This document shows positions 1-64,000 of a DNA stretch of 64,000 nt, one piece after another. Under the pieces are notes generated by a model, which saw nothing but the letters and a program-made list of their open reading frames with translations, was not told where the DNA came from and did no database searches. The DNA is from Bremerella sp. TYQ1. GTDB lineage: Bacteria > Planctomycetota > Planctomycetia > Pirellulales > Pirellulaceae. Where the stretch lies: NCBI RefSeq assembly GCF_020150455.1, contig NZ_CP083740.1:3782001-3846000 (forward strand), in the 5' to 3' direction. The translations under genes were made by a program, and so were the position numbers. The first letter of the stretch is position 1. The number at the start of each line of letters is the position of its first letter.

Positions 1-1
1 T

Positions 2-2173
2 CGGACCGATAATTTTGAATTCAAGGGATCGCAAAGCGGCACGTATCAGTGGGTCACCGAAGAGCAACTTGCCGATCCACCACCCACGATGCCCGAGTGG
101 GCGATGCTCTTCGAGCGAACGAAGCTTGGCCGCTTCATCGGTACCCCTCAGCGGTTTATCATTTCCAATCCGCGACCGATCTCATCCGATGAGGACGACT
201 TATCGGCGATCGAACAGTTCTACGAAAACAATAAAAGCCGTCTTCAAATTCCCGCAGATGCCGACGATCAAGATCAAGCTCAATGGGCAGCGACACTCGA
301 ATCGCTTAACCAGGAAATCGAAACCGTCCGAGCAAAGCTAAAAACCCTTCAATCCGAGAACTCACAAAGCTTCATTAAGCAAAACTTTAGCGCCAATCGA
401 AACCTGCATGGCTTATTGACTAGCGGCGAAACTCTTCCGATTTCAGACATTCCCGCCGATGGCAATCTTGTGTCCATCGAAGAAATCACCGAAGGAGCAC
501 CCGACACTTACGCCGCGTACCAGAAGCATCATGCCGACGCTCGCGAGCGCGTTCGAGCCGCCGATCGCATCGCGGAATATGAAGTGGGCGAAAGTAGTCT
601 TCGACAGGAAAAAGCACGCCTTCGACTACGTTCGCAAGAGTTACAGCACGATGTATTCATCGAAAGCCTGGCCAATGAAATTTACAACTTGAAGCTTGAG
701 CTCAATGCGATCCAAGAGGAGAAGCAACGAGACGCACGCGTGGTAGAAAGAGCCTCACGCGTGCTAGGCAAAGACTCCGCAATGGCGAAAGTTGGGCCAG
801 AGATGGTGGCGGCATTGAATGCCGATCGCACCGCAAAAGAGAACACAATCGAGAACCGCCTGAACGAGATCGCACAGCTTCTTGACGAGGTTCCTAACTC
901 GGCACGCGAAGCCGTTTATCAGTTTGTGGAAGTTCGCTTTGAAGTCGACAATGAGATTTCCGCCATCCAGGAGCGTATCCACGAGATTGAAGAACGTAAC
1001 GATCGTGTTAGCCTGTTCGCCACGACGGCGCAAGATATCGAAACCGAATTGAAGCTGGGTGAGATCGTCCGAGCGTTTCCTTCAAATCAACTGGACTGGC
1101 TGGGGCGATTGAAGGTTTACCTTTCGCGTTGGGGCGAATTCCTGTTGGCCGATCCACGAGAGGCAAACTCGGAAGGTGGCGTCTTTCCCGCGATCTGGGG
1201 AACAGTGGCGATGACGATGATCATGTCACTGATCGTGGTCCCCTTCGGCGTACTCGCCGCGTTGTATCTGCGTGAATATGCCAAGAGTGGCCCAATCGTC
1301 AGTATCATTCGGATCAGTATTAACAACCTGGCCGGCGTTCCAAGTATCGTCTTCGGTGTGTTTGGCTATGGCTTCCTGATCCTTGTTGTAGGGGCGTATA
1401 TCGATGGCGGCCCACGCAATGCCAACCTGCCAACGATTCCTCCGTTTTGGTGGTGGCTCACCGCGGCCGGCTTAGCGTTGGTCGCCTTCTGTGCATTCAT
1501 TACGACCTCGTATTCGCTTGGCAGTCGAAAGATTCTCACGCGGATGCGGACACCTCACTTAGGCATCATCAGCTTACTGCTGTGGATCGGAACGACGATC
1601 GCATTTTTCATTCTCGTCGCTTTTACGCCTAGCTTTCACGGCTTTTACCAGGCCAGCTTGCCGAACCCGACGTTTGGCAAAGGCGGTCTGCTTTGGGCAA
1701 GCCTGACGTTGGCCCTGCTGACTCTTCCTGTCGTTATTGTCGCCACCGAAGAAGCCCTTGCTGCGGTGCCCAATTCACTACGTGAAGGTTCCTATGGATG
1801 CGGAGCCAGCAAGTGGCAAACGATTCGTCGTATCGTGCTTCCCCATGCACTTCCTGGCATCATGACCGGCATGATTCTCGCCATGGCCCGTGGTGCCGGA
1901 GAAGTCGCGCCGCTGATGCTTGTCGGGGTTCTCAAGTTAGCCCCAGAACTGCCAATAGATACGACGGCGCCTTTTGTCCATTTAGATCGCAGCTTTATGC
2001 ATCTTGGCTTTCACATCTTCGACTTGGGTTTCCAAAGCCCCAACAGCGAAGCTGCCAAGCCGATGGTGTTTACGACAACACTGCTGTTAATCACCGTGAT
2101 TGCGACGCTAAACATTTTTGCCATTTGGCTTCGTGCTCGCCTAAGAAAACGTTTCCAATCAGGCCAATTTTGA
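2..2173 (+). CDS. pstA: Phosphate ABC transporter permease PstA, 5' end outside window
   Basis: The reading frame is open from the first bases of the window, so the start lies upstream; 723 residues are visible. The first ~350 residues are hydrophilic and rich in Glu, Lys and Gln with heptad-like spacing, which I read as a long coiled-coil extension. From about residue 380 there are repeated membrane segments and a typical binding-protein-dependent permease fold, including the cytoplasmic EAA-type loop [20 protein letters not shown] that docks on the ATPase. PstA with PstC forms the inner-membrane channel of high-affinity phosphate uptake. Usual PstA is near 280-300 residues; the extension more than doubles it. 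PstB begins 52 bases after the stop. The permease call is secure; the role of the extension is unknown. Confidence 0.9.
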
Positions 2174-2225
2174 TGCCGTTCAATTGCCAGATCGCACAAG
2201 CTTTGGCCAACCCAAGATCTTCCCT

Positions 2226-3080
2226 ATGAGTCAACCTACCACACGTACATCCGAAACCAGTCGGCTGGAACTGATTGCCCAAGGGCACGACTTCGCGCCG
2301 GTCGTCCACGACGCCGTATTCCGCGAAGAAAAAGTCCTGGAGATCAAGAACTTCAACTTGTGGTACGGCGACAAGCAAGCCCTCTTTAACATCAACATGC
2401 CGATTCCTCGGGGGCAAGTCACCGCTCTCGTGGGACCGTCAGGCTGCGGCAAGTCGACTTTGCTTCGCTGCGTGAATCGGATGAACGACTTGATCGATAC
2501 GGTGCGCATTCATGGCGACATCTACTTGAACGATCAATCGATCTGCGACCGAGGCGTCGATGTGATCGAGCTTCGCAAACGCATGGGAATGGTTTTTCAA
2601 AAACCTAACCCTTTCCCCATGAGCATCTTCGAGAACGTTGTTTATCCCCTACGTATCGATGGCGAACGAAGTCGTAGCGTCCTGGAAGGGGTTTGCGAAC
2701 ATAGCCTCAAAGGGGCTGCCATCTGGAGCGAAGTAAAGGATCGCCTGCATGAAAGTGGCTTGAGCCTTTCCGGCGGTCAGCAGCAGCGTCTCTGCATTGC
2801 CAGGGCGATAGCCAGCGAACCGGAAGTGCTGCTGCTGGACGAGCCTTGCTCGGCTTTGGATCCGATCGCCACCGGGAAGATCGAAGATTTGATTCGTGAA
2901 CTTCGCGGCGAATATTCCATCCTGATCGTCACACACAACATGCAACAAGCGTCGCGCATCAGCGATTACACCGCGTTCATGTATCTCGGCCGACTCGTCG
3001 AGTATGGACCAACCGTCGATATTTTCACGAAACCCAAACTGTCGGAAACCAACGCTTACGTCACCGGCCGATTCGGCTAA
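2226..3080 (+). CDS. pstB: Phosphate ABC transporter ATP-binding protein PstB
   Basis: Encodes a 284-residue ATPase that powers phosphate import through PstA/PstC on the cytoplasmic face of the inner membrane. Visible motifs in order are Walker [10 protein letters not shown], the Q-loop [10 protein letters not shown], the ABC signature [16 protein letters not shown], Walker [14 protein letters not shown] and the switch His in VTHNMQQ. The [10 protein letters not shown] segment is characteristic of PstB. An in-frame TTG at 2184 would add 14 residues, but the ATG at 2226 fits the family better. It follows pstA closely and is followed 38 bases later by a secreted protein, with PhoU and a PhoB-like regulator beyond, consistent with one phosphate operon. 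Confidence 0.95.
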
Positions 3081-3118
3081 TCAAAGTAGTTACTCTCCAT
3101 CTTTGCGAAAGGACGTCG

Positions 3119-3952
3119 ATGATGATTCCTCAAGTTCGTCTGGAAGCCAGATTCCTAACGCTCCTTGCGTTCGCATTGGTCAGCTTCTTCGCAACCGCAG
3201 CGCACGCCGAAGAGCCACTCCCTCGCACGGCGGAGCATCAACAATTCGCAGAACAATTCTGGAGTTATCTGAGCGATAAGTACCCGACGTGGCAAACAAC
3301 CGATAGCTATCCCGCGTCGGCTCCTCGCCCAGAGGCAGGCACCGAGGGAACGATCTACTGGAACGAAATGGCGGCCCATGCAGTCGACGAGATGGCCTAC
3401 GGAAGTATCCTCGTCATCGAACATCAACACGATGGCAAACCACACGCGGTCTCGGCATTGTTTCGCCCTCGAGAAGGCGTCAACCAAAAGAACAACGATT
3501 GGTACGAACTCTACTATCTTGCCGACGGTACCGTCGTGAAGACTTCAGCCGATCAGTCCAAGTTCAATCGTCGAGGATTTATCACCAAGCAAGTCGATGG
3601 TCGCATTTGGGTATTACCTCTGCAAAGCAACGATGTCGCCAAGCTGATCCACGGCGACGGTCCCGAGAAGCATGTCACACTTCCCGGCGCCGGACCGGAT
3701 CGCAAGACGATCAAATCGGACAGTCGTGAGACAGCACTGCAGTACTTATTCACTCGCCCTGGCTTCGTTACCCACTTTGAACAAGGTCGAGCTTGGGTCT
3801 TCGCAAAACACACCGACGCCGCCAAGGCGTTCTCAGAAGATGGCCTTCCTGAAAAACATGTCACGCGAATCGGAGCTGGGCCAATGCGAACGACCATCAA
3901 AGCCCCCGACGCCGACACTATCGACAAGTTCCTGGGCAAACCTGGCCAATAA
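3119..3952 (+). CDS. Secreted P460-like protein with duplicated C-terminal repeat
   Basis: 277 residues with an N-terminal signal peptide (hydrophobic residues ~13-25, cleavage likely after AHA). Residues ~90-150 contain NNDWYELYYLADGTV, reminiscent of the cytochrome P460 family, but there is no CxxCH, so covalent c-type haem is not expected. The C-terminus holds two tandem copies of a ~55-residue unit beginning GRIWVLP and GRAWVFA; both contain PEKHVT followed by GAGP, one basic residue and TIK. The gene lies 38 bases after pstB and 44 before phoU on the same strand, so it is probably co-transcribed with phosphate genes. A role in periplasmic phosphate binding or sensing is only inference. 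Start: ATG 3119 or the adjacent ATG 3122, behind GAAAGGA. Confidence 0.6.
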   Translation: MMIPQVRLEARFLTLLAFALVSFFATAAHAEEPLPRTAEHQQFAEQFWSYLSDKYPTWQTTDSYPASAPRPEAGTEGTIYWNEMAAHAVDEMAYGSILVIEHQHDGKPHAVSALFRPREGVNQKNNDWYELYYLADGTVVKTSADQSKFNRRGFITKQVDGRIWVLPLQSNDVAKLIHGDGPEKHVTLPGAGPDRKTIKSDSRETALQYLFTRPGFVTHFEQGRAWVFAKHTDAAKAFSEDGLPEKHVTRIGAGPMRTTIKAPDADTIDKFLGKPGQ

Positions 3953-3996
3953 GTTCGGTTGTACTTTTTGCTTCAAGGAAAAGAAAGTTTTAACGA

Positions 3997-4689
3997 ATGA
4001 CGCGTCATTGGGTTCGGCAAATCGAAGGAATTCGCTCGCACTTGCTATCGATGGGTACGCATGCCGAAGCTCAAGTGAGTGAGGCGACACGTGCGATGCT
4101 CGACCTAGACCGTGAGCGAGCGCTGAAAGTCATCGACGACGACGATGAGCTCGACGCGTTGGACGTGGCACTCGAAGAGGAATGCCTCCATTCGATTGCG
4201 TTGTTTCAGCCGGTCGCGTCCGACTTGCGATTGATCATTTCAGCCATGTCCGTCGGACACGAACTGGAACGGATCGGCGATCTCGCGGTCAATATCTCTG
4301 GCAGTGTTGTCCGTTTGCGCGATGGAGGTCACCTGACCAACCAAGTGGTGTTCCCTGATTGCCTGAAAGAAGCCAACCGTCAGGCGATTGAAATGCTGCG
4401 AAAGAGCCTTGATGCTTTTATCGAACAAGATGCCCAGTCTTGTCGCGAGTTGATCGAACAAGACCGTGAACTCGATCGGCTTCACCGTGAAATTTTTCAT
4501 TGGCTCAAAGAAGGCATTCACCGCAATCCGGCCGACATCGATTGGATGCTCGAGATGACAAGTATCTCGCGACACATTGAACGAATCGCCGACCATGTAA
4601 CGAACATTGCCGAGATCGTGATCTATTGGATCGAAGGCGAAATTGTCCGTCACCGTCAAGCACTCGATTCCGAGGAGGAATCCGCATGA
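3997..4689 (+). CDS. phoU: Phosphate signalling regulator PhoU
   Basis: 230 residues, the normal PhoU length, made of two three-helix repeats. Each repeat carries the family metal-ligand signature: ERIGDLAVNIS in the first half and ERIADHVTNIAE in the second. PhoU sits at the membrane, couples the Pst transporter state to the Pho two-component system and lowers phosphate uptake when phosphate is plentiful. It lies in line with pstA and pstB and 92 bases before a PhoB-like regulator, as in many pst-pho operons. A PhoR-type kinase is not present in the window. Confidence 0.95.
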   Translation: MTRHWVRQIEGIRSHLLSMGTHAEAQVSEATRAMLDLDRERALKVIDDDDELDALDVALEEECLHSIALFQPVASDLRLIISAMSVGHELERIGDLAVNISGSVVRLRDGGHLTNQVVFPDCLKEANRQAIEMLRKSLDAFIEQDAQSCRELIEQDRELDRLHREIFHWLKEGIHRNPADIDWMLEMTSISRHIERIADHVTNIAEIVIYWIEGEIVRHRQALDSEEESA

Positions 4690-4781
4690 CAGATCGATGG
4701 CCACAAAGCAGGAAGCGTTCCCTCAGCTGTTTGGATGCACTTTGCCGCTTGTTTCCTTCCAACAAAATGCGATGACGAACC

Positions 4782-5516
4782 GTGTCTCAACGTAGCATCT
4801 TGATCGTGGAAAAAGCAGGCGGACCGCTTCACAACGTCGCCCACAACCTGCAGCAAACCGGCTGCCAGGTTTACTTGGCCAGCGGTACTCGGGACGGCTT
4901 GCAGCATGCCATGGAATTCGTTCCTGATGTTGTTGTCCTGTCGCGTTCGCTGACGGAAACTGACACGCTGGATCTATGTCGCTCGATCATGCGGAACTTG
5001 GGCGAGGACTCCACGCCTGCCATTCTGATTGCCCCGACCGGTTCGGACGTCACCGCAATTGACGATCCCGCTCACGATTCTCGCCTGGCCGAATCGCTCG
5101 CACTGGATCTGTTGGCCCAGTCCGTAAAGACGTTGACTTATCGGGCCCGGCATACGGTCGACGCGCAGGCGGTTCTTGAATGCCATGGAATTCGGCTCGA
5201 CCCACGCTTCGCACTTGTCGAGATGGATGGAACACGACTCGATCTCACCCCGACCGAATTTCGCTTGCTCCAAGCACTGCTAGCACGTCCGGGGCACGTA
5301 CTGACGCGGGCTCAGCTCGAGGAAGCAGCCGGACTTCCGGCCAAAGACAAAGAGCCAGAAACCGAATCGGAAAGTGCCAGCCGAACCCGAAGAATCGACG
5401 TTCATGTGAAGTCGATCCGCGGCAAGCTCGACCGAAAAGGCGTCCTGATCGAAACAGTCCGAGGGGTGGGGTATCGGTTCCGCGAAGCGGCATGGAACCT
5501 AAACTCTTTAAATTAA
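4782..5516 (+). CDS. PhoB/OmpR-like response regulator with degenerate receiver
   Basis: 244 residues. The start is GTG 4782: an in-frame TGA at 4773-4775 rules out anything earlier, and no ATG follows until well inside the receiver. Residues ~5-120 have the receiver pattern, but the phospho-acceptor position is Ser54 (PDVVVLSRSL instead of the usual VLLD), and the acidic pair after the first strand is Glu-Lys (ILIVEK). No conserved Lys with a following Pro is evident near the end of the domain. The C-terminal winged helix (about 140-235) is intact, with LTPTEFRLLQALLARPG, RRIDVHVKSIRGKLD and ETVRGVGYRF, so DNA binding is expected. Its place after phoU suggests control of Pho genes, probably without classical phosphorylation. 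No clear Shine-Dalgarno sequence precedes the GTG. Confidence 0.85.
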   Translation: MSQRSILIVEKAGGPLHNVAHNLQQTGCQVYLASGTRDGLQHAMEFVPDVVVLSRSLTETDTLDLCRSIMRNLGEDSTPAILIAPTGSDVTAIDDPAHDSRLAESLALDLLAQSVKTLTYRARHTVDAQAVLECHGIRLDPRFALVEMDGTRLDLTPTEFRLLQALLARPGHVLTRAQLEEAAGLPAKDKEPETESESASRTRRIDVHVKSIRGKLDRKGVLIETVRGVGYRFREAAWNLNSLN

Positions 5517-5875
5517 TGAGGTTAAAGCAATTACCCCTTCTTCCGGATAACTCCATCCCGCTCATGATGATTTGCGCAATCTGCTTCGGCCGCCTCTTGA
5601 AAGTGAACTCGCGATTAAGGTATCGTTAATCGCACGTGGCGAAGCTTGTCATCGTTCTTAACGCGAAGACAATCAGTTCCGCCAAGGATGTCGTGCTAGC
5701 AAGTACGGTCGGCAGGCGATGCCGGTCGGAACGGATTCCTCCCAAAAATGGAGAGCGCGACGGATTTACGTGCGATTTCAGGCGTCATTGAAGACCCTGC
5801 GACATGGAACGGATTTCCTTCCCTTGATGATTCTCGCTCGAATTGTCGATAGAGAATGGAAGGAAGATTGAAATC
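5517..5875. other. Noncoding stretch after the pho block, one hairpin
   Basis: No convincing gene. The only clear structure is a perfect 8-bp hairpin, GCGATTAA 5611-5618 and TTAATCGC 5626-5633, with a 7-base loop and no T-tract. It may end or protect the pho transcript. The last part carries the ribosome site of the next small gene. Confidence 0.5.
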
Positions 5876-6154
5876 ATGGTCGGTTTGAAAGCAAGTAGCG
5901 GTTTGAACGGCAAAACTCTCTGGGAACGACGCGAACATTTGCGTCATCAACCAAACGTTCAGTTTGTAGATCCCGAACAGTTCTGTGCTTTGGCAGTTTC
6001 GTGCCGAAAGATCACACGCGCCGATCAAACGTCGGCCGGCCTGAAAGGGCTGTTCACCGAAGACGAGGGCGTCACGTACTACGTCGAGGAAGAAATGCTC
6101 GATAAGTACCGCGAAGGCAATGACGTTCCTGCGGAGTCGCTTGAGCTCGTCTGA
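5876..6154 (+). CDS. Small hypothetical protein
   Basis: 92 residues from ATG 5876, preceded by GGAAGGAAG. It is a soluble, charged protein with no signal peptide or membrane segment. The C-terminal half is acidic (TEDEGVTYYVEEEMLDKY). There are two Cys (in EQFCALAVSCRKI), spaced too irregularly for a zinc ribbon. I do not recognise a family. It stands alone: the pho block ends 360 bases upstream and the next gene is convergent. A TTG at 5843 in the same frame could extend it by 11 residues, but the ribosome site favours the ATG. Confidence 0.55.
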   Translation: MVGLKASSGLNGKTLWERREHLRHQPNVQFVDPEQFCALAVSCRKITRADQTSAGLKGLFTEDEGVTYYVEEEMLDKYREGNDVPAESLELV

Positions 6155-6291
6155 TACGCATCAAACTAGCTCCACTCCCCCTATCCTTCGCCGCAGCATG
6201 GCCCAATGTGTCGCTGCTGGCGAAAGCCCTAGACCGACCTACTATAAGTGGCTGCCCGAATTCGATCGAGCAGCCACGCTTCGTTTCTTGC

Positions 6292-8151
6292 CTACGGATT
6301 GTCCGCTTCGGCATCCGTTTCGTCGAAGTGTGCCTCGGGGGCATGCGACCCACGTGGAATTCGCACACTTTCGACCAGGTCTTGCACATCTTCCGGAGGC
6401 GCCGGAGTCAGTCGGCTGACCACCATCGCCACGATAAAGTTCAGCGCCAGACCAATCGCCCCGACACCTTCGGGGCGTAAACCGTTGGGCATCCAGCTGC
6501 TGTCCTTGAACCAAGGCGTCATCAGCGGCTGATCAAAGCCCAGCACACGATCAGAGCGACATGCGATGATGTAGATGGCCGTGAACAAGATACCCACGAT
6601 CATCCCCGCAATCGCGCCTTGGCGGTTCATGCGTTTGTCGAAGATCCCCAGGAAAATGATTGGGAAGAAGCTCGCCGCCGCCAAACCGAACGCAAACGCG
6701 ACCACTTCGCCGATGAACCCTGGCGGGGAAATTCCGAAGTAACCAGCCACCAAGATCGCCCCGATAATCATGATTCGGGCAATCATCAATCGCCGCGGTT
6801 CGGACGCTTCCGGTTCGACGAAATGAACATACAAGTCATGCGCCATCGAGCTCGAAATTACCAGCAGCAGCCCAGCCGCCGTACTAAGTGCCGCAGCTAA
6901 ACCGCCGGTAGCGACAATCGCAATCACCCAGGGCGAAAGCTTCGAGATCTCCGGCGTTGCTAACACCAAAATATCTTTGTCGATTTTGACTTCCTCGAAG
7001 TTACCGTCGACGTTTTTCAGCGACAGGATGCCGTCATTGTTCTTGTCTTCAATTTCAATCAGTCCGGTTCGCTGCCAGGTGTTTACCCACTCGACAGGGA
7101 CTTTCTCGCCCTCTTCATTCTCTTGGAAAACCGGAATGTACTTCGCATCATCGCCGTCGTCTTGGGTGACTTGGCCGATGTGAGCACCGTCGAGGGTCTT
7201 CAAAATTTCAAACCGTGCGAACATCGCCAACACAGGGGCCGACGTGTACAGCAGCGCGATAAACAACAATGCCCAAAAGGCGCTGTAGCGTGCCGCTCGC
7301 ACATTGGCGACCGTGTAAAACCGGACGATCACGTGTGGCAGCCCGGCCGTTCCTGTCATCAAGGCGAACATGATCAACAGCACGTTTGCCATGTCATAGT
7401 TGGTAAATGGCTGCGTGTAGGAAGCAAAGCCAAGGTCTTCGTGGATCTGGTTCACTTTCTCGTGAACGTCCCCCGTCGTGAAGCCGATCTGTGGGATCGA
7501 ACTGTCGGTCAGCATTCCGGAAAGGGCGAACGTCGGGATCAAAAACGCAGCGATCAGCACGAAAAACTGCACGACTTGAGTCCACGTGATCCCCTTCATG
7601 CCCCCCAGCACCGCGAAGACACCGACGATAAACATACCGATGACCACCCCTTGCCAGGTTTCGACCTCCAGGAAGCGGGCGAACACAATTCCGACGCCAC
7701 GCATCTGACCGGCGACGTAGGTGATCGAAACGAATACCGCACAAATGGCCGCCACGATTCGGGCCGTTTCGCTGTAATACCGTTTCGCTACAAAGTCAGG
7801 GACGGTGTACTGTCCGAACTTTCGGAGATACGGCGCCAGCAGCATGGCCAACAGCACATAGCCCCCTGTCCAGCCGAGCAGAAAGACCGAGCCGTCCGAG
7901 CCCAATCCGCTGATCAGGCCGGCCATACTTATGAACGACGCGGCACTCATCCAGTCGGCAGCCGTCGCGGCACCATTGGCAATCGCGGGAACGCCCTGCC
8001 CGGCCACGTAAAACTCGCCTGATTCCTTCACACGGCTTCGCCAGCCGATGTAAAGATAAACCATGAAAGTGATGATCACGAAGGTAAACGTCCATGCCCG
8101 CGTTTCGGTCATGGCAGTGCCCAATAGCGGCAATACGTCGTTGAATTCCAC
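6292..8151 (-). CDS. Sodium:solute symporter family protein, large subunit
   Basis: 619 residues with about 13 membrane helices of the SSS family, most like the acetate/monocarboxylate group that pairs with a DUF4212 subunit. Family features seen are the N-terminal helix run, FYVAGQGVPAIANGAATAAD near residues 47-66 and GGMKGITWTQVVQ near 183-195. A hydrophilic loop of roughly 90 residues (312-405) interrupts the core and contains DKNNDGILSL (369-378), an EF-hand-like calcium loop without the final acidic ligand. Its start is 3 bases from the stop of the DUF4212 gene, so the two are translationally linked. The substrate cannot be read from sequence; a short organic acid is the family expectation. 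Confidence 0.88.
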   Translation of the reverse strand: MEFNDVLPLLGTAMTETRAWTFTFVIITFMVYLYIGWRSRVKESGEFYVAGQGVPAIANGAATAADWMSAASFISMAGLISGLGSDGSVFLLGWTGGYVLLAMLLAPYLRKFGQYTVPDFVAKRYYSETARIVAAICAVFVSITYVAGQMRGVGIVFARFLEVETWQGVVIGMFIVGVFAVLGGMKGITWTQVVQFFVLIAAFLIPTFALSGMLTDSSIPQIGFTTGDVHEKVNQIHEDLGFASYTQPFTNYDMANVLLIMFALMTGTAGLPHVIVRFYTVANVRAARYSAFWALLFIALLYTSAPVLAMFARFEILKTLDGAHIGQVTQDDGDDAKYIPVFQENEEGEKVPVEWVNTWQRTGLIEIEDKNNDGILSLKNVDGNFEEVKIDKDILVLATPEISKLSPWVIAIVATGGLAAALSTAAGLLLVISSSMAHDLYVHFVEPEASEPRRLMIARIMIIGAILVAGYFGISPPGFIGEVVAFAFGLAAASFFPIIFLGIFDKRMNRQGAIAGMIVGILFTAIYIIACRSDRVLGFDQPLMTPWFKDSSWMPNGLRPEGVGAIGLALNFIVAMVVSRLTPAPPEDVQDLVESVRIPRGSHAPEAHFDETDAEADNP

Positions 8152-8154
8152 GGA

Positions 8155-8430
8155 CTACTCCTTCACACCATGTTTGCGGTCGAGATAGTCCATCACCAAC
8201 GCGTAGACCAGAATCAGCACCAAAAAGACGTACGTCGAGCCTTGTTGGGCGAACCAGAAGCCTAGCGGTAAGTTGCCAATCTTGAACTGGTTAAGCCACT
8301 CGACAAAGAAGATCGAGCAACCAAAGGCAACAAACGCCCAGATCGAAAGCAGCACGCCGATCACCATCAGGTTTTGACGCCAATAGGCAACCTTGGGCTC
8401 TGGTCGGGCTGGAGGTGGGGAGGAAGACAT
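8155..8430 (-). CDS. DUF4212 symporter small subunit
   Basis: 91 residues with two membrane helices (about 22-44 and 60-82), a Pro-rich N-terminus and a charged C-terminal end. The pattern YWRQNLMVIGVLLSIW and the length fit the DUF4212 sodium/substrate symporter small subunit, which nearly always sits directly before the SSS protein, as here (3-base gap). The ATG at 8430 follows a GGAAAA stretch. It is the first gene of the pair; the promoter should lie in the long noncoding region to its right. Confidence 0.88.
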   Translation of the reverse strand: MSSSPPPARPEPKVAYWRQNLMVIGVLLSIWAFVAFGCSIFFVEWLNQFKIGNLPLGFWFAQQGSTYVFLVLILVYALVMDYLDRKHGVKE

Positions 8431-8980
8431 GCGGGATTTTCCGGGGCAATATATTTCAAAAGAAAAGAAAAGTTGCCGCTAGGAAAATCAATTCCGATGC
8501 GTCTGTCAACTAGACGCGCAAAGAAAGAACCGCCTGAAAAAGGGGGTGAAGGCTGCAAACGGGACGATCCGAGGAAAGCGTAAGGCTTTAAGGGGTGCTC
8601 TTTCCCGATACGATCCGAGTGCAGCTAATTTCGCTCGAGGGTCACTTGGCCGATCATCGCCCAAGTCGCAACAAATGCGACGCCCAAGCAAGCGTGTAGT
8701 AGTTCGACAGGCATATTCTACGTCCCAACGTTGTGGTTTCGAGATTTGCCCATCCATGAGTCACTTCACCCATCCGTGGCTACAAACAGGTATCGGCTGA
8801 TTGATCCATGCTTTTTTCAGAAAATGGTTCGCCTCGGATTTAAAGGATTAAACGTTACCTACGACCCGACCGAAGGCAGCCTCAGCCGTGCCCCCGATTG
8901 CCCTGCCCGAAAAGAGAATGCCGACTGTATCGATTCTGACGATTAACCCCGTCATCCCCTGGGGAAAGGAAAGTCATTCA

Positions 8981-9057
8981 GGGTGCCATGCTCTCGTCTT
9001 CGTGAGCATGGGGGTTCCTGACAAGAGCATGCCTACGAAGACGAAGGCATGGCACCC
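8981..9057. repeat. Palindromic structured element with compensatory arms
   Basis: A 30-base inverted repeat (8981-9010 and 9028-9057, 17-base centre) with 26 of 30 positions matching. Each arm also folds on itself: CATGCTC/GAGCATG (8987-8993, 9004-9010) and CATGCCT/AGGCATG (9028-9034, 9045-9051). The four mismatches between arms are exactly two paired changes inside these hairpins. The loops, TCGTCTTCGT and ACGAAGACGA, are perfect reverse complements. The outer stem is GGGTGC/GCACCC. It resembles a paired REP unit (BIME); no second copy is in the window. Confidence 0.8.
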
Positions 9058-9412
9058 GATCTGGGAGAGCCTATCGCAAACCAACGATACCTCAAGCACC
9101 GCGGCGGAAGCTGCAGAGAGCGATCGAATTGCCAACGAGCGTTCCCCTGGCAAGGAGACTCGCTCTTGATTCTACCAGCGTGTACAGGGGACTTCGGGAA
9201 CCACGTTTTTCCCGAGGGTTATGCCCCTTTTCCCAAACGCTTCAAACGATGCTCGAATCGCTACCGTTAATTTGGCTTGACGTCGGGACGGTAAAGGCCT
9301 TGGAAACGCTCAATCCTGAAGCACAACTGCACAACACCTTATTAATATTTCTTGCAAAGAGTGCGCAGACTTATGTAGAATAGGCGCGAGGCGAAGCAGA
9401 CGAGAGTTCGCT

Positions 9413-9452
9413 TGAAAATAAAGGGGGTGCAGCTTCCCTTCCGCTTGCCCCC
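9413..9452 (-). terminator. Possible intrinsic terminator of fhcC
   Basis: On the minus strand GGGGG (9448-9452) pairs with CCCCC (9423-9427) around a 20-base interior, followed by TTTATTTTC. It begins 15 bases after the fhcC stop. The stem is short and the loop large, so this is a moderate call. Confidence 0.45.
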
Positions 9453-9466
9453 TGGCAGAGTGCCGG

Positions 9467-10282
9467 TCACGCTGGCAGCAAAATTTCGCCACGTCCCATC
9501 TGGGCCAAGTCGCCATGGTAAAGATCGTAGCTGGCGGTCGACATCAGCCGGGCCACCTCAGGGACTTCCAGCCGCTCGAACTCTTGCACCAACAGCGGCA
9601 TCATCGTTGGCTTAAACTGGCATGCATGGATGAACCCAGCCATTAAGTCGGCTTGCTTGTTGCCATTCAGAATGATCGTTCCGCGTCGCATCGAAAGCCC
9701 GGCGTGGGCACCTGCTTTCCCGCCGACGAAGATCGTCCCAGCCAGCATTTCGTAGCCGAGGAAATCGCCGCAGTCGTTGGTCACCGCAATTGTTCCCCGC
9801 CGCATCCGATGACCCAGCTCTTTACCAGCCGAACCGAGAATGAAGATGTTGCCTCCGGCCATTCCTTTCTTCAGGCCTGGCAGAGGTGCTCCGACACGAT
9901 CGCCGACATTTCCCAGCACTTTGATGAAGCCTGACTTCATCCCTTCGGCCAGGTTATTGCCGACATGGCCATGGATGTAAAGCGAACCACTTTTCATCTC
10001 TTGCCCGGCATGATGACCGACAGCTCCTTGCACGAACAGCGTTCCGCCATCGAGGCCAGCTCCGATGTTGTCCGCTTTGGCCAAGTTGCCAATCAATCGA
10101 AGCGTCTCTTCACGGCGTGTTTCGGTTTCGATATGGAACAACTCGCCCAGTTCGACACGGCGGTTCCCTTCCCAAACGGTGACTTTCGCGGCTTCTTCGA
10201 TCGACATCGGCAGTAAGCGCGAAGGAAGGACACCTCGAAGATCGAGGCCAACCGTGATATCGTGACGTAGGCGAAGTCTCAT
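9467..10282 (-). CDS. fhcC: Formylmethanofuran dehydrogenase subunit C
   Basis: 271 residues from ATG 10282 (an upstream in-frame start at 10315 would add 11). The middle and C-terminal parts are a run of Gly-rich units such as GGTLFVQGAVGHHAG, SGSLYIHGHVGNN, GGNIFILGSAGKELG and AGTIFVGGKAGAHAG, the beta-helix of FwdC/FhcC, also found in the glutamate synthase C-terminal domain. In bacteria this subunit belongs to the formyltransferase/hydrolase complex of the H4MPT-linked C1 pathway, known in planctomycetes. Other fhc subunits are not in the window. The divergent neighbour is mobA, which makes the molybdopterin guanine dinucleotide used by enzymes of the formylmethanofuran dehydrogenase class. 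Confidence 0.88.
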   Translation of the reverse strand: MRLRLRHDITVGLDLRGVLPSRLLPMSIEEAAKVTVWEGNRRVELGELFHIETETRREETLRLIGNLAKADNIGAGLDGGTLFVQGAVGHHAGQEMKSGSLYIHGHVGNNLAEGMKSGFIKVLGNVGDRVGAPLPGLKKGMAGGNIFILGSAGKELGHRMRRGTIAVTNDCGDFLGYEMLAGTIFVGGKAGAHAGLSMRRGTIILNGNKQADLMAGFIHACQFKPTMMPLLVQEFERLEVPEVARLMSTASYDLYHGDLAQMGRGEILLPA

Positions 10283-10335
10283 GGCTTTATGGATCAAAGT
10301 CAGGACGTGATTCAAACGATCAGGTTGTGCATGCA

Positions 10336-10488
10336 GGATGGTACCGATTTTTAAATCGGTATCGGCGTAGCCGACAAGCTGCCATTGAATGCGTTGGGAA
10401 GCGAATGAAACCGTTGCTTATAGGACAAACTACTTACAATGGCTTCTTGTGGCCTTCGGCCATCCCGGTTTAAAAACCGGGACCACCC
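10336..10488. repeat. Large palindromic element with covarying double hairpins
   Basis: Two 52-base arms (10336-10387, 10437-10488) in inverted orientation, 40 of 52 positions matching, separated by 49 bases. Each arm holds two hairpins. Arm 1: ACCGA/TCGGT (10343-10347, 10356-10360) and TCGGC/GCCGA (10362-10366, 10370-10374). Arm 2 read on the minus strand: CCCGG/CCGGG and TGGCC/GGCCA. Eight of the 12 arm differences form four compensatory base-pair changes. Arms start with GGATGGT and GGGTGGT. It fills the divergent promoter region between fhcC and mobA. The architecture matches the element at 8981-9057. Confidence 0.85.
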
Positions 10489-10564
10489 CAACATACCGAC
10501 AACACAAACGTGATGGGGCATTGCCTGGCACGTTTCCAATATAACCGACGAGTGTTCTGACAAC

Positions 10565-11200
10565 ATGACCACGTTGCCTCGATCTCAGCGAACGGCATTG
10601 ATTGTTTGCGGTGGTGAAAGCCGTCGGATGGGGCAATCGAAGGCGCATCTTCCTTTCGGCGACGAAACGATGCTGGAGCGTGTCGTGCGGATCGTTTCTC
10701 CGTTGGTCGAAGAAGTAGTACTGCTGACAAGCAAAGTGTACGAAGTCCCCGAGCTTCCTTACGACGTGACCGAGCTGCCAGATCGTGTGGAAAAACAAGG
10801 CCCCGCGGCGGCGCTGTACGAAGGGCTGAAGTATGTCACCAGCTGGTCGGAAGCTTCGGTCGTGCTGGGATGCGATCTGCCGTTGGTCACCGCAGAAAGT
10901 ATCGAGTTTTTATTCGCCGAATTAAATCACTTCGACGCGGTGATCCCGCGGTTCGAAGGCTTTCCGCAACCATTAGCCGCCGTGTATGCTAACGCGGCGT
11001 TAGAGCCGATCGAGAATATCCTGCATTCTGGTAACCACCGCTTGCTGTCCTGCATCGAAGGGCTTGAAACACGCTGGGTCAAGGTGCGCCAACTAAGCAG
11101 CATCGATCCGAACCTCGGCTTGCTACGCAATGTCAACACGCCAGAGGCGTATCGCGAAGCATTGCAGATCGCAGGCCTTCCACATCCACTAGAAGATTAA
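10565..11200 (+). CDS. mobA: Molybdenum cofactor guanylyltransferase MobA
   Basis: 211 residues. The N-terminal nucleotide-binding loop ALIVCGGESRRMGQSKAHLPFG is the MobA form of the LxGGxSxRMGxdK motif (shown here as a 22-residue span at residues 10-31; key residues are the two Gly, Arg-Met-Gly and Lys). GCDLPLV near residue 100 matches the metal-binding GxDxP segment. The enzyme transfers GMP from GTP to molybdopterin in the cytoplasm. It is transcribed away from fhcC across a structured palindrome. The DinB-like gene follows 26 bases downstream on the same strand and may be co-transcribed. Confidence 0.88.
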   Translation: MTTLPRSQRTALIVCGGESRRMGQSKAHLPFGDETMLERVVRIVSPLVEEVVLLTSKVYEVPELPYDVTELPDRVEKQGPAAALYEGLKYVTSWSEASVVLGCDLPLVTAESIEFLFAELNHFDAVIPRFEGFPQPLAAVYANAALEPIENILHSGNHRLLSCIEGLETRWVKVRQLSSIDPNLGLLRNVNTPEAYREALQIAGLPHPLED

Positions 11201-11226
11201 CCTACCCCAACTGGAAACGAAGAAGA

Positions 11227-11736
11227 ATGGCTGACGCAGCTCAATGGGAATTGACCAAGCAACGGATCGCCTTCACCGATAAGATGATTTGTGAATTCAT
11301 CGAAGGCTTGGAACCGGAGCTTTGGTTCCGCATGCCAAGCGAAGGAGTCACCCACATTGCGTGGCAAGTCGGACATATCACGCTGGCCAACTATGGCCTC
11401 GGCATGATGCGTGTTCGCGGCAAGAAGGCCGAAGATGCTGGGCTGTTGCCGGAAAGCTATGCGGCGACGTTCGGCCGCGGCAGTGTCCCTTCGCAGGACC
11501 AAACCATTTATCCTTCGATCGAGCGCATGATCGAACTCTATAAGCGCGTCAACGACAAGCTGAAGGAAGAAATGGAAACGTACTCGCTGGACCTGCTAGA
11601 CGAACCCAGCCTGCCGGAACACCCGCTGTTCAAGACCAAGTTCGACACGCTCGTCTTCCTGCCGTACCACGCGATGATGCACTTCGGCCAGATGGGTCTT
11701 TTGCGTCGCTTGTCAGGCAAGCCACCGATTCGCTAG
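11227..11736 (+). CDS. DinB-like four-helix protein
   Basis: 169 residues. The pattern of His residues fits the DinB/YfiT metal-binding bundle: HIAWQVGHI (about 39-47) with the first ligand, and YHAMMHFGQMGLLRR (about 146-160) with the others. DinB-like proteins are often thiol-dependent transferases or are of unknown function; substrate cannot be inferred here. ATG 11227 follows GAAGAAGA. It sits 26 bases after mobA and converges with the histidine kinase gene, whose stop is 29 bases beyond. Confidence 0.8.
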   Translation: MADAAQWELTKQRIAFTDKMICEFIEGLEPELWFRMPSEGVTHIAWQVGHITLANYGLGMMRVRGKKAEDAGLLPESYAATFGRGSVPSQDQTIYPSIERMIELYKRVNDKLKEEMETYSLDLLDEPSLPEHPLFKTKFDTLVFLPYHAMMHFGQMGLLRRLSGKPPIR

Positions 11737-11765
11737 GCGAACATCGGCCAGCATTCGCAGATCGA

Positions 11766-14228
11766 CTACGACGTGTAGCTCTGGTCGATCTGGCTTTGGG
11801 TTTTCGGCTGGCAACTGCTACTCAGTGGGCACTCGTACTGGCATGTCGCACTGCGCGACCAATGGCAAACGGTGAGCAACATTCGTTTGCGATCGATTGG
11901 CTTGGAAAGAAAATCGTCGCAGCCACTGTTCAGGCACTTCTTCTTTTCTCGCTCCATCGCATGGGCCGTCAGAGCCAAGATAGGCTTGCAGTAGCCTCGC
12001 TCGCGAAGAGTTTGCGTGGCCTGGTAACCGTCCAGAACCGGCATCTGCATATCCATCAGCACGCAGTCGAACGGGCTTCCCTCTTCAAGAGCCAACATAG
12101 CCGCGTCGACCGCTTCCTGACCGTTAGCGACAATGGTCACGTCGGCGCCAGCTTTGTTGAGCACGAACTTCAACAGCCGCTGGTTGTCCGGTCCATCTTC
12201 GGCCAGCAAAATGCGTAGCCCTGCCAGGCTGACATGTTCGCAGTCGACTTCGTCCTTCTCTTGCTGCAGGGCATGAGCCGAAGGGGCATCGAGGAATTCG
12301 ATCTTTTCGACCGGGCCGGCATCGACCGTCAGCCGGAACGATGTCCCTTCGCCAGGTCGCGAATAAGCCACCGTCAGATCGCCCCCCAGCATGTTGGCAA
12401 GTCGCTTGCTGATGGTAAGCCCCAGTCCGGTTCCACCAAAACGCCGCGTCGTGGAGGTATCGGCCTGCGAGAATGGTTGAAACAATCGGGCCAACTGCTC
12501 GTCGGTCATGCCGATGCCTGAATCGATGACGTCGAACTGCATCACCGCGCGTCCATCGCGTTGGATGAGTTCGGCCTGAAGCGAGATTCCGCCGATCTCG
12601 GTGAACTTGATGGCATTGCCCAGCAAGTTGATCAGAATCTGCCGCAGCCGCGTCGGATCGGTATGAATCGACTTGGGGACTTTCCCCATGAAGCGGGACG
12701 AAAGCTTCAAACCGGCACCGTCTGCTTTGACTTGGACAAGTGAAATGACTTCGGAAACGACCGTGTACGGCGAGGCCGACATCATCTCGACAGAAAGCTT
12801 GCCCGATTCCACTTTGGACAAATCGAGAATGTCGTTAATGATCGACAACAGATGCTCGCCGTTACGCTGAATCGTTTCCACAGATTGCCGTGTTTCTTCG
12901 TCTTTGGTCGTCTCGGCAACGGTTTCCGCGAAGCCAAGAATGGCCGTCATCGGCGTACGGATTTCGTGACTCATGTTGGCCAGGAACTCACTTTTGGCAA
13001 CCGTCGCCGCGGTGGCATCCTGGGCCATTTTTTCAGCGAGCGCACTTTGCTTGGCAAGTTCTTGATTGACCGAGTTCAATTCGTCTTGCGACTCTTCGGC
13101 GACTGCCAACAACCGTTCCGTTTCGTTGGCTTTCTCTTTGAAGACCTGAGCCGCGTGAGCCAACCGGCCGAGTTCGTCGCTGCGATCCATGGCCGGAATC
13201 GATTCAATCCGTTCCCCTTTCGCAAGGCGATCGAACGTGGTGGCAATGGCATCGAGCGGCGGCACGACATCTTTTCCGATCAACCATGCCGCGACAACGC
13301 CCAACACGATGGTGATCACCGAAAACATATTGCTGGCGAACTGGAAGTGGCGGTTGTCTTCGGTCATTGTCTCGGCCAACTGACCGACGCGAAGGTCTTG
13401 TTCTTCGCGAATGTCGGTCGCCAGACGACGGAACTCAACCGATTCGCCGGCCAAAACAACGTTCACCAGGTGCAAGTAACTGCGTGTCGCTTGGACCATT
13501 TGGATCGAGGCCGCTTCGTAAGCGTCGACGGAGTCCAGCATCGCGATCAGGGTAACGTTTTCTTCCGCACCGATCACCTCACGAACTGCGAGTAAGTGCC
13601 GACGCGTTTCGGCCATCTCGTTTTTCGCCTGACGGAAGTACGTCGAATCAGGTCCGTTAACGAACTTCAAAATGTTCAACTGCGCCGCGGTGAATGCGGC
13701 TGATGCCTCGGTGACTTCGCGTTCGATCCGTGGGTTCCCTTCGAGGGCTAGAAGCCCCTGCTCGAAGCGATCGACATGCTGCTGCAAACCTTCGTCGACC
13801 AGCCGGCGCCGCTTGGCTCGATCGGCAGCCACGGCAGCGAAGATCTCTTGATGCTTCACCAGGTGAGCCTGCATCTCTTGCACGGCTTCGCGTTCCTTGA
13901 GGTAATCGCTGTGGGCAGCTTTCTCGAGCAACGCTTCTAACTGCGACTGCAACTCTTTCGCGCGTTGCTCTGGCCCTTCGTACCCCGTGAACGCAAACAA
14001 CAACACGTTCCGCTGAAGCGCTGCAACGAGGCGATCGATTTGGTGAAACTGCTCGACTTCACGATCGAGCTTGCCATACGTTTCCAGGTCGCGCTGCGCC
14101 TTCGACAAACCATAGTGCCCCAGCAGCGCAATCGAGATATGCAGAATGAGCACGATCAAGAACCCCAAAGAGATCTTCGCGCTCACGCTTAAGCTGTTGG
14201 CACAGGTGGTTGCTCGTTGCATGCTCAT
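11766..14228 (-). CDS. Membrane hybrid histidine kinase (HAMP, HisKA, HATPase, REC)
   Basis: 820 residues. TM1 is about 18-40, followed by a ~260-residue mainly helical periplasmic sensor, TM2 about 301-318, HAMP about 320-372, then a coiled coil. The phospho-accepting His421 is in NMSHEIRTPMTAILG; the ATP-binding domain has LINLLGNAIKFTE, DSGIGM and GTGLGL. The receiver has ILLAEDGPDN, acceptor Asp726 in VLMDMQMP and Lys776 in SKPID, all intact. The last ~35 residues form a Ser/Gln/Cys-rich tail. It begins 21 bases after the stop of a Tat-exported solute-binding protein, which suggests that protein delivers the signal. Output partner unknown. Its catalytic core closely resembles the kinase at 49335-52268. 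Confidence 0.92.
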   Translation of the reverse strand: MSMQRATTCANSLSVSAKISLGFLIVLILHISIALLGHYGLSKAQRDLETYGKLDREVEQFHQIDRLVAALQRNVLLFAFTGYEGPEQRAKELQSQLEALLEKAAHSDYLKEREAVQEMQAHLVKHQEIFAAVAADRAKRRRLVDEGLQQHVDRFEQGLLALEGNPRIEREVTEASAAFTAAQLNILKFVNGPDSTYFRQAKNEMAETRRHLLAVREVIGAEENVTLIAMLDSVDAYEAASIQMVQATRSYLHLVNVVLAGESVEFRRLATDIREEQDLRVGQLAETMTEDNRHFQFASNMFSVITIVLGVVAAWLIGKDVVPPLDAIATTFDRLAKGERIESIPAMDRSDELGRLAHAAQVFKEKANETERLLAVAEESQDELNSVNQELAKQSALAEKMAQDATAATVAKSEFLANMSHEIRTPMTAILGFAETVAETTKDEETRQSVETIQRNGEHLLSIINDILDLSKVESGKLSVEMMSASPYTVVSEVISLVQVKADGAGLKLSSRFMGKVPKSIHTDPTRLRQILINLLGNAIKFTEIGGISLQAELIQRDGRAVMQFDVIDSGIGMTDEQLARLFQPFSQADTSTTRRFGGTGLGLTISKRLANMLGGDLTVAYSRPGEGTSFRLTVDAGPVEKIEFLDAPSAHALQQEKDEVDCEHVSLAGLRILLAEDGPDNQRLLKFVLNKAGADVTIVANGQEAVDAAMLALEEGSPFDCVLMDMQMPVLDGYQATQTLRERGYCKPILALTAHAMEREKKKCLNSGCDDFLSKPIDRKRMLLTVCHWSRSATCQYECPLSSSCQPKTQSQIDQSYTS

Positions 14229-14249
14229 AATTGTCGCCGGTGAACCTGC

Positions 14250-15551
14250 TTATGTGGTCAACAACTCGTACCAACGTACGAGACTGTACTCGTACGAATC
14301 CATCACCGTGTTCCAGACGGCCACATTGCCGAGACGTTCGTGATACGAGCCGCCGGTGCGGTAGCTTCCGCGTTTGACAGCAATCGTCCCGTCGGCACCT
14401 GGCAAATCGGTCGCGGCCTGGCGGCCCTGGTACCAATAGTTCCATTCCGATTCGCTCAGATATTGCTTTGTGCGTTCCGGAATCGAAATGTAGTAGCCTT
14501 GCCGTGCCATGTACGCACCTGCCCAACCTTCAAGCCACCAATTCATGTAATCGTAGGCGGCGTCGCGAACGTGTCCCGTCGCCGCGCTCGACAAACACAA
14601 CACCCCATGCCAGCCACGATAGCCTTCTTTCGGCGCGGCGTACGTCACCGGGATTCCCATTCCATTCAAGCTGGAAACGGCCGGAGAGAACATGCTCTCG
14701 ATTACCACGCGGCCTGACTTCATGAACCGCACCGATTGCGGCACCGAATTCCAAATGCCGTTGAAATGATCGCGGCGTTTGTAATCCAGCAACACCTCGA
14801 ACAAGCTATCGACTTCCGACCGCTTCAAATTGCCAAGGTCCTCAAACTCGACCAGGCCTTTCGCTTTGGCGGCCAGTGCGGCGTCGAAGATGCCAATCGC
14901 TGGCTCGTTCACCAAACCAACTTTGCCTCGGTAGGCATCGTCCAGCAGCCAGCCCCAGCTTTCCGTTTCGTAAGCCACTCCTTGAGGGATGACCGACGTG
15001 TTGTAGCCAAACGAGTCGACATTGTGCACGTACGGCACGAAGCTGATGTGGTCGGTCGCGTTCGGTCCAAGATTGCCGTCGCTTTGGACATGCAGAATTT
15101 TATGCGGCGCGTCCCCTGCCCCAATCTTCATCTCCGGGGTCAGTTGGCCTGACTTCGTCAGTGGGTTGATCTCGTCCCAACGACGAATGCGCGACTTCTC
15201 GATCGGCTGAATCGCATTGGCGTACCACAGCACGTTGATGCTGTTGGACCATTGTTCGTAAACGTCGAACGACTCTGGCCGCGTCGAAGCCTTTTGCAGC
15301 GTCCCAGCACTTCCGCTCGGCTCGAAGACAATACGAATGCCCAAGTCCTTTTCGGCCTGGCGGCGAATGTCTTCCTGCAATGTGACGTCGGTTCCCAGAA
15401 CACGAAGCGTGATTTCTCGCGAAGCATGTACGGCCGGCGGCGAACTGAGATAACTCGCCCCCATAGCAGCCGCGGCAGCTTGGCCGAGAAACTGACGCCG
15501 TGTCGGTTTCGCGACCGCTGAAGATTGTGCTTGGCTTTGCTCGATTACCAT
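14250..15551 (-). CDS. Tat-exported extracellular solute-binding protein (PotD/PotF-like)
   Basis: 433 residues. The start is ATG 15551 because GAGGAAGGGG lies 6 bases before it; an ATG at 15569 would place that site inside the gene. A twin-arginine motif TRRQFLG is followed by a hydrophobic Ala-rich stretch, so export is by Tat. The body has the two-lobe periplasmic binding protein pattern of the spermidine/putrescine class (EITLRVLGTDVTLQED at the start of lobe 1, FVPYVHNVDSFGYN in a hinge). No ABC permease or ATPase is nearby; the next gene, 21 bases on, is a hybrid kinase. I infer a ligand-capture role for signalling rather than uptake; the ligand is unknown. Confidence 0.85.
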   Translation of the reverse strand: MVIEQSQAQSSAVAKPTRRQFLGQAAAAAMGASYLSSPPAVHASREITLRVLGTDVTLQEDIRRQAEKDLGIRIVFEPSGSAGTLQKASTRPESFDVYEQWSNSINVLWYANAIQPIEKSRIRRWDEINPLTKSGQLTPEMKIGAGDAPHKILHVQSDGNLGPNATDHISFVPYVHNVDSFGYNTSVIPQGVAYETESWGWLLDDAYRGKVGLVNEPAIGIFDAALAAKAKGLVEFEDLGNLKRSEVDSLFEVLLDYKRRDHFNGIWNSVPQSVRFMKSGRVVIESMFSPAVSSLNGMGIPVTYAAPKEGYRGWHGVLCLSSAATGHVRDAAYDYMNWWLEGWAGAYMARQGYYISIPERTKQYLSESEWNYWYQGRQAATDLPGADGTIAVKRGSYRTGGSYHERLGNVAVWNTVMDSYEYSLVRWYELLTT

Positions 15552-15841
15552 GAAGCGCCCCTTCCTCATGCCGAATAAAACGTGTCGACGGGAAGATCAC
15601 GTCCCGTACGCTAATATGGGGCGCCATTAAGCCGAAACAGCAAAAACCCGGCGTTTTCCAAGAAATGGCCAAGAGTTAGCCACCAAGCAGGCCCTAAGGG
15701 CAAGATCTGACCAGCTATTTTCCCCAGCAACCTCAAGCCCTGCGGCTCCCCGCAGCCAAATGCTAGTCCCCAGCCAGATATTCAATCACCGCCGAAAACC
15801 CCCACGGCTTACGCCACCCAGAAACCGGCAGCCCAAGAAAC

Positions 15842-15872
15842 AACAAAAGGACTCACACCAACGTGTAAGTCC
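15842..15872 (-). terminator. Intrinsic terminator of tRNA-Ser
   Basis: Minus-strand stem GGACTTACAC / GTGTGAGTCC with loop GTTG and one G-U pair, followed by TTTTGTTG. It lies 26 bases downstream of the tRNA 3' end. Confidence 0.8.
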
Positions 15873-15897
15873 CTTTGTGTTCGAATATTACCGATAG

Positions 15898-15980
15898 CGG
15901 AGGACAAGGGATTCGAACCCTCAACCGGTTGCCCGGCACTTGATTTCGAGTCAAGCTGCTAGCCAGTTCGCGTATCCTCC
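15898..15980 (-). tRNA. tRNA-Ser (anticodon CGA)
   Basis: 83 bases on the minus strand. The acceptor stem GGAGGAT pairs with GTCCTCC, with discriminator G. The anticodon arm is CTTGA-CTCGAAA-TCAAG, giving CGA and decoding UCG. A long variable arm (CCGG-GCAA-CCGG) is class II and typical of tRNA-Ser. The T arm has GGTTCGAATCC. The 3' CCA is not encoded. A terminator follows at 15842-15872. It is a single isolated tRNA. Confidence 0.95.
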
Positions 15981-16202
15981 CGGCTTGGGAACTCTCCAGT
16001 TTATCGACTCTTGGAATCTGATCAACCGGGAGTCAGGCCAAAATGGTGGGTGAATGTTCTTGGGACGCTTGGGGCCGAGATTGGTTCGCGATTGGGTCCT
16101 ACTTCTTCTCCGCTTTCTTCGGCGAAAGAAGAGCCGACGTCGGCTAGGCACGATTTTTGCAGCTCTGACTGGCACTGAAACGACGCCACGAAGGGAGTAA
16201 TC

Positions 16203-17153
16203 ATGACCTATCAGCTAGTCGACAACGAACCACTTTCCCACGCATTGCGGCGAATTGCCCGAGAGCAGATCGATCAGGCCATCGCAGAAATCGACGACAA
16301 GACGGTGCCGCGTGACGAAGCGGTTCACCAGGTTCGCAAACGGTGCAAGAAGATTCGCGGCCTCGTGCGGCTGGTCCGACCTGAGTTTGAGAAAACCTAT
16401 CAGGCCGAAAACAAGTGGTATCGCGATATCGCCGCGCGGTTGTCGGACGTTCGAGATGCTCAGGTTTTGATCGAAACGTACGACAAGCTGATGGAGCGTT
16501 ACGAAGAAGAAGTCGATCGGCAACTGTTTGGGCCGATTCGCCGCAAACTGACGATGCGGCTGAAAGAATTGCTGGAAGATGATGTGCAACTCGACGAAGA
16601 GCTACGCGACGTGAAGGCGAAGCTGGAAGAAGGTCGCGATCGAATCCCCTATTGGCCTCTCGACGAAATGGAGCCTGAGGCGATCATGGCCGGAATCGAC
16701 AAGACCTACCAGCGCGGGCTGAAGGCAATGAAAAAGGCCTACAAGAAAGATGACTCCGAGCAGTTCCACGAGTGGCGAAAACGGGTGAAGTACCACTGGT
16801 ATCACATGCGACTGATCCGGCCCATCTGGCAACGCGAAGTGAACGCGCGGCGAAAAGAAGCGGATGATTTGGCCGATCTGCTAGGAGACGATCACGACTT
16901 GGCTGTGCTGCGAGAGACCATTCAAGAGGAAGCGGAAGCGTTTGCCGGCGCGGAGGCCACCGACGCGTTCGTCATTCTTACAGTACGCCGCCAGCGAGAA
17001 CTTCGAGCCGAAGCGAAAACGCTTGGCATGCGTCTGTTTGCCGAATCGGACGAGGCATTCGCTGAGCGACTGGAAAGCTATCTCGACGCGAGCCAGTACG
17101 AAACGGAGCGTGCCACACCACCGGAAGTGCATCCGGAGCTGACGGCTTCGTAG
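16203..17153 (+). CDS. CHAD domain protein
   Basis: 316 residues, all-helical, highly charged, no signal peptide. Conserved CHAD features are VHQVRKRCKKIRGLVRLVRP near residue 38 and, in the second half, FHEWRKRVKYHWYHMRLI near 188, each with the His/Arg/Lys-rich helix that forms a basic surface. DLADLLGDDHDLAVL is also typical. CHAD proteins bind inorganic polyphosphate, which may be relevant in a genome with an extended Pho block; that link is inference. ATG 16203 follows GAAGGGAGTAATC. It converges with cdsA (5 bases between stops). Confidence 0.9.
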   Translation: MTYQLVDNEPLSHALRRIAREQIDQAIAEIDDKTVPRDEAVHQVRKRCKKIRGLVRLVRPEFEKTYQAENKWYRDIAARLSDVRDAQVLIETYDKLMERYEEEVDRQLFGPIRRKLTMRLKELLEDDVQLDEELRDVKAKLEEGRDRIPYWPLDEMEPEAIMAGIDKTYQRGLKAMKKAYKKDDSEQFHEWRKRVKYHWYHMRLIRPIWQREVNARRKEADDLADLLGDDHDLAVLRETIQEEAEAFAGAEATDAFVILTVRRQRELRAEAKTLGMRLFAESDEAFAERLESYLDASQYETERATPPEVHPELTAS

Positions 17154-17157
17154 CCGA

Positions 17158-18204
17158 CTAACCGCCTGCGGTGGTGAAGTAATACCGCGTTAGATGAAAG
17201 AAGACCGGAGCAGCGAAGCATAACGCGTCGATCCGGTCGAGCACGCCGGCATGTCCTTCGACCAATGTGCCATAATCTTGTACGCCGCGGTCCCGTTTGA
17301 TGGCACTCATCGCCATGCTGCCGGCGGCCCCCATCACAGCGATCACGATCGACATCACCGCACTCTGCCACGGATTGAACGGCGTCGCCCCGGTCAAACT
17401 AAGCAGTGCCCCCACAACCGCGGTTACCCCGGTTCCTGCGAAAAAGCCTTCCCAAGTACGGCTGGCGTTGATGTTGGGGGCAATCACATTCTTTCCGAGT
17501 AAACGGCTGCAAACGAAGTGCAACAAGTCGCTCAGCTGGGCAATCAGCAGGAAGTAGAACAGCAGCCCGGCGGTACTTTTCGTCGAGTATTCAGGATCGG
17601 TCCAATCGGTCAGGTACAACAGTGCCGGAGCGTAGCTGAGCGAGTAGACACAGATGTAAAGCCCCGCTTGAATCTTCGCGATACGTTCCAGGAACCGCTT
17701 GTAGTCCCCTGCCACCGCGATTCGCGCGGCGACAAAGAGAAAGCCATAAACGGGAATCAAAATGCTGAACAGTTCGTACTGCGATTGCCCCATGGCCACT
17801 AGCACGTACTGGGCTGGCGTCAACACGAAGAAGACCCAGAACAACGTGCGATGGTCGCCAAGCCGTGTCGGGGTCAGCGTAATGAACTCGCGGAGTGCCC
17901 AGAACGAGATCAGGAAGAATAAGATCACCGTCGCAACCGGCGAGGGAATCATGAACGCAACGGCCAGGATAGCGGTCATCAACCACCATGCTCGCACGCG
18001 ACGAATGAATGCCTGAACGATGGCTGGGTTCACGCTCGAGTCAGGCTGACGCCGTAAGATTTGGCCTGCCCCCGTCGCAATCAACAAGCAGCTGATCACC
18101 ACGCCCAGCAAGATGCCGGTTGCACCATCCAGCAGAAACGCCGTTTGTTGGGCCAACAACGGTGCTGTGAAAATCGTGCTTAGGCAATCAGGCAGCAAAT
18201 GCAT
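17158..18204 (-). CDS. cdsA: Phosphatidate cytidylyltransferase
   Basis: 348 residues with about eight membrane helices. The C-terminal CDS signature is present with substitutions: SAIKRDRGVQDYG followed by GHAGVLDRIDAL (usual form S-x-x-K-R, K-D, H-G-G, D-R-x-D). The enzyme makes CDP-diacylglycerol from CTP and phosphatidic acid at the inner membrane. It lies 15 bases after a PlsC-type acyltransferase on the same strand, so the two consecutive steps of phospholipid synthesis are encoded together. The GHAG variant is a mild departure from the usual HGG. Confidence 0.88.
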   Translation of the reverse strand: MHLLPDCLSTIFTAPLLAQQTAFLLDGATGILLGVVISCLLIATGAGQILRRQPDSSVNPAIVQAFIRRVRAWWLMTAILAVAFMIPSPVATVILFFLISFWALREFITLTPTRLGDHRTLFWVFFVLTPAQYVLVAMGQSQYELFSILIPVYGFLFVAARIAVAGDYKRFLERIAKIQAGLYICVYSLSYAPALLYLTDWTDPEYSTKSTAGLLFYFLLIAQLSDLLHFVCSRLLGKNVIAPNINASRTWEGFFAGTGVTAVVGALLSLTGATPFNPWQSAVMSIVIAVMGAAGSMAMSAIKRDRGVQDYGTLVEGHAGVLDRIDALCFAAPVFFHLTRYYFTTAGG

Positions 18205-18219
18205 GGTGTCGTTTCAGCG

Positions 18220-18831
18220 TCAAACGTCTCGCAACCGGGAAACCGCTTCCCGAGCACGGACGAGGAAGTCTGTCTTTGGCTCGCCATTTTCCAGCCAAAT
18301 GGGCGGTCCGAAGATTACGCGACTAAGCAAAGGAACCGGAAGGTATTCACCCTTCGGTAAAATGCGTGTCATATTGTCGACATAGACAGGAACAAGTTCC
18401 AGGTCGGGTCGCTTCTTTGCCAGGTAAAAAAGCCCACTTTTAAAGTTCCGCAACGTCGTTCCGTCGTTCCGGCTTCCCTCGGGAAAGATGATCGCCGAGT
18501 ATTTGTCGCCGATCTCTTGTAGCATCGATTCAACAGGGCTGCGGTGAACTTTGATGTTCTCGCGATCGATCAACATCGCATTCAGCGAGCGAGCCAGATA
18601 GCGGCGAAACCACCCCCGGTCCCAATAGTCTTTCGCGGCGACCGGTTTCGTCAGTTCTCGGCAATGCTTCGGCAGCGAAGCCCAAATGATGACGGCGTCG
18701 ATATGGCTGGTGTGGTTCGCAAAATAGATCCGCTGGCAGGTGTCGGGGTGGCAATCCACCCAGCGGACACTGCTTCCGGCGACAACTTTCGCCAGACCAG
18801 CCAAGAACGGACCCGTTAAGTTGACCTTCAC
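18220..18831 (-). CDS. plsC: 1-acyl-glycerol-3-phosphate acyltransferase (PlsC-like)
   Basis: 203 residues. Catalytic block I NHTSHID (HxxxxD) near residues 39-45 and block III FPEGSR near 118-123 are intact, with a short hydrophobic N-terminus and block IV-like VPVYVDN. The enzyme acylates lysophosphatidic acid, or another glycerol phosphate acceptor, at the membrane. It is first in a two-gene unit with cdsA. The length is short but normal for this subgroup. A role in another acyl transfer cannot be excluded from sequence. Confidence 0.85.
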   Translation of the reverse strand: MKVNLTGPFLAGLAKVVAGSSVRWVDCHPDTCQRIYFANHTSHIDAVIIWASLPKHCRELTKPVAAKDYWDRGWFRRYLARSLNAMLIDRENIKVHRSPVESMLQEIGDKYSAIIFPEGSRNDGTTLRNFKSGLFYLAKKRPDLELVPVYVDNMTRILPKGEYLPVPLLSRVIFGPPIWLENGEPKTDFLVRAREAVSRLRDV

Positions 18832-18955
18832 CTTGCTTCGGAACCCTGAGCCAAAGAAACCTACGTGCGCGACAGCATCGATTCCCCTTATGGTATCGCG
18901 CGGCGACGGTTACGACTAGCGGCCCGACAAGCGAAACTCTTGTGCTGACTGAGGT

Positions 18956-20182
18956 TTACGATGCCTTCACATCTGACGTCTGGGGCAGCAGAACGGCATT
19001 GGAAGAGGGCTGACGCGCCGCATGCAGCGCCGCTTGAACCTTCTGGCGATAAACGCCGCTGATTAAGTCCTGGTACCCCGCCACCATGGCGTCGAGCGAG
19101 CCATACCGCAGCACTTTGGCCCGAGCAGACTGGCCCATCGCTTCTCGGAGCGACGCATCTTGCATGATGCGAAGCATCGCGTCGGCCGTTTGATCGAGAT
19201 TGCTGGCTTCGACCAACACACCATTTTCGCCGTCGTCGATTGCATCGGGGATGCTCCCCACGCGAGGGGCAACGACCGGCAAGTTCATTGACATTGCCTC
19301 GAGAATCGAGACCGGACTGGCTTCGTTTTTCGATGTCAACGCGAAGCAGTCCATCCCCGACAGAAGCTCCGGAATGTCGCTGCGGCTACCCATCATCGTG
19401 ATATGATCGGCAATTCCCAGTTCATCTCGCAGTGCTTCAATACCAGGTCGCTCCGGCCCATCTCCGATGATCACGTAATGGGTGTTCGGGCAGTGCTTGA
19501 TCACCCTGGCGGCTGATTTCAGAAACAATGCGTGATCTTTCTCCGGACGCAGCGCAGCGACAATTCCGCAAACAACGGTGTCTTCGGCGACACCCCAATC
19601 GGCACGCACGCGGCGACGGATCTCTTCGCTGCGGACGAAACGATCGGTATCGATACCGTTGGGAATGACGGTCACTTTTTCAGTGGGGAAACCTTCGACG
19701 TCGACTAGATGCTTGCCATGCGGAGCTGCGACACCAATGAAGCGGTCGGTGATCGACGTCAGACGACGATTGAGCCAGTTGATCGAGTCAGGCCATCCAG
19801 TCGAATGAATTGCCGAAGCAACCACGGGAACGCCGGCAAGCCATGCACAGAGTCGGCCCCAGAACATCTTGTCGCCGGCGCCGACGGTCACCACGGCGTC
19901 GATTTCGCGAATCGAGAACAGCTGCGTCAGTCGCGGGACAACGCGCAGATCGTACTTGCCGCTAAGCATGTTGTGGAACGTGGGAACTTCCTGCTGCATC
20001 TCTTCCCCCAAAGGGCCGAGCTCTTTCATGCAGCACAGTTCCGGAGCGAAGCGGCTGCGATCCATCCGCCGGATCAAGTTGACCAGCAACGTTTCCGCGC
20101 CACCGACCGGCATGCTGGTCACCATGTACATGACCTTCAATGGGCCGCGGCTGTCGATCGGCAAGTGGGTTCGTCGTCGCAT
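18956..20182 (-). CDS. Glycosyltransferase family 4 (GT-B)
   Basis: 408 residues. The N-terminal lobe starts with MYMVTSMPVGGAETLLVNLI, the usual GT4 acceptor-side loop. The C-terminal nucleotide-sugar lobe has VIPNGIDTDRF, GDGPERPGIEAL and the E-x7-E motif EASPVSILE followed by AMSMNLPVVA. It should add a sugar to a lipid-linked intermediate on the cytoplasmic face of the membrane. It is the last gene of a four-gene minus-strand run (acetyltransferase, deacetylase, flippase, GT4) and lies 27 bases after the flippase. Donor and acceptor are unknown. In the holdfast comparison it would be the HfsG/HfsL-type transferase. Confidence 0.9.
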   Translation of the reverse strand: MRRRTHLPIDSRGPLKVMYMVTSMPVGGAETLLVNLIRRMDRSRFAPELCCMKELGPLGEEMQQEVPTFHNMLSGKYDLRVVPRLTQLFSIREIDAVVTVGAGDKMFWGRLCAWLAGVPVVASAIHSTGWPDSINWLNRRLTSITDRFIGVAAPHGKHLVDVEGFPTEKVTVIPNGIDTDRFVRSEEIRRRVRADWGVAEDTVVCGIVAALRPEKDHALFLKSAARVIKHCPNTHYVIIGDGPERPGIEALRDELGIADHITMMGSRSDIPELLSGMDCFALTSKNEASPVSILEAMSMNLPVVAPRVGSIPDAIDDGENGVLVEASNLDQTADAMLRIMQDASLREAMGQSARAKVLRYGSLDAMVAGYQDLISGVYRQKVQAALHAARQPSSNAVLLPQTSDVKAS

Positions 20183-20209
20183 CGTATTTCCCTCTCGGTC
20201 TCTTCTTCT

Positions 20210-21730
20210 TTACGATTGGAATCGCTTGGTCAGGACGCTCAAGCCATCGAGCAGCGTTCGCTTTTCTTGTTCGTTGAAAACCCAGTTCGCGGCGAAAGCT
20301 TGCCATAGCAAAACAATCCAAACCGCCATGGCAGTGGCCCAGCCGAAGCCCAATAGCAATGGAGCCGCGGCAAGTAAGATCGTTGATTTCTGAACTTCCA
20401 TCCCGTGCCGTTTCGCGAGATAAAGGGCCAGCACAATCGCGATGGCGTTGGCCAATGCCGTGGCAACGACCGCCCCAGTTAGTCCCCACATCGGCAGCAG
20501 CATGGCGTTGAGAGCCACGTTGGATGCAAGCCCGACGCCAAACACAATCGCCCCCGCATAGGTCTTCTCGGCACAGCAAAAATAAAGCATCGCGCACCCG
20601 CTGAGGCTGTACCATACGCAGTAGGTCAGCGTCCACGGCAACACGGCTAAACCGCCGCTGTATTTTCCTTCGAAGACATGCTCGAACAAAAATGGCGCCG
20701 TGAGTCCGATCACCATCGCGCCTGCCATCATGACCATCGCGGCGGTTTTCAGCAGCAAATTGAGTTGATCGGAAACCTGCTTGTGTTCGCCTCGTTCCCA
20801 GTCAGCCGAGAGATGCGGCAAGAGGATTCCGCCGAACAAGTTTGCCACCGCCACCATCAACCATGGCACGACGCGGCTACTATGATAGTCACCCACGAGC
20901 GTGATACTTTGTTCCGGCGAAAGCCCGCTGAAGTGAACGATCATGTAGCGGTCGACCACTTCAAACAAGTTGGAAAGCAGATTGATCGCCCACAGCCAGG
21001 CAGCAAACGGAAGCAGCTTTCGCCAGAACTCCGACTGCATCGGCACGCTGTCGCAAAGAGGCAACTGCCGCCAATCACGCAGCAGCACGACACCGCCCAG
21101 CACAACGGTCACGCTGCACGCGATGCCGTACGAAATGATGACGCTTTCGGCTGAGGATTCGTACCACAGCAGCAAACCTAAACCGACCGAAGCAAACAGC
21201 ACGCTATTAACGAACTGCAGCGCCGAGACCGTTCGCATTTGCCGCATGGCGATAAACAGTTCGACGAAATAGTTGAATCCCACCACCGACACCAGCGTGA
21301 GCGACACGACAGGAATGATCGGGGCCAGGCTGCCATCTTTAAACAGAATGACGGCCGCTTGCTCATGAAACACCCACAACAAACTGCAGCCCACCGCGGA
21401 GAGCACCACGGTCGCGATCGTTGTACGGCGGAGGAACGTACGGAGCTGTCCTTTTTGGCGGAAGTGTTCGACGTAACGGCCAAACGAACCAGGAATCCCC
21501 AGCACGACCAGTGGCCCGGCAAGCATGAGGAACCCGAACACTAAGTCCCAAAGTCCCAACTGTTCGGCAGGTAGCCAGCGGCAAAACAGCACGCCGCGTA
21601 CGAAGCCGATGCCACGCTGAAACACCGTCAGCATCGCCAACAGCAACATGCTTTCGGCCAACGATGTTGTTTGATAGCTCGGACTGCCGGAAACTTCAAC
21701 CGATTTATCGAGCGTGGATGCGCTGCTCAT
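20210..21730 (-). CDS. Polysaccharide flippase (Wzx/MOP superfamily)
   Basis: 506 residues with about 12-14 membrane helices in the MOP fold. The N-terminal helices with FQRGIGFVRGVLFCRWLP and the later VVDRYMIVHFSG are typical of Wzx-type oligosaccharide-lipid flippases. It would move the lipid-linked repeat unit to the periplasmic side for polymerisation by the Wzy-like protein at 25684-27087. Its start overlaps the end of the deacetylase gene by 4 bases, so they are translationally coupled. In the holdfast comparison it is the HfsF counterpart. Confidence 0.88.
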   Translation of the reverse strand: MSSASTLDKSVEVSGSPSYQTTSLAESMLLLAMLTVFQRGIGFVRGVLFCRWLPAEQLGLWDLVFGFLMLAGPLVVLGIPGSFGRYVEHFRQKGQLRTFLRRTTIATVVLSAVGCSLLWVFHEQAAVILFKDGSLAPIIPVVSLTLVSVVGFNYFVELFIAMRQMRTVSALQFVNSVLFASVGLGLLLWYESSAESVIISYGIACSVTVVLGGVVLLRDWRQLPLCDSVPMQSEFWRKLLPFAAWLWAINLLSNLFEVVDRYMIVHFSGLSPEQSITLVGDYHSSRVVPWLMVAVANLFGGILLPHLSADWERGEHKQVSDQLNLLLKTAAMVMMAGAMVIGLTAPFLFEHVFEGKYSGGLAVLPWTLTYCVWYSLSGCAMLYFCCAEKTYAGAIVFGVGLASNVALNAMLLPMWGLTGAVVATALANAIAIVLALYLAKRHGMEVQKSTILLAAAPLLLGFGWATAMAVWIVLLWQAFAANWVFNEQEKRTLLDGLSVLTKRFQS

Positions 21731-22596
21731 GCGTCGCCTCCATTCGCCGTCGATAATTTCGAGTAGCGCGGCTGGAATCGAGTCACGCCGTGCACTTTAC
21801 GAGGGTCGACCGTCAACCAATTTCGCAGTCGCGAAAGTTCTGGATCGCCATGAATTCGTTGGATGTGATAAGGGTCGTCGCCTGGGAAGTTGTAGCCCCC
21901 GTACGCAGAGCAAAAGCCTTGAATGCCATGCTCGCGCAGCATGTTGATCGCCACGTCGTTCAAGTTGGCATGCTGCCCGAACGGAAATGCAAAGTAGCGA
22001 ATCGGCTGCTCGACCAACGCTTCCAGTTCATACGTTGCATCGATCACTTCCGACTGCAGCAGCGCATGGTCATGGATCTTCCCGACATCAGGATGCGTTC
22101 GCGTATGGCCGCCAATTTCAATCACGCCGCTGGCCACCATCGCTCGAAGCTCGTCGACCGAATTAGGCCTGGCATTGATCCCCAACTTCGCGTCGTGCGG
22201 AAACGGTTTACCGGTCAAAACGTTATCGAGCGTGACAAAGTAAGTCGCCGGCATTTCGCGGCTTATCAGCTCGTGGATGGCTTGATCGCTGTTGTCGCCG
22301 TAGCCGTCGTCAAAGGTAATCGCCACGCACGGTTTTCGGTTCATCCGAAATGCGACACGGCGTTGGGCTTCGGCCAGGGAGACCACTTCCAGATGCGATT
22401 GCAACCAATCTAAATGGCGTTTGAAATCGTCGTTACGGATCGTCCATTCGGTCACGTTTTGGTCGGCGACACGATGGTAGAACAAGACCATCACCGGAGC
22501 CATGCCGACGCGCGCGCGGACGTGGCGAAACCGGGCCCGCCAAGGCCAAGTTGCCGCGTAGTATCCGTCGATCAGGCTTCCCTTGATGCTGTGCAT
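21727..22596 (-). CDS. Polysaccharide deacetylase (NodB fold, CE4)
   Basis: 289 residues. CE4 motifs are complete: TFDDGY (motif 1, catalytic Asp and metal Asp) near residue 94, HTRTHP (motif 2, metal His pair) near 162 and FAFPFG (motif 3) near 206. There is no signal peptide, so action is probably on a cytoplasmic or membrane-associated intermediate, as for Caulobacter HfsH, or export is by another route. It overlaps the flippase gene by 4 bases and follows the acetyltransferase by 10, placing deacetylation and acetylation of the same glycan in one operon. Confidence 0.9.
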   Translation of the reverse strand: MHSIKGSLIDGYYAATWPWRARFRHVRARVGMAPVMVLFYHRVADQNVTEWTIRNDDFKRHLDWLQSHLEVVSLAEAQRRVAFRMNRKPCVAITFDDGYGDNSDQAIHELISREMPATYFVTLDNVLTGKPFPHDAKLGINARPNSVDELRAMVASGVIEIGGHTRTHPDVGKIHDHALLQSEVIDATYELEALVEQPIRYFAFPFGQHANLNDVAINMLREHGIQGFCSAYGGYNFPGDDPYHIQRIHGDPELSRLRNWLTVDPRKVHGVTRFQPRYSKLSTANGGDA

Positions 22597-22606
22597 GAAT
22601 GCGTAT

Positions 22607-23746
22607 CTAGCTTTTTCCGAGCGAGGCTTTGAACCAGGTTTTCACTTGGTCCTTCGTGCTCCAAATGCCGTGGCGAATGAGCCCGAAGGTGGTATTCGGA
22701 ACGATGCGTAACGTCTCGCAAGCCGATGGCTCGGCTCGCCAATGAGCTTTGTAGGGTTCGTCGCCACGCAGGAAGTCGACTGCCGTTTTGCCTTCTTCAA
22801 TCGCCCGGCGAATGACGGCAATCTGCATCAAGCTGCCTGGCTCGTCGGATAGACGATCGGGATCGATGCCGGCTTGATAGGCGTATGCGATAGTTTCGCT
22901 GGGAAAATGAATCTCGGCGGCGACCGGACTTCCATCCAGTTCAAGCCACAGGATCTCGCATTGGCCGTTCTCCATCATCTCGCGCGAGGCTTCGTGCAGA
23001 AACTTCGTAAAGCGGTCTGAAGCAAAGCAACCTGGCTGATCGAGCGATTGCCGGCGTCGCATGTGTAAGTCGATCAGAATGGGCATCGCTTCGTCGAGCG
23101 TGTCGGCATCGCGACAAACTTTCAGCTGGCAACGATCGGTATCGAGCACGCGGCTGATGTGTCGACGAATTTGCTTGCGATGCGACTTCGACTGCTGCAT
23201 CTCGAAGTCGTACCATGAATCTGGCAACTGCAGTCGCCAACAATTCTGAGCAGGCAGACGGCGAACCATCGCATGACAATGTGTCAGGCGTTCGCTCAGC
23301 GAAGACGCGTTCCGAGCATCTTGCGGCAGGCTATCCCACTCCATCGCATCCCACGCATCGGAAGTGGTCAGCGCCTCTTGCAGCCAATCGACGAGAAGCG
23401 GCATCACCCGCTGCGTTTCTTGCGGATCGACAAGGATATCGAGATAGTCACTACAGACATCGCCATCGCCCAGAAAACGGATCGTACGGCCGCCGGAAGT
23501 CAGCGGCGTGCAGTACCAAGGAGCAAGTCCGATGAGGCGTTCTTCATCAAAGATGCTGAGGACGTACAGCTGACGATCGGCGCCGTAGTGGTTCCACCAC
23601 GACATCATCCATTCGTAGCTGCGAAATGGCACACCTTCGGCCAACGCATTCCAGGCTGGGCGAAGCTGGGCAATCGATTGTGGGTCGGAAAATCGTTCGA
23701 CGTGCATGTGCTTTTGTGGGGACGAAGCCATGAAACTGTCTGGCAT
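22607..23746 (-). CDS. CelD/BcsL-type GNAT acetyltransferase (FemAB/HfsK-like)
   Basis: 379 residues of the double-GNAT BioF2/FemAB-like family (protein involved in cellulose biosynthesis, CelD). Family traits seen are the early RSYEWMMSWWNHYG, the central SHRKQIRRHISRVL and the late DFLRGDEPYKAHWRAEP. These enzymes acylate polysaccharide precursors; Caulobacter HfsK is a holdfast example. Alternatives are FemAB proteins of exosortase-linked gene clusters, but no exosortase is seen here. It is the first gene of the minus-strand polysaccharide run; the divergent + operon starts 406 bases away. Start could be residue 1, 6 or 14 of the frame used. Confidence 0.8.
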   Translation of the reverse strand: MPDSFMASSPQKHMHVERFSDPQSIAQLRPAWNALAEGVPFRSYEWMMSWWNHYGADRQLYVLSIFDEERLIGLAPWYCTPLTSGGRTIRFLGDGDVCSDYLDILVDPQETQRVMPLLVDWLQEALTTSDAWDAMEWDSLPQDARNASSLSERLTHCHAMVRRLPAQNCWRLQLPDSWYDFEMQQSKSHRKQIRRHISRVLDTDRCQLKVCRDADTLDEAMPILIDLHMRRRQSLDQPGCFASDRFTKFLHEASREMMENGQCEILWLELDGSPVAAEIHFPSETIAYAYQAGIDPDRLSDEPGSLMQIAVIRRAIEEGKTAVDFLRGDEPYKAHWRAEPSACETLRIVPNTTFGLIRHGIWSTKDQVKTWFKASLGKS

Positions 23747-24152
23747 TTGTGTACTAACAAACGCGTACCACTGGTAAATGGTCTCTCAAACATTCGCCAC
23801 CGCTTAGTAAATGCAAACGAACTTGGATCGGTTTGTGCGGGATGCTCCCCCTGTTTTCGGCTGCCGTGTCGTTTCTGCCTCAAGTGTTGCTTTTTCGCCA
23901 CATACGTTGCGTAGATACCACCGCGGCACGCCATGCTGTCTTGCATAGCAAATCGACGTTAAGTCATCTGCGCGTCGGCATTTAACGGAGCTTTATCACG
24001 TACGACGTGCAGTTTGGCATTCCCTTTGCCATTTAGTCCTTACGAATCGGGGTTGTGGGAAGCAGGACCTCCGGCCGAATGGCTGCGTCTTGCTTCCCGC
24101 ACCTTTTTTATTGCCCCTGCCTGAACGACTTCTTCTGCGAGACTAGCAACCA
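23747..24152. other. Divergent control region of the polysaccharide locus
   Basis: 406 noncoding bases between two divergent polysaccharide operons, which must hold both promoters. On the + side it contains a strong intrinsic terminator (24055-24109) placed before the first gene, making a leader of regulatory interest. No convincing open frame is seen. Confidence 0.6.
24055..24109 (+). terminator. Intrinsic terminator in the leader of the Wzz/Wzy/GT operon
   Basis: Stem of up to 14 pairs: GTGGGAAGCAGGAC (24055-24068) with GTCTTGCTTCCCGC (24087-24100), including two G-U pairs, plus an inner GGCC-type stem. It is followed after ACC by six Ts (24104-24109). There is no + strand gene upstream in the window for at least 8 kb that could need it, and the next start codon is only 44 bases further. 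It is therefore placed as an attenuator rather than a gene end. Confidence 0.7.
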
Positions 24153-25622
24153 ATGGGGAGCCTTGCCGACGTTCTTTTCGCTCTCGTCCATTATCGCCTG
24201 CGTTGGATCTTGCCAGCCGCTGCGATCGCATGTGCTGCGTTGATTTATGCCACGCTGAAACCCAGTAGCTGGGAAGCCACGCAAGCCATCGTCCTGCGCG
24301 ACGAAGCGGTGAGCAGCCTCGGCCGACCAGGGCAGTTTTCTGGCGTTGAAGAAATGAAGCATGCCCAGGAAACGGTCCTGCAGTTGGCCCGATCGCGTGA
24401 GGTAGTGCAGTCGGCACTGAAAAGCTTAGGTCCCCCGGAAAACAGTTGGTCGACCGCTGCGTGGCCCAGCAAAGAAGACATTGCCGCCGCACGCGAAACG
24501 ATCGGTGTGCATTCTCCTAGTGGTACCGAATTCGGCACGACCGAAATGCTATATATCCGCGTCGAAGCCGACTCCCCGGAACGAGCTCGACAATTGAATG
24601 AACTGATCTGCGCCGGTCTCGATCGGCAGCTGGGCAAGATGCGAAACGATCGCGCGGAGAGTCTTGTCGCGGAACTGGCACACCGCGAACGCCAAGCGGC
24701 TAAAGCGCTGAATCGTGTTACCCAAAGGCTTTCCGCCATGGAAGAGAAAGTCGGAACCGATCTGGCTGAGCTGCGCATTTTGAACGAAGTTGGCTCCGGC
24801 AATGGGAATCTTCGTGAGCAAATGGTGCAGATCAAAAACGAGCTCCGCACCGCCATGGCCGATCAACAAAGCTCGCAGAGACTTTTAGAGATCTTGGAAA
24901 CGGCTCAGGAAAACACGAGTGAATTGATTGCCACGCCGAATCAATTGTTGGAATCGCAGCCTTCGTTAAAGCGTCTGAAAGATGGCCTGATTGACGCTCA
25001 GCTTCAGTCGGCGAAGCTGGAGGGAACACGTACTGAAAACCACCCAAGCGTCGTCGCGGCAAGACATTCTGAAACAGAGATCCGCGAGCATTTGCACCAG
25101 GAAATTGCCGTAGCCATCCGCAGCTTGAATGCCGACCGTAGTGTTAACGAAAGCCGCATGATTCAGCTGCAAACAATGCTGAACGATGTCAGCGAGCGAA
25201 TGACGAAACTTGCTTCGCTACGAGCAGGCTATAACAACGTCGTAGCGGAAGTGCGTGAGAAGAATGAGAAGCTGACGCGTATTCGCACCGATTTGGCCGA
25301 TGCGAATTCGTCGGTCGAAGCGGCCACGACGACCAGTTTGATCACGCAAGTCAGTGGTACCGAAGTGAGCGATTACCCTGTCGGTCCTTCCCGAAAAGCC
25401 ATCGTTGCCGCCGGCGTGCTCGGCGGCGTGGCCGTGGGGCTAGGGATTCTCTTTCTGACGGTACCCTCGCTGTCGGCATCATCGGCACAATCAGCACAAC
25501 CGGCAACCTCCAGCACGAATGACGCAACGGGAGATCAATCGGCGGCCCCTGATGCAGGGCATGGCCTATCTTTGAAGGAAGCTTTATTCCACTTGGCTCA
25601 CCGGAGCCCTTCCCCGAACTAG
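24153..25622 (+). CDS. Chain-length determinant (Wzz/HfsA-like), no kinase domain
   Basis: 489 residues. One membrane helix lies near the N-terminus (about 16-35) and one near the C-terminus (about 405-430), with a long periplasmic helical region between them containing heptad patterns. This is the Wzz/polysaccharide co-polymerase layout. There is no Walker A tyrosine-kinase domain; the last ~65 residues are a Ser/Ala-rich cytoplasmic tail. It should set the length of the exported glycan with the Wzy-like protein encoded 61 bases downstream. An intrinsic terminator precedes it by 44 bases. The ribosome site is weak (GCGAGACTAGC), so translation may be modest. No outer-membrane Wza-type gene is in the window. 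Confidence 0.8.
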   Translation: MGSLADVLFALVHYRLRWILPAAAIACAALIYATLKPSSWEATQAIVLRDEAVSSLGRPGQFSGVEEMKHAQETVLQLARSREVVQSALKSLGPPENSWSTAAWPSKEDIAAARETIGVHSPSGTEFGTTEMLYIRVEADSPERARQLNELICAGLDRQLGKMRNDRAESLVAELAHRERQAAKALNRVTQRLSAMEEKVGTDLAELRILNEVGSGNGNLREQMVQIKNELRTAMADQQSSQRLLEILETAQENTSELIATPNQLLESQPSLKRLKDGLIDAQLQSAKLEGTRTENHPSVVAARHSETEIREHLHQEIAVAIRSLNADRSVNESRMIQLQTMLNDVSERMTKLASLRAGYNNVVAEVREKNEKLTRIRTDLADANSSVEAATTTSLITQVSGTEVSDYPVGPSRKAIVAAGVLGGVAVGLGILFLTVPSLSASSAQSAQPATSSTNDATGDQSAAPDAGHGLSLKEALFHLAHRSPSPN

Positions 25623-25683
25623 TTCCCGTTTTCAAACTTTCGCCGCTCGGCACGATTGAAAACGGCTCGCTGAAGACGTTTTC

Positions 25684-27087
25684 ATGACCGCCATTGTTGC
25701 CATCTTTGCTCTTGTTGGATTGGTTTGGGGAACCATTCTGGCCACGCGCGGCAACTTGCTGTTGGCATGTGTTGGTTTACTCGTCGCGACATCGACGTTC
25801 GGCGTTTACTTTCTGCAGTTTGATCTCGGCGGGATCACGCTTTCGATCGATCGCCTGGCAATTGTGGGCTTGGTGGCGGCCTTCGTTGTGCAGTGGAAGA
25901 TGGGCAAAGTCGAGCTGCGTCCTTGGATGACGCTTGATACGGTAATCGCCCTATTCTTCGGCGTGCTTTTCTTCAATACCTTTACGCATGACTACCGCGA
26001 CATCGCCCCCGGGCAAGTTCCGCCGGTTCAGCACTTGATTAACGGTTACCTGATTCCGCTGGCTGTGTATGTCGTTGCGAGAAATCTGAAATATGACGAA
26101 CAACAGATCGACTGGTTCCTGATGGCGATGACCGCCTTTGGGGTTTACCTGGCGGTGATTGGCGTGCTGGAAGGGCTGGGCCTTTATGGCTTGGTATTCC
26201 CTCGGTACATTGCCGATCCGCAACTAGGGCTGCACTTTGGCCGTGCTCGAGGACCGATGGTGCAATCGGTCAGCTACGGGGTTTATTTGTGCGGCTGTTT
26301 GCTGACGACATGCCTGCTGTGGACGCGCGCGTCGCAGAAGTGGAAGTGGTTTGTCTTCAGCTTGATTCCCCTCTTCCTTGCCGCGATCTTCTTTACCAAA
26401 ACACGAACGGTTTGGGCCGGCTGCGGCTTGAGCTTGATGGCTGGGATCTTCCTGACGATGCGCGGCAAAGCTCGAACCGTTTTGATCGGCGGCATGGTCG
26501 TTTGTGGCATGCTGGCGGTGGTGGCCAAGTCTGATGCCATCATGGGACTGAAGCGAGAAGGCTCTGTTCAAGACACACGACGGTCAGTCAGCATGCGTGC
26601 AAGTTTCACCTACGTTTCGTGGGAAATGTTTCTCGACCGACCGATCCTGGGGCATGGCTTCAGTCAGTTTAAGAAGGCCAAGCTGCCGTATCTTTCCAAT
26701 CGCAACGTCGACTTAGTGCTCGAATCGATCCGCGATTACGACCACCACAACACATTCCTCAGTGTGCTGTGCGATCTTGGCCTGCTGGGTTTCATTCCGT
26801 TTATCACGATGTACGGAATGTGGCTGCACAATGCCTGGCGACAAGCACGTGGCGACTCGCCACCATGGGCGAAAGCAGTCGGCACGCTGGGCGTTGGCGT
26901 CGTGCTAATTGCGTTCTGCCAGATGATCGGCCATGAAATCACCTTCATGCCGTACGACCATTTGCTGATTTTTCTTGTGGCTGGCATGAATGCCGCGTTG
27001 GCATACGACTTTGGATTGTTGCCTCGTTCCCGACACACTGCTTCCACTTCCAACCCCTGGCAGCCACAAGCCGCCGCGCGAGGTTAA
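25684..27087 (+). CDS. O-antigen polymerase/ligase family protein (Wzy-like)
   Basis: 467 residues with about 11-12 membrane helices and one large periplasmic loop. The Wzy_C-type segment is visible: RGPMVQSVSYGVYLCG, FTKTRTVWAGCGLSLM, then SWEMFLDRPILGHGFSQF and the conserved His in DHHNTFLSVLCDLGLLGF. Such proteins polymerise or ligate lipid-linked oligosaccharides in the periplasm. It lies between the Wzz-like gene and the WecG/TagA transferase (6 bases to the next start), so polymerisation is most likely. It corresponds to HfsC/HfsI in the holdfast comparison. Confidence 0.88.
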   Translation: MTAIVAIFALVGLVWGTILATRGNLLLACVGLLVATSTFGVYFLQFDLGGITLSIDRLAIVGLVAAFVVQWKMGKVELRPWMTLDTVIALFFGVLFFNTFTHDYRDIAPGQVPPVQHLINGYLIPLAVYVVARNLKYDEQQIDWFLMAMTAFGVYLAVIGVLEGLGLYGLVFPRYIADPQLGLHFGRARGPMVQSVSYGVYLCGCLLTTCLLWTRASQKWKWFVFSLIPLFLAAIFFTKTRTVWAGCGLSLMAGIFLTMRGKARTVLIGGMVVCGMLAVVAKSDAIMGLKREGSVQDTRRSVSMRASFTYVSWEMFLDRPILGHGFSQFKKAKLPYLSNRNVDLVLESIRDYDHHNTFLSVLCDLGLLGFIPFITMYGMWLHNAWRQARGDSPPWAKAVGTLGVGVVLIAFCQMIGHEITFMPYDHLLIFLVAGMNAALAYDFGLLPRSRHTASTSNPWQPQAAARG

Positions 27088-27092
27088 CCATC

Positions 27093-27884
27093 ATGAAACC
27101 TGAACGCATTGAAATGTTTGGCATCGAGATTGACGCCCTGCGGATGAGCGGCGCCGTTGATCGCTTGATGACATGGCTGCATGCCGAGTCGAGTTCGACA
27201 TGTAAGTTTGTCGTTACGCCCAATGTCGATCATACGGTGATCCTCCAAACGAGTGCTCCCCTGCGGGAAGCTTACGAAGATGCCAACCTGGTTTTGGCCG
27301 ATGGCTGGCCGGTGGTGTTGGCTTCACGGCTGTTCGGTAAATCGCTTCCTGAACGCGTTACCGGTAGCGACTTAATCCCGGCGTTGTTCAATGCGGCCAG
27401 CGGTGCTGCTCCGCTGAAAGTGTTTCTGCTGGGAGCTGCCCCTGGCGTTGCCCAGCGTGCGGCGGTGAACGTGCATCGGCAATTCCCCAATGTGCAGATC
27501 GTGGGAACCTATAGCCCGCCGCTTGGCTTCGAGAACGACGCTACCGAAAATCAAAAGATCATGGAACGGATTGCCGACGCCGAGCCACAGCTGCTTGTGA
27601 TCGGCCTCGGGGCCCCCAAGCAAGAGCTGTGGATCCATCAACATCGGCATGAAGTGGCTGCCAAAGTGGCTGTCTGTGCCGGGGCAACGATCGACTTCCT
27701 GGCTGGCGAAAAAAGTCGTGCTCCAAAGTGGATGCAGCGTACCGGGTTGGAATGGGCCTACCGAATTGGCACCGATCCCAAACGGCTGGCCAAGCGTTAC
27801 GCGAAGGATGCTGTCGTGTTTCCACGCATCTTGTGGAACGAATGGACCAAGCCTGGTCTGCGTCGCCCCGACTTTTCCAAATAG
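27093..27884 (+). CDS. WecG/TagA/CpsF family glycosyltransferase (GT26)
   Basis: 263 residues. Family motifs are present: VVTPNVDHTVILQ near the start, LADGWPVVLASRL with the catalytic-region Asp, GSDLIPALF, and near the C-terminus GLGAPKQELWIHQHR and RAPKWMQRTGLEWAYR. GT26 enzymes transfer a sugar such as ManNAc or ManNAcA to a lipid-linked acceptor at the membrane. It is the third gene of the + strand polysaccharide operon. Caulobacter HfsJ, a holdfast transferase, is of the same family. Confidence 0.92.
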   Translation: MKPERIEMFGIEIDALRMSGAVDRLMTWLHAESSSTCKFVVTPNVDHTVILQTSAPLREAYEDANLVLADGWPVVLASRLFGKSLPERVTGSDLIPALFNAASGAAPLKVFLLGAAPGVAQRAAVNVHRQFPNVQIVGTYSPPLGFENDATENQKIMERIADAEPQLLVIGLGAPKQELWIHQHRHEVAAKVAVCAGATIDFLAGEKSRAPKWMQRTGLEWAYRIGTDPKRLAKRYAKDAVVFPRILWNEWTKPGLRRPDFSK

Positions 27885-27972
27885 CACGTCCCCTCTATAG
27901 TTGCGGCAGGGAAGTCGTTTCGTCGTCGCGTACCACCCCACGTGGTAGGCCGATTCAAGAGGAAGGTTTTAC

Positions 27973-29205
27973 GTGCGTCGCGCACTTGTTCTCGTTGTCG
28001 ATGGCTGGGGAGCCGGGTTTCTCGGTTGCTATGGAAATTCGTGGCTCGATACGCCGGCGCTCGATCATTGGGCGTGTCAGTCGGTGCTGTTCGAGCAATG
28101 CGTGTCGGAATGCCCCGATCCGTTGACCCTGTATCCGCACCTGTTTGGCGGTTCGCATCCCGTGGGTGCCATCCAGCCGGGCGGATTGATGAGTGCGCTT
28201 GCCGACGCCGAAATCCCTGTCCATTTGCTTTCGGACGATCCGCGTCTGGCCGAACTTCGCGACACGACTCCTTTGGCTTCGGTCGAGACGTTTCCCGAAG
28301 TTGCGGAAGTAGCGGCAAGCTCGCCGGAAGAAACAACCCTGGCTCGTTTCGCGAGCGTGCTTTTGGATTGGCTGGAAGAGCCTGCCCGGGAAGAAGTGAT
28401 CTGGGCTCATGCCCGCGGCATGCTAGGCCCCTGGGATGCCCCCTACAGTTTTCGGCAAGATCTAGCCGACGAAGAAGATCCCGCCCCGCCGGAGATCGTT
28501 CAGCCTCCGTTTGAACGAGAAAATCGAGAATTCGATTCCGATCATATCCTGGGAATCACTCAGGCGTATGCCGGCCAGGTAACGGTTCTCGATATGCTGC
28601 TCGGCGAACTATTAGCCACCATCGAAGAGCTTCCCGAAGAGGAACAACCGCTGGTCGTGCTGACATCCACCGGAGGCTACCCCCTGGGGCTCCATGGACA
28701 GATTGGCCGCGACGACGAATCGACCGTCCGGCTTTACAGCGACACGCTGCATGTCCCGCTGATGATTCGCCAGCCCGGCGCCAAAGAGGGACTCACACGC
28801 TGCCAAGGGATCGCACGGCTTGGCGATATTTTACCGACCATCGTCGAAACGTTCGGCCTACAGAACGCGTCAGAGGAAGGCTTGAATCTGCTGACTGTTC
28901 GGTTAGGAGAATCACGCGAGTTTGTACTCTCCGGGTTCGCCGATCAGCGTTGTTTTCGATCGAAACACTGGAGCTTGCGATATCATCTTCCCGACTTGGA
29001 AACGCCGCTGGAAGAGATCGACACGTTTCAAATCGCGACAGAGTTGTTCGTCAAACCAGACGATCGCTGGGAAGTCAACAATGTGGCCGATCGCTGTAAG
29101 AACATCGCCGAGGTCGGTCTGAACACGGCTTTGGCGATCGAGAAAGCGTATCGCGATGGCTCGCCGCTGCCGGAGATCCCCGACGAATTGAAAGAGGCGG
29201 TGTAG
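27973..29205 (+). CDS. Sulfatase-fold protein lacking catalytic residues
   Basis: 410 residues. GTG 27973 is the start, since GAGGAAGG lies 7 bases upstream and no ATG suits. The opening LVLVVDGWGAGFLGCYGNSW mimics the sulfatase start, but the usual Asp-Asp pair is a single Asp. The position of the C/S-x-P-S-R formylglycine motif reads CPDPLTLYP, with no S-R. The later metal site, normally D-H or D-N, reads VLTSTGGYPLGLHG. It is therefore probably not a sulfatase. No signal peptide is seen, so it may be cytoplasmic. It follows the polysaccharide operon by 88 bases and may act as a binding or regulatory protein. Confidence 0.8.
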   Translation: MRRALVLVVDGWGAGFLGCYGNSWLDTPALDHWACQSVLFEQCVSECPDPLTLYPHLFGGSHPVGAIQPGGLMSALADAEIPVHLLSDDPRLAELRDTTPLASVETFPEVAEVAASSPEETTLARFASVLLDWLEEPAREEVIWAHARGMLGPWDAPYSFRQDLADEEDPAPPEIVQPPFERENREFDSDHILGITQAYAGQVTVLDMLLGELLATIEELPEEEQPLVVLTSTGGYPLGLHGQIGRDDESTVRLYSDTLHVPLMIRQPGAKEGLTRCQGIARLGDILPTIVETFGLQNASEEGLNLLTVRLGESREFVLSGFADQRCFRSKHWSLRYHLPDLETPLEEIDTFQIATELFVKPDDRWEVNNVADRCKNIAEVGLNTALAIEKAYRDGSPLPEIPDELKEAV

Positions 29206-29209
29206 TCGT

Positions 29210-32200
29210 CTACTGGAAGCGAGGCAACCGCGGCGTGTAACTGCGGAACGTTTCGAGCCAGGTCTTCGGAGCCGGTTCTTCCTTGGCAGCTTTCTTTTGT
29301 GCCAGGTTCGCCGCACGCGTTTGCTCGAGCTTCTCAGCCAATGCTGGAGCAATCGGTACATGCTCTTCCAGGAACTTCACCCAATAGCTGTTCAGCAAGC
29401 GATGGCAATCTCCTACGTCAGCTTGCTGGTATTTGGCATATGCCAGCGTTACGAGCTTGTTGAGTTGAGCGATTTCATTATCGCGGAACGCCACGTCGTA
29501 AACTTCGATCCGATCGACAAGTACGTTGCCGTCTCCCATCATATCGAAGCCAACTTTCGCGTAGTCGAGCTCCGGCGGCAAGTCGAGCACAGGATAAGCG
29601 AACTCGCTCCATTCGGCTTGCAATGGAAACGGAGTGCCCGAGCCGACAGAGACTGGGCGATAAACGTTTTGCCCGCCAATGTAACCATCGAGCACAATTC
29701 GCAGGTTCGGCTGAATGGCCCGATTGTCGTTCATCAGATGCATCTTCAGCAGCATCCGACGACTCTTGGGAATCTCGATCTCTTCGCTGCGAGCCCAAAC
29801 CACCGGGCCGTTACTTTGAAGTCGAAGTGACTGAAGACCTTCGTAGACTTTTACTTTTTCCAAACCGATGGCAGTTTCGGCCTGGCTACTGGTTGTCCAT
29901 CCGGGGATCTCTCCGCCGTTGGAAGGCTGCTCGAAGTTTCCGTTGGCCAGGATCGCCACCGGTGGCATCGAACGAATGCTTCGTAGCCGCAATGCCAACG
30001 CATCCAACTCGTCACGCATCGTTCGCATGACGCCGGTTGGCAAGTAAACCTTGGCACCGGTGATTGCCACGTCGTAAACGTTTACCTTGCAGGCAATCAA
30101 GCCGTAGGCAGGAATCGAGATACTCCACTGCCCTTCCCCTTTCGGTTGCGGGCCGCGTGAAATCTGACTGGAAGCCAACGGTGTGATCGTCCCATCGCTC
30201 GGCAATTGAGCCGTCAGCGTGGCGTTTAAATCCCACGGCGTAGGGTTCACGAAGTAAAGCGTTGTTTCCGATCCAGTCGTCAGCTTACGTATTACGAGGG
30301 GCTGCGATTGCGGCACATTCAAGCGGTGATAATTACCACGCGGCAACATCTTGTAGACGGTCAGGAATTCGTGCAGGGCTTCGTCCTGCCCCATCGGCAC
30401 CATCCAGCCACCGTAGAAGATGCTGAGATCATCTTCTAAAGCGAGGTGTTCGACGAGCGGCTTTCGGACTTCCGCGCCGCTGCCGGCAAACTGCGAGGCG
30501 ATCCAAGTAAAGTTGCCGTCGCGCCCAAACGGCTTGGCCTGATCGAACCCGGCCACATGCATTGTGTCGGGCACATGAAAGTGAAGCACTCCACGATTGT
30601 CTTCGTCGGAGTATGAAACCTCTTCTTCCCGAGCGGCTTGATAGTGGGCATACCACTGAGCCCGCTTTTCGTTTCCTTGGGGACGAACGAAGTTGGTTTC
30701 CAGCAACGCAATGTTCGGATGAGCTTTGTACCGCCGAGCATCGATCCCCAGTTCCAACAAAACGTCGGTCGTCGTCACCGTGCGAGGCAGCTCAGGAGTC
30801 AGGCGAGTTTTCGCATGCGGCCCATGAAAACAGCCGGAGGTATTCAGGTACAGCACCGCATTGGAATTCGCACTGCGGAGGATCGTCGCCAATCGGGAAT
30901 GAAGCTGGAACATTCGCTCGCCGCGCCATTGCAGCCAGGCTTCTTTCTGCTGGGTGTATACCCATTCAGCACGCACTTTGACATCGGGCGGCAAGTTCGC
31001 GAAGATCTGCTGCTGAACGGCCGGCAATGTCTGAGCGAACAATAGCAGCGTGTTCTCGTCCATGCCCCACTGCGGGCCAGGCAACAACGCATAGCCATCG
31101 CTGTCGAGATTTAACGAAATACCTGCGAACGATGGATGATGGCCGTAACGCGAGATGAAGTCGAGCACCAAGTCGCTGATGGACTGCTGCACGTCTTCGT
31201 TCAATGGATTGTAATAGGCACCTTCGCCAACCGTGTTCCCAAGCTGGTCCATCGCCGGTTGGCCAAGCAGATTCAGCGGAGCGGCATAGTTCGGATTTGC
31301 GGAACGAATGCGGGCCTCTTCCAATCGCGCCAGTGGAGCATTGAGTTCCATCGAAGGAATCAATCGTAAATTAGCACGATCGAACTGCCGGAACAGCAGC
31401 TCGGCAACATCTTTCTTAAAAGGATCGCGGCCGTCATCGAAGAACAAGCCTTTATCGAACTTCGGCGTCGAACGAAAATGGGGACTAGGGTACAGAGCCC
31501 CGCCCTCGCTCATCACGCTGATGCATGCCGCATTGAAACCAACACGCTTCATGTGCTCGACAACGCGGTTACTTCCTTCCAGGAACGTCACCCAATCTTC
31601 CAGCGAGCGATTGGATGCAACGTTCAAATCCTCCGGTGAACCAAAGCCCTTGGCAAACAGAGGCTTATCCCAGAATGCAATCGCCAAACGATCGTCGTCG
31701 CGGGGACGAGTCGCCGGTGATTCTTCCTCTTCCGCTCCTGGCATCTTCGGGCGACCAGCCAACACGCTAATACGACCGAAGGTGGATGGATTGGTTTCAT
31801 CTCGGCATGTCAGAAGCAACATCGGGGTGTTGGTTCGGGGCCAGAAGACAAGTCGGTGCTTCGCTTCACCGGGTTTGACGCCCGGCTGCGGGGGCGAGAC
31901 TTCCACGCCGGAATCGATACCAATCGGCGTGATCATGCCGGCCGCGTCTGGCTCGACAATACTGACCCCCATGCTCTGTGGCAGATCGGTCGGATATTCC
32001 ACTTCGACAACCAGCGGAGCCCCGATTGCCTCGATCGGCAAGGGGTAAGCATGCCAACCGCCCGGCTGTAGCTGCTGCCATTTGCGGTCGTTGTGTTCGA
32101 TCGTCTTGGTTTGACTGTTGTGCAGCTCGGACGTTTTCGACTTCATCCAAGGATTGTAAGACGCCAGCTTGGAAAGCTTCGGCCACCAGTCGGCGGCGGT

Positions 32201-33139
32201 CGGATCGAACGACGCCAGCGAGCGAGGCTCTTCCTGACTCGGAGCGTACTGCAGCTGCGGATCGATGACGACAAATTGCAGAACCCGCTGATGGGTCGGT
32301 TTCGAGGCAAACACCAGGCTCGAAAGACGCTGCTCGGTCATGGTGATAACCAACTCGTAGACGCCTTCCTCGGCGGGCATCTCCACTTCGATCGCTTCCC
32401 CGAGCGCGAGATTGCCGTTGCCATCGACCGTGGCGGTCAATTTCTTTTCCCAGATACTCCGACCGGTACGAGCCGGACGAACGCGGACCCAGGTTTCGAC
32501 CGTTGTGTTGGGGGGAAATTGCGTCTGATACCCGGTAATGGTCGTTCGCAACGATTCTTCCGGCGAAAAGACGAGGTGATCCCGATTGAGTTCGGTCCGA
32601 ATGACATCAGTCGGAGCCCGCTGAATGAGAATTCGCGAGCCTTGTTCGTCGAGCGCGGCCTGATAGGGCTGCTGCATCAACGTCGCTATCGGAATCGAGA
32701 TTGTCTTCGCTTTCTCGGTGGGGTTGCCACTGAGATGAATGGTCAACTGGGCGGCGGCTGGCGCATCGACTTGAATGTCGAAGCCATCGTAAATCCGCGG
32801 AGTGAGATGATTGATCTCGACACGCCCTTGAGCAGGCAGGACCGCGCGGGCTTCATCCGCTTCCATTCCCAGCAAATTAAGCAGCTGAATTTTGCCGGCG
32901 TTCAACGAGATGGTTCCGCGCCAACGCTTTTCGACCGATCCTCCCCAAGCGACTCGCAGCGTACTGCGGATTGTTTGGGTTGGGGTGTCTGTCTGGGCGT
33001 TGCTGATCGCAGGCAGAAGCAGCACAAGCGTCAGCGCACATAGCGAGACACACCGCACTGCGAACTTCCTTTTCGCGGTTCGGAGCAGTCTGTTAATGCG
33101 CTGTCGGCCGGGACTTCCCTGTACCAGTCGTGCCAGCAT
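29210..33139 (-). CDS. Large secreted protein, TIM-barrel glycosidase-like with CBM-like end
   Basis: 1309 residues from ATG 33139, chosen because a signal peptide then starts near the N-terminus (basic stretch, hydrophobic core CALTLVLLLPAI, cleavage after SNA). Residues ~50-350 look like beta-sandwich domains. The centre (about 550-850) alternates helices and strands like a TIM barrel, with FDRANLRLIPSMELNAPLAR and FISRYGHHPSFAGISLNLDS, as in family-10-like secreted glycosidases. Near 1130-1280 a jelly-roll carbohydrate-binding-like module begins NGNFEQPSNGGEIPGW. A basic Ala/Lys-rich tail ends it. I cannot name a substrate. Its 5' region contains the palindromic structure at 33281-33393. 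Confidence 0.6.
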   Translation of the reverse strand: MLARLVQGSPGRQRINRLLRTAKRKFAVRCVSLCALTLVLLLPAISNAQTDTPTQTIRSTLRVAWGGSVEKRWRGTISLNAGKIQLLNLLGMEADEARAVLPAQGRVEINHLTPRIYDGFDIQVDAPAAAQLTIHLSGNPTEKAKTISIPIATLMQQPYQAALDEQGSRILIQRAPTDVIRTELNRDHLVFSPEESLRTTITGYQTQFPPNTTVETWVRVRPARTGRSIWEKKLTATVDGNGNLALGEAIEVEMPAEEGVYELVITMTEQRLSSLVFASKPTHQRVLQFVVIDPQLQYAPSQEEPRSLASFDPTAADWWPKLSKLASYNPWMKSKTSELHNSQTKTIEHNDRKWQQLQPGGWHAYPLPIEAIGAPLVVEVEYPTDLPQSMGVSIVEPDAAGMITPIGIDSGVEVSPPQPGVKPGEAKHRLVFWPRTNTPMLLLTCRDETNPSTFGRISVLAGRPKMPGAEEEESPATRPRDDDRLAIAFWDKPLFAKGFGSPEDLNVASNRSLEDWVTFLEGSNRVVEHMKRVGFNAACISVMSEGGALYPSPHFRSTPKFDKGLFFDDGRDPFKKDVAELLFRQFDRANLRLIPSMELNAPLARLEEARIRSANPNYAAPLNLLGQPAMDQLGNTVGEGAYYNPLNEDVQQSISDLVLDFISRYGHHPSFAGISLNLDSDGYALLPGPQWGMDENTLLLFAQTLPAVQQQIFANLPPDVKVRAEWVYTQQKEAWLQWRGERMFQLHSRLATILRSANSNAVLYLNTSGCFHGPHAKTRLTPELPRTVTTTDVLLELGIDARRYKAHPNIALLETNFVRPQGNEKRAQWYAHYQAAREEEVSYSDEDNRGVLHFHVPDTMHVAGFDQAKPFGRDGNFTWIASQFAGSGAEVRKPLVEHLALEDDLSIFYGGWMVPMGQDEALHEFLTVYKMLPRGNYHRLNVPQSQPLVIRKLTTGSETTLYFVNPTPWDLNATLTAQLPSDGTITPLASSQISRGPQPKGEGQWSISIPAYGLIACKVNVYDVAITGAKVYLPTGVMRTMRDELDALALRLRSIRSMPPVAILANGNFEQPSNGGEIPGWTTSSQAETAIGLEKVKVYEGLQSLRLQSNGPVVWARSEEIEIPKSRRMLLKMHLMNDNRAIQPNLRIVLDGYIGGQNVYRPVSVGSGTPFPLQAEWSEFAYPVLDLPPELDYAKVGFDMMGDGNVLVDRIEVYDVAFRDNEIAQLNKLVTLAYAKYQQADVGDCHRLLNSYWVKFLEEHVPIAPALAEKLEQTRAANLAQKKAAKEEPAPKTWLETFRSYTPRLPRFQ

Positions 33140-33500
33140 GAGGCTGCGTTTCTCAGAGGAACGGAATAACGTGCCCTGATTGGACAATGGCCGCGGATTA
33201 TAGACAGAGAACGGAAACCACTGCCAGAGCGAAAATAGGGGCAGAGTGCTTGCAATCAGCCTGATTGCCGTAGAACGTCGGCGAGAGCGCCGGGTGGTTG
33301 AGAAATAGGGTAAAGGAGAGAAACTCTCCAATACCCAGTTCTGGAGAATTCTCGTGCGTTACTTCTCAACCACCCGTGATCCGCGCTTCTCGCTATGGCG
33401 ACCGCCGAGAACAGGATACTCGGCGGGATCGCCCGGGAGGGTGACTTGGAGGGCGTCTGGCTTACCACCGGCGGCGGCTAGTGATAAGTTCAGACGCTGT
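33140..33500. other. Noncoding region with a palindromic element
   Basis: 361 bases between two minus-strand genes. An open frame continues upstream of 33139 to 33331, but its codons (Arg/Ser-rich, then Trp/Phe/Pro) do not look coding and the signal peptide favours the later start. The stretch contains the element at 33281-33393 and presumably the promoter of the large secreted protein. Confidence 0.5.
33281..33393. repeat. Long interrupted palindrome with inner hairpins
   Basis: A perfect 14-bp stem, CGGGTGGTTGAGAA (33291-33304) with TTCTCAACCACCCG (33363-33376), extends outward through GCGC (33287-33290/33383-33386) and GCGAGA/TCTCGC (33281-33286/33388-33393). Inside lies a hairpin GGGTA-AA-GGAGAG-AAA-CTCTCC-AA-TACCC (33308-33336) and the palindrome GAGAATTCTC (33344-33353). 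The total is 113 bases. The GGGTGGTT start recalls the arms of the 10336-10488 element. It could be a mobile palindromic unit, a terminator region, or both. Confidence 0.75.
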
Positions 33501-33815
33501 TTAGCTTTCGGTCGCTGCCGATTCAGGAGCAGTCGTACGTCGTCGGCGACGTTTTGGCTTGTTGGTGCTCCATTCTTTCGTCAATGTTTCGAACACTTCA
33601 GGCGATTCGTAACGGATGATGGTCTTGCCTTCCGGCATAGGACCGATCAGACCGCGGAAAACGGGCATGCCTCGCAATGCCAGATCGGTACTGCTGTCTT
33701 CCGTACCAACTTGGGAGTGCATCTTCAAAAGGGGTTCTGCCGAGTCATAGTCCTTGATACGGATCTCGCCGTTGGCGCCTCGGGTCACCACGCGGAAGGT
33801 GTCTTTCTTTGCCAT
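33501..33815 (-). CDS. Small conserved-looking basic-tailed protein
   Basis: 104 residues from ATG 33815 (MAKKDTFRVV); an upstream in-frame ATG would add 16 residues that look unlike the rest. A beta-rich body (FRVVTRGANGEIRIKDYD, LRGMPVFRGLIGP, TIIRYESPEVFETL) is followed by a strongly basic RRRRR run and a Thr/Ala/Ser tail. No signal peptide or membrane helix. I do not recognise a family; the basic tail suggests nucleic acid or ribosome contact. The gene stands alone with its own upstream region. Confidence 0.6.
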   Translation of the reverse strand: MAKKDTFRVVTRGANGEIRIKDYDSAEPLLKMHSQVGTEDSSTDLALRGMPVFRGLIGPMPEGKTIIRYESPEVFETLTKEWSTNKPKRRRRRTTAPESAATES

Positions 33816-34310
33816 GTCTTTCCGATGCCTCCTCAATTCCAATTGGCTACATTGCCTTTGCACAGGAAGGTATCGGCGAGAGTGCTAGCGAAGACAAACC
33901 TTTTTCTGGTGCGAAGTTACATCACGCTCGACAGGCACAGCACGAACAGCCGGCATATCGCGCAGTTTCGGAAGAGTAGATTTTTCCGAAGCGGTTTGAA
34001 TGGGCGATCGAGACCCGTTTTTGTGAGATTTCCCGGGTTAGTGTGTCGTAATCCAACCAAAAACCCCTAAATAAAACTACATCGCACCCCGCAACCACAC
34101 TCAGGGTTACTGTGTTTTGTTATTGTGCATTTTTAAATATGTTTATACACTGATACATAACGGCGATCATCACCCCGGCAAACACGCCTTAATGACGTTC
34201 GCCCCTTTTCCTTGTCCACGCTGAAGCAGTTTCTCTTTTCTATCTCAGGCTTCCCGTGGTCTCTTCTGGCTTCTTTTCATTTCTCATTCAAATCTCCGGA
34301 GACTGTTTTC
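33816..34310. other. AT-rich divergent control region
   Basis: 495 noncoding bases between a minus-strand gene and the DUF1559 gene. The part 34060-34160 is clearly richer in A+T than its surroundings, and TTGTGC (34123) with TATACA (34144) at 15-base spacing is a possible but weak promoter. The last 15 bases before 34311 contain CTCCGGAGACTG, the ribosome site. No gene is seen. Confidence 0.4.
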
Positions 34311-35267
34311 ATGCAAAAGAAACCTGGCTTCACGCTTGTCGAGCTTTTAGTGGTGATCGCAATTATTGGCGTCCTGATCGCGTTGCTACTGCCGGCCGTG
34401 CAACAAGCACGAGAAGCAGCTCGCCGGATGCAATGCACCAATCAGCAAAAGCAATTGGGACTAGCGATCCACAACTATCACGATACGTTCGGTAGTTTTC
34501 CGCCGGCCGCGATTTGGCTCGGATCAGGTTCCACCGCTCCCGAGAATGGACGTGATGCCAGCTGGGGGGCGACGTGGGCATTGATGATTCTGCCCTTTAT
34601 CGAACAGAACAATCTGCACGCCCAGTACAACTTCGGAGCCGTGGCTCGAAGCGGTGGTGCCTCGAGCGGCAATAATCAAGTGACTCGGGAAAAGCCGGAA
34701 GCGTTCCTTTGCCCTAGTCATCCCGAAGTAACCGGCCGCTTGACGCAAGACTTCAACGGCTTTGCCAAAGTTAACTATGCCGTCAGCCTTGGAGCGGCTC
34801 GACAGTGGCGACGTTCCGACTTCAACAATAACGCTCGTAAGGGTGCGTTCAGCTGTGTAGAGCAATATGGAGCAAGCTTCCGTGATATCACAGACGGCAC
34901 GTCGAACTCCGTGATGCTCAGCGAGATCTTCAACGTCAGCTCCGGTGGTGACGACCGTGGTGCCTGGGGCTGGAATACTGGGGCAACGTTCAATGGACGC
35001 AACGGCTCGAACATTTTGACGCCTAACGACAACCAGCAGTACGACTCGTCGCACTACTCGTTTAACTCGACGTCGCAAACCATCTATGGCATGAACAGCA
35101 ATCCCGACACGCTGGACGGATGTGTCGCTGCTCGAAGCTTCCACCCTGGCGGCGTCATCATGTGCCTGGGGGATGCAAGCTGCCAGTTCGTGTCGGAAAC
35201 GATCGACGAAACCGTTTACGTGAACGCCCTGGCCATCGCCGACGGCAACCCCACTCAGCTGCCATAA
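34311..35267 (+). CDS. DUF1559 protein with prepilin-type N-terminus (copy 1)
   Basis: 318 residues from ATG 34311, which puts the type IV prepilin leader at the very N-terminus: [16 protein letters not shown], with cleavage expected after Gly and methylation of Phe. A membrane helix and [12 protein letters not shown] follow. The body is the DUF1559 domain typical of planctomycetes, probably a pseudopilin-like surface or periplasmic protein. The C-terminal signature is H-x9-D-A here (HPGGVIMCLGDAS), not the usual D-G. A strong terminator follows at 35302. Earlier in-frame starts would bury the leader. Confidence 0.92.
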   Translation: MQKKPGFTLVELLVVIAIIGVLIALLLPAVQQAREAARRMQCTNQQKQLGLAIHNYHDTFGSFPPAAIWLGSGSTAPENGRDASWGATWALMILPFIEQNNLHAQYNFGAVARSGGASSGNNQVTREKPEAFLCPSHPEVTGRLTQDFNGFAKVNYAVSLGAARQWRRSDFNNNARKGAFSCVEQYGASFRDITDGTSNSVMLSEIFNVSSGGDDRGAWGWNTGATFNGRNGSNILTPNDNQQYDSSHYSFNSTSQTIYGMNSNPDTLDGCVAARSFHPGGVIMCLGDASCQFVSETIDETVYVNALAIADGNPTQLP

Positions 35268-35301
35268 CCAGTGCCGCTTTGGCAATACCCTTGAACCGAT
35301 A

Positions 35302-35343
35302 AAAGCCCATTTGAACTGCTCGGGCAGCAAATGGGCTTTCTTT
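35302..35343 (+). terminator. Intrinsic terminator after DUF1559 copy 1
   Basis: An 11-bp perfect stem AAAGCCCATTT (35302-35312) with AAATGGGCTTT (35329-35339), an inner GCT/AGC extension, and then CTTT on the + strand. It lies 35 bases after the stop. Confidence 0.85.
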
Positions 35344-35384
35344 GTTGGCCTATTATCTTTCCGACCAAGTACGCGGTAACGACC

Positions 35385-35750
35385 ATGACGCATTCACATA
35401 ACTTGTTTCTCGTTGTCCTTTGTCTCTCGTTGTTTGCCGGATGCATGCCTGGCCCGGCGAGCCAAGGTGGCGGCACGTCAGATGGAGAGTTTGGCCAGGC
35501 AACGAAAGACTTGGTAGAAACCTTTCTGACAAAAGCAGAGAAAGCTCCTTCCCGTGCGCAAGGGGAATTAGCATTGCTGCTTGAGTCGCTCGAAGGGAGT
35601 GCCGAACGTAGCGAAGCATTCGCCAAAGTGCGCGATGAAGCCAAGAAGCTGCAAGAGCTTCTGCAATCAAATGCCGGCAAAGAGGAAGTCAAAGCCCAAA
35701 TGACCTCGCTCCGCTCTGCTGCCGGCGAATTGCCAACGACATCTAGTTAA
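35385..35750 (+). CDS. Small lipoprotein, helical
   Basis: 121 residues from ATG 35385. A lipoprotein signal peptide ends in LFAGC, so Cys is the likely lipidated residue. The mature part starts with a Gly/Ser linker and continues as a charged helix (residues ~40-115, Glu/Lys/Ala/Leu-rich). I do not recognise the family. It comes after the DUF1559 terminator, so it has its own promoter or depends on read-through. Its stop overlaps that of the convergent gene in TTAA. Confidence 0.65.
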   Translation: MTHSHNLFLVVLCLSLFAGCMPGPASQGGGTSDGEFGQATKDLVETFLTKAEKAPSRAQGELALLLESLEGSAERSEAFAKVRDEAKKLQELLQSNAGKEEVKAQMTSLRSAAGELPTTSS

Positions 35751-36328
35751 CGTCGCAGGTTGCCCATCGGCGTCAGGGATGTCGTTCCGATGCGTGGCGG
35801 ATCGTTCTGCAGATTCGAGACGCCTCCGATCGAGCCACGCGACGCGACGCTCGCTGCCGGTTGCGTCGGTGGTGCAATCGCAATACGCGTGACTTGTTCG
35901 CGTTCGACCATCTTCAGCGTCGTGACCGGACGCGAAACGGTGCGTTCCGCGGGGACCAGTTCACGACGAGTGACAGGGGTGCGAACCGTTTCGGTTCGTT
36001 GCTCCCAGTGCGTTCGCGGAACATAGCGGTACGCAATGCGTGGCGGGGCGAACACATTCAGCGTGAACGGTGTGTACGCTTCCCAGCGATACTCGGTCAC
36101 AGGAGCGAGATAGGCTCGCTGCGACTCTTGAATATCGGTCGTCAGACGTTCCTGATAGAACTTCTCGGTGTGCGTTTGATAGGTCGTTTCCGAAACAGGT
36201 ACTTTGACCTTTTGGACGACCTCTTTATAGGTCGTGCCGTTTTCATTGACGAAACGGTTCTCTTGAGCCAAAAGTGGTTGAGCGGTCCCGAAAAGCAGCA
36301 TTCCCAGGACAAGTCCGCGGCAGCGCAT
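35747..36328 (-). CDS. Secreted Tyr/Arg/Thr-rich protein of unknown function
   Basis: 193 residues from ATG 36328 (an alternative in-frame start is 15 bases earlier). Signal peptide with cleavage near LLAQ. The mature protein has repeated short strands rich in Val, Thr, Tyr and Arg (VQKVKVPVSETTYQTHTEKF, TRRELVPAERTVSRPVTTLK), which look like a simple beta-repeat. The C-terminal third is Pro/Ser/Gly-rich. I do not recognise a family and give no function. It is monocistronic and converges with the lipoprotein gene, sharing overlapping stop codons. Confidence 0.6.
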   Translation of the reverse strand: MRCRGLVLGMLLFGTAQPLLAQENRFVNENGTTYKEVVQKVKVPVSETTYQTHTEKFYQERLTTDIQESQRAYLAPVTEYRWEAYTPFTLNVFAPPRIAYRYVPRTHWEQRTETVRTPVTRRELVPAERTVSRPVTTLKMVEREQVTRIAIAPPTQPAASVASRGSIGGVSNLQNDPPRIGTTSLTPMGNLRR

Positions 36329-36718
36329 CCTGCGTTCCCCCAAGCGTCCAAATCGATCGTAGAAATGAGTTGGCCATTCGCATCCTTGCGAACTGCCAAT
36401 CAGTAAGAGACATCGCCGGAAGTTCGCAGCTTACCGCGTTTCCCAGCTTCTCCTAGTAACCGTTTCGGCACGTGGTTTCACACCAGTTCACACAAATTGC
36501 CACGCTAGCGTTGCCATCGTATCGCCTGGAAACGAGGATCGATTGGCTTCGATGAATCTAAGTCACGCAAACGCCGCGGGTTCGTCGTCATCGACTCGGA
36601 ATCAGGCGTGCTTTCATCCAGCAACGCTTGTGCGAAAATTTCTGTTGCCAGCTTGTGCCGACAAGGGGAAGTGGTAGCCTGAACTGCCGATTCAATCCCC
36701 CTCGGAAAGGCACCCTCG
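36329..36718. other. Divergent noncoding region
   Basis: 390 bases between the secreted protein on minus and the HIT gene on plus. I see no gene and no strong hairpin. CCCCCTCGGAAAGGCACCCTCG at the right end carries the ribosome site (GGAAAGG, within 36704-36718) of the HIT gene. Confidence 0.4.
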
Positions 36719-37063
36719 ATGTCGGAAAAGACGATCTTCAAGCGCATTATCGACAAAGAAATCCCTGCGGACATCGTTTACGAAGATGACCAATGTCTCG
36801 CGTTCAAGGACATCGCCCCCAAGGCCCCCACGCACGTGCTGATTATCCCCAAGAAGGAGATCGCCACGGTTGATGACGTTGCTGACGAAGACGCCGCACT
36901 GATCGGCCATATGTGGATCGTCATTCGCAACCTGGCTCGAGAGCTGGGCCTGGAAGAAGGCTACCGTGTGATCGTCAACTGCAAAGAAGCTGGCGGACAA
37001 GAGGTGCCGCACTTGCATTATCACTTACTCGGCGGACGCAAAATGACCTGGCCGCCGGGTTAA
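36719..37063 (+). CDS. HIT family protein (HinT-like nucleoside phosphoramidase)
   Basis: 114 residues, full length for HinT. The start IFKRIIDKEIPADIVYEDD and the histidine triad HLHYHLLGGRKM at the C-terminus are diagnostic; GGQEVPHLHYH contains the nucleophilic His. It hydrolyses purine nucleoside phosphoramidates or adenylated amines in the cytoplasm. ATG 36719 follows GGAAAGGCACCC. Monocistronic; the next gene is convergent. Confidence 0.95.
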   Translation: MSEKTIFKRIIDKEIPADIVYEDDQCLAFKDIAPKAPTHVLIIPKKEIATVDDVADEDAALIGHMWIVIRNLARELGLEEGYRVIVNCKEAGGQEVPHLHYHLLGGRKMTWPPG

Positions 37064-37096
37064 CGAGTTCTCTTTGAGTAAACCATCCGCAAGAAC

Positions 37097-37130
37097 GCAA
37101 AACGGCCGCTCAGGTTGCCCCGAGCGGCCG
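37097..37130 (-). terminator. Intrinsic terminator of the HEILH protein gene
   Basis: On minus: CGGCCGCTC (37130-37122) pairs with GAGCGGCCG (37111-37103) around a 10-base loop, then TTTTGCGTT. It lies about 30 bases after the stop at 37162 and could also slow + strand transcription from the HIT gene. Confidence 0.8.
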
Positions 37131-37161
37131 CTTCGATCACGTGTGGATTGGTAATGGAACG

Positions 37162-38295
37162 TTAGCGGTAAAGCGACGTTCCGCCGGGCAGGTAGAACGT
37201 AGGAGCACTCTTACCTCCCGTCGAGATCGGCATGGCATCGATCTGACGAATCTCGCGACGTTCTTGAGGCACCGACGTGGTGCGTGGTTCGGTTTCGTCC
37301 GAAGCCAATCGGCCTCCGTTGGAATAGAAACCGCCGCTTACGCCAGGCTCACGCGGAGTGATGTCTTCCTGATGTCCAACTGGCATGATCGGCCCCGTCA
37401 AAGGAGACGGACGATCTTGTTGTCCTTGGGCCGAAGCGACTTCGTTGCCGTGCGATTGTGGGCTTTGACCACGAACGACAGCGACGCCATTGTTTGGCTG
37501 CTGATTGGAAACCAGCTGCGTCGGGGAGTATTCGTTGATCATCCCTTCGTTCGAGCCGTCGCGAACCCAATCGAGCCAGGCAACTTGCAAGCTGCTGAGG
37601 CTTGGATGTCCGTAAAACTTGTTGGTGGTCGCCGTCCAATTGTTGGTTCGCATCCCTTCACCCACATACTGCACGTACTTCTGCTTGCCCCCTTGGGCGA
37701 TCAGAAAACGAGCCAACGAGTAGCCTTGGGCGTACAGCGGCAGGATATCGGCCGGGTACTCTTTCATGGCGAACATCTGGTTGAACGCAATGCCGCGGTC
37801 GCTCTTGAGAAAGCGGTACAGCAGCGTGGTGTTCTTATTCTTTTCCGACGAATGTTCGACCGTCGTGCAGGCGCCTTCGTCTGCCCAGCGAGGGAGCGGA
37901 CAACCAAAGTGCGTTGCGAAAATAGTGTGCAGAATTTCGTGTGGCAAGACGCTATCGAGGATTCGATCGCGTGGGCCAAAGATCTCCATGGTCCAGTTGA
38001 ACGGGACGCGTTGATGGAAAGCGAAGCTGGTTTGTCCGCCGGCACCACCACCGACTCGAACCGAAATGGGACATGGCTGCGACCAAGGAGGCAGTTCGCG
38101 TCCGAGCCATTCCATGGCTAAGTCGCGGCGATAGACTTCGGCAAGTTCGAGAACTTGTTTCGCCAGTTGCGGGTCTTGAGCGGTAACCAGGAAGTTGGTT
38201 CCACGAACACTGGCAGCAGAAGCGACCGTCAAAAGGACAGTCCAGACGCACAACGTCACCAAAGCGTGACGCATCACGCGAGCATCCATGCTCAT
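37162..38295 (-). CDS. Secreted metallopeptidase-like protein (HEILH)
   Basis: 377 residues from ATG 38295, with GGAG about 11 bases before. A signal peptide ends near ASA. The zinc-peptidase motif HEILHTIFATHFG (H-E-x-x-H) is followed by a Glu in RWADEGACTTVEH, the gluzincin spacing of peptidase MA-like proteins. The last ~120 residues are low-complexity, rich in Gln, Pro, Ser and Gly, and end with YLPGGTSLYR. It is secreted to the periplasm or outside; substrate unknown. Earlier in-frame starts would put non-signal sequence first. A strong terminator follows. Confidence 0.75.
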   Translation of the reverse strand: MSMDARVMRHALVTLCVWTVLLTVASAASVRGTNFLVTAQDPQLAKQVLELAEVYRRDLAMEWLGRELPPWSQPCPISVRVGGGAGGQTSFAFHQRVPFNWTMEIFGPRDRILDSVLPHEILHTIFATHFGCPLPRWADEGACTTVEHSSEKNKNTTLLYRFLKSDRGIAFNQMFAMKEYPADILPLYAQGYSLARFLIAQGGKQKYVQYVGEGMRTNNWTATTNKFYGHPSLSSLQVAWLDWVRDGSNEGMINEYSPTQLVSNQQPNNGVAVVRGQSPQSHGNEVASAQGQQDRPSPLTGPIMPVGHQEDITPREPGVSGGFYSNGGRLASDETEPRTTSVPQERREIRQIDAMPISTGGKSAPTFYLPGGTSLYR

Positions 38296-38615
38296 ATAGC
38301 AGGCTCCAGGCAAATAGGTTCCCAACCACTCCGTCACATCATGCGGTGGACTGGCGGCAACATGTTCAGGCTCTGCTGTCGTGCCTCCCGTGGGTTGTTG
38401 GGGTCATCGGAGCACAGACAGCCCTTTTCGATACGCTTCCCGGCGTCAATCCGTTCAGCCATGTGAGAGGCGTATCGCCGACTTGTAAAGTTTTCAAAGG
38501 CTAACCAAACGGACGCCCTGTTCCTAGATCAAATTCCCGCAAAATCGACGCTAGCAGCCCATTTTGACTCAAGCCGAAGCTGTAAAGTGTTGCGACGGCG
38601 GAAGATGATGAAGGA
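38296..38615. other. Noncoding region upstream of the HEILH gene
   Basis: 320 bases between the HEILH gene and the end of the micro-membrane protein gene, all minus strand. It should contain the promoter for the HEILH gene and the end of the sulfatase transcript. I see no strong terminator hairpin and no further gene. Confidence 0.4.
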
Positions 38616-38741
38616 CTATTTCTTCTTGGTGATCTTCAAAACCAGCAGTAAAAGGACTGCAATCACCAACGCAGGAGGGATCACAAAGACACCGATGATC
38701 ACGAGTAAAACCAGTAATTCCTGGATACCAATTCCCATCAT
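38616..38741 (-). CDS. 41-residue TatA-like membrane peptide
   Basis: A complete short gene, ATG 38741 to TAG 38616-38618, starting 20 bases after the sulfatase stop. The product begins MMGIGIQELLVLLVIIGVF, is hydrophobic for about 30 residues with a central PPA kink, and ends in KITKKK. The start resembles the TatA/TatE N-terminus (short Ile/Gly segment, Gln, membrane helix), but no amphipathic helix follows. AAGGG lies about 12 bases upstream. Close coupling to a secreted sulfatase suggests a membrane helper, which is inference. It may instead be an unrelated small membrane protein. Confidence 0.65.
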   Translation of the reverse strand: MMGIGIQELLVLLVIIGVFVIPPALVIAVLLLLVLKITKKK

Positions 38742-38761
38742 CGGTCGTGAAACCCTTGTAG

Positions 38762-40228
38762 TTACTTCTTTCCGTCCAGCATCGGAATTCGGAACAGCTT
38801 CGATGGCGTGTGGGCCTCTTTCATTGCTGCTTCCGCTTTTGCGACAACATCCGGGTGATCGGCAGCGACATCTTTCGATTCGCTCGGATCACTCTTCAGA
38901 TTGTACAGTTCCAGCTTGCCGGCCCCGGGGACTTTCGGCCGCATCATGTTCTGACGAATCGCTTTCCAGTCTCCCATTCGGACGGCCTGCTGGCCACCAT
39001 AACCGCTGAATTCCCAGTACAGATACTCGGGAGCTTTCTGCTCTTTGCCCAATAGCGTCGGCAAGATACTCGTGCCATCGATACCAGCAGGTGCCTTCAA
39101 GCCGGCAATCTCGGCGAACGTCGGCATCAAGTCATAAAACGCGGCCGGATGGTCGGTTGTCGTATCTGGCTTCACGTGCCCTGGCCATTTCACGATCAAT
39201 GGAACGCGGATGCCCCCTTCGTACAAACTTCCTTTCAAACCGCGGAAGTTGGCCGACGATTCGAAGAAGTCCGAATCGCTTCCACCGAGGCGATCGTACG
39301 TTGGGCCATTGTCCGAGCTGAACATTACGACGGTGTTGTCGGTCAGCCCCTTTGCTTCGATCGCGTCCAGGATAGCACCGATGTCACGATCCATGTGCGA
39401 AATCATCGCCGCGTACCCGGCGTGCGGTTTGGGGTGCTTCAGATAGCCATGATGCTTGTGAGGCGTTTCCGGCATGTCGGCATATTGCTCGAGATCGTCG
39501 TTGGGAACCTGAATCGAAAGATGCGGCACCGCAAACGGCAAGTACAGGAAAAACGGCTTGTCGGCATTGGCATCGATGAATTCAATCGCCACGTCGCGGA
39601 ACTGGCTCTGCGAATAGGTTTCGCCATGCAATGTACGATCGTTGCCTGGCTGGATTTCCTTTTCACGATTACGCCACAAGTACTTCGGATAGTGGTTGTG
39701 GGCATGACGCTGACAGTTAAAACCGTAGAACAAGTCGAAGCCTTGCTTGTTGGGATCGCCTGTCGAACCGAAGTGCCCCAGGCCCCACTTACCGATAGCG
39801 GCGGTCGCGTAGCCTTTGGCTTTCAGCATTTCAGCAATGGTGACTTCTTCGTCCGGGATAGGGTTTTGGCCAGGGAACTCGGCGCCGAGGGCCTTCGTTT
39901 CGGGCAGCATCTCGCCAGGATCACCGTTGTTGCGAACATAAGCGTGCCCACCATGCTTGCCGGTCAGAAGGACACAGCGAGACGGAGCACACACCGCATT
40001 GCCGCAATAAAAGTCGGTGAATCGCATGCCCTCTTGGGCCAGTTGGTCCAGGTGGGGCGTCTTAATCTTCTGCTGTCCGTAGCTGCCCAGTTCAGAGTAG
40101 CCGAGATCGTCGGCAAGAATGAAAACAATGTTCGGAGCACGATCAGCCGCTTCCGCAGCGGAGAACACTCCGACCAATAACAAAGAGGCAGTTAAACAGA
40201 GAGAAGCAAAACGGCAAGTTCGAGACAT
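38762..40228 (-). CDS. Secreted formylglycine sulfatase (arylsulfatase A type)
   Basis: 488 residues with a signal peptide (cleavage near AEA). The metal-binding opening [19 protein letters not shown] is intact, and the formylglycine motif is [12 protein letters not shown], so the Cys is matured to formylglycine. Later metal ligands are in [11 protein letters not shown], and the substrate-side Lys and His segments are present. It hydrolyses sulfate esters, probably of marine polysaccharides, in the periplasm or outside. The 41-residue membrane peptide gene follows at once. A second sulfatase lies divergently 343 bases away. Confidence 0.93.
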
Positions 40229-40571
40229 TCGATCAGGCTCCGGTCCAACGGTGCGTCGCGGCTAGATATCGAGGGAAATCACAGTATGAACCGCATGCTT
40301 CCACGCGTCAACGCAAAGAGGTCGCACGCATGGAATGTCACGGGAACTATGCCTCTGAAAATAGAGCTTCTCACCGGCAGTGCAACTAAAAACGTGGGGC
40401 ATTCCCCAAAATGAACCTTTGAACCCCTCGGCCGTTTTTGTGTTTTTTCGGCATGACATCGGTCGAATCGTTCGTTGAAGCGTCGACGAGCGGGGGAGAT
40501 ACTGAAGGGCTGACTCGCTTGACGCGATCTTTCACCAACCAATCGATCTGCCAGAAAATTGGTGCCTCGCT
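40229..40571. other. Divergent region between two sulfatase genes
   Basis: 343 noncoding bases that must carry both promoters. A small GGGGCATTCCCC-type hairpin is near 40397. The + side has no strong Shine-Dalgarno before ATG 40572. No gene is seen. Confidence 0.4.
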
Positions 40572-42302
40572 ATGAACCGACTTTGCTCGATCCCCTTCTT
40601 TTCGATCGTCCTGCTCGCGATCGCCACAAGCACGACTGCGGCAGCGGAACCGGGGCGACCGAACGTTTTGTTCATCGCCATGGACGACTTGAATGACTGG
40701 ATCGGATGCCTGGGAGGCCATCCTCAAACGATTACGCCGAACTTGGATCGCTTGGCGAAATCAGGCGTGCTGTTCACCAACGCGCACTGCGCAGCCCCGG
40801 CATGTAACCCATCGCGAATCGCGATCTTCTCAGGCATCGCACCCAATGTTTCTGGTGTTTACGCGAACGACCAAGTGTTACGCGAAGTCTTGCCGGATGC
40901 CGAGCTGCTTCCCAAGACGTTCTCGAACAACGGATACCTCGCGACTGGATCGGGGAAGATGCTGCATTACATCATCGATGCGCAGTCATGGGATGACTAT
41001 TACCCGGAACCCGCGTCCGAGATGCCGATTCCAGAAACGCTTTATCCTGACAAGCGTCCATTGAATCTGCCTCGCGGAGGTCCATGGCAATATGTCGAAA
41101 CCGATTGGGGCGCCCTGCAAGCTACCGACGAAGAGTTCGGCGGAGACTATCTCGTTAGCCAATACGTTGCCGAGCAACTCGCGAAGCAACACGACAAACC
41201 GTTCTTTCTGGCGTGTGGCATCTACCGTCCGCATGAACCATGGTTCGTTCCCGAGAAATACTTCGAGCCCTTTCCACTCGAGTCGATTCAGCTTCCACCA
41301 GGATATAAAGCCGACGACTTAAACGACTTGCCAGCAGAAGGCCAGCGGCGAGCACGCAATCGTTACTTCGCGCACATTCAAAAGCATGGCCAGTGGAAGA
41401 AAGCAATTCAGTCTTATCTGGCGTCGATCCACTTCGCCGATGCCATGCTCGGACGCGTACTCGACGCGCTGGATAACAGCGAGTATGCCGACAACACGAT
41501 CGTTGTTCTGTGGTCGGATCATGGCTGGCACTTGGGCGAAAAAGAGCATTGGCAGAAGTACACCGCCTGGCGTGCGTGTACCCGAGTTCCGCTGATGATT
41601 CGTGTGCCAAAGCATTGTCCCGGCCTTCCAGAAGGAACTTCGCCGACCGTCTGCGATCAACCTGTCAATCTGTTAAGTCTCGCCCCGACGCTGCTTGATC
41701 TATGCCAATTGCCGCCCAACGAAGCACACGACGCTCCAAGCCTCAAGCCACTTCTCGAGAGCAGCGACGCCGCATGGCCGCATGTTTCGGTAACGCATCT
41801 TGAGAGGCCAGGCAATATTGGCCTTAGCGATCGTCATTGGCGGTATGTTCGGTATGCTAACGGCGAAGAAGAACTGTACGACACGCAAGCCGATCCATAC
41901 GAGTGGAACAATCTTGCAGGCAATAAATCGCACGCCGATAAGCTTGCCGAACTGCGAGTCAAAGCCCCAACCAAGTTCGCCGAAAAGCCAGCCCCGAGTG
42001 TCGAGTCGCTCGTCAAACTGAAGTGGGTTCCACTGGGCAGTCAATCGTCACCAGCGTCTCGACCCGATGGTTCGACGTTCCCCGTCTTCTTTACCAACCA
42101 AACCGAATCGCCAGTGAAGCTTTACTGGATCGACCAGCAAGGCAAAGCGAAGTTCTACCAAGAGATCGCACCGACAAAGACGTTCACTCAGAAGACTCGC
42201 CCCGGCGCGGTGTGGCAAATCTCTTCCCTCCAAGATCAACCGTTGGGCTATTTCAAAGTCGACGATCGATCGGCTGAGGCAATCATTCCCGAGAAACCGT
42301 AG
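40572..42302 (+). CDS. Secreted formylglycine sulfatase (iduronate-2-sulfatase-like)
   Basis: 576 residues with a signal peptide (cleavage near AAA). The opening NVLFIAMDDLNDWIGCLGG and the active-site CNPSRIAIFSG are intact, giving formylglycine at the Cys. WSDHGWHLGEKEHWQKYTAW carries the later metal ligands and the K-x-x-x-W pattern seen in iduronate-2-sulfatase-like enzymes. The last ~100 residues form a beta-rich extension (VFFTNQTESPVKLYW), perhaps a substrate- or surface-binding domain. It is divergent from another sulfatase; together they suggest degradation of a sulfated glycan. Its stop is 6 bases from that of the convergent hydrolase gene. Confidence 0.92.
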   Translation: MNRLCSIPFFSIVLLAIATSTTAAAEPGRPNVLFIAMDDLNDWIGCLGGHPQTITPNLDRLAKSGVLFTNAHCAAPACNPSRIAIFSGIAPNVSGVYANDQVLREVLPDAELLPKTFSNNGYLATGSGKMLHYIIDAQSWDDYYPEPASEMPIPETLYPDKRPLNLPRGGPWQYVETDWGALQATDEEFGGDYLVSQYVAEQLAKQHDKPFFLACGIYRPHEPWFVPEKYFEPFPLESIQLPPGYKADDLNDLPAEGQRRARNRYFAHIQKHGQWKKAIQSYLASIHFADAMLGRVLDALDNSEYADNTIVVLWSDHGWHLGEKEHWQKYTAWRACTRVPLMIRVPKHCPGLPEGTSPTVCDQPVNLLSLAPTLLDLCQLPPNEAHDAPSLKPLLESSDAAWPHVSVTHLERPGNIGLSDRHWRYVRYANGEEELYDTQADPYEWNNLAGNKSHADKLAELRVKAPTKFAEKPAPSVESLVKLKWVPLGSQSSPASRPDGSTFPVFFTNQTESPVKLYWIDQQGKAKFYQEIAPTKTFTQKTRPGAVWQISSLQDQPLGYFKVDDRSAEAIIPEKP

Positions 42303-42308
42303 GCGGGA

Positions 42309-43391
42309 TCATTTCAGCAGGAACGTTGCAATTCCTGGGACGCGGCTTTCCCAATCGTCCGGAAAATGATGCCCGCCGGGATGGGTCTGACTTTCAAACA
42401 TCCATTTGGCTTTGCCACATTCCCTCGCCCAGATACGGACCAGCGGTGCGTGCGGCTCTTCGTCGCCATGAATGATCACCACACGCGCCGCCCCCTTCTC
42501 GGGATCGAGCCCTGGACGTGCGAGCTGATTGATGAGACTTCCCCCCGGCGATAACGCGACGCAGCCGGCGTAAAGATCGGGATGGGCCTGGGTGACCAGC
42601 ATCGAATGGAGTGCCCCTTGCGAGAATCCCAGCAAGTAGACTTTGTTCAAATCGATCACGCCATGAAACAGTTCTGACTGAACGATCGCTTGCAGGTCCT
42701 CGTGCGTCGGCTCGCTCGAATCGTTCGACCACTGGTAATAGCTGCCATGCGTCGGCACGCTGCCAGGAACAACCACCGCGACAAACCCTTGCTGGGCCCA
42801 CAAGCGTGCCTCGTCCAGATAGTTCAAATGACTATCGCCGTAGCCATGCAGCATCAAGATGATCGGCCAACCTTCCGGCGGCTTATCGGTTTCAGGACGA
42901 ACGGCGATCGGCTGCCCAACATGGGCCGGCGCGGAAATAATGTACCGCGTACGAATGGTCGCCAAGGCATCGCCAAAGTCGCTTCGCCGACGAATCTTGC
43001 CAAGCTCGTCGTCGTTGACCGCGGTCGGGAAGTCATCGAAGCCACGCTGGATCGCTTGCTGAAACGCGTCGACTGCTTCCTCATGTTTTCCGGCAAGCTC
43101 GTAGTTACAAGCGAGCTGATACATCGGATAGGCGAAGTCGAGATCGGCATTCGCCGCACGAAGATACATTTGCTCGGCGTCGTCGAACAGCGCGAGCTCT
43201 TTCATCACGTCCGCTTTTTGCAGAAACTGTTCGGCCTCTTTGCGGGTCTCGGTTGGCGTTGGCTTTTCCCAGTTATTCAACCAAACGACCGGACGAGGTT
43301 GAAATCGCGGAATCGAGACATCAACCGTCGGACCACAACCGATGGCGAGGACAAAACATCCCCACACCATCAACGGGCGGATGTTAATCAT
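42309..43391 (-). CDS. Lipoprotein with TPR and alpha/beta hydrolase domains
   Basis: 360 residues. The signal ends VLAIGC, a lipobox, so it is likely anchored to a membrane. Residues ~50-125 form one or two TPR-like helix pairs (FDDAEQMYLRAANADLDFAYPMYQLA and the following unit). Residues ~165-360 are an alpha/beta hydrolase: oxyanion segment ILMLHGYGDS, nucleophile elbow GFSQGALHS, and a late GGHHFPDDW with the catalytic His. It is closest to the phospholipase/carboxylesterase or PHB-depolymerase group; substrate unknown. TPR followed by an esterase domain is uncommon. Confidence 0.82.
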   Translation of the reverse strand: MINIRPLMVWGCFVLAIGCGPTVDVSIPRFQPRPVVWLNNWEKPTPTETRKEAEQFLQKADVMKELALFDDAEQMYLRAANADLDFAYPMYQLACNYELAGKHEEAVDAFQQAIQRGFDDFPTAVNDDELGKIRRRSDFGDALATIRTRYIISAPAHVGQPIAVRPETDKPPEGWPIILMLHGYGDSHLNYLDEARLWAQQGFVAVVVPGSVPTHGSYYQWSNDSSEPTHEDLQAIVQSELFHGVIDLNKVYLLGFSQGALHSMLVTQAHPDLYAGCVALSPGGSLINQLARPGLDPEKGAARVVIIHGDEEPHAPLVRIWARECGKAKWMFESQTHPGGHHFPDDWESRVPGIATFLLK

Positions 43392-43410
43392 GGCAATTGC
43401 AGGTGGGATT

Positions 43411-43474
43411 GGGAAAAGGAATCTGGGCTAGGAACCTAAGTCTACCGAATAGATTCCGAATTCCTAGCAGATTC
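43411..43474 (-). terminator. Probable terminator of ppc
   Basis: Minus-strand GAATCTG-CTAGGAA (43474-43461) pairs with TTCCTAG-CAGATTC (43434-43419) except for a 2-base bulge, then CCTTTTCCC. It starts 6 bases after the ppc stop; the loop is large (26 bases). Confidence 0.55.
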
Positions 43475-43479
43475 CCAGA

Positions 43480-46200
43480 TTATCCCGTCGAGCGCAGCCC
43501 GGCCGCGATGCCTTGGATGGTAAGCCGTACCATCTGCGGCAAGCCTTCCGTATCCTCTTCATCTTGCGACGTACCGTTTTCGCGAGTCTGCTTGATCAAT
43601 TCGATCTGAATCAGATTCAACGGATCGACGTAAGGATTTCGACTACGAATGCTGCGGTTGAGCCAGCCGATCTTTTCCAACAATTCGTGCTGCTGGCGAA
43701 TCAAGCAAATCACGCCGCAAGCAAGCCGATACTCTTCGTCGATCAGACGCCAGATGCTCTCTTGTGCGTCGCCGGCAAGTTCCGCGTAGTCGCGTGCGAT
43801 GTCCATGTCGGCTTTCGCAAGTGCCAACTCGGCGTTGTCGATCATGGCCTGAAAGACCGGCCAATCCTGGTACATCTCTTGAAGGGGTGCCCAATCCCCT
43901 CCTTGGGAATCGACCAACGTTCGAATGCCGGTTCCCATGCCGTACCACGCCGGCAGTAGTTGTCGCGATTGCGTCCACGCGAACGTCCACGGAATTGCCC
44001 GCAGATCTTTGAGCGACTTTCTCGCACGTCGTCGGGCCGGACGCGAACCGATCGGCAGGCCTTCGATCTCGCTGATTGGCGTGGCCTGATCGAAATAACG
44101 CAGGAAGTCTTCGTGCGAAACCAACTCGCGATACTTCGTCAATGCCGCGTCCGACATTGCCTCGGTCATCTCCTTCCAGTTTTCCATTTCCGGAGATGGC
44201 GTCGAAGCACTGACAAGCAATGTTGCGTTAGTCAGCTGTTCAATATGACGATGGGCGATCACCGCGTTGTCGTATCGTTCGGCCAGCACTTCCCCTTGCT
44301 CGGTCAGTCGCAGCTTGCCGTCGACCGCTTGAGGCGGCAGCGACTGAATACCGCGAGCCGCAGGACCTCCACCTCGGCCGAGGCTTCCCCCACGACCGTG
44401 GAATATCGTCATCTCGATGTGGTGCTTCGCAGCCACTTCCGCGAGGCGTTCCTGAGCGGAGTGCAAGTTCCACGAGGCCGTCAGGTAACCACCATCCTTG
44501 GTACTGTCGGAGTAACCGACCATGATCATCTGTTCCAGCCGAGGCTGTTGGCTGAGATACTCTCGATAAACGGGCTGCTTGAGCATCGCCTCGAAGATCG
44601 CCGGTGCTCTTTCCAAGTCGTCGATTGTCTCGAACAGCGGCGAGATCGGCAGGTAAGGACGCGGCTTGTCGGGATGTCTTTGATTCCAAACGTAATTCCA
44701 CAACCACAGCACGGCCATCACGTCGGTCGGCTGATGCGTCATGCTGATGACGTACCCACCAAATGGCTTCGTACCACCGGCCGCCATCGTATCGGCCAAC
44801 ACGCCAAACGTGGCCAAAACTTCCTGCGTCATTTCGCTGAGCTTGGAAGCATCGACATTCGGCACGTTGTCGAGCTGTGCCAGGCGTTTGAGCCAATCAG
44901 CTTCTTCGATCGTCTGATCGGCTGGAATATCGGCGAACACGATCTCGCGCAGAGCATTGCGGTGTACGTCCGAGTCTTGACGGACATCCAGCGAAAAGAA
45001 GTGGAAGCCAAACGTTTGCAGGCGATCTTTCCAAGGGTCTAAGTAACGCTCGGCAACGCGGCGTCCTTGATGCTCCAGCATGCTATCGCGTAGCAGTTCG
45101 ATCTCTTCCATCAGCTCTTCCGGCTGATGATAGGCGACATGCTCATCCCCTTCGACAAAAGCGCTACCCAGAGAAACCTCGAGCCGAAACTCGATCATCT
45201 TCAAGTAGCGGCGATACACTTCATTGGGCGAAACCTCTTCCAGACGGGCTTGCAGCTCTTCCCAGTTTTCGGTTGCCGTTTGAACGCGCTCGCGAATCTC
45301 GTCGCTGACGGCGGCCTGACGATCGGAAGTAACAAGCGTCTTTTTCAGTTCGCGGCAGTACGACAAATGCCGTTCGAGGGCCGTCTTTCGCAGAAGTCCG
45401 AGTGTTGTCTCGGTTACTTTGGCGGTCACGAACGGGTGCCCGTCTCGGTCGCCACCGATCCAACTGCCGAACGTCAGGAACGGTTTGATCTCGAACTGGT
45501 GATGCGGGTAGTAGCGAGCCAAAGCCATCCGCATCTCGCGATAAATTTGCGGAGCGACATCCCAAAGTGCCTCGGCAAAGAACAGACCACGCTCGACTTC
45601 CCCCATCACGCCAGGTCGTTGTGGACGGAGCGAGTCGGTCTGCCACAACAGGGTCAAGTCGCTGAGCGCTGCTTCAAAGTCTTCGTCGTGCGGCTGCACT
45701 TCCAAGTATGGCAAGTGATCGCGCAAGCGACGGAGCAGTTCCCGCGTGGTGCGGCGTTTGGCTTCGCTAGGATGAGCGGTGAAGACAGGAGTGATCGCGA
45801 GCCGGTCGAGCCATTCCTGCATTTCGGCAGCGGTGCAACCACTTTCGAAAAGCTGACGAATCGCGTCGGCGATCGATTCGCTGCGAGGTAATCCTTCCGC
45901 CTCCGCTTCGGCAGCACGCTGATCCAAAATTCGGACTCGGTGATAGTCTTCCGCCAAGTTGGCGAGATCGAAGTAGAGACTCAACCAGCGAATGACGCTG
46001 CGGAGTTGCTCTTTCGGAATGCGACCGATTTCGGCCAGCAATCGTTCTTCCGCATCGGGCAGCCCGGCGCGGCGTTCGAGCGACATTCGTCGGATTCGGC
46101 TCATTGTCTCGGCCAACGAATCTCCGACTTGTTCGCGGACAACTTGATCGAGCAATTCGACCAACAGATTCAATCCCGGCACATGCTCTTCGTGATACAT
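43480..46200 (-). CDS. ppc: Phosphoenolpyruvate carboxylase
   Basis: 906 residues, full family length. Catalytic features are FTAHPSEAKRRTT (conserved His; Ser replaces the common Thr), then VGYSDSTKDGGYLTASW and FHGRGGSLGRGGGPA with the essential His and Arg residues. The C-terminus is GIAAGLRSTG, close to the family end (G-M-R-N-T-G). The enzyme adds bicarbonate to PEP to give oxaloacetate and refill the TCA cycle. It is monocistronic with a probable terminator just after the stop. The ATG at 46200 is consistent with family length. Confidence 0.96.
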   Translation of the reverse strand: MYHEEHVPGLNLLVELLDQVVREQVGDSLAETMSRIRRMSLERRAGLPDAEERLLAEIGRIPKEQLRSVIRWLSLYFDLANLAEDYHRVRILDQRAAEAEAEGLPRSESIADAIRQLFESGCTAAEMQEWLDRLAITPVFTAHPSEAKRRTTRELLRRLRDHLPYLEVQPHDEDFEAALSDLTLLWQTDSLRPQRPGVMGEVERGLFFAEALWDVAPQIYREMRMALARYYPHHQFEIKPFLTFGSWIGGDRDGHPFVTAKVTETTLGLLRKTALERHLSYCRELKKTLVTSDRQAAVSDEIRERVQTATENWEELQARLEEVSPNEVYRRYLKMIEFRLEVSLGSAFVEGDEHVAYHQPEELMEEIELLRDSMLEHQGRRVAERYLDPWKDRLQTFGFHFFSLDVRQDSDVHRNALREIVFADIPADQTIEEADWLKRLAQLDNVPNVDASKLSEMTQEVLATFGVLADTMAAGGTKPFGGYVISMTHQPTDVMAVLWLWNYVWNQRHPDKPRPYLPISPLFETIDDLERAPAIFEAMLKQPVYREYLSQQPRLEQMIMVGYSDSTKDGGYLTASWNLHSAQERLAEVAAKHHIEMTIFHGRGGSLGRGGGPAARGIQSLPPQAVDGKLRLTEQGEVLAERYDNAVIAHRHIEQLTNATLLVSASTPSPEMENWKEMTEAMSDAALTKYRELVSHEDFLRYFDQATPISEIEGLPIGSRPARRRARKSLKDLRAIPWTFAWTQSRQLLPAWYGMGTGIRTLVDSQGGDWAPLQEMYQDWPVFQAMIDNAELALAKADMDIARDYAELAGDAQESIWRLIDEEYRLACGVICLIRQQHELLEKIGWLNRSIRSRNPYVDPLNLIQIELIKQTRENGTSQDEEDTEGLPQMVRLTIQGIAAGLRSTG

Positions 46201-46377
46201 GTCAGCTCTCGTCTCGCTTGTTCGTTACCTAAACTTCGCCTCGGTACTAGGTTACCGCGAACGAAGCCAGATTCGTAGGGGGTCCCCCCGGGAAGACTTT
46301 TGCGAATTCCGGCACGCTGTGTGCAGTTTGGCTCTGCACTTCCAGTCGATTTCTACGTCCAAACAAGGAGACGAGTA

Positions 46378-46599
46378 ATGTCCGAACAGTGGGGACTTTG
46401 CAAGAGTTGTAAGTGGTGGCAGATCGAGCCAGACGCTTCGATTGAGGATCAAACGTGCGGTTACTGCATCGAGCAGGACCTGCAACCGTTTCACCTCCGA
46501 ATTACCGGAAATGGTGGTTGCAACCGGTTTATGGCCGGCAAGCCAGCCCGGGCCGAAGGCTCGAGCGAGAAGCCCCCAGCCGCCGTCCCGCAGCGATAG
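46378..46599 (+). CDS. Small Cys-rich (zinc-ribbon-like) protein
   Basis: 73 residues from ATG 46378, with AAGGAGACGAGTA just before. Cys pairs in CKSCKWW and CGYC, plus GGCNRF, suggest a zinc or iron-sulfur knot. The C-terminal 20 residues are Ala/Pro/Ser-rich and probably disordered. No signal peptide. I do not recognise a named family. A strong terminator follows its stop by a few bases, and the convergent gene's stop codon lies in that terminator loop. Confidence 0.7.
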   Translation: MSEQWGLCKSCKWWQIEPDASIEDQTCGYCIEQDLQPFHLRITGNGGCNRFMAGKPARAEGSSEKPPAAVPQR

Positions 46600-46604
46600 G
46601 AAGC

Positions 46605-46648
46605 CGGCCGCGAGTCACTCAGCGGACGCTGGCTCGCGGCCGATTTCT
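46605..46648 (+). terminator. Intrinsic terminator overlapping the end of the convergent gene
   Basis: A 10-bp perfect stem CGGCCGCGAG (46605-46614) with CTCGCGGCCG (46633-46642), then ATTTCTT on +. The 18-base loop contains the stop codon of the minus-strand gene 46615-46917. Confidence 0.75.
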
Positions 46649-46917
46649 TCTAACTCAAAACGCACGATTGACTCGGCCAGTCGCCCTAACTCGGCTTCTT
46701 CAAGTTGCACTCGCATTCGAAGACGCCCTATGGCATACGACCGAGCGTTCCGTTCCAATTCGAGCTTGGCCTTAAACCGCTCGATGGCGACTTGCAGCTC
46801 AGACATTCCTGCCAGCTTCTGCTTCCACTGAAAATATCGAATCGTCGGCTGAATCGCTGGCAGTGCCACGAAACAGACTAAGACGATCAACAGCAGATCA
46901 CGAAGCGAAAAACGCAT
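46615..46917 (-). CDS. Small membrane-anchored coiled-coil protein
   Basis: 100 residues. The N-terminus MRFSLRDLLLIVLVCFVALP is one membrane helix preceded by the R-F-S-L-R-D-L-L pattern often seen in planctomycete membrane proteins. Residues ~35-95 are a charged helix rich in Glu, Arg and Leu, probably a coiled coil. Topology is probably N-in with the coil in the periplasm, which is inference. No known function. It converges with the zinc-ribbon gene. Confidence 0.6.
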   Translation of the reverse strand: MRFSLRDLLLIVLVCFVALPAIQPTIRYFQWKQKLAGMSELQVAIERFKAKLELERNARSYAIGRLRMRVQLEEAELGRLAESIVRFELEEIGREPASAE

Positions 46918-46993
46918 GGCGGAAAACTCTCGGTTGCCAATCCCTAGAACGCTTCCAGCCTAGTTGAAAATCGCCTGACCGGCGAGGATTTAG

Positions 46994-48184
46994 TCAAGGA
47001 GCCGGATGCAGGCCAGGAAGCTCCGGCGGACGAACACGCAGCTTCGGTTCTTCCAGCGATTGCAGGAAAGCAGCGAGATCCGCAAGATCTTGCTTGTTCA
47101 GTCCGAGCGGTTTGAGATGCGGCGACTTGGTCGGAAAACGCTCGTCCGCTTGCTGATGCTCTTTCCGCTTCAGTGTTGGCATGCCGGCGTTGTACATGTT
47201 CAAAACGCCTGGCAAATGAAACAATCCGTTATGCATCAGTGGTTCGGTCGAAGTCACATCACGCAGCACCGGCGTCCGGAATCGACCGACATCGGCTGCT
47301 TCGCCGGTGATTTCAAAGCGGCCCAAGTCTTCGTACTTCCGGCCATAGTAGCTCAGGCCGACATCATGAAACTTTCCGTCACTGAGCAGTGGGCCATGAT
47401 GGCAGTTCATACAGCGTGCTTCGCGGCGAAACAAATCCATCCCACGAATCGCACTGTCTGACATCGCGTCGGTCTTCCCTTTCAAAAACGCATCGAATCG
47501 CGTTCGTCCATTGACGGCGGTTCGCTCGAAACAGGCGATGGCCTGACCGACACGCTGCAGGGTGACTTCCTCGTCTCCGAACGCTTCGCCGAACAGCTTT
47601 TGATAGGCCGTAATGGAAGAAACTGTCTGCACCACATGATCGCGACTGGCATGCATTTCGTCTGGATTCAACAGCACGGCAACGGCTTGGCCTTCAAGCG
47701 TATCGGCCCGGCCATCCCAAAAGAAAGTCTCTTGATGCGCCGCGAAACGGGTCGTCGGAGCGTTTCGAGCCAGCATCTTTCGCGAATGACCGAAACTGGT
47801 CGTGCGTCCATCGGTCCAAGCCAAGTCGGGATCGTGACACGAAGCGCACGCAATCTGACCGCTACCAGATAGCCGCGGATCGAAGAACAACGCTTTGCCT
47901 AACGCCTCTTTCGATTCGTTAAAAGGATTGTCCGCGGGATGGACTACCTCAGGCAGCAAACCGATCTCTTTCCACGCCACCCCTTCATCAACATGCGGCG
48001 CCGGCCACTTCTCCGGCGACTGTGCGTAAACGGTTCGCAGCCCTTCGGCGCGTGCCGCTTGCTGAAGCGCCGACTGCTCTGGCCGCACCTTCGGCCGCTC
48101 GACCGTGGCGGTCTCTTGGGCAAAGCCAAACGAAACAAACGCCCCAAGCAGCAAAATGGCTTGGAGCGCGAGGAGGCGAAGCAT
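46994..48184 (-). CDS. Diheme cytochrome c peroxidase / MauG family protein
   Basis: 396 residues from ATG 48184, with AAGGAAACGCCACGTC before it and a signal peptide (cleavage near FAQ). Two c-haem sites are present, CASCHDP and CMNCHHG, with the order and spacing of bacterial diheme peroxidases, and LGKALFFDPRLSGSG before the first. It works in the periplasm, reducing peroxide or oxidising a partner. It follows the DUF1559 gene by 14 bases and is probably co-transcribed with it. Whether it is a peroxidase or a MauG-like modifying enzyme cannot be decided from this reading. Confidence 0.92.
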   Translation of the reverse strand: MLRLLALQAILLLGAFVSFGFAQETATVERPKVRPEQSALQQAARAEGLRTVYAQSPEKWPAPHVDEGVAWKEIGLLPEVVHPADNPFNESKEALGKALFFDPRLSGSGQIACASCHDPDLAWTDGRTTSFGHSRKMLARNAPTTRFAAHQETFFWDGRADTLEGQAVAVLLNPDEMHASRDHVVQTVSSITAYQKLFGEAFGDEEVTLQRVGQAIACFERTAVNGRTRFDAFLKGKTDAMSDSAIRGMDLFRREARCMNCHHGPLLSDGKFHDVGLSYYGRKYEDLGRFEITGEAADVGRFRTPVLRDVTSTEPLMHNGLFHLPGVLNMYNAGMPTLKRKEHQQADERFPTKSPHLKPLGLNKQDLADLAAFLQSLEEPKLRVRPPELPGLHPAP

Positions 48185-48198
48185 GACGTGGCGTTTCC

Positions 48199-49146
48199 TT
48201 AGTTTTCGTTGACGATCTCTCGTCCGTCGATGGTCAACAAAGCACACACGATCTCGACACTAGTCGATTCGCTAAGGAAACGAACCGAACCGTCCGCCAT
48301 CGAAACGTTGGCACCACTGGGATGAAACGCATAGATCGACCACTTGTTCACACCGTTGACCATTTGCGGACCGGGGTCGTCGAATCGATCCATCGGATCG
48401 GTTTGCGTTTCGTCGAACGTCCAGCCTCTCATCTTGGCGATGTTCGGATCGGCCCAACTGCACAGCGAGTTGTACATCGATCCACTGCTGGTCGCCAAAC
48501 CACTTTCCGGGACAAGCTTACTCTTGTACCAATACTGCGGGCGGCCGGCACACTCGACGACACCGCTGGTATGCGATGTTCCGTCGGTGATGTCCCGCAT
48601 ACGGCGTCCTTTCTTGGCGGTCTCGACCGAGCCGGTAAAGAAACCGTTGTAGTCGTTCGGTTCTGGGATCGATCCAAAAGCCCACTGCGAAGCGTTCGGC
48701 CCTTGCGAACCGATGTAATCCGCTCCGAGCGAACCCCAGCCATTGGTGCCGGCTTTAAACTTCGGATGCGGAATCGGACTGCCGGGCGTGCTAGGACACA
48801 GCATGAACGAGACCGGATATTGAACCGCTTCTTTGTTTTCTTCGGCATTCCAGGCAACGGAATAGTCGTACAACTCGGCTAATGGATTCTGCTCCATGTA
48901 CGGCAAAATCTGAGCACCCCAATAATGCCGGGCACCGTTGTTGGAAATCGCTCCGGGGAAACCTCCCATCGTGTCATGGAAGTTATGGAAGCCTAAACCA
49001 ATCTGCTTGAGATTGTTTTGGCATTGCATCCGTCGGGCAGCCTCGCGGGCTTGTTGGACGGCGGGAAGCAGCAGGGCGATCAAGATTCCGATGATGGCAA
49101 TCACCACCAACAGCTCTACTAGCGTAAAGCCTTTTCGACGAAGCAT
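48199..49146 (-). CDS. DUF1559 protein with prepilin-type N-terminus (copy 2)
   Basis: 315 residues. Prepilin leader [16 protein letters not shown] near the N-terminus, then [13 protein letters not shown] and a DUF1559 body. The C-terminal signature is complete: [13 protein letters not shown] (H-x9-D-G). It is the first gene of a pair with the diheme peroxidase, 14 bases downstream. Its central part contains two Cys ([20 protein letters not shown]). It is probably assembled or retained at the membrane by the type II/IV secretion-like machinery. Confidence 0.92.
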
Positions 49147-49334
49147 GGGGGCAACCTTGTAGCAAGATTCGAGGGGGGCAGGAGGCGAATCGATGCGGCT
49201 GGCGACAAGCTTGCCTTACAGAGATATCGTCTCAGCAACGATACATTTAGCCTACGAACCAACTCGCAATTTGGTCAAGGGGCGCCGGCATGAGGTTTCC
49301 CGCAGAACGGACCAAATACCTCGAAGCGGTGTCT

Positions 49335-52268
49335 TTAGATCACCGCCGATTGCATCGCGGCAGGGTGGTACTGCTGAAGCGTTTCAATCAGTCGTTGCCG
49401 ATCGATTGGCTTCGTCGTGTAGGCTGTGCACCCAGCATCGAGACACTTCTGCAGATCGCCTGCCATCGCATGGGCGGTCAGCGCCACGATCGGCAGCGTA
49501 CACCCTTTTTCACGCAGCAGCCGCGTCGCAGCATAGCCATCCATTTCCGGCATCTGCATATCGGTCAAGATCACGTCGAAGCGTGGCGAGTCGGTCAACT
49601 TACCGCCGACGGTTCCGTCGGTCGTCATTTGTTCGACGGCCAGCTTACCATTCTCGACGGTAGCGACTTCCGCCCCTGCTTTTCGCAAATGGAAGGCAAT
49701 CAAACGAACGTTGTCGGGACCATCTTCGGCCAAAAGAATCTTCATGCCTTGCAGCGGCTGTGTGGAAGTCTTGGTGGCCGTGGTTTCCTCGTCCGGCTCA
49801 TTACCGACCGGCACTGCGCGTGCTTCCGACGCGGTCAGCCAGTTACCTTCGTCGACGCGGCCGACGGCCAGATCCAAACAGAAGACACTACCGACATTCA
49901 TTTCGCTTGTCACATTGATGTCGCCATCGAGCATTTGAGCGAGCCGCTTGCTGATTCGCAGCCCCAACCCAGTTCCCCCGAACCTTCGCGCGGTCGAATT
50001 GTCGGCTTGGACAAAGGCCTGAAACAGCGACGCCTGCTGGGCGTCGGTCATACCAATTCCGGTATCTTCGATCGAAAGCCGCAACCGCTGATCGTTGTTT
50101 AAGTAACAGACACGCAAACGTACCCGACCGATCTCAGTGAACTTGATCGCGTTCCCCAACAAGTTGACTAAGATCTGCCGCAGGCGAATAGGATCGCTAT
50201 GAATGATCATCGGAATCCGGCTTTCGATGATCGAGTCAAGCGACAACCCTTTGGCCGAGGCTTTGACCTGCATCAGGTCCATCACGTCGCGAATGAGGGC
50301 ATCGACGCGCATCGGGACCGACTCGATGGTCATCTTCCCCGCTTCGATCTTCGACAAGTCCAAGATGTCGTTGATGATCGTCAACAGGTGCTCGCCGTTG
50401 CGACGAATGGTCGCGATGTATTCCATCTTGTCTTCATGCCCGAGGCCCCCCTGCTCTGGCTCGGCCAGCAAATCGGCATAGCCCAAAATGGCGGTCATCG
50501 GAGTACGAATTTCGTGACTCATGTTGGCCAGGAATTCGCTTTTACTGCGGTTCGATTCCTCTGCTTTTTCGCGTGCCTCACGCAGATCGCTTTCGACTTG
50601 CCGTTGTGGCGAGATGTCTCGCAGCACCGTCAGCAGATGCGTTTGCTGATAAACGCGTGTCGGGTTATGGACAACCACGGCATGCAGTTCGATCAATCGT
50701 ACCGAACCACGCAGGCCAATCATTTGGAATTCGACACACGAAGAACGCCCTGTCAACGCGCTACACAGGCCCTGAATCACCATCGAATGCGATGTCTTCG
50801 GGATTTGATCCATCAGCGACATCCCGCGGATCGCTTCCTGCGATTCGGCTTCCCACAGCTCTAGCCCGGCTGGGTTTGTCTGCAAAACGTGGCCATCGAC
50901 ATCCAAGACATTCACGCCGATCGGAACGTTCTCGAAGATCGTATTGAAACGTCGAAAACCATCTTCGGCTTCTTCCTTGGCAAGTTTCAAATCGACCGTC
51001 ATCGACTCGGCCATGCGAATTGCACGGAAACGGGACGTTCCCATGTTCCACACCACCACGGCAACCATTACGGTAAGCGTCCCACCGACGACCGTGGCAA
51101 TGAATGGCCGCAGGAAGAGATCGCTGGTATCGAAGTTCGGATTGCTTTGAATCAGGATCGTCCAGGGCCGTCCACCAAACGTGAGCGCGTACGTCTTCGA
51201 GAACAACGCTTTGTAATTCCCTTGGGCGACTTTATCTTCAAAGCGATACCCATGCCCGCTGAACAGCTTGGCCGAAGGATCGAACGCCATGTCGTCGTAG
51301 ACTTCGACATCGACCATCTCGTCGCCTGATGCGGTGATGTCTTCCAATGCCAATTCCGAGGTGATCGGCATATAGACCCAACCGACAAACGCGTCGTCGC
51401 GCTGCTGCTCTGTTTCAAGCGGAGCACCACTTTTGTAAACGGCAAGGTAGTACAAGAAACCATTGTGATCGAGCTGATCTTGCACCAGGTTGATCTTCGC
51501 GGAAAGTGTCGGCACGCCGGTCGTCTTCGCTTTTTCCGCCGCGACACGTCGGTTGTTTTCCGACCCGACATCCAGGCCCCAAGCGGCTCGATTGTTCGCC
51601 AATGGTTCGATATGACAGATGACCAGGTAGTCGTCGTATTGATCTAGCTTTCCGGACGACTTGATGCGGAAGTTCGGATCGAGATGCTCGTGAGACCACG
51701 CGAGGAAAGATTCGGTTCCATCTTTGGGAACGCGGCGAATGAAGCCTTGCCCCATGGCTCCTTGGAAACAGACCAACGGGTCGACCACTTTGCAGTAGTC
51801 GCGGAAGTCTTCCAGCGTGACTTGCTCGCTCGCTTCATGAAGACCGCGGAGGGCCTTCAAGCCATCCTCGAATTCTTTCATGCGGCGCGCGACTTCGTAC
51901 TTCACTCGCTCGGCCAACGCGTCGAACTTACTCTCGGCTTGCCGGTGCGATTCGCACGCCATCCAGTAGGCGGTATAGGCGGTCATCGCTACCCCACACA
52001 AAAGAGCCACCGCGACCGGCCGCATCACCGGCGTTTTCATCGAAGCGACTTCTGGCGAAACGGTATGTACGGACCAGATTGAAAGGAGGCGAAAGATGAT
52101 CACCGGCGCGGCGATTAACAGCGTCATCGCCATACCAAGCAGCCGCTCCGATAGCGACGGAAGATGGGGGATCACCCACGGCAAAAGCAGCGTCGACGCT
52201 ACTTCCGCTAATGCCACCGTGAGAATCACCTCGACGATGACACGTAAGTGATACTTGTTGGATTGCAT
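49335..52268 (-). CDS. Hybrid histidine kinase with CHASE-like sensor, PAS and REC
   Basis: 977 residues from ATG 52268, preceded by CAGGGAC; a GTG 30 bases earlier is less likely. Two or three N-terminal helices (about 15-105) precede a CHASE-like extracellular region (about 110-370, with GFIRRVPKDG and FVGWVYMPI), then another TM (about 390-408). PAS is about 440-555. HisKA has the phospho-accepting His585 in NMSHEIRTPMTAILG. The ATPase has LVNLLGNAIKFTE, DTGIGM, GTGLGL. The C-terminal receiver has ILLAEDGPDN, Asp903 in ILTDMQMP and a later TKPID. CHASE domains sense small ligands outside the cell. Its core is a paralogue of 11766-14228. No cognate regulator gene is adjacent. Confidence 0.9.
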   Translation of the reverse strand: MQSNKYHLRVIVEVILTVALAEVASTLLLPWVIPHLPSLSERLLGMAMTLLIAAPVIIFRLLSIWSVHTVSPEVASMKTPVMRPVAVALLCGVAMTAYTAYWMACESHRQAESKFDALAERVKYEVARRMKEFEDGLKALRGLHEASEQVTLEDFRDYCKVVDPLVCFQGAMGQGFIRRVPKDGTESFLAWSHEHLDPNFRIKSSGKLDQYDDYLVICHIEPLANNRAAWGLDVGSENNRRVAAEKAKTTGVPTLSAKINLVQDQLDHNGFLYYLAVYKSGAPLETEQQRDDAFVGWVYMPITSELALEDITASGDEMVDVEVYDDMAFDPSAKLFSGHGYRFEDKVAQGNYKALFSKTYALTFGGRPWTILIQSNPNFDTSDLFLRPFIATVVGGTLTVMVAVVVWNMGTSRFRAIRMAESMTVDLKLAKEEAEDGFRRFNTIFENVPIGVNVLDVDGHVLQTNPAGLELWEAESQEAIRGMSLMDQIPKTSHSMVIQGLCSALTGRSSCVEFQMIGLRGSVRLIELHAVVVHNPTRVYQQTHLLTVLRDISPQRQVESDLREAREKAEESNRSKSEFLANMSHEIRTPMTAILGYADLLAEPEQGGLGHEDKMEYIATIRRNGEHLLTIINDILDLSKIEAGKMTIESVPMRVDALIRDVMDLMQVKASAKGLSLDSIIESRIPMIIHSDPIRLRQILVNLLGNAIKFTEIGRVRLRVCYLNNDQRLRLSIEDTGIGMTDAQQASLFQAFVQADNSTARRFGGTGLGLRISKRLAQMLDGDINVTSEMNVGSVFCLDLAVGRVDEGNWLTASEARAVPVGNEPDEETTATKTSTQPLQGMKILLAEDGPDNVRLIAFHLRKAGAEVATVENGKLAVEQMTTDGTVGGKLTDSPRFDVILTDMQMPEMDGYAATRLLREKGCTLPIVALTAHAMAGDLQKCLDAGCTAYTTKPIDRQRLIETLQQYHPAAMQSAVI

Positions 52269-52471
52269 GGTGTCCCTGCCCAGGTAGACCCCAACCACTT
52301 CGTGCCTGGCAACGTTTGCCTAGACCCCAAAACCGTTATCGGCACCGCGAACCGCACTGCATGGCCCAACAGCAATATTTGACATAGCAATTGGTAAAAC
52401 GGGAACGGTGAGTCAGGCTGTACCGATCAGTCGGCCTAATCGGTACCGAGATGGCCCCGCCCGTAAGCGAA

Positions 52472-53212
52472 CTACGGGATAAACTGGACTGGAATCAGCT
52501 TCACCACCGCGACAGGCTCCCCACCTCTGGTGGCTGGAATGGCCTTCCAGCGACGGACCGCGTGCAGTGCGGCTTCGTCGAGAATCGAATAACCGCTGCT
52601 CTTCGCGACAACCACTTGGCTGACACTTCCATCCAGCGCGACAAGCAGTCGCAGAATAACTTCCCCTTGCCAACCGTTGCGTGCCGCCTCGGCGGGGTAC
52701 TTCGGCGGAGGATTCATCGAAAAGTCTGGCGGCGTTTCTTTCTGGGTTCCTACCGGAATGGGAACCGCCGAAGCCATCGTCGCATGCGTGATTGGATGCG
52801 ACTTGCGGGGAAGCCTGGCCATTTCCGGCCGAACTTCTTCTTCCTGCTGCTGGAACCGGCGACGATCGGCTCGGGCCACAGGAGGAGTCGTCGCGCGATC
52901 TGGAACAAGAAGTTCCGAGACATCGACCGTGGCGACAAGGGTTGGCGACTGCTTCGCGACGGTCGAATCGGGTTCGACATCGGTCGTCGACTCAACATCG
53001 TCCAATTCGCTGCGAACGACTTCGACCGGTTCTGGCTCGCTTAAAGGAACCGGCGGAGCGAACGTGGCCGCAACGGTGACAGCTTGACGCTGCCCGGCGA
53101 AATCGGTTCGCAGCAAGACGGACGCCTTCTGCCAAGCCATGCAGATCAATGCGCCCAGATGGACGGCGATGGAAATGCGTATGGCAAGTTGTGCAGTCGT
53201 CAGTCGTTGCAT
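52472..53212 (-). CDS. TonB family energy transducer
   Basis: 246 residues from ATG 53212 (GTG 53224 is possible). One N-terminal membrane helix (about 8-28), a Pro/Glu/Val-rich periplasmic spacer, and a C-terminal TonB domain (about 165-246) with PPPKYPAEAARNGWQG, VAKSSGYSILDEAAL and AVRRWKAIPA. TonB transmits proton-motive force from ExbB/ExbD to outer-membrane receptors. It is 71 bases downstream of hemP, so the pair probably serves haem or iron uptake. ExbB, ExbD and a receptor are not in the window. Confidence 0.88.
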   Translation of the reverse strand: MQRLTTAQLAIRISIAVHLGALICMAWQKASVLLRTDFAGQRQAVTVAATFAPPVPLSEPEPVEVVRSELDDVESTTDVEPDSTVAKQSPTLVATVDVSELLVPDRATTPPVARADRRRFQQQEEEVRPEMARLPRKSHPITHATMASAVPIPVGTQKETPPDFSMNPPPKYPAEAARNGWQGEVILRLLVALDGSVSQVVVAKSSGYSILDEAALHAVRRWKAIPATRGGEPVAVVKLIPVQFIP

Positions 53213-53283
53213 GGAAATCGCCACGCCGCGGCCTGAAACGACCGTCGGGGCAAGCTGCTAGCAAGCCCCGATTTGGCGGAGCT

Positions 53284-53484
53284 TTATTTCGTCAAATAGA
53301 GACGCCCGTTCGAGGTCGCCTTCAAACAATAGAGCGTCCCATCGTGATTGATCCACACCTGACGCCGCCCTTTAAGCAGGTCTTGCGAAACGATCGGCGA
53401 TTGCTGCTCTCGTTCGGCTTCCGGACTTACCACAGGTCGGTCGGCCACTTGGGTACCGCTCATGACATCATAACTTCGATGCAT
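53284..53484 (-). CDS. hemP: Hemin uptake protein HemP
   Basis: 66 residues from ATG 53484 (ATG 53463 or GTG 53496 are alternatives; no ribosome site decides). The C-terminal half is the HemP signature: LLKGRRQVWI, then HDGTLYCLKATSNGRLYLTK, ending in Leu-Thr-Lys. HemP/HmuP is a small regulator or uptake factor for haem genes, usually iron-controlled. It is followed by the tonB gene, forming a likely iron-regulated pair. I could not see a clear Fur box upstream. A short hairpin CGAACGC/GCGTTCG is at 53516-53537. Confidence 0.85.
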   Translation of the reverse strand: MHRSYDVMSGTQVADRPVVSPEAEREQQSPIVSQDLLKGRRQVWINHDGTLYCLKATSNGRLYLTK

Positions 53485-53705
53485 GTTGCTGAACACTTCT
53501 GCTAGGGGAATCGGACGAACGCGTTTTTCAGCGTTCGGAGAAACGAAGCCTGCGGAAATCGACGCCGGTGGAAGCCTCGTTTCCGCAACCCCTCGCCAGA
53601 ATGCAACTAGCGCGCCATCTGCTTTTTTCCGAGAAAACGCCCCTTTGGCTCGCTCGCAATGTCACTCGGTCCGACAGGCATGTCGCGCCATGCGACACCC
53701 TCCCC

Positions 53706-54824
53706 TTAGCGATCTTCCTTGGCAAATCGGTGCGTCGGCACCGGCCGGCCTGGGCGGAAGCTCTGTGTTTGTCGAAACTTAACGGCCACGCCCATCTGGC
53801 CTGCGACCTCCTCGACCGCCGCTTCGACGTCCCGTCGAAGAAGCTCAGGATCGACCGCCACGCGAGCATTCACCACCACGTTGGCTTCCTTCGTTTCGAA
53901 GTGCGAAGGCAACGAAAGGACCGCCGGCGTATCGCTGCTGACCAGATTCGCCACGCCGTATGCCCCTTCCGCTAAACCAATCGTTTTCAGATGAGCCGTT
54001 TCGGCATTGGCCGATTCAAGTCGAACACGCAGCGCTTCCACGATTCCCAAAATTAGGTCGTCCAATGCAAATGGCGTTTCGCTTTGGATATCCAAGCTAC
54101 TGTTTAGCCAACCAAGTTCCGCCTCGCCTTCGGCGTAGATGTCGTAGTCGAGGTCCAAGATCTTCTGCCCAAACGCTCCGCGCTGATCGAGCATTTCGGT
54201 CAAGCCTTCAAAGCCTTCCCCTGTCTTTGCCGACATCCGCAGCACCGGCGTCTCTGGCGCAAACTGTTGCAGCAGCTCGTCCAGCTCAGCCACCTGGTCG
54301 GGGCTTAATTCGTCAATCCGGTTCATGATCAGAAAGTCGGCTTCTTCCAACTGCTTCTCGAAGATGTAGGCAGCCTTGGGCGAGAAACCCATGTTCGATT
54401 CGTTGCGAAGAATCCGCAGGCCATGCGACGGCTTTAAGATCACGCCATACGGAGCGACGTCAAACTGGGCGTCGAACAGTCGAATCAGCGGCTGCACAAC
54501 CGTCGCGACTAAGTCCGTACAGCTGCCCACAGGCTCGGCGATGACGACGTCTGGTCGCTCCGATTCGGCGAGTGCTTCGACAGTGCTTGTCAGTTCGTTA
54601 AAGTTGCAGCAAAAGCAAGCGCCCGCGACTTCTCCCACGTTCAAGCCTTGGGAACGCAACAGATTGGTATCGACCAGGTCGGCCGCTTGATCGTTCGTTA
54701 CGACACCAACTTTCAAGCCTTGCTCTTGATAATGCTTGGCAAGTCGGCCGATGGTGGTCGTTTTTCCTGCTCCGAGGAAACCGCCCAACATGACGAAGCG
54801 AATCTTCTGGGGGTCGTTGGCCAT
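53706..54824 (-). CDS. CobW/COG0523 family GTP-binding protein
   Basis: 372 residues from ATG 54824 (the frame stays open upstream, but the family begins here). P-loop GGFLGAGKTTTIGRL at residues ~13-27, the metal-site CFCC in GACFCCNF (form C-x-C-C), DVVIAEPVGSC (Walker B region) and NRIDE as the base-recognition loop. COG0523 GTPases deliver metal such as Zn, Co or Ni to client enzymes in the cytoplasm. The C-terminus (about 240-372) is longer than minimal and carries its own domain. No metal gene is adjacent; the iron-uptake pair lies downstream on the same strand after ~220 bases. Confidence 0.9.
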   Translation of the reverse strand: MANDPQKIRFVMLGGFLGAGKTTTIGRLAKHYQEQGLKVGVVTNDQAADLVDTNLLRSQGLNVGEVAGACFCCNFNELTSTVEALAESERPDVVIAEPVGSCTDLVATVVQPLIRLFDAQFDVAPYGVILKPSHGLRILRNESNMGFSPKAAYIFEKQLEEADFLIMNRIDELSPDQVAELDELLQQFAPETPVLRMSAKTGEGFEGLTEMLDQRGAFGQKILDLDYDIYAEGEAELGWLNSSLDIQSETPFALDDLILGIVEALRVRLESANAETAHLKTIGLAEGAYGVANLVSSDTPAVLSLPSHFETKEANVVVNARVAVDPELLRRDVEAAVEEVAGQMGVAVKFRQTQSFRPGRPVPTHRFAKEDR

Positions 54825-55077
54825 GGCCTGAACTCTTTCTGCGAAGTCTATTTGCGATGGATCGGCATACATTCTTATACACGTCAGATTGTCCAATCGC
54901 AATGCATTGCCGATCACGCTTCCGCCGCGTCCCCCCTCGGCTGGCAGACATTCGGCGTGAAGTTTGCACTGGGAATGGTCTGTTTCCACATCCCTCTTAT
55001 TCCAGGTTAACTCCCCGCTTCCACTGCGCGGAGGGGAGCCACTTGGTTCGTTGATTGACCAGAAAAGGAGACTCGCC

Positions 55078-55533
55078 ATGTCGAATACGATTTCCATCAA
55101 CGACAACGTCACCGTAAGCGGGCAGCCCACTGCCGACGAATTGAAGCAGCTACCGCAGAAGGGCTTTCAATCGGTCATTAACTTCCGCACCAATGGCGAA
55201 GAAGACCAGCCGATCTCCCCCTTTGAAGAAGGTCAGATCGCGCAGGAGTGCGGGCTTAAGTATCATCACATTCCCGTCTCGATGAAATCGATGACGCCCG
55301 AGGTGGTCGATGCGTTTCGCGAAGCGTATCAGCAGATGCCCAAGCCGGTGTTCGCGCACTGCAAAAGTGGCAAGCGGGCCGGAGCGATGGTCATGATGCA
55401 CATGGCTGTCCAAAACGGAATGACCGGCGATCAAACGCTGGAAAAAGCGGAAGCGATGGGCTTTGAATGCGACAAGCCAGAACTGCGCGACTTTGTGAAA
55501 CAATATGTCGATTCGCACCAGAGGGTTTCTTAG
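55078..55533 (+). CDS. TIGR01244/DUF442-type phosphatase-like protein
   Basis: 151 residues from ATG 55078, with AAAAGGAGACTCGCC before it. It has a compact tyrosine-phosphatase-like fold, beginning VTVSGQPTADELKQLPQKGF and with VFAHCKSGKRAGAM at the active site. The spacing is C-x-x-G-x-R, as in TIGR01244 (beta-lactamase hydrolase-like) proteins, rather than the classical C-x5-R. No signal peptide. Substrate unknown; in some bacteria this family is linked to sulfide or antibiotic tolerance. It is monocistronic and divergent from the CobW gene. Confidence 0.82.
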   Translation: MSNTISINDNVTVSGQPTADELKQLPQKGFQSVINFRTNGEEDQPISPFEEGQIAQECGLKYHHIPVSMKSMTPEVVDAFREAYQQMPKPVFAHCKSGKRAGAMVMMHMAVQNGMTGDQTLEKAEAMGFECDKPELRDFVKQYVDSHQRVS

Positions 55534-55578
55534 CCGCTGCCAGAATTGGCGGAGTAAGCTTCCCAAGAATCGGCGAAA

Positions 55579-55641
55579 GGGGCCATCCTCGTGTCGGGAT
55601 GTCCCCTGCCACCCAAGGACGAATGCCTTGCGATTCGTCCT
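55579..55641. terminator. Two hairpins between convergent genes
   Basis: GGGGCCATCC/GGATGTCCCC (55579-55588, 55597-55606, one mismatch) and AGGACGAAT/ATTCGTCCT (55616-55624, 55633-55641, perfect). On minus the first is followed by TTTC; on plus the second by CCGTTTG. They probably end the phosphatase-like gene on + and the chemotaxis gene on -. A further CGTTATC-GTG-GATAACG hairpin (55664-55680) touches the chemotaxis stop codon. Confidence 0.5.
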
Positions 55642-55680
55642 CCGTTTGTAAGTTGCTCGATCGCGTTATCGTGGATAACG

Positions 55681-58041
55681 TTATCGCTGCATGTCGAAGC
55701 CTTCGACCAGGTCGCGTAGCGAGGTAGCCTGGGCACCCAGTTCTTCGGCACTTGCTGCCATTTCTTCGCTGGAAGCGGTCGACTGTTCGGTGACGGAAGC
55801 GACCTGCTGGACGGTACCGTACACTTCTTGAGCCATGCTCATTTGTTCGTCGGTAGCCGAAGCGATTTCCGCGATGTTGCTGGAGGTAGCTTCGACGGCA
55901 GTGACGATCTTGGACAATGCGTTTCCGGCTTGAGCACTCAGCTCGACACCGTTGGCAACACGAGCGGTCGATTCCTTGATCAGTGCCGAAACATCCTTGG
56001 CGGCATCGCTGGCACGTTCGGCCAACTTGCGAACTTCGTCGGCGACGACTGCGAAACCAAGTCCGTGTTCGCCAGCTCGGGCCGCTTCGATGGCCGCATT
56101 GAGAGCCAACAAGTTGGTCTGGCTGGCAATCTCGCTGATCACCTGGATGATCTCGCTGATTTGTTCGGACGAAGCTTTGATCAAGTCCATCGCTTCGCCA
56201 CTCTTCGAGACCGCTTCACCCCCTTCGATCGCAATCAGGTTGGTGTCGGCGGCCAGCTTATCGGTTTCCGTGGCTCGATCACGCACGCCTTGGATGCTGC
56301 GTGTCAGCTCTTGAGCGGAAGCACTGATCTGTTCGACGGCGGCACTTTGCGTTTGAGCACCTTCGGCAACCGACTGCGAAGCTTCGCTGACCGTCGTGGC
56401 ACTTTCGGCAAACTGATTGGCACTTTCCAGCACGTTCGAGATCAGTTCGCCCATGTCCAGTCGCAGCTGAACTTGAGGCGTGATGTCGGTGGCGTACTTG
56501 ACCACTTTGAACGGCTTGCCGTTGAGGTCGAAGATTGGGTTGTAGGAAGCTTGAATCCAGATTTCTTTGCCGTTCTTGCCGACACGCTTGTATTGTCCGG
56601 CGTCGAACTCACCACGATTCAGCTTCGCCCAGAATTGATCGTATTCCGGCGAGGCAGCAAGTTCTTTCTCGACAAACATCTGGTGATGACGACCTTCGAT
56701 TTCGCTGAGCGAATAACCGACGGTGGCCAGGAAGTTTTCGTTGGCGGTACGAATAGTACCATCCATGTTGAATTCGATGACCGCTTGCGACTTGCTGATC
56801 GCTTCCATTTGACCGGAGAAATCTGCGTTGGCCAGCTTTTGATCGGTCACGTCGGTGGCGTACTTCACCACTTTGTAGGGCTTGCCGTTGACGTCGAAGA
56901 TTGGGTTGTACGAGGCCTGAATCCAGATCTCTTTACCACCTTTGCCGACACGCTTGTATTCGGCCGATTCATATTCGCCACGGTTGAGCTTGTCCCAGAA
57001 CTGCTTGTATTCGTTGCTGCGGGCAAATTCAGGATGGACAAACATTTGGTGATGCTGTCCTTCGATTTCGCCCAGGCTATAGCCAACCGTGTTCAGGAAG
57101 TTTTCGTTGGCCCAACGAATGGTGCCGTCCATGTTGAATTCGATAACGGCTTGGGCTTTGCCGATCGCTTCCATTTGACCGGAGAAGTCGGCGAACTGCA
57201 TCTTCTGCTTGGTCACATCGGTAGCGAACTTGACGACTTTGTAAGGCTTGCCGTTCAAGTCGAGGATTGGGTTGTAGCTGGCTTGGATCCAGATCTCTTT
57301 GCCACCTTTGCCGAAGCGGCAGTACTCGGCCGATTCGTATTCGCCACGGTTAAGCTTCGCCCAGAAGTCGCGATACTCGGCGCTTCGAGCATACTCGGCG
57401 CCGACGAACATACGGTGATGTTGTCCTTCGATTTCGCCCAGGGTGTAACCGACGGTGTTCAGGAAGTTTTCGTTAGCCCAACGAATGGTGCCGTCCATGT
57501 TGAATTCGATAACGGCTTGGGCTTTGCCGATCGCTTCCATCTGACCGGAGAAGTCGGCGAACTGCCTCTTCTGTTCGGTGATGTCGGCGGCGTACTTCAC
57601 GACTTTGATGGTTTGACCGTTGTCGTCGAGAATGGGATTGTACGAAGCTTGAATCCAGATCTCTTTGCCACCTTTGCCGAATCGCTTGTACTGTCCGGCA
57701 TCGAATTGCCCTTGGCCGAGCTTGAACCAGAAGTCACGGTATTCGGCACTGTTGGCGTAATTGTGATCGACGAAGATACGGTGATGTTGGCCTTGGATTT
57801 CTTCCAACGTATAGCCGACGGCACCGAGAAAGTTATCGTTAGCGGTCAGGATCGTACCATCTGGCAAAAACTCGATGACCGCCTGCGATTTGTTGATGGC
57901 GGCGTTCTCAGCTTTCAGTTGAGCAATCTCTTGTCGGAGCCGCGCTTCGACCGAGTTCGAGCGAGTCGACGTCGACTTGGCTTTCGTCGTGGTCGATTTG
58001 GAAGACTTCTGTGGAGCTTCAATCGTGGCGCTGCTTGGCAT
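55681..58041 (-). CDS. Soluble methyl-accepting chemotaxis protein with four tandem PAS units
   Basis: 786 residues from ATG 58041, with GCAGGAGATGTTCCC before it. No membrane helix. The N-terminus is Ser/Thr/Lys-rich and followed by a short coiled coil (31-50). Four PAS units repeat every 122 residues (QAVIEF at 53, 175, 297 and 419), each with FGKGGKEIWIQASYNPI or a close variant. The C-terminal domain (about 535-786) has the MCP signalling tip NLLALNAAIEAARAGEHG and GFAVVADEVRKLAERAS. It would form cytoplasmic arrays with CheW/CheA and sense an internal redox, oxygen or small-molecule signal. No che genes are in the window. Confidence 0.93.
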   Translation of the reverse strand: MPSSATIEAPQKSSKSTTTKAKSTSTRSNSVEARLRQEIAQLKAENAAINKSQAVIEFLPDGTILTANDNFLGAVGYTLEEIQGQHHRIFVDHNYANSAEYRDFWFKLGQGQFDAGQYKRFGKGGKEIWIQASYNPILDDNGQTIKVVKYAADITEQKRQFADFSGQMEAIGKAQAVIEFNMDGTIRWANENFLNTVGYTLGEIEGQHHRMFVGAEYARSAEYRDFWAKLNRGEYESAEYCRFGKGGKEIWIQASYNPILDLNGKPYKVVKFATDVTKQKMQFADFSGQMEAIGKAQAVIEFNMDGTIRWANENFLNTVGYSLGEIEGQHHQMFVHPEFARSNEYKQFWDKLNRGEYESAEYKRVGKGGKEIWIQASYNPIFDVNGKPYKVVKYATDVTDQKLANADFSGQMEAISKSQAVIEFNMDGTIRTANENFLATVGYSLSEIEGRHHQMFVEKELAASPEYDQFWAKLNRGEFDAGQYKRVGKNGKEIWIQASYNPIFDLNGKPFKVVKYATDITPQVQLRLDMGELISNVLESANQFAESATTVSEASQSVAEGAQTQSAAVEQISASAQELTRSIQGVRDRATETDKLAADTNLIAIEGGEAVSKSGEAMDLIKASSEQISEIIQVISEIASQTNLLALNAAIEAARAGEHGLGFAVVADEVRKLAERASDAAKDVSALIKESTARVANGVELSAQAGNALSKIVTAVEATSSNIAEIASATDEQMSMAQEVYGTVQQVASVTEQSTASSEEMAASAEELGAQATSLRDLVEGFDMQR
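56425..57888 (-). repeat. Four tandem 366-bp coding repeats (PAS units)
   Basis: Units start near 57888, 57522, 57156 and 56790 on minus. Units share long identical DNA: 64 bases at 57111-57174 are identical to 57477-57540, exactly 366 bases apart, and the match continues for about 24 bases after one change. This is much closer than protein function needs and points to recent duplication or gene conversion. Confidence 0.85.
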
Positions 58042-58901
58042 GGGAACATCTCCTGCCCAAATGAGATTGCTTAGTTTGTTGTTTGGATGGACGCCCAACG
58101 CCAGGCTCATCGAAAGCCACATACGATTTGCGTCCCAGCTATCTACGTCTTCCCCACGCGAAGTCAAATGGTTGCTTGCGTGAAAGCGCCCACAAAGATC
58201 GCGAAATGTGCGCGAAGTATTGACGAAGTCTGCGCCTCTTATGCGCCTGTTTGACCCCGGAAAACGCCGTACTTACCCCCTTGGATGAGTACACCGGCCC
58301 GGTATTGGCCTCACGAAAAGGGCCGCCGAGAAAATTTTTTCGCCGCGGTCGGACTTAATTTGCTAGCAAATCGAAAGACTGAACGACCAGATTTCTCATG
58401 CCGCCTGGACTTTCTTTGCGAAGTTTTTCGTGCAGCTGATGGTCGAGCGTTGGCCATCGCCAAAGGAAAAAAGCTCAATTGGACGAGAGTTATCTCTTGA
58501 AAATGCTCGTTTGCGAGTAGCAGAAACGACCCCATTAGGGGCCATGAATGAAGGATTTTCTCAATGAGCATGTCATTCTGTTTCGCAAAACCCACCCGAA
58601 ACAACTAACAGTCTTCCCCTGCGCATTTCGCGGTCACCATCCTCTGTACGCGAATGAAACTTGCACAAACCCGCATCTTGCAAAGAAGATCGCAGCACTA
58701 TCTATTTTCCTGAGGATGTAAGAGCCGAAATACTTCTCAAAAGATAAACGTGGCTTCTCATTCACTTTCAGCAAAAAGAACGGAAAATAAGCTTTACCTG
58801 GTTCACTTCGCTAATCGACTTATCTCATCGTTTTCCCGAAGTCCCAGCTTATCTCCCCTCATCCCATTGTTCTGCCGCATGGCGGTGAAAGGCTCCTAAA
58901 C
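58042..58901. other. 860-bp divergent noncoding region
   Basis: Between the chemotaxis gene and DUF1559 copy 3. The left part should contain the chemotaxis promoter. The right ~350 bases are poorer in G+C than the genes around them. Open frames here are short and have no ribosome site. The right end, GTGAAAGGCTCCTAAAC, is the ribosome site of the DUF1559 gene. I see no strong palindrome. The length leaves room for an unrecognised RNA. Confidence 0.45.
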
Positions 58902-59864
58902 ATGAAATCGCTTCTTGATTCTCAACGTCCATCGTCCCGAAATCGTCGGGGTTTCACGCTGGTCGAATTGCTCGTGGTGATCGCCATCATTGGTGTCCTC
59001 GTCGCGCTTTTACTTCCTGCCGTCCAGCAAGCTCGCGAAGCCGCTCGACGCGCCCAGTGTGTTAACAACCTCAAGAACATTGGGTTGGCGATGCACAACT
59101 ACCACGATACCTATACGAACCTCCCCTACCTCGGCTTCACCGGCTGGAACGGTGACACGATCTCGGTATTCGGTCGCCTGCTGCCGTTCATCGAACAAAC
59201 GGCAATGTACGACACGCTGAACTTCAACGTGCGTGCCAACGATGGAAACAACAAGCTGTACCGCACCACGCCGATCGACGTTTACTCGTGCCCTTCGGAA
59301 ACGGTGACGCTGGGCGAAGCCAACAGTGGCAACAACCATTGGTCGCATCAGCGATACAGCTACGGTGTTTGCGTCGGTAACACGAACTACGGTCAGGAGA
59401 ACGCGAACAACTGGGATGGTCTGTGGACTTACACCAACGGTGGTTCCGCTTTCCGCATGGGCGACAAGATTGCCGGCCTGGCTTCGGTGACCGACGGTAC
59501 GAGTAACACCGTGATGGTTTCGGAATTGCCAATGAACCAAAACGAAAATGGCTGGCAAGGGATGTACGCCGCAGGCATCTACGCTTCCGGCGCTGGTTTC
59601 ACTGGTTACTTGACCCCGAACACCAAGGCTTCGGTCGACGGCGGTCGTCGCTGCTGGAACCCTGATGACTATCTCCAGAAGATTCCTTGCCACAACGGTG
59701 GCGACCACTGGCACACGGCAACTTTCGCTGCGTTCAGCATGCACCCAGGCGGGGTGAATGCTTGTAACTTCGATGGATCGGTCAGCTTCGTTCCGGAAAC
59801 GATCGACATCTGGGCATGGCGTGCTCGTACGTCGACTCAAGGTGGCGAGGTTATCAGTCAATAA
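58902..59864 (+). CDS. DUF1559 protein with prepilin-type N-terminus (copy 3)
   Basis: 320 residues. The prepilin leader [20 protein letters not shown] lies at residues ~13-32 after a basic 12-residue extension. The body is DUF1559, with [20 protein letters not shown], and the C-terminal signature is complete: [14 protein letters not shown] lipoprotein gene of the usual DUF1559 partner type follows 77 bases on, after a hairpin. The long control region upstream suggests complex regulation. Confidence 0.93.
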
Positions 59865-59883
59865 CATGACCTGGCTTGTTGGA

Positions 59884-59912
59884 GAAGGGACCATCTTCAC
59901 GATGCTCCCTTC
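59884..59912 (+). other. Intercistronic hairpin
   Basis: GAAGGGACCATC (59884-59895) pairs with GATGCTCCCTTC (59901-59912) with one mismatch and a 5-base loop. No T-run follows, so it more likely sets the end or stability of the DUF1559 message relative to the lipoprotein than terminates fully. Confidence 0.5.
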
Positions 59913-59941
59913 CCGACACTCCTAGGCGGAGCACATGTCCG

Positions 59942-60394
59942 ATGAGTATGAAACGCTTTTTCTCCTTTAGCAGTACGCTGACAGCTTTGTTGGCCTGTTG
60001 TTTTCTGACCGGATGCGGTGCGGATGACGGCATGATCACAATCACTGGAACGGTCACCCTTGACGGCGAACCAGTCCAGGACGGTTCGATCTCCCTGATG
60101 CCGGTTAGTGGCGGCAGCATGGGAGGTGGCTTGATCGAAGATGGCTATTACACAGCCAAGTCTTCCCCCGGCGAGATGGCTGTGCAGATCCATGCCCACA
60201 AGATGGTTCAAAAGCCGAATCCAACACGTGAAGAAATCGAACGTGGATTAGCAGAAGACCGAGTTTCGATCATTCCCGCGGTTTATAACCGCCAATCGAA
60301 ACTACGCATATCCGTCGCTCCCGATCAGAACAACTTCGAGTTTGATCTGACGAAGGACGGCAAGATTCCCGAAGGCATGGCGTCCAAGATGTAA
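59942..60394 (+). CDS. Lipoprotein with carboxypeptidase-regulatory-like domain (DUF1559 partner)
   Basis: 150 residues from ATG 59942 (ATG 59948 possible). The lipobox is CFLTGC. The mature protein begins ITGTVTLDGEPVQDGSISLM, the transthyretin-like/CarboxypepD_reg beta-sandwich start that is very common in planctomycete lipoproteins next to DUF1559 genes. It probably anchors or caps a DUF1559 surface structure, which is inference from genomic association. A bidirectional terminator follows. Confidence 0.82.
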   Translation: MSMKRFFSFSSTLTALLACCFLTGCGADDGMITITGTVTLDGEPVQDGSISLMPVSGGSMGGGLIEDGYYTAKSSPGEMAVQIHAHKMVQKPNPTREEIERGLAEDRVSIIPAVYNRQSKLRISVAPDQNNFEFDLTKDGKIPEGMASKM

Positions 60395-60421
60395 ATCTTG
60401 CTCGCACGCCTGGCACGGAAG

Positions 60422-60458
60422 AGGTGGCTGACTTGGCAGGGTCAGCCACCTGTTTTTA
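60422..60458 (+). terminator. Intrinsic terminator overlapping the end of the convergent gene
   Basis: An 11-bp perfect stem AGGTGGCTGAC (60422-60432) with GTCAGCCACCT (60441-60451), loop TTGGCAGG, then GTTTTTA on +. The stop codon of the minus-strand glycosidase gene (60442-60444) lies inside the right arm. Confidence 0.88.
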
Positions 60459-62589
60459 TGCGCTCAACGCGAATTCGCGTCGTGGGACGACTTGGATCGA
60501 TCTTAAGCATCTGCTGAGAAAGCTCCGCATCCCCTTCGTCCACACGCCAATCTCCCGGGGGCAATTCAATCACTAATGGCTTTTTACCGAGATGCTGAAA
60601 GTCGATTTCCACCGACGTGTCAGTTGCCGTAACGGCGAATGTATGATCTGCCAACGCGATTCGGGTAATTCCGATGCTCGGCCAATCTTCTGGTAACGCA
60701 GGGTTCAAGCGAAATCCTTCTGCCGTCGGTTGAAACCCAAGGAAGCCATAAAGCATGACCTGCGGAACCAATACCGACTCCATGAATTCGTGATCTAACC
60801 CAAGACCGCCTGGCGTGCCCCCGCCCTGCAAACTGCCACGGCCAGGCACCGCGTAGTACTTGCGATAGCCTCCTTCCGCTTCGACCTCGGCAAACCATTT
60901 TGTGATCGCTTTGAGCCGCTCCGAGGCATTCTCGGGCCCCTGCACTTTCAAGCGAGCCATCAAGTCATGAAACGAAAAGCCGAGCACGGCTCCTCCATCT
61001 TGCACTTGCCCTCCCCAGGCAATCGCATCAGGGTTATGCCAGACCCAGGCATACCATTCTGTATTCCGCCGCGTGGTAGCCCTGGGTGCAAATCGCCAAC
61101 GATAGATATCGCCTCCTGTGGACGTATCGCCTTCGACAATTCTGTCTCCGTCGATCCACTGCATGATTTGCTTCGCCTGACTTTCCGAAGCAAACCCATA
61201 ATAGATTGCTTCCAAGTTGAGAAACGTGAAGCCATAGTCGTGCGGTTGTCCATCGGCATCAATACACGCGATGAATCGCCCTTTCTCCGCATCCCAAAAT
61301 CGCTGACCAGCTTGTTGCTTCAAACGGGCAGCCACGGCTTGAAGCGCTTCGGCAGAATATGTTGGCGGTGGCAGCTTCCATTCCGGGTGTTCCGCAATCG
61401 CCTCTTCTAACGTACTCATCACTTGCAATGCGTCGTAGGTCACCATTGACGCGTAGCAGTCGTAGTGACCGAACGGCAGTAGATCCCAGTAATTGTTGCC
61501 GACGCCATGTCCATGCCGCAGTTGCTTCTTTCCCATTGCATCGAACACAAAACCAGTACGGCCATCATGCCCTGGCCACGAAACCAGCACGGCACCTTTC
61601 GTGGCAACTTGAAACTCGCTCAACGTATAAGCCATCGCCGTTCGCATGCGTTCGATGTTCTTTTGGAGGAAATCGACATCATGCGTCCACAGAAAATAGT
61701 CCGCACTTCCGCGAATAAACATGGGACCGGTGATAGGGTGACGCGAGTCGGTCGCCGTATGCATGTTGCGGATCGTTATCTCTTGCGGCTGTTCGTTTTC
61801 CCAAGACAACCGAAGCTGTTCGATCGTTCCATTCCACAACTCGTGCTGATAAACCGGGACAACGCTTAGCTTCAGCCCAGCCCCATACTGGCCGCCCATT
61901 CCACTATCTTTTGTGACGACCAGCGACCGCGTTTCGTTAAACTGCTGGTCTTCTTTCCTACGCCATTGAAGCGTTACCTGAGAGTCTTCCGCCAGTCGAT
62001 CGCTCGACCATTCGATCACGAAAAAAGGAGCCACGAAACTATCGAATGGTCTCGGCGGAAATGTCAACGAAGTTTGTTCTCCTTGCGTCAGCAAACGAAC
62101 TCCAAACGAATCGTCCTGCTCGATATGGGTCGCTCCTTGAAAGTTGATCACCTTGGCGTTGAACGGTTGCATCCGCATCATTTCGCGGTACGGATCTGCC
62201 GCAACCGTAAAATGCCAGCCAGCGCCGCCGGCTTGTTCCCAAAGTGGAAATGGCCATCCGCCAGGATGGGCGTGGCCGCGGTGTTGATCCATGACGACAT
62301 AACCATCCGGTGAAATTTGTCGTGATAGAAATACGTTCCGATAGAAGGATCGCATCGCTTCGGCAGAAGCCTCTTCACCGACGGCCGGCCACAACGTCGA
62401 CATTGGAATCCAGCCATCCCACAACGTGCAACGCGTGCGAGGGCTATGATGTCGCTGGAACATCGACTCCAACGATGTAGTCATTTGTTCATGGCCTGGC
62501 ACATGAAATTGTGGCAGCTCAGATTGAGCAAACGTAACGTGCGCGGCGGCAAGCGTACATAGAACCGCAAGCGAAAAACGGCGAATCAT
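60442..62589 (-). CDS. Secreted six-hairpin-type glycosidase
   Basis: 715 residues with a signal peptide (cleavage after FAQ). An N-terminal beta-rich region (to ~280) is followed by a mainly helical central domain (about 290-600) with Trp/Tyr/Gly-rich loops (GHGVGNNYWDLLPFGHYDCY, WYAWVWHNPDAIAWGG), typical of alpha/alpha barrel glycosidases such as GH63/GH78/GH94-like proteins. The C-terminal part (about 620-715) is a beta domain. It probably removes sugars from extracellular glycans; family number and substrate cannot be assigned by eye. Its stop codon lies in the terminator of the lipoprotein gene. Confidence 0.7.
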   Translation of the reverse strand: MIRRFSLAVLCTLAAAHVTFAQSELPQFHVPGHEQMTTSLESMFQRHHSPRTRCTLWDGWIPMSTLWPAVGEEASAEAMRSFYRNVFLSRQISPDGYVVMDQHRGHAHPGGWPFPLWEQAGGAGWHFTVAADPYREMMRMQPFNAKVINFQGATHIEQDDSFGVRLLTQGEQTSLTFPPRPFDSFVAPFFVIEWSSDRLAEDSQVTLQWRRKEDQQFNETRSLVVTKDSGMGGQYGAGLKLSVVPVYQHELWNGTIEQLRLSWENEQPQEITIRNMHTATDSRHPITGPMFIRGSADYFLWTHDVDFLQKNIERMRTAMAYTLSEFQVATKGAVLVSWPGHDGRTGFVFDAMGKKQLRHGHGVGNNYWDLLPFGHYDCYASMVTYDALQVMSTLEEAIAEHPEWKLPPPTYSAEALQAVAARLKQQAGQRFWDAEKGRFIACIDADGQPHDYGFTFLNLEAIYYGFASESQAKQIMQWIDGDRIVEGDTSTGGDIYRWRFAPRATTRRNTEWYAWVWHNPDAIAWGGQVQDGGAVLGFSFHDLMARLKVQGPENASERLKAITKWFAEVEAEGGYRKYYAVPGRGSLQGGGTPGGLGLDHEFMESVLVPQVMLYGFLGFQPTAEGFRLNPALPEDWPSIGITRIALADHTFAVTATDTSVEIDFQHLGKKPLVIELPPGDWRVDEGDAELSQQMLKIDPSRPTTRIRVERIKTGG

Positions 62590-62813
62590 CTTTATCCGAT
62601 CCAGGCAGGCAAGTTAGGCGGGATAACCCCAGTTTATGCCAACAAAGTCCGCAAGGAAATAGAAGCGATGTCGCTCTGATGAGGCCTCGTTATTCGGTGA
62701 AAGAAAAGTCCGAAAGCGAGATTTCTGATGCAGCAATCAGAAGCAAACGTTGAGGAGTAGAGTCGGTGGGGATCGACGGTCGTAAAAAAATCGGCGGGGG
62801 AAACGGGCTTGGC

Positions 62814-63044
62814 CTAAGCCTTCGAGCCGTGAACCTGGTACCAGCAAAGACTGAAAGCCATATCCAGCAGGGCTCCGACAAAGAAACCGCCGATAACCAA
62901 CTTGGCCGGATTCTCTTGCAGATGGCCGCCACTCATGTAGGTTGCGATCAAAACCATCGCGACCAACAATGCGACCAGGTGCCCTCCTCTTCCCAACGCA
63001 GTTCGTACTGCATCTTCCCACTGAACTAAGTCGAATGTAACCAT
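62814..63044 (-). CDS. Small two-helix membrane protein
   Basis: 76 residues from ATG 63044, with AAGG about 11 bases before. An N-terminal amphipathic stretch is followed by TM1 (about 24-42) and TM2 (about 52-70), with a short SGGHLQENPAK hairpin loop between. No recognised family. It lies between the glycosidase and the FecR-domain gene on the same strand, but gaps of about 190-220 bases make an operon doubtful. Confidence 0.6.
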   Translation of the reverse strand: MVTFDLVQWEDAVRTALGRGGHLVALLVAMVLIATYMSGGHLQENPAKLVIGGFFVGALLDMAFSLCWYQVHGSKA

Positions 63045-63232
63045 TGCTCGGAACCTTATCGACAAGTGCCAACTTCCGGCACGTTAAACGATCAAGCTCT
63101 CCGTGCCGTTGTTTGTGGCTTCTTGCCTGCCAATAAGATCATCGAGCGTTCCAAGAAACGGTTGCGTGAAACTTCTGCAAGTTCCTTACAAACGCCGCGC
63201 GGGGGAGCCGAAGAACAATCCGCTGGTAACGG

Positions 63233-64000
63233 TTATGGCGACGACTCTGGCCCAAAGTAGAGTTCGTCGACGATCGTGCCCAAATCACGATCTTGTGTAG
63301 AAATAACCACTTTGAAGGCCACATCGCCTGTTTTGGGTGGATTGACGGGCGATTCTTTGTAGCCAATATCAGGATTTTTAACGGTCCGCTTGAAGTCGGA
63401 AAGTGGAATATCAAACGTCTGCCAATCGCCTGATCGCGTGCGATCGTAGTCTGACATGACATACTCGAAGATTCCCTCGGGCCCTTGAAAGTCGGTCGAA
63501 CGCGTCAAGAGAACGACTTGGACCCATCTCGACTGATCCGCACGCAGCCTCAGCTTCATTCGAGCATCCTCGGTCACCGTGAACAGCCCTTCGCTCCAAC
63601 GATTGTATGTTTCGATCTCGTACCAGATTGTGGAAGGGTCGGTGTAGCCTGACCTGGCTTCGGCAAGAACTCCATGATGTGACCCGCTCGGCAAGCGATC
63701 TTGTATAAGGATACCGCGTCGCCAATCGGTCGGCAGACCATCTTCAAAGTCGCATCCCCAAGCAATCGGCGTCGGTTCGCGGCGATGGCTCTTCAGCGGA
63801 ACGTCGCGTGAAACGGTTGTCTTTTGCCCGGCAGAAACATCGACAGTACTTCGATCACCAGTTCGATTCACACGAACGGTTCCTTCGACAACATCGACGT
63901 CGGTCCGCGACGGCGAAGCTTGAATGGCCAACACCGTTCCCAGCACTTCCGTCACTGACTGCTGCGTAATCATAATCAATGGTCGGCCAGGTGGTTGCGG
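63233..64000 (-). CDS. FecR-domain protein, C-terminal part; 5' end outside window
   Basis: The frame stays open to the last base of the window, so only the C-terminal ~255 residues are seen. The first ~65 carry the end of a FecR domain (LGTVLAIQASPSRTDVDVVE then GTVRVNR and SAGQKTTV). The rest is a jelly-roll-like domain starting CDFEDGLPTDWRRG with GDWQTFDIPLSDF, as in carbohydrate-binding modules. FecR proteins in planctomycetes usually pair with an ECF sigma factor encoded upstream, which would lie beyond the window. A fused binding module suggests sensing of an outside polymer; that is inference. Confidence 0.8.
   Translation of the reverse strand, partial: PQPPGRPLIMITQQSVTEVLGTVLAIQASPSRTDVDVVEGTVRVNRTGDRSTVDVSAGQKTTVSRDVPLKSHRREPTPIAWGCDFEDGLPTDWRRGILIQDRLPSGSHHGVLAEARSGYTDPSTIWYEIETYNRWSEGLFTVTEDARMKLRLRADQSRWVQVVLLTRSTDFQGPEGIFEYVMSDYDRTRSGDWQTFDIPLSDFKRTVKNPDIGYKESPVNPPKTGDVAFKVVISTQDRDLGTIVDELYFGPESSP

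Follow-up and report, generated by a model that had tools for sequence, protein, structure and literature searches.

The palindromic element at positions 10336..10488 of the window (a 64,000-nucleotide stretch, G000:C1:3782001-3846000, of the 6.66-Mb, single-contig genome of Bremerella sp. TYQ1) is, at a probability that we put at roughly 85%, a REPIN or BIME: a non-autonomous repeat linked to REP-associated tyrosine transposases (RAYTs), built from two inverted REP-type units with local hairpins and moved by a RAYT through a single-stranded DNA step. Sequence, BLAST and covariance-model matches all describe it as an inverted unit pair of 153 bp, to which no strand is assigned. It belongs to a structured, covarying repeat family found beside RAYT genes, and it is present at this locus in TYQ1 and in none of eight congeners. 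From this we infer that the element is probably mobile.

The element comprises a left arm (10336..10387, + strand), a 49-bp spacer (10388..10436, no strand assigned) and a right arm (10437..10488, - strand). The arms were identified by covariance-model matches and classed by their second hairpins, which make the left arm S type (TCGGC-GTA-GCCGA) and the right arm R type (TGGCC-GAA-GGCCA). Both follow one layout, in which the longer hairpin comes first and the small hairpin next. On the left (+ strand), these parts are the foot GGATGG (10336..10341), where ATGG replaces the GTGG that is commonest in the family, hairpin 1 with the stem TACCGA...TCGGTA (10342..10361) and hairpin 2 with the loop GTA (10362..10374). 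On the right (- strand), they are the foot GGGTGG (10483..10488), hairpin 1 with the stem TCCCGG...CCGGGA (10463..10482) and hairpin 2 with the loop GAA (10450..10462); all four hairpins were defined by folding and covariation. A direct reading of the sequence bore out two statements of the original prediction, that 40 of the 52 positions are identical between the arms and that eight of the differences are paired changes. The 12 differences fall at unit positions 3, 8, 12, 21, 25, 28, 30, 33, 36, 38, 44 and 45, and the four base-paired changes are 8-25 (A-T/C-G), 12-21 (A-T/G-C), 28-38 (C-G/G-C) and 30-36 (G-C/C-G). When 12 differences were placed at random 300,000 times, at least four doubly changed pairs arose in 0.05% of placements; with one in three double changes taken as compensating, at least four compensated pairs would arise by chance in about 2 per 100,000. 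The single-stranded DNA fold of 10316-10508 lay 3.9 sd below dinucleotide shuffles, none of 200 of which was as low.

Further copies were found elsewhere in the genome, both by BLAST and by the covariance-model search that the original prediction had suggested. With the element as BLAST query, 21 matches passed E<=0.001, spread over 16 places. Model R1, built from an alignment of 21 arms (A1; 21 of 26 arms, after removal of three that were degraded and two that were exact duplicates), returned 33 matches at E<=0.01, among which the units used to build the model match by construction and three are weak. The matches include ten inverted pairs that are short, at 146-155 bp, and two that are wider, the others being singles; by eye they fall into subfamily A, with the tail GAAGCCATTG, and subfamily B, with the stem CCGGG and the tail GAGGC. 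Seven of the ten short pairs overlap no chosen ORF of at least 90 aa on a rough longest-ORF map with predicted starts; the other three, L004, L009 and L011, overlap an ORF wholly or partly. With model R2 at E<=0.001, matches numbered 94 in the congener G090, 35 in G151, 18 in G129 and 20 in TYQ1 itself, with 0-1 in each of the other five congeners.

Spacing between units was close to constant. Among the units listed for four genomes of the genus (83 of the 94 in G090 and 31 of the 35 in G151, with the three weak TYQ1 matches left out), 62 of 65 neighbouring units at most 400 bp apart formed inverted pairs with the feet outward and a length of 146-157 bp; 25 of these measured exactly 153 bp. 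Two of the remaining three neighbours are tandem-pair junctions and one is a lone unit beside a pair. Spacer sequence varies among copies, and the outer pair length stays near 153 bp. At two places in G090, L159 (G090:C15:1324-3765) and L160 (G090:C2:255257-256310), the whole 153-bp pair stands in tandem as near-alike copies, as in REPIN arrays. An exact GT[A/G]G foot is carried by 79 of 113 units (20/29 in TYQ1, 25/46 in G090, 15/17 in G129, 1/1 in G107 and 18/20 in G020) and is missing from 34; this set excludes 13 of 126 model matches that were partial over the model. The foot ATGG occurs in four of the 29 TYQ1 units, and the element in the window combines it, on the left arm, with GTGG on the right. 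Matches in G020, a relative within the family, numbered 22 in all. The 20 places fetched (L189-L208, some of the stretches ending at contig ends) carry lone S-type units with the same two-hairpin structure, the foot GTAG in 18 and a partner unit beside none.

Covariation across copies, on which the prediction had hinged, was borne out for both hairpins, including in units from outside the structure-defining set. For A1, 95.6% of 272 cells were paired and 37 cells showed two-sided change; neither value was reached by any of 500 shuffles, and slid controls gave 0-1 two-sided cells. Under control (a), 67 of 500 shuffles reached the six pairs with two-sided change and 471 of 500 reached the number of pair types. 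Alignment A4 was made from 51 of 63 G090 and G129 units, picked as clean or as not near-duplicate, whose stem-1 sequence differs from that of A1; having been found with model R1, they are separate sequences rather than a blind pick. In A4, 97.4% of 649 cells were paired, and two-sided change was seen at six pairs and in 53 cells, each of these values being reached by none of 500 shuffles. Slid controls gave 1-3 cells, and 80 of 500 shuffles reached the pair-type number.

The resemblance to BIMEs and their RAYTs, raised when the element was first described, also stood. A Y1/RAYT gene had been proposed as something to look for; the genome proved to have four Y1 genes, two of them inside the wider arm pairs. 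RAYT-A (gene 3220407-3220934) lies within subfamily A arms (3220222..3221087) and RAYT-B (gene 3381827-3382342) within subfamily B arms (3381677..3382432), in both cases with the S arm upstream and the R arm downstream, and the two proteins are 58% identical. Inner edges are common to four B short pairs and the RAYT-B arms, with TCGTTTG in five of five S arms and AGATAA in four of five R arms. HVH and Y-x-H-x-NP motifs are invariant in seven of seven RAYTs, which are 171-175 aa long; in Pfam, RAYT-A and RAYT-B match PF01797 only, and the sole PDB sequence match at E<=0.01 was 4er8, TnpA-REP. Bremerella sp. P1 carries a RAYT that is 61% identical, and the RAYT of G129 is flanked on both sides by a complete 153-bp pair. 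No match to the RAYT alignment was found at E<=1e-30 in G151 (one contig, 99% complete, 35 units) or in G090 (94 units), nor at E<=1e-20 in G020. G090 holds one 35% relative, flanked by other repeats. Other Y1 genes inspected as candidate cognates for G090 and G020 were rejected, the repeats at their flanks being of other kinds or none being found. Units without a clade RAYT in G151 and G090, together with the lone units of G020, show that copies persist after a resident RAYT is gone or manage with none.

To place the family more widely, an alignment of seven RAYTs was searched against 196 genomes of the order, and relatives were found at E<=1e-30 in 24, TYQ1 included, which documents the pairing of RAYT and repeat in a patchily spread clade. 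Two-hairpin units stood within 1.5 kb of 20 of the 28 related RAYT loci, in 18 of the 24 genomes; no unit was found at the other eight loci. The descriptor took as a unit any stretch with a loose G-rich foot, then a pair of adjacent hairpins, then a tail fitting A[AG]G[ACG][AG]G; hairpin 2 had to have a loop of 3-5, of any sequence, and three or more G/C in its 5' strand. A slightly narrower version had no hits in 400 kb of TYQ1 background and found 15 of 22 known TYQ1 arms. Counted once per genome and inner hairpin beside the RAYTs of the order, hairpin 2 was closed by a C-G pair in 46 of 47 cases, and its loops were GNA in 28 of 36 triloops and GNNA in nine of ten tetraloops (37 of 46 together). 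C-GNA-G forms an unusually stable DNA minihairpin. A GNA loop as a universal rule was rejected: in G090 it is present in 4 of 20 S arms and 16 of 18 R arms, and in G129 in 3 of 9 S arms and 6 of 8 R arms. From 257 relatives, 80 loci were kept and the flanks of 14 were inspected; inverted repeats of at least 30 nt were present at nine of the 14, part of these not being two-hairpin units. A like layout was seen by eye beside the RAYTs of some named metagenome-assembled genomes (MAGs), mostly Planctomycetota. One, labelled Desulfarculales (L217, DBMO01000032.1), has a clade RAYT (44%, best segment) with GGGTGG two-hairpin units around it, reflecting either inter-phylum transfer or a binning error.

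The two arms of a pair are, as a rule, of different types. With S (TCGGC/GCCGA) and R (TGGCC/GGCCA) patterns written after inspection of the units, all 34 classed pairs from three genomes joined one S arm to one R arm, and four of 38 pairs, in which one arm is degraded or doubtful, stayed unclassed; at L010, L161 and L169 the second arm is of the opposite type by eye, and at L164 a second unit is not evident. Were 34 S and 34 R arms paired at random, the chance of this outcome would be near 10^-9, although, as the copies share descent, the 34 of 34 is a description and not a test. The wider set from the order has 23 outward pairs of neighbouring units in 15 genomes, and in 20 of these pairs, from 12 genomes, the arms differ in the inner four bases of hairpin 2. 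That arms are always unlike was rejected, since hairpin 2 is alike in the other three pairs (G258, G281 and G183); by eye, arms are alike at L211, L217 and L095. In TYQ1, the S arm is on the left in 11 of 12 pairs (sign test 0.006), and ten of the 12 lie at 1.25-4.2 Mb (0.007), mostly in negative GC skew, where sampled GC skew marks one replichore. The pattern being post hoc and G129 mixed, a replication-strand bias is not claimed.

Folding qualified the proposal that constraint acts on local hairpins rather than on one long hairpin. It is nearly true of the copy in the window, for which the free fold reached -31.7 kcal/mol versus -28.8 kcal/mol for local-only folds, with 11 inter-arm base pairs in the lowest-energy fold. 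It did not hold more widely: among 32 of the 36 short pairs (L010, L161, L164 and L169 left out), arms pair at 10 or more positions in the lowest-energy fold of 30, the window copy among these. The mean advantage of free over local-only folding was about -46 kcal/mol with alike arms and about -14 kcal/mol with real arms. Complete avoidance of snap-back by unlike arms was rejected on these values, the arm-arm fold being weakened, not abolished. Somewhat short of even odds may be given to an explanation in which the element is RAYT-linked and the arm difference solely protects it from the problems of a long hairpin (replication stalling, SbcCD cleavage), hairpin 2 having no role in recognition or end identity. 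The arm differences lower the free-over-local-only advantage by about 32 kcal/mol on average, as such protection would have it, and protection from degradation has been suggested for REP heterodimers by Di Nocera 2013 (PMC3733652). However, compensation accompanies most of the differences between arms in hairpin 2, and mismatching by itself would not call for a small hairpin with a C-G closing pair in 46 of 47 cases and GNA/GNNA loops in 37 of 46; persistence of the arm-arm fold argues against it too.

On the preferred reading, of a REPIN moved by a RAYT, DNA that becomes single-stranded at replication would allow local hairpins to form on the foot-bearing strand, a RAYT dimer would recognise foot and hairpins and cut near these, and the element of ~153 nt would be copied or moved to a new site; in the lineage of TYQ1 it would have arrived in the gap between fhcC and mobA. 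By analogy with E. coli TnpA-REP, the substrate would be the strand that bears the GT[A/G]G foot; PMC8266576 reports for that enzyme that single-stranded REP is recognised and its complement is not, GTAG being crucial. The arm difference would weaken the long snap-back hairpin and so favour the two-hairpin ("clover") form; a suggestion by Bertels & Rainey 2011 (PMC3116915) is that the long hairpin is an unlikely RAYT target and that the clover fold is recognised. The difference may also mark the two ends. More tentatively, and we consider this possible rather than probable, the second hairpin might be an end-identity tag, a RAYT dimer needing one S and one R arm. The C-GNA-G minihairpin would then be read as a structural cue beside the GT[A/G]G guide; the stem-2 swap would stop the arms annealing with both arms staying recognisable. 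If true, such a tag would explain the preference for REP heterodimers, which Di Nocera 2013 (PMC3733652) reports and calls without obvious explanation. REPs and REPINs are small repeats widespread in bacteria. How RAYTs move them, and why their halves are so often unlike, can be reduced in this family to a clean swap experiment, since arm identity is carried mainly by one small covarying hairpin at near-constant spacing and one genome has two cognate transposases.

That the element is instead a MITE derived from a conventional insertion sequence, of the IS200/IS605 or another kind, is unlikely. The two RAYT loci do look like gene-bearing versions with matching left and right arms, but the enclosed proteins score as RAYTs: all six proteins tested, RAYT-A and RAYT-B included, passed the cut-off of NF047646, the NCBIfam REP-transposase model, and failed that of IS200 (23.5-41 bits versus 55). 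The gene-bearing versions are also only two, at 58% identity, where an insertion sequence would be expected to leave near-identical copies, and no target duplication was seen on unsystematic inspection.

The family fits among known REP systems, within the parts of the published texts that were available for comparison. The original prediction knew of no such family in planctomycetes, which was wrong: for Rhodopirellula baltica (Planctomycetes), Di Nocera 2013 (PMC3733652) had reported REPs as well as a "plethora" of tyrosine transposase genes that have repeats at their flanks. Like the REPINs of Pseudomonas fluorescens SBW25 (PMC3116915), whose authors propose "hairpin" and "clover" folds, the elements have two inverted REPs at a preferred distance, tandem copies and compensatory changes, and each repeat type is beside its own RAYT; unlike them, they have two hairpins per arm, arms that differ systematically in the second, a length near 153 bp and tens of units per genome. 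E. coli BIMEs (PMC8266576) similarly pair unlike arms (y-z1, y-z2) and have a tetranucleotide foot and a Y1 transposase, although the E. coli REP is a single imperfect palindrome with a bulge and GTAG, whereas here the foot is mostly GTGG and a second hairpin with a GNA-type loop is present. The GTAG REPs of Di Nocera 2013 (PMC3733652) also include HH dimers with outside feet, heterodimers and, in some families, spacer-end hairpins. TIRtrons and TIRYTs from the same source likewise have tyrosine transposases bracketed by inverted repeats, with double-palindromic TIRs, but those transposases (mostly subclass 2.1) have a median of 238 aa and a C-terminal HTH, compared with 171-175 aa and PF01797 only in the present RAYTs, and GGGGWSAS, found in many of their TIRs, occurs in none of the 113 units with 5-nt flanks. 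By motif comparison only, the RAYTs are like TnpA-Y1 subclass 2.6, Bertels group 5 (PMC6006769), in [N/D]HVH, WQ (WT in two of seven), Y[I/M]H-NP and a length of 171-175 aa. The repeats of that subclass are said there to lack GT[A/G]G, and its members to come mostly from Bacteroidetes; the repeats described here have mostly GT[A/G]G feet. A REP of the GT[A/G]G class has one palindrome per unit and the present unit has two covarying hairpins, for which reason it is filed as a REP variant. The REPtron trait, a RAYT flanked by the same repeats, was found at RAYT-A, RAYT-B and 20 of the 28 related loci, and not in G090, G151 or G020. What appears to be new is the two-hairpin unit itself, with its GT[A/G]G-type foot, variable hairpin, small C-G-closed hairpin with a mostly GNA/GNNA loop and AAGAGG-like tail, at 20 of 28 related RAYT genes across the order, and apparently also the location of arm identity in the second hairpin. 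No account of a two-hairpin GNA-loop unit was found in the literature text compared, and figures or supplements may depict it for R. baltica.

At the locus itself, the element sits between two divergent genes, one for a GXGXG-domain protein (9467..10315, - strand; start possibly at 10281 by congener alignment), which an earlier note labelled fhcC, and one for a MobA-like NTP transferase (mobA; 10565..11200, + strand). All eight congeners have the two genes side by side but lack the element between them. The gap is 274-279 bp here versus 58-65 bp in the six congeners measured, and the element makes up 153 of the 214-219 extra bases; about 60 further bases (10284-10335 and 10489-10537) are not explained by it. 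Congener alignment also revealed a motif, AATATAACCGAC (10538..10549, + strand), which adjoins mobA outside the element and has been kept intact on its far side; the core AATATA is present in eight of eight congeners, the rest of the motif being somewhat changed. As this core becomes TATATT when read from the opposite strand, both divergent genes may be served by it, and the leader of the fhcC-like gene here would then contain the element. A pattern search of 10200-10650 found no sigma-70-like promoter or terminator. The exact insertion junction was not visible in the congener flanks, which are too diverged, and transposition, excision or a target site was not seen. An effect on both promoters, raised in the original prediction, keeps its positional basis, the element being inside the divergent gap, and is weakened by the intact motif beside mobA and by the lack of a sigma-70-like promoter by pattern.

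A role at the RNA level, as mRNA-leader hairpins, an attenuator or a bidirectional terminator for fhcC and mobA, is improbable. The element is structured, covarying and upstream of both genes, but no T-tract terminator was found by pattern, and an Rfam scan of the locus yielded only two microRNA-family matches, which at 20 bits lay below the gathering score of 117 and were put down to chance. The element is also absent from the locus in all eight congeners, and its family is linked to RAYT genes. A chance or decayed palindrome without function, to which the left-arm foot ATGG in place of GTGG might point, is hardly credible given the copies, the arm pairing and the covariation.

Two Y1 genes of TYQ1 stand apart from RAYT-A and RAYT-B. 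The gene at L036:1486-2138 (G000:C1:5701485-5702137) lies between inverted arms of 88 nt with 84% complementarity and by eye shows GGGGCTTCCGCCCC-like palindromes; it is unrelated to the window family. The fourth, at L038:1314-2140 (G000:C1:4385313-4386139), contains an in-frame TGA and has 25-nt inverted arms with GTCCGC-TGT-GCGGAC.
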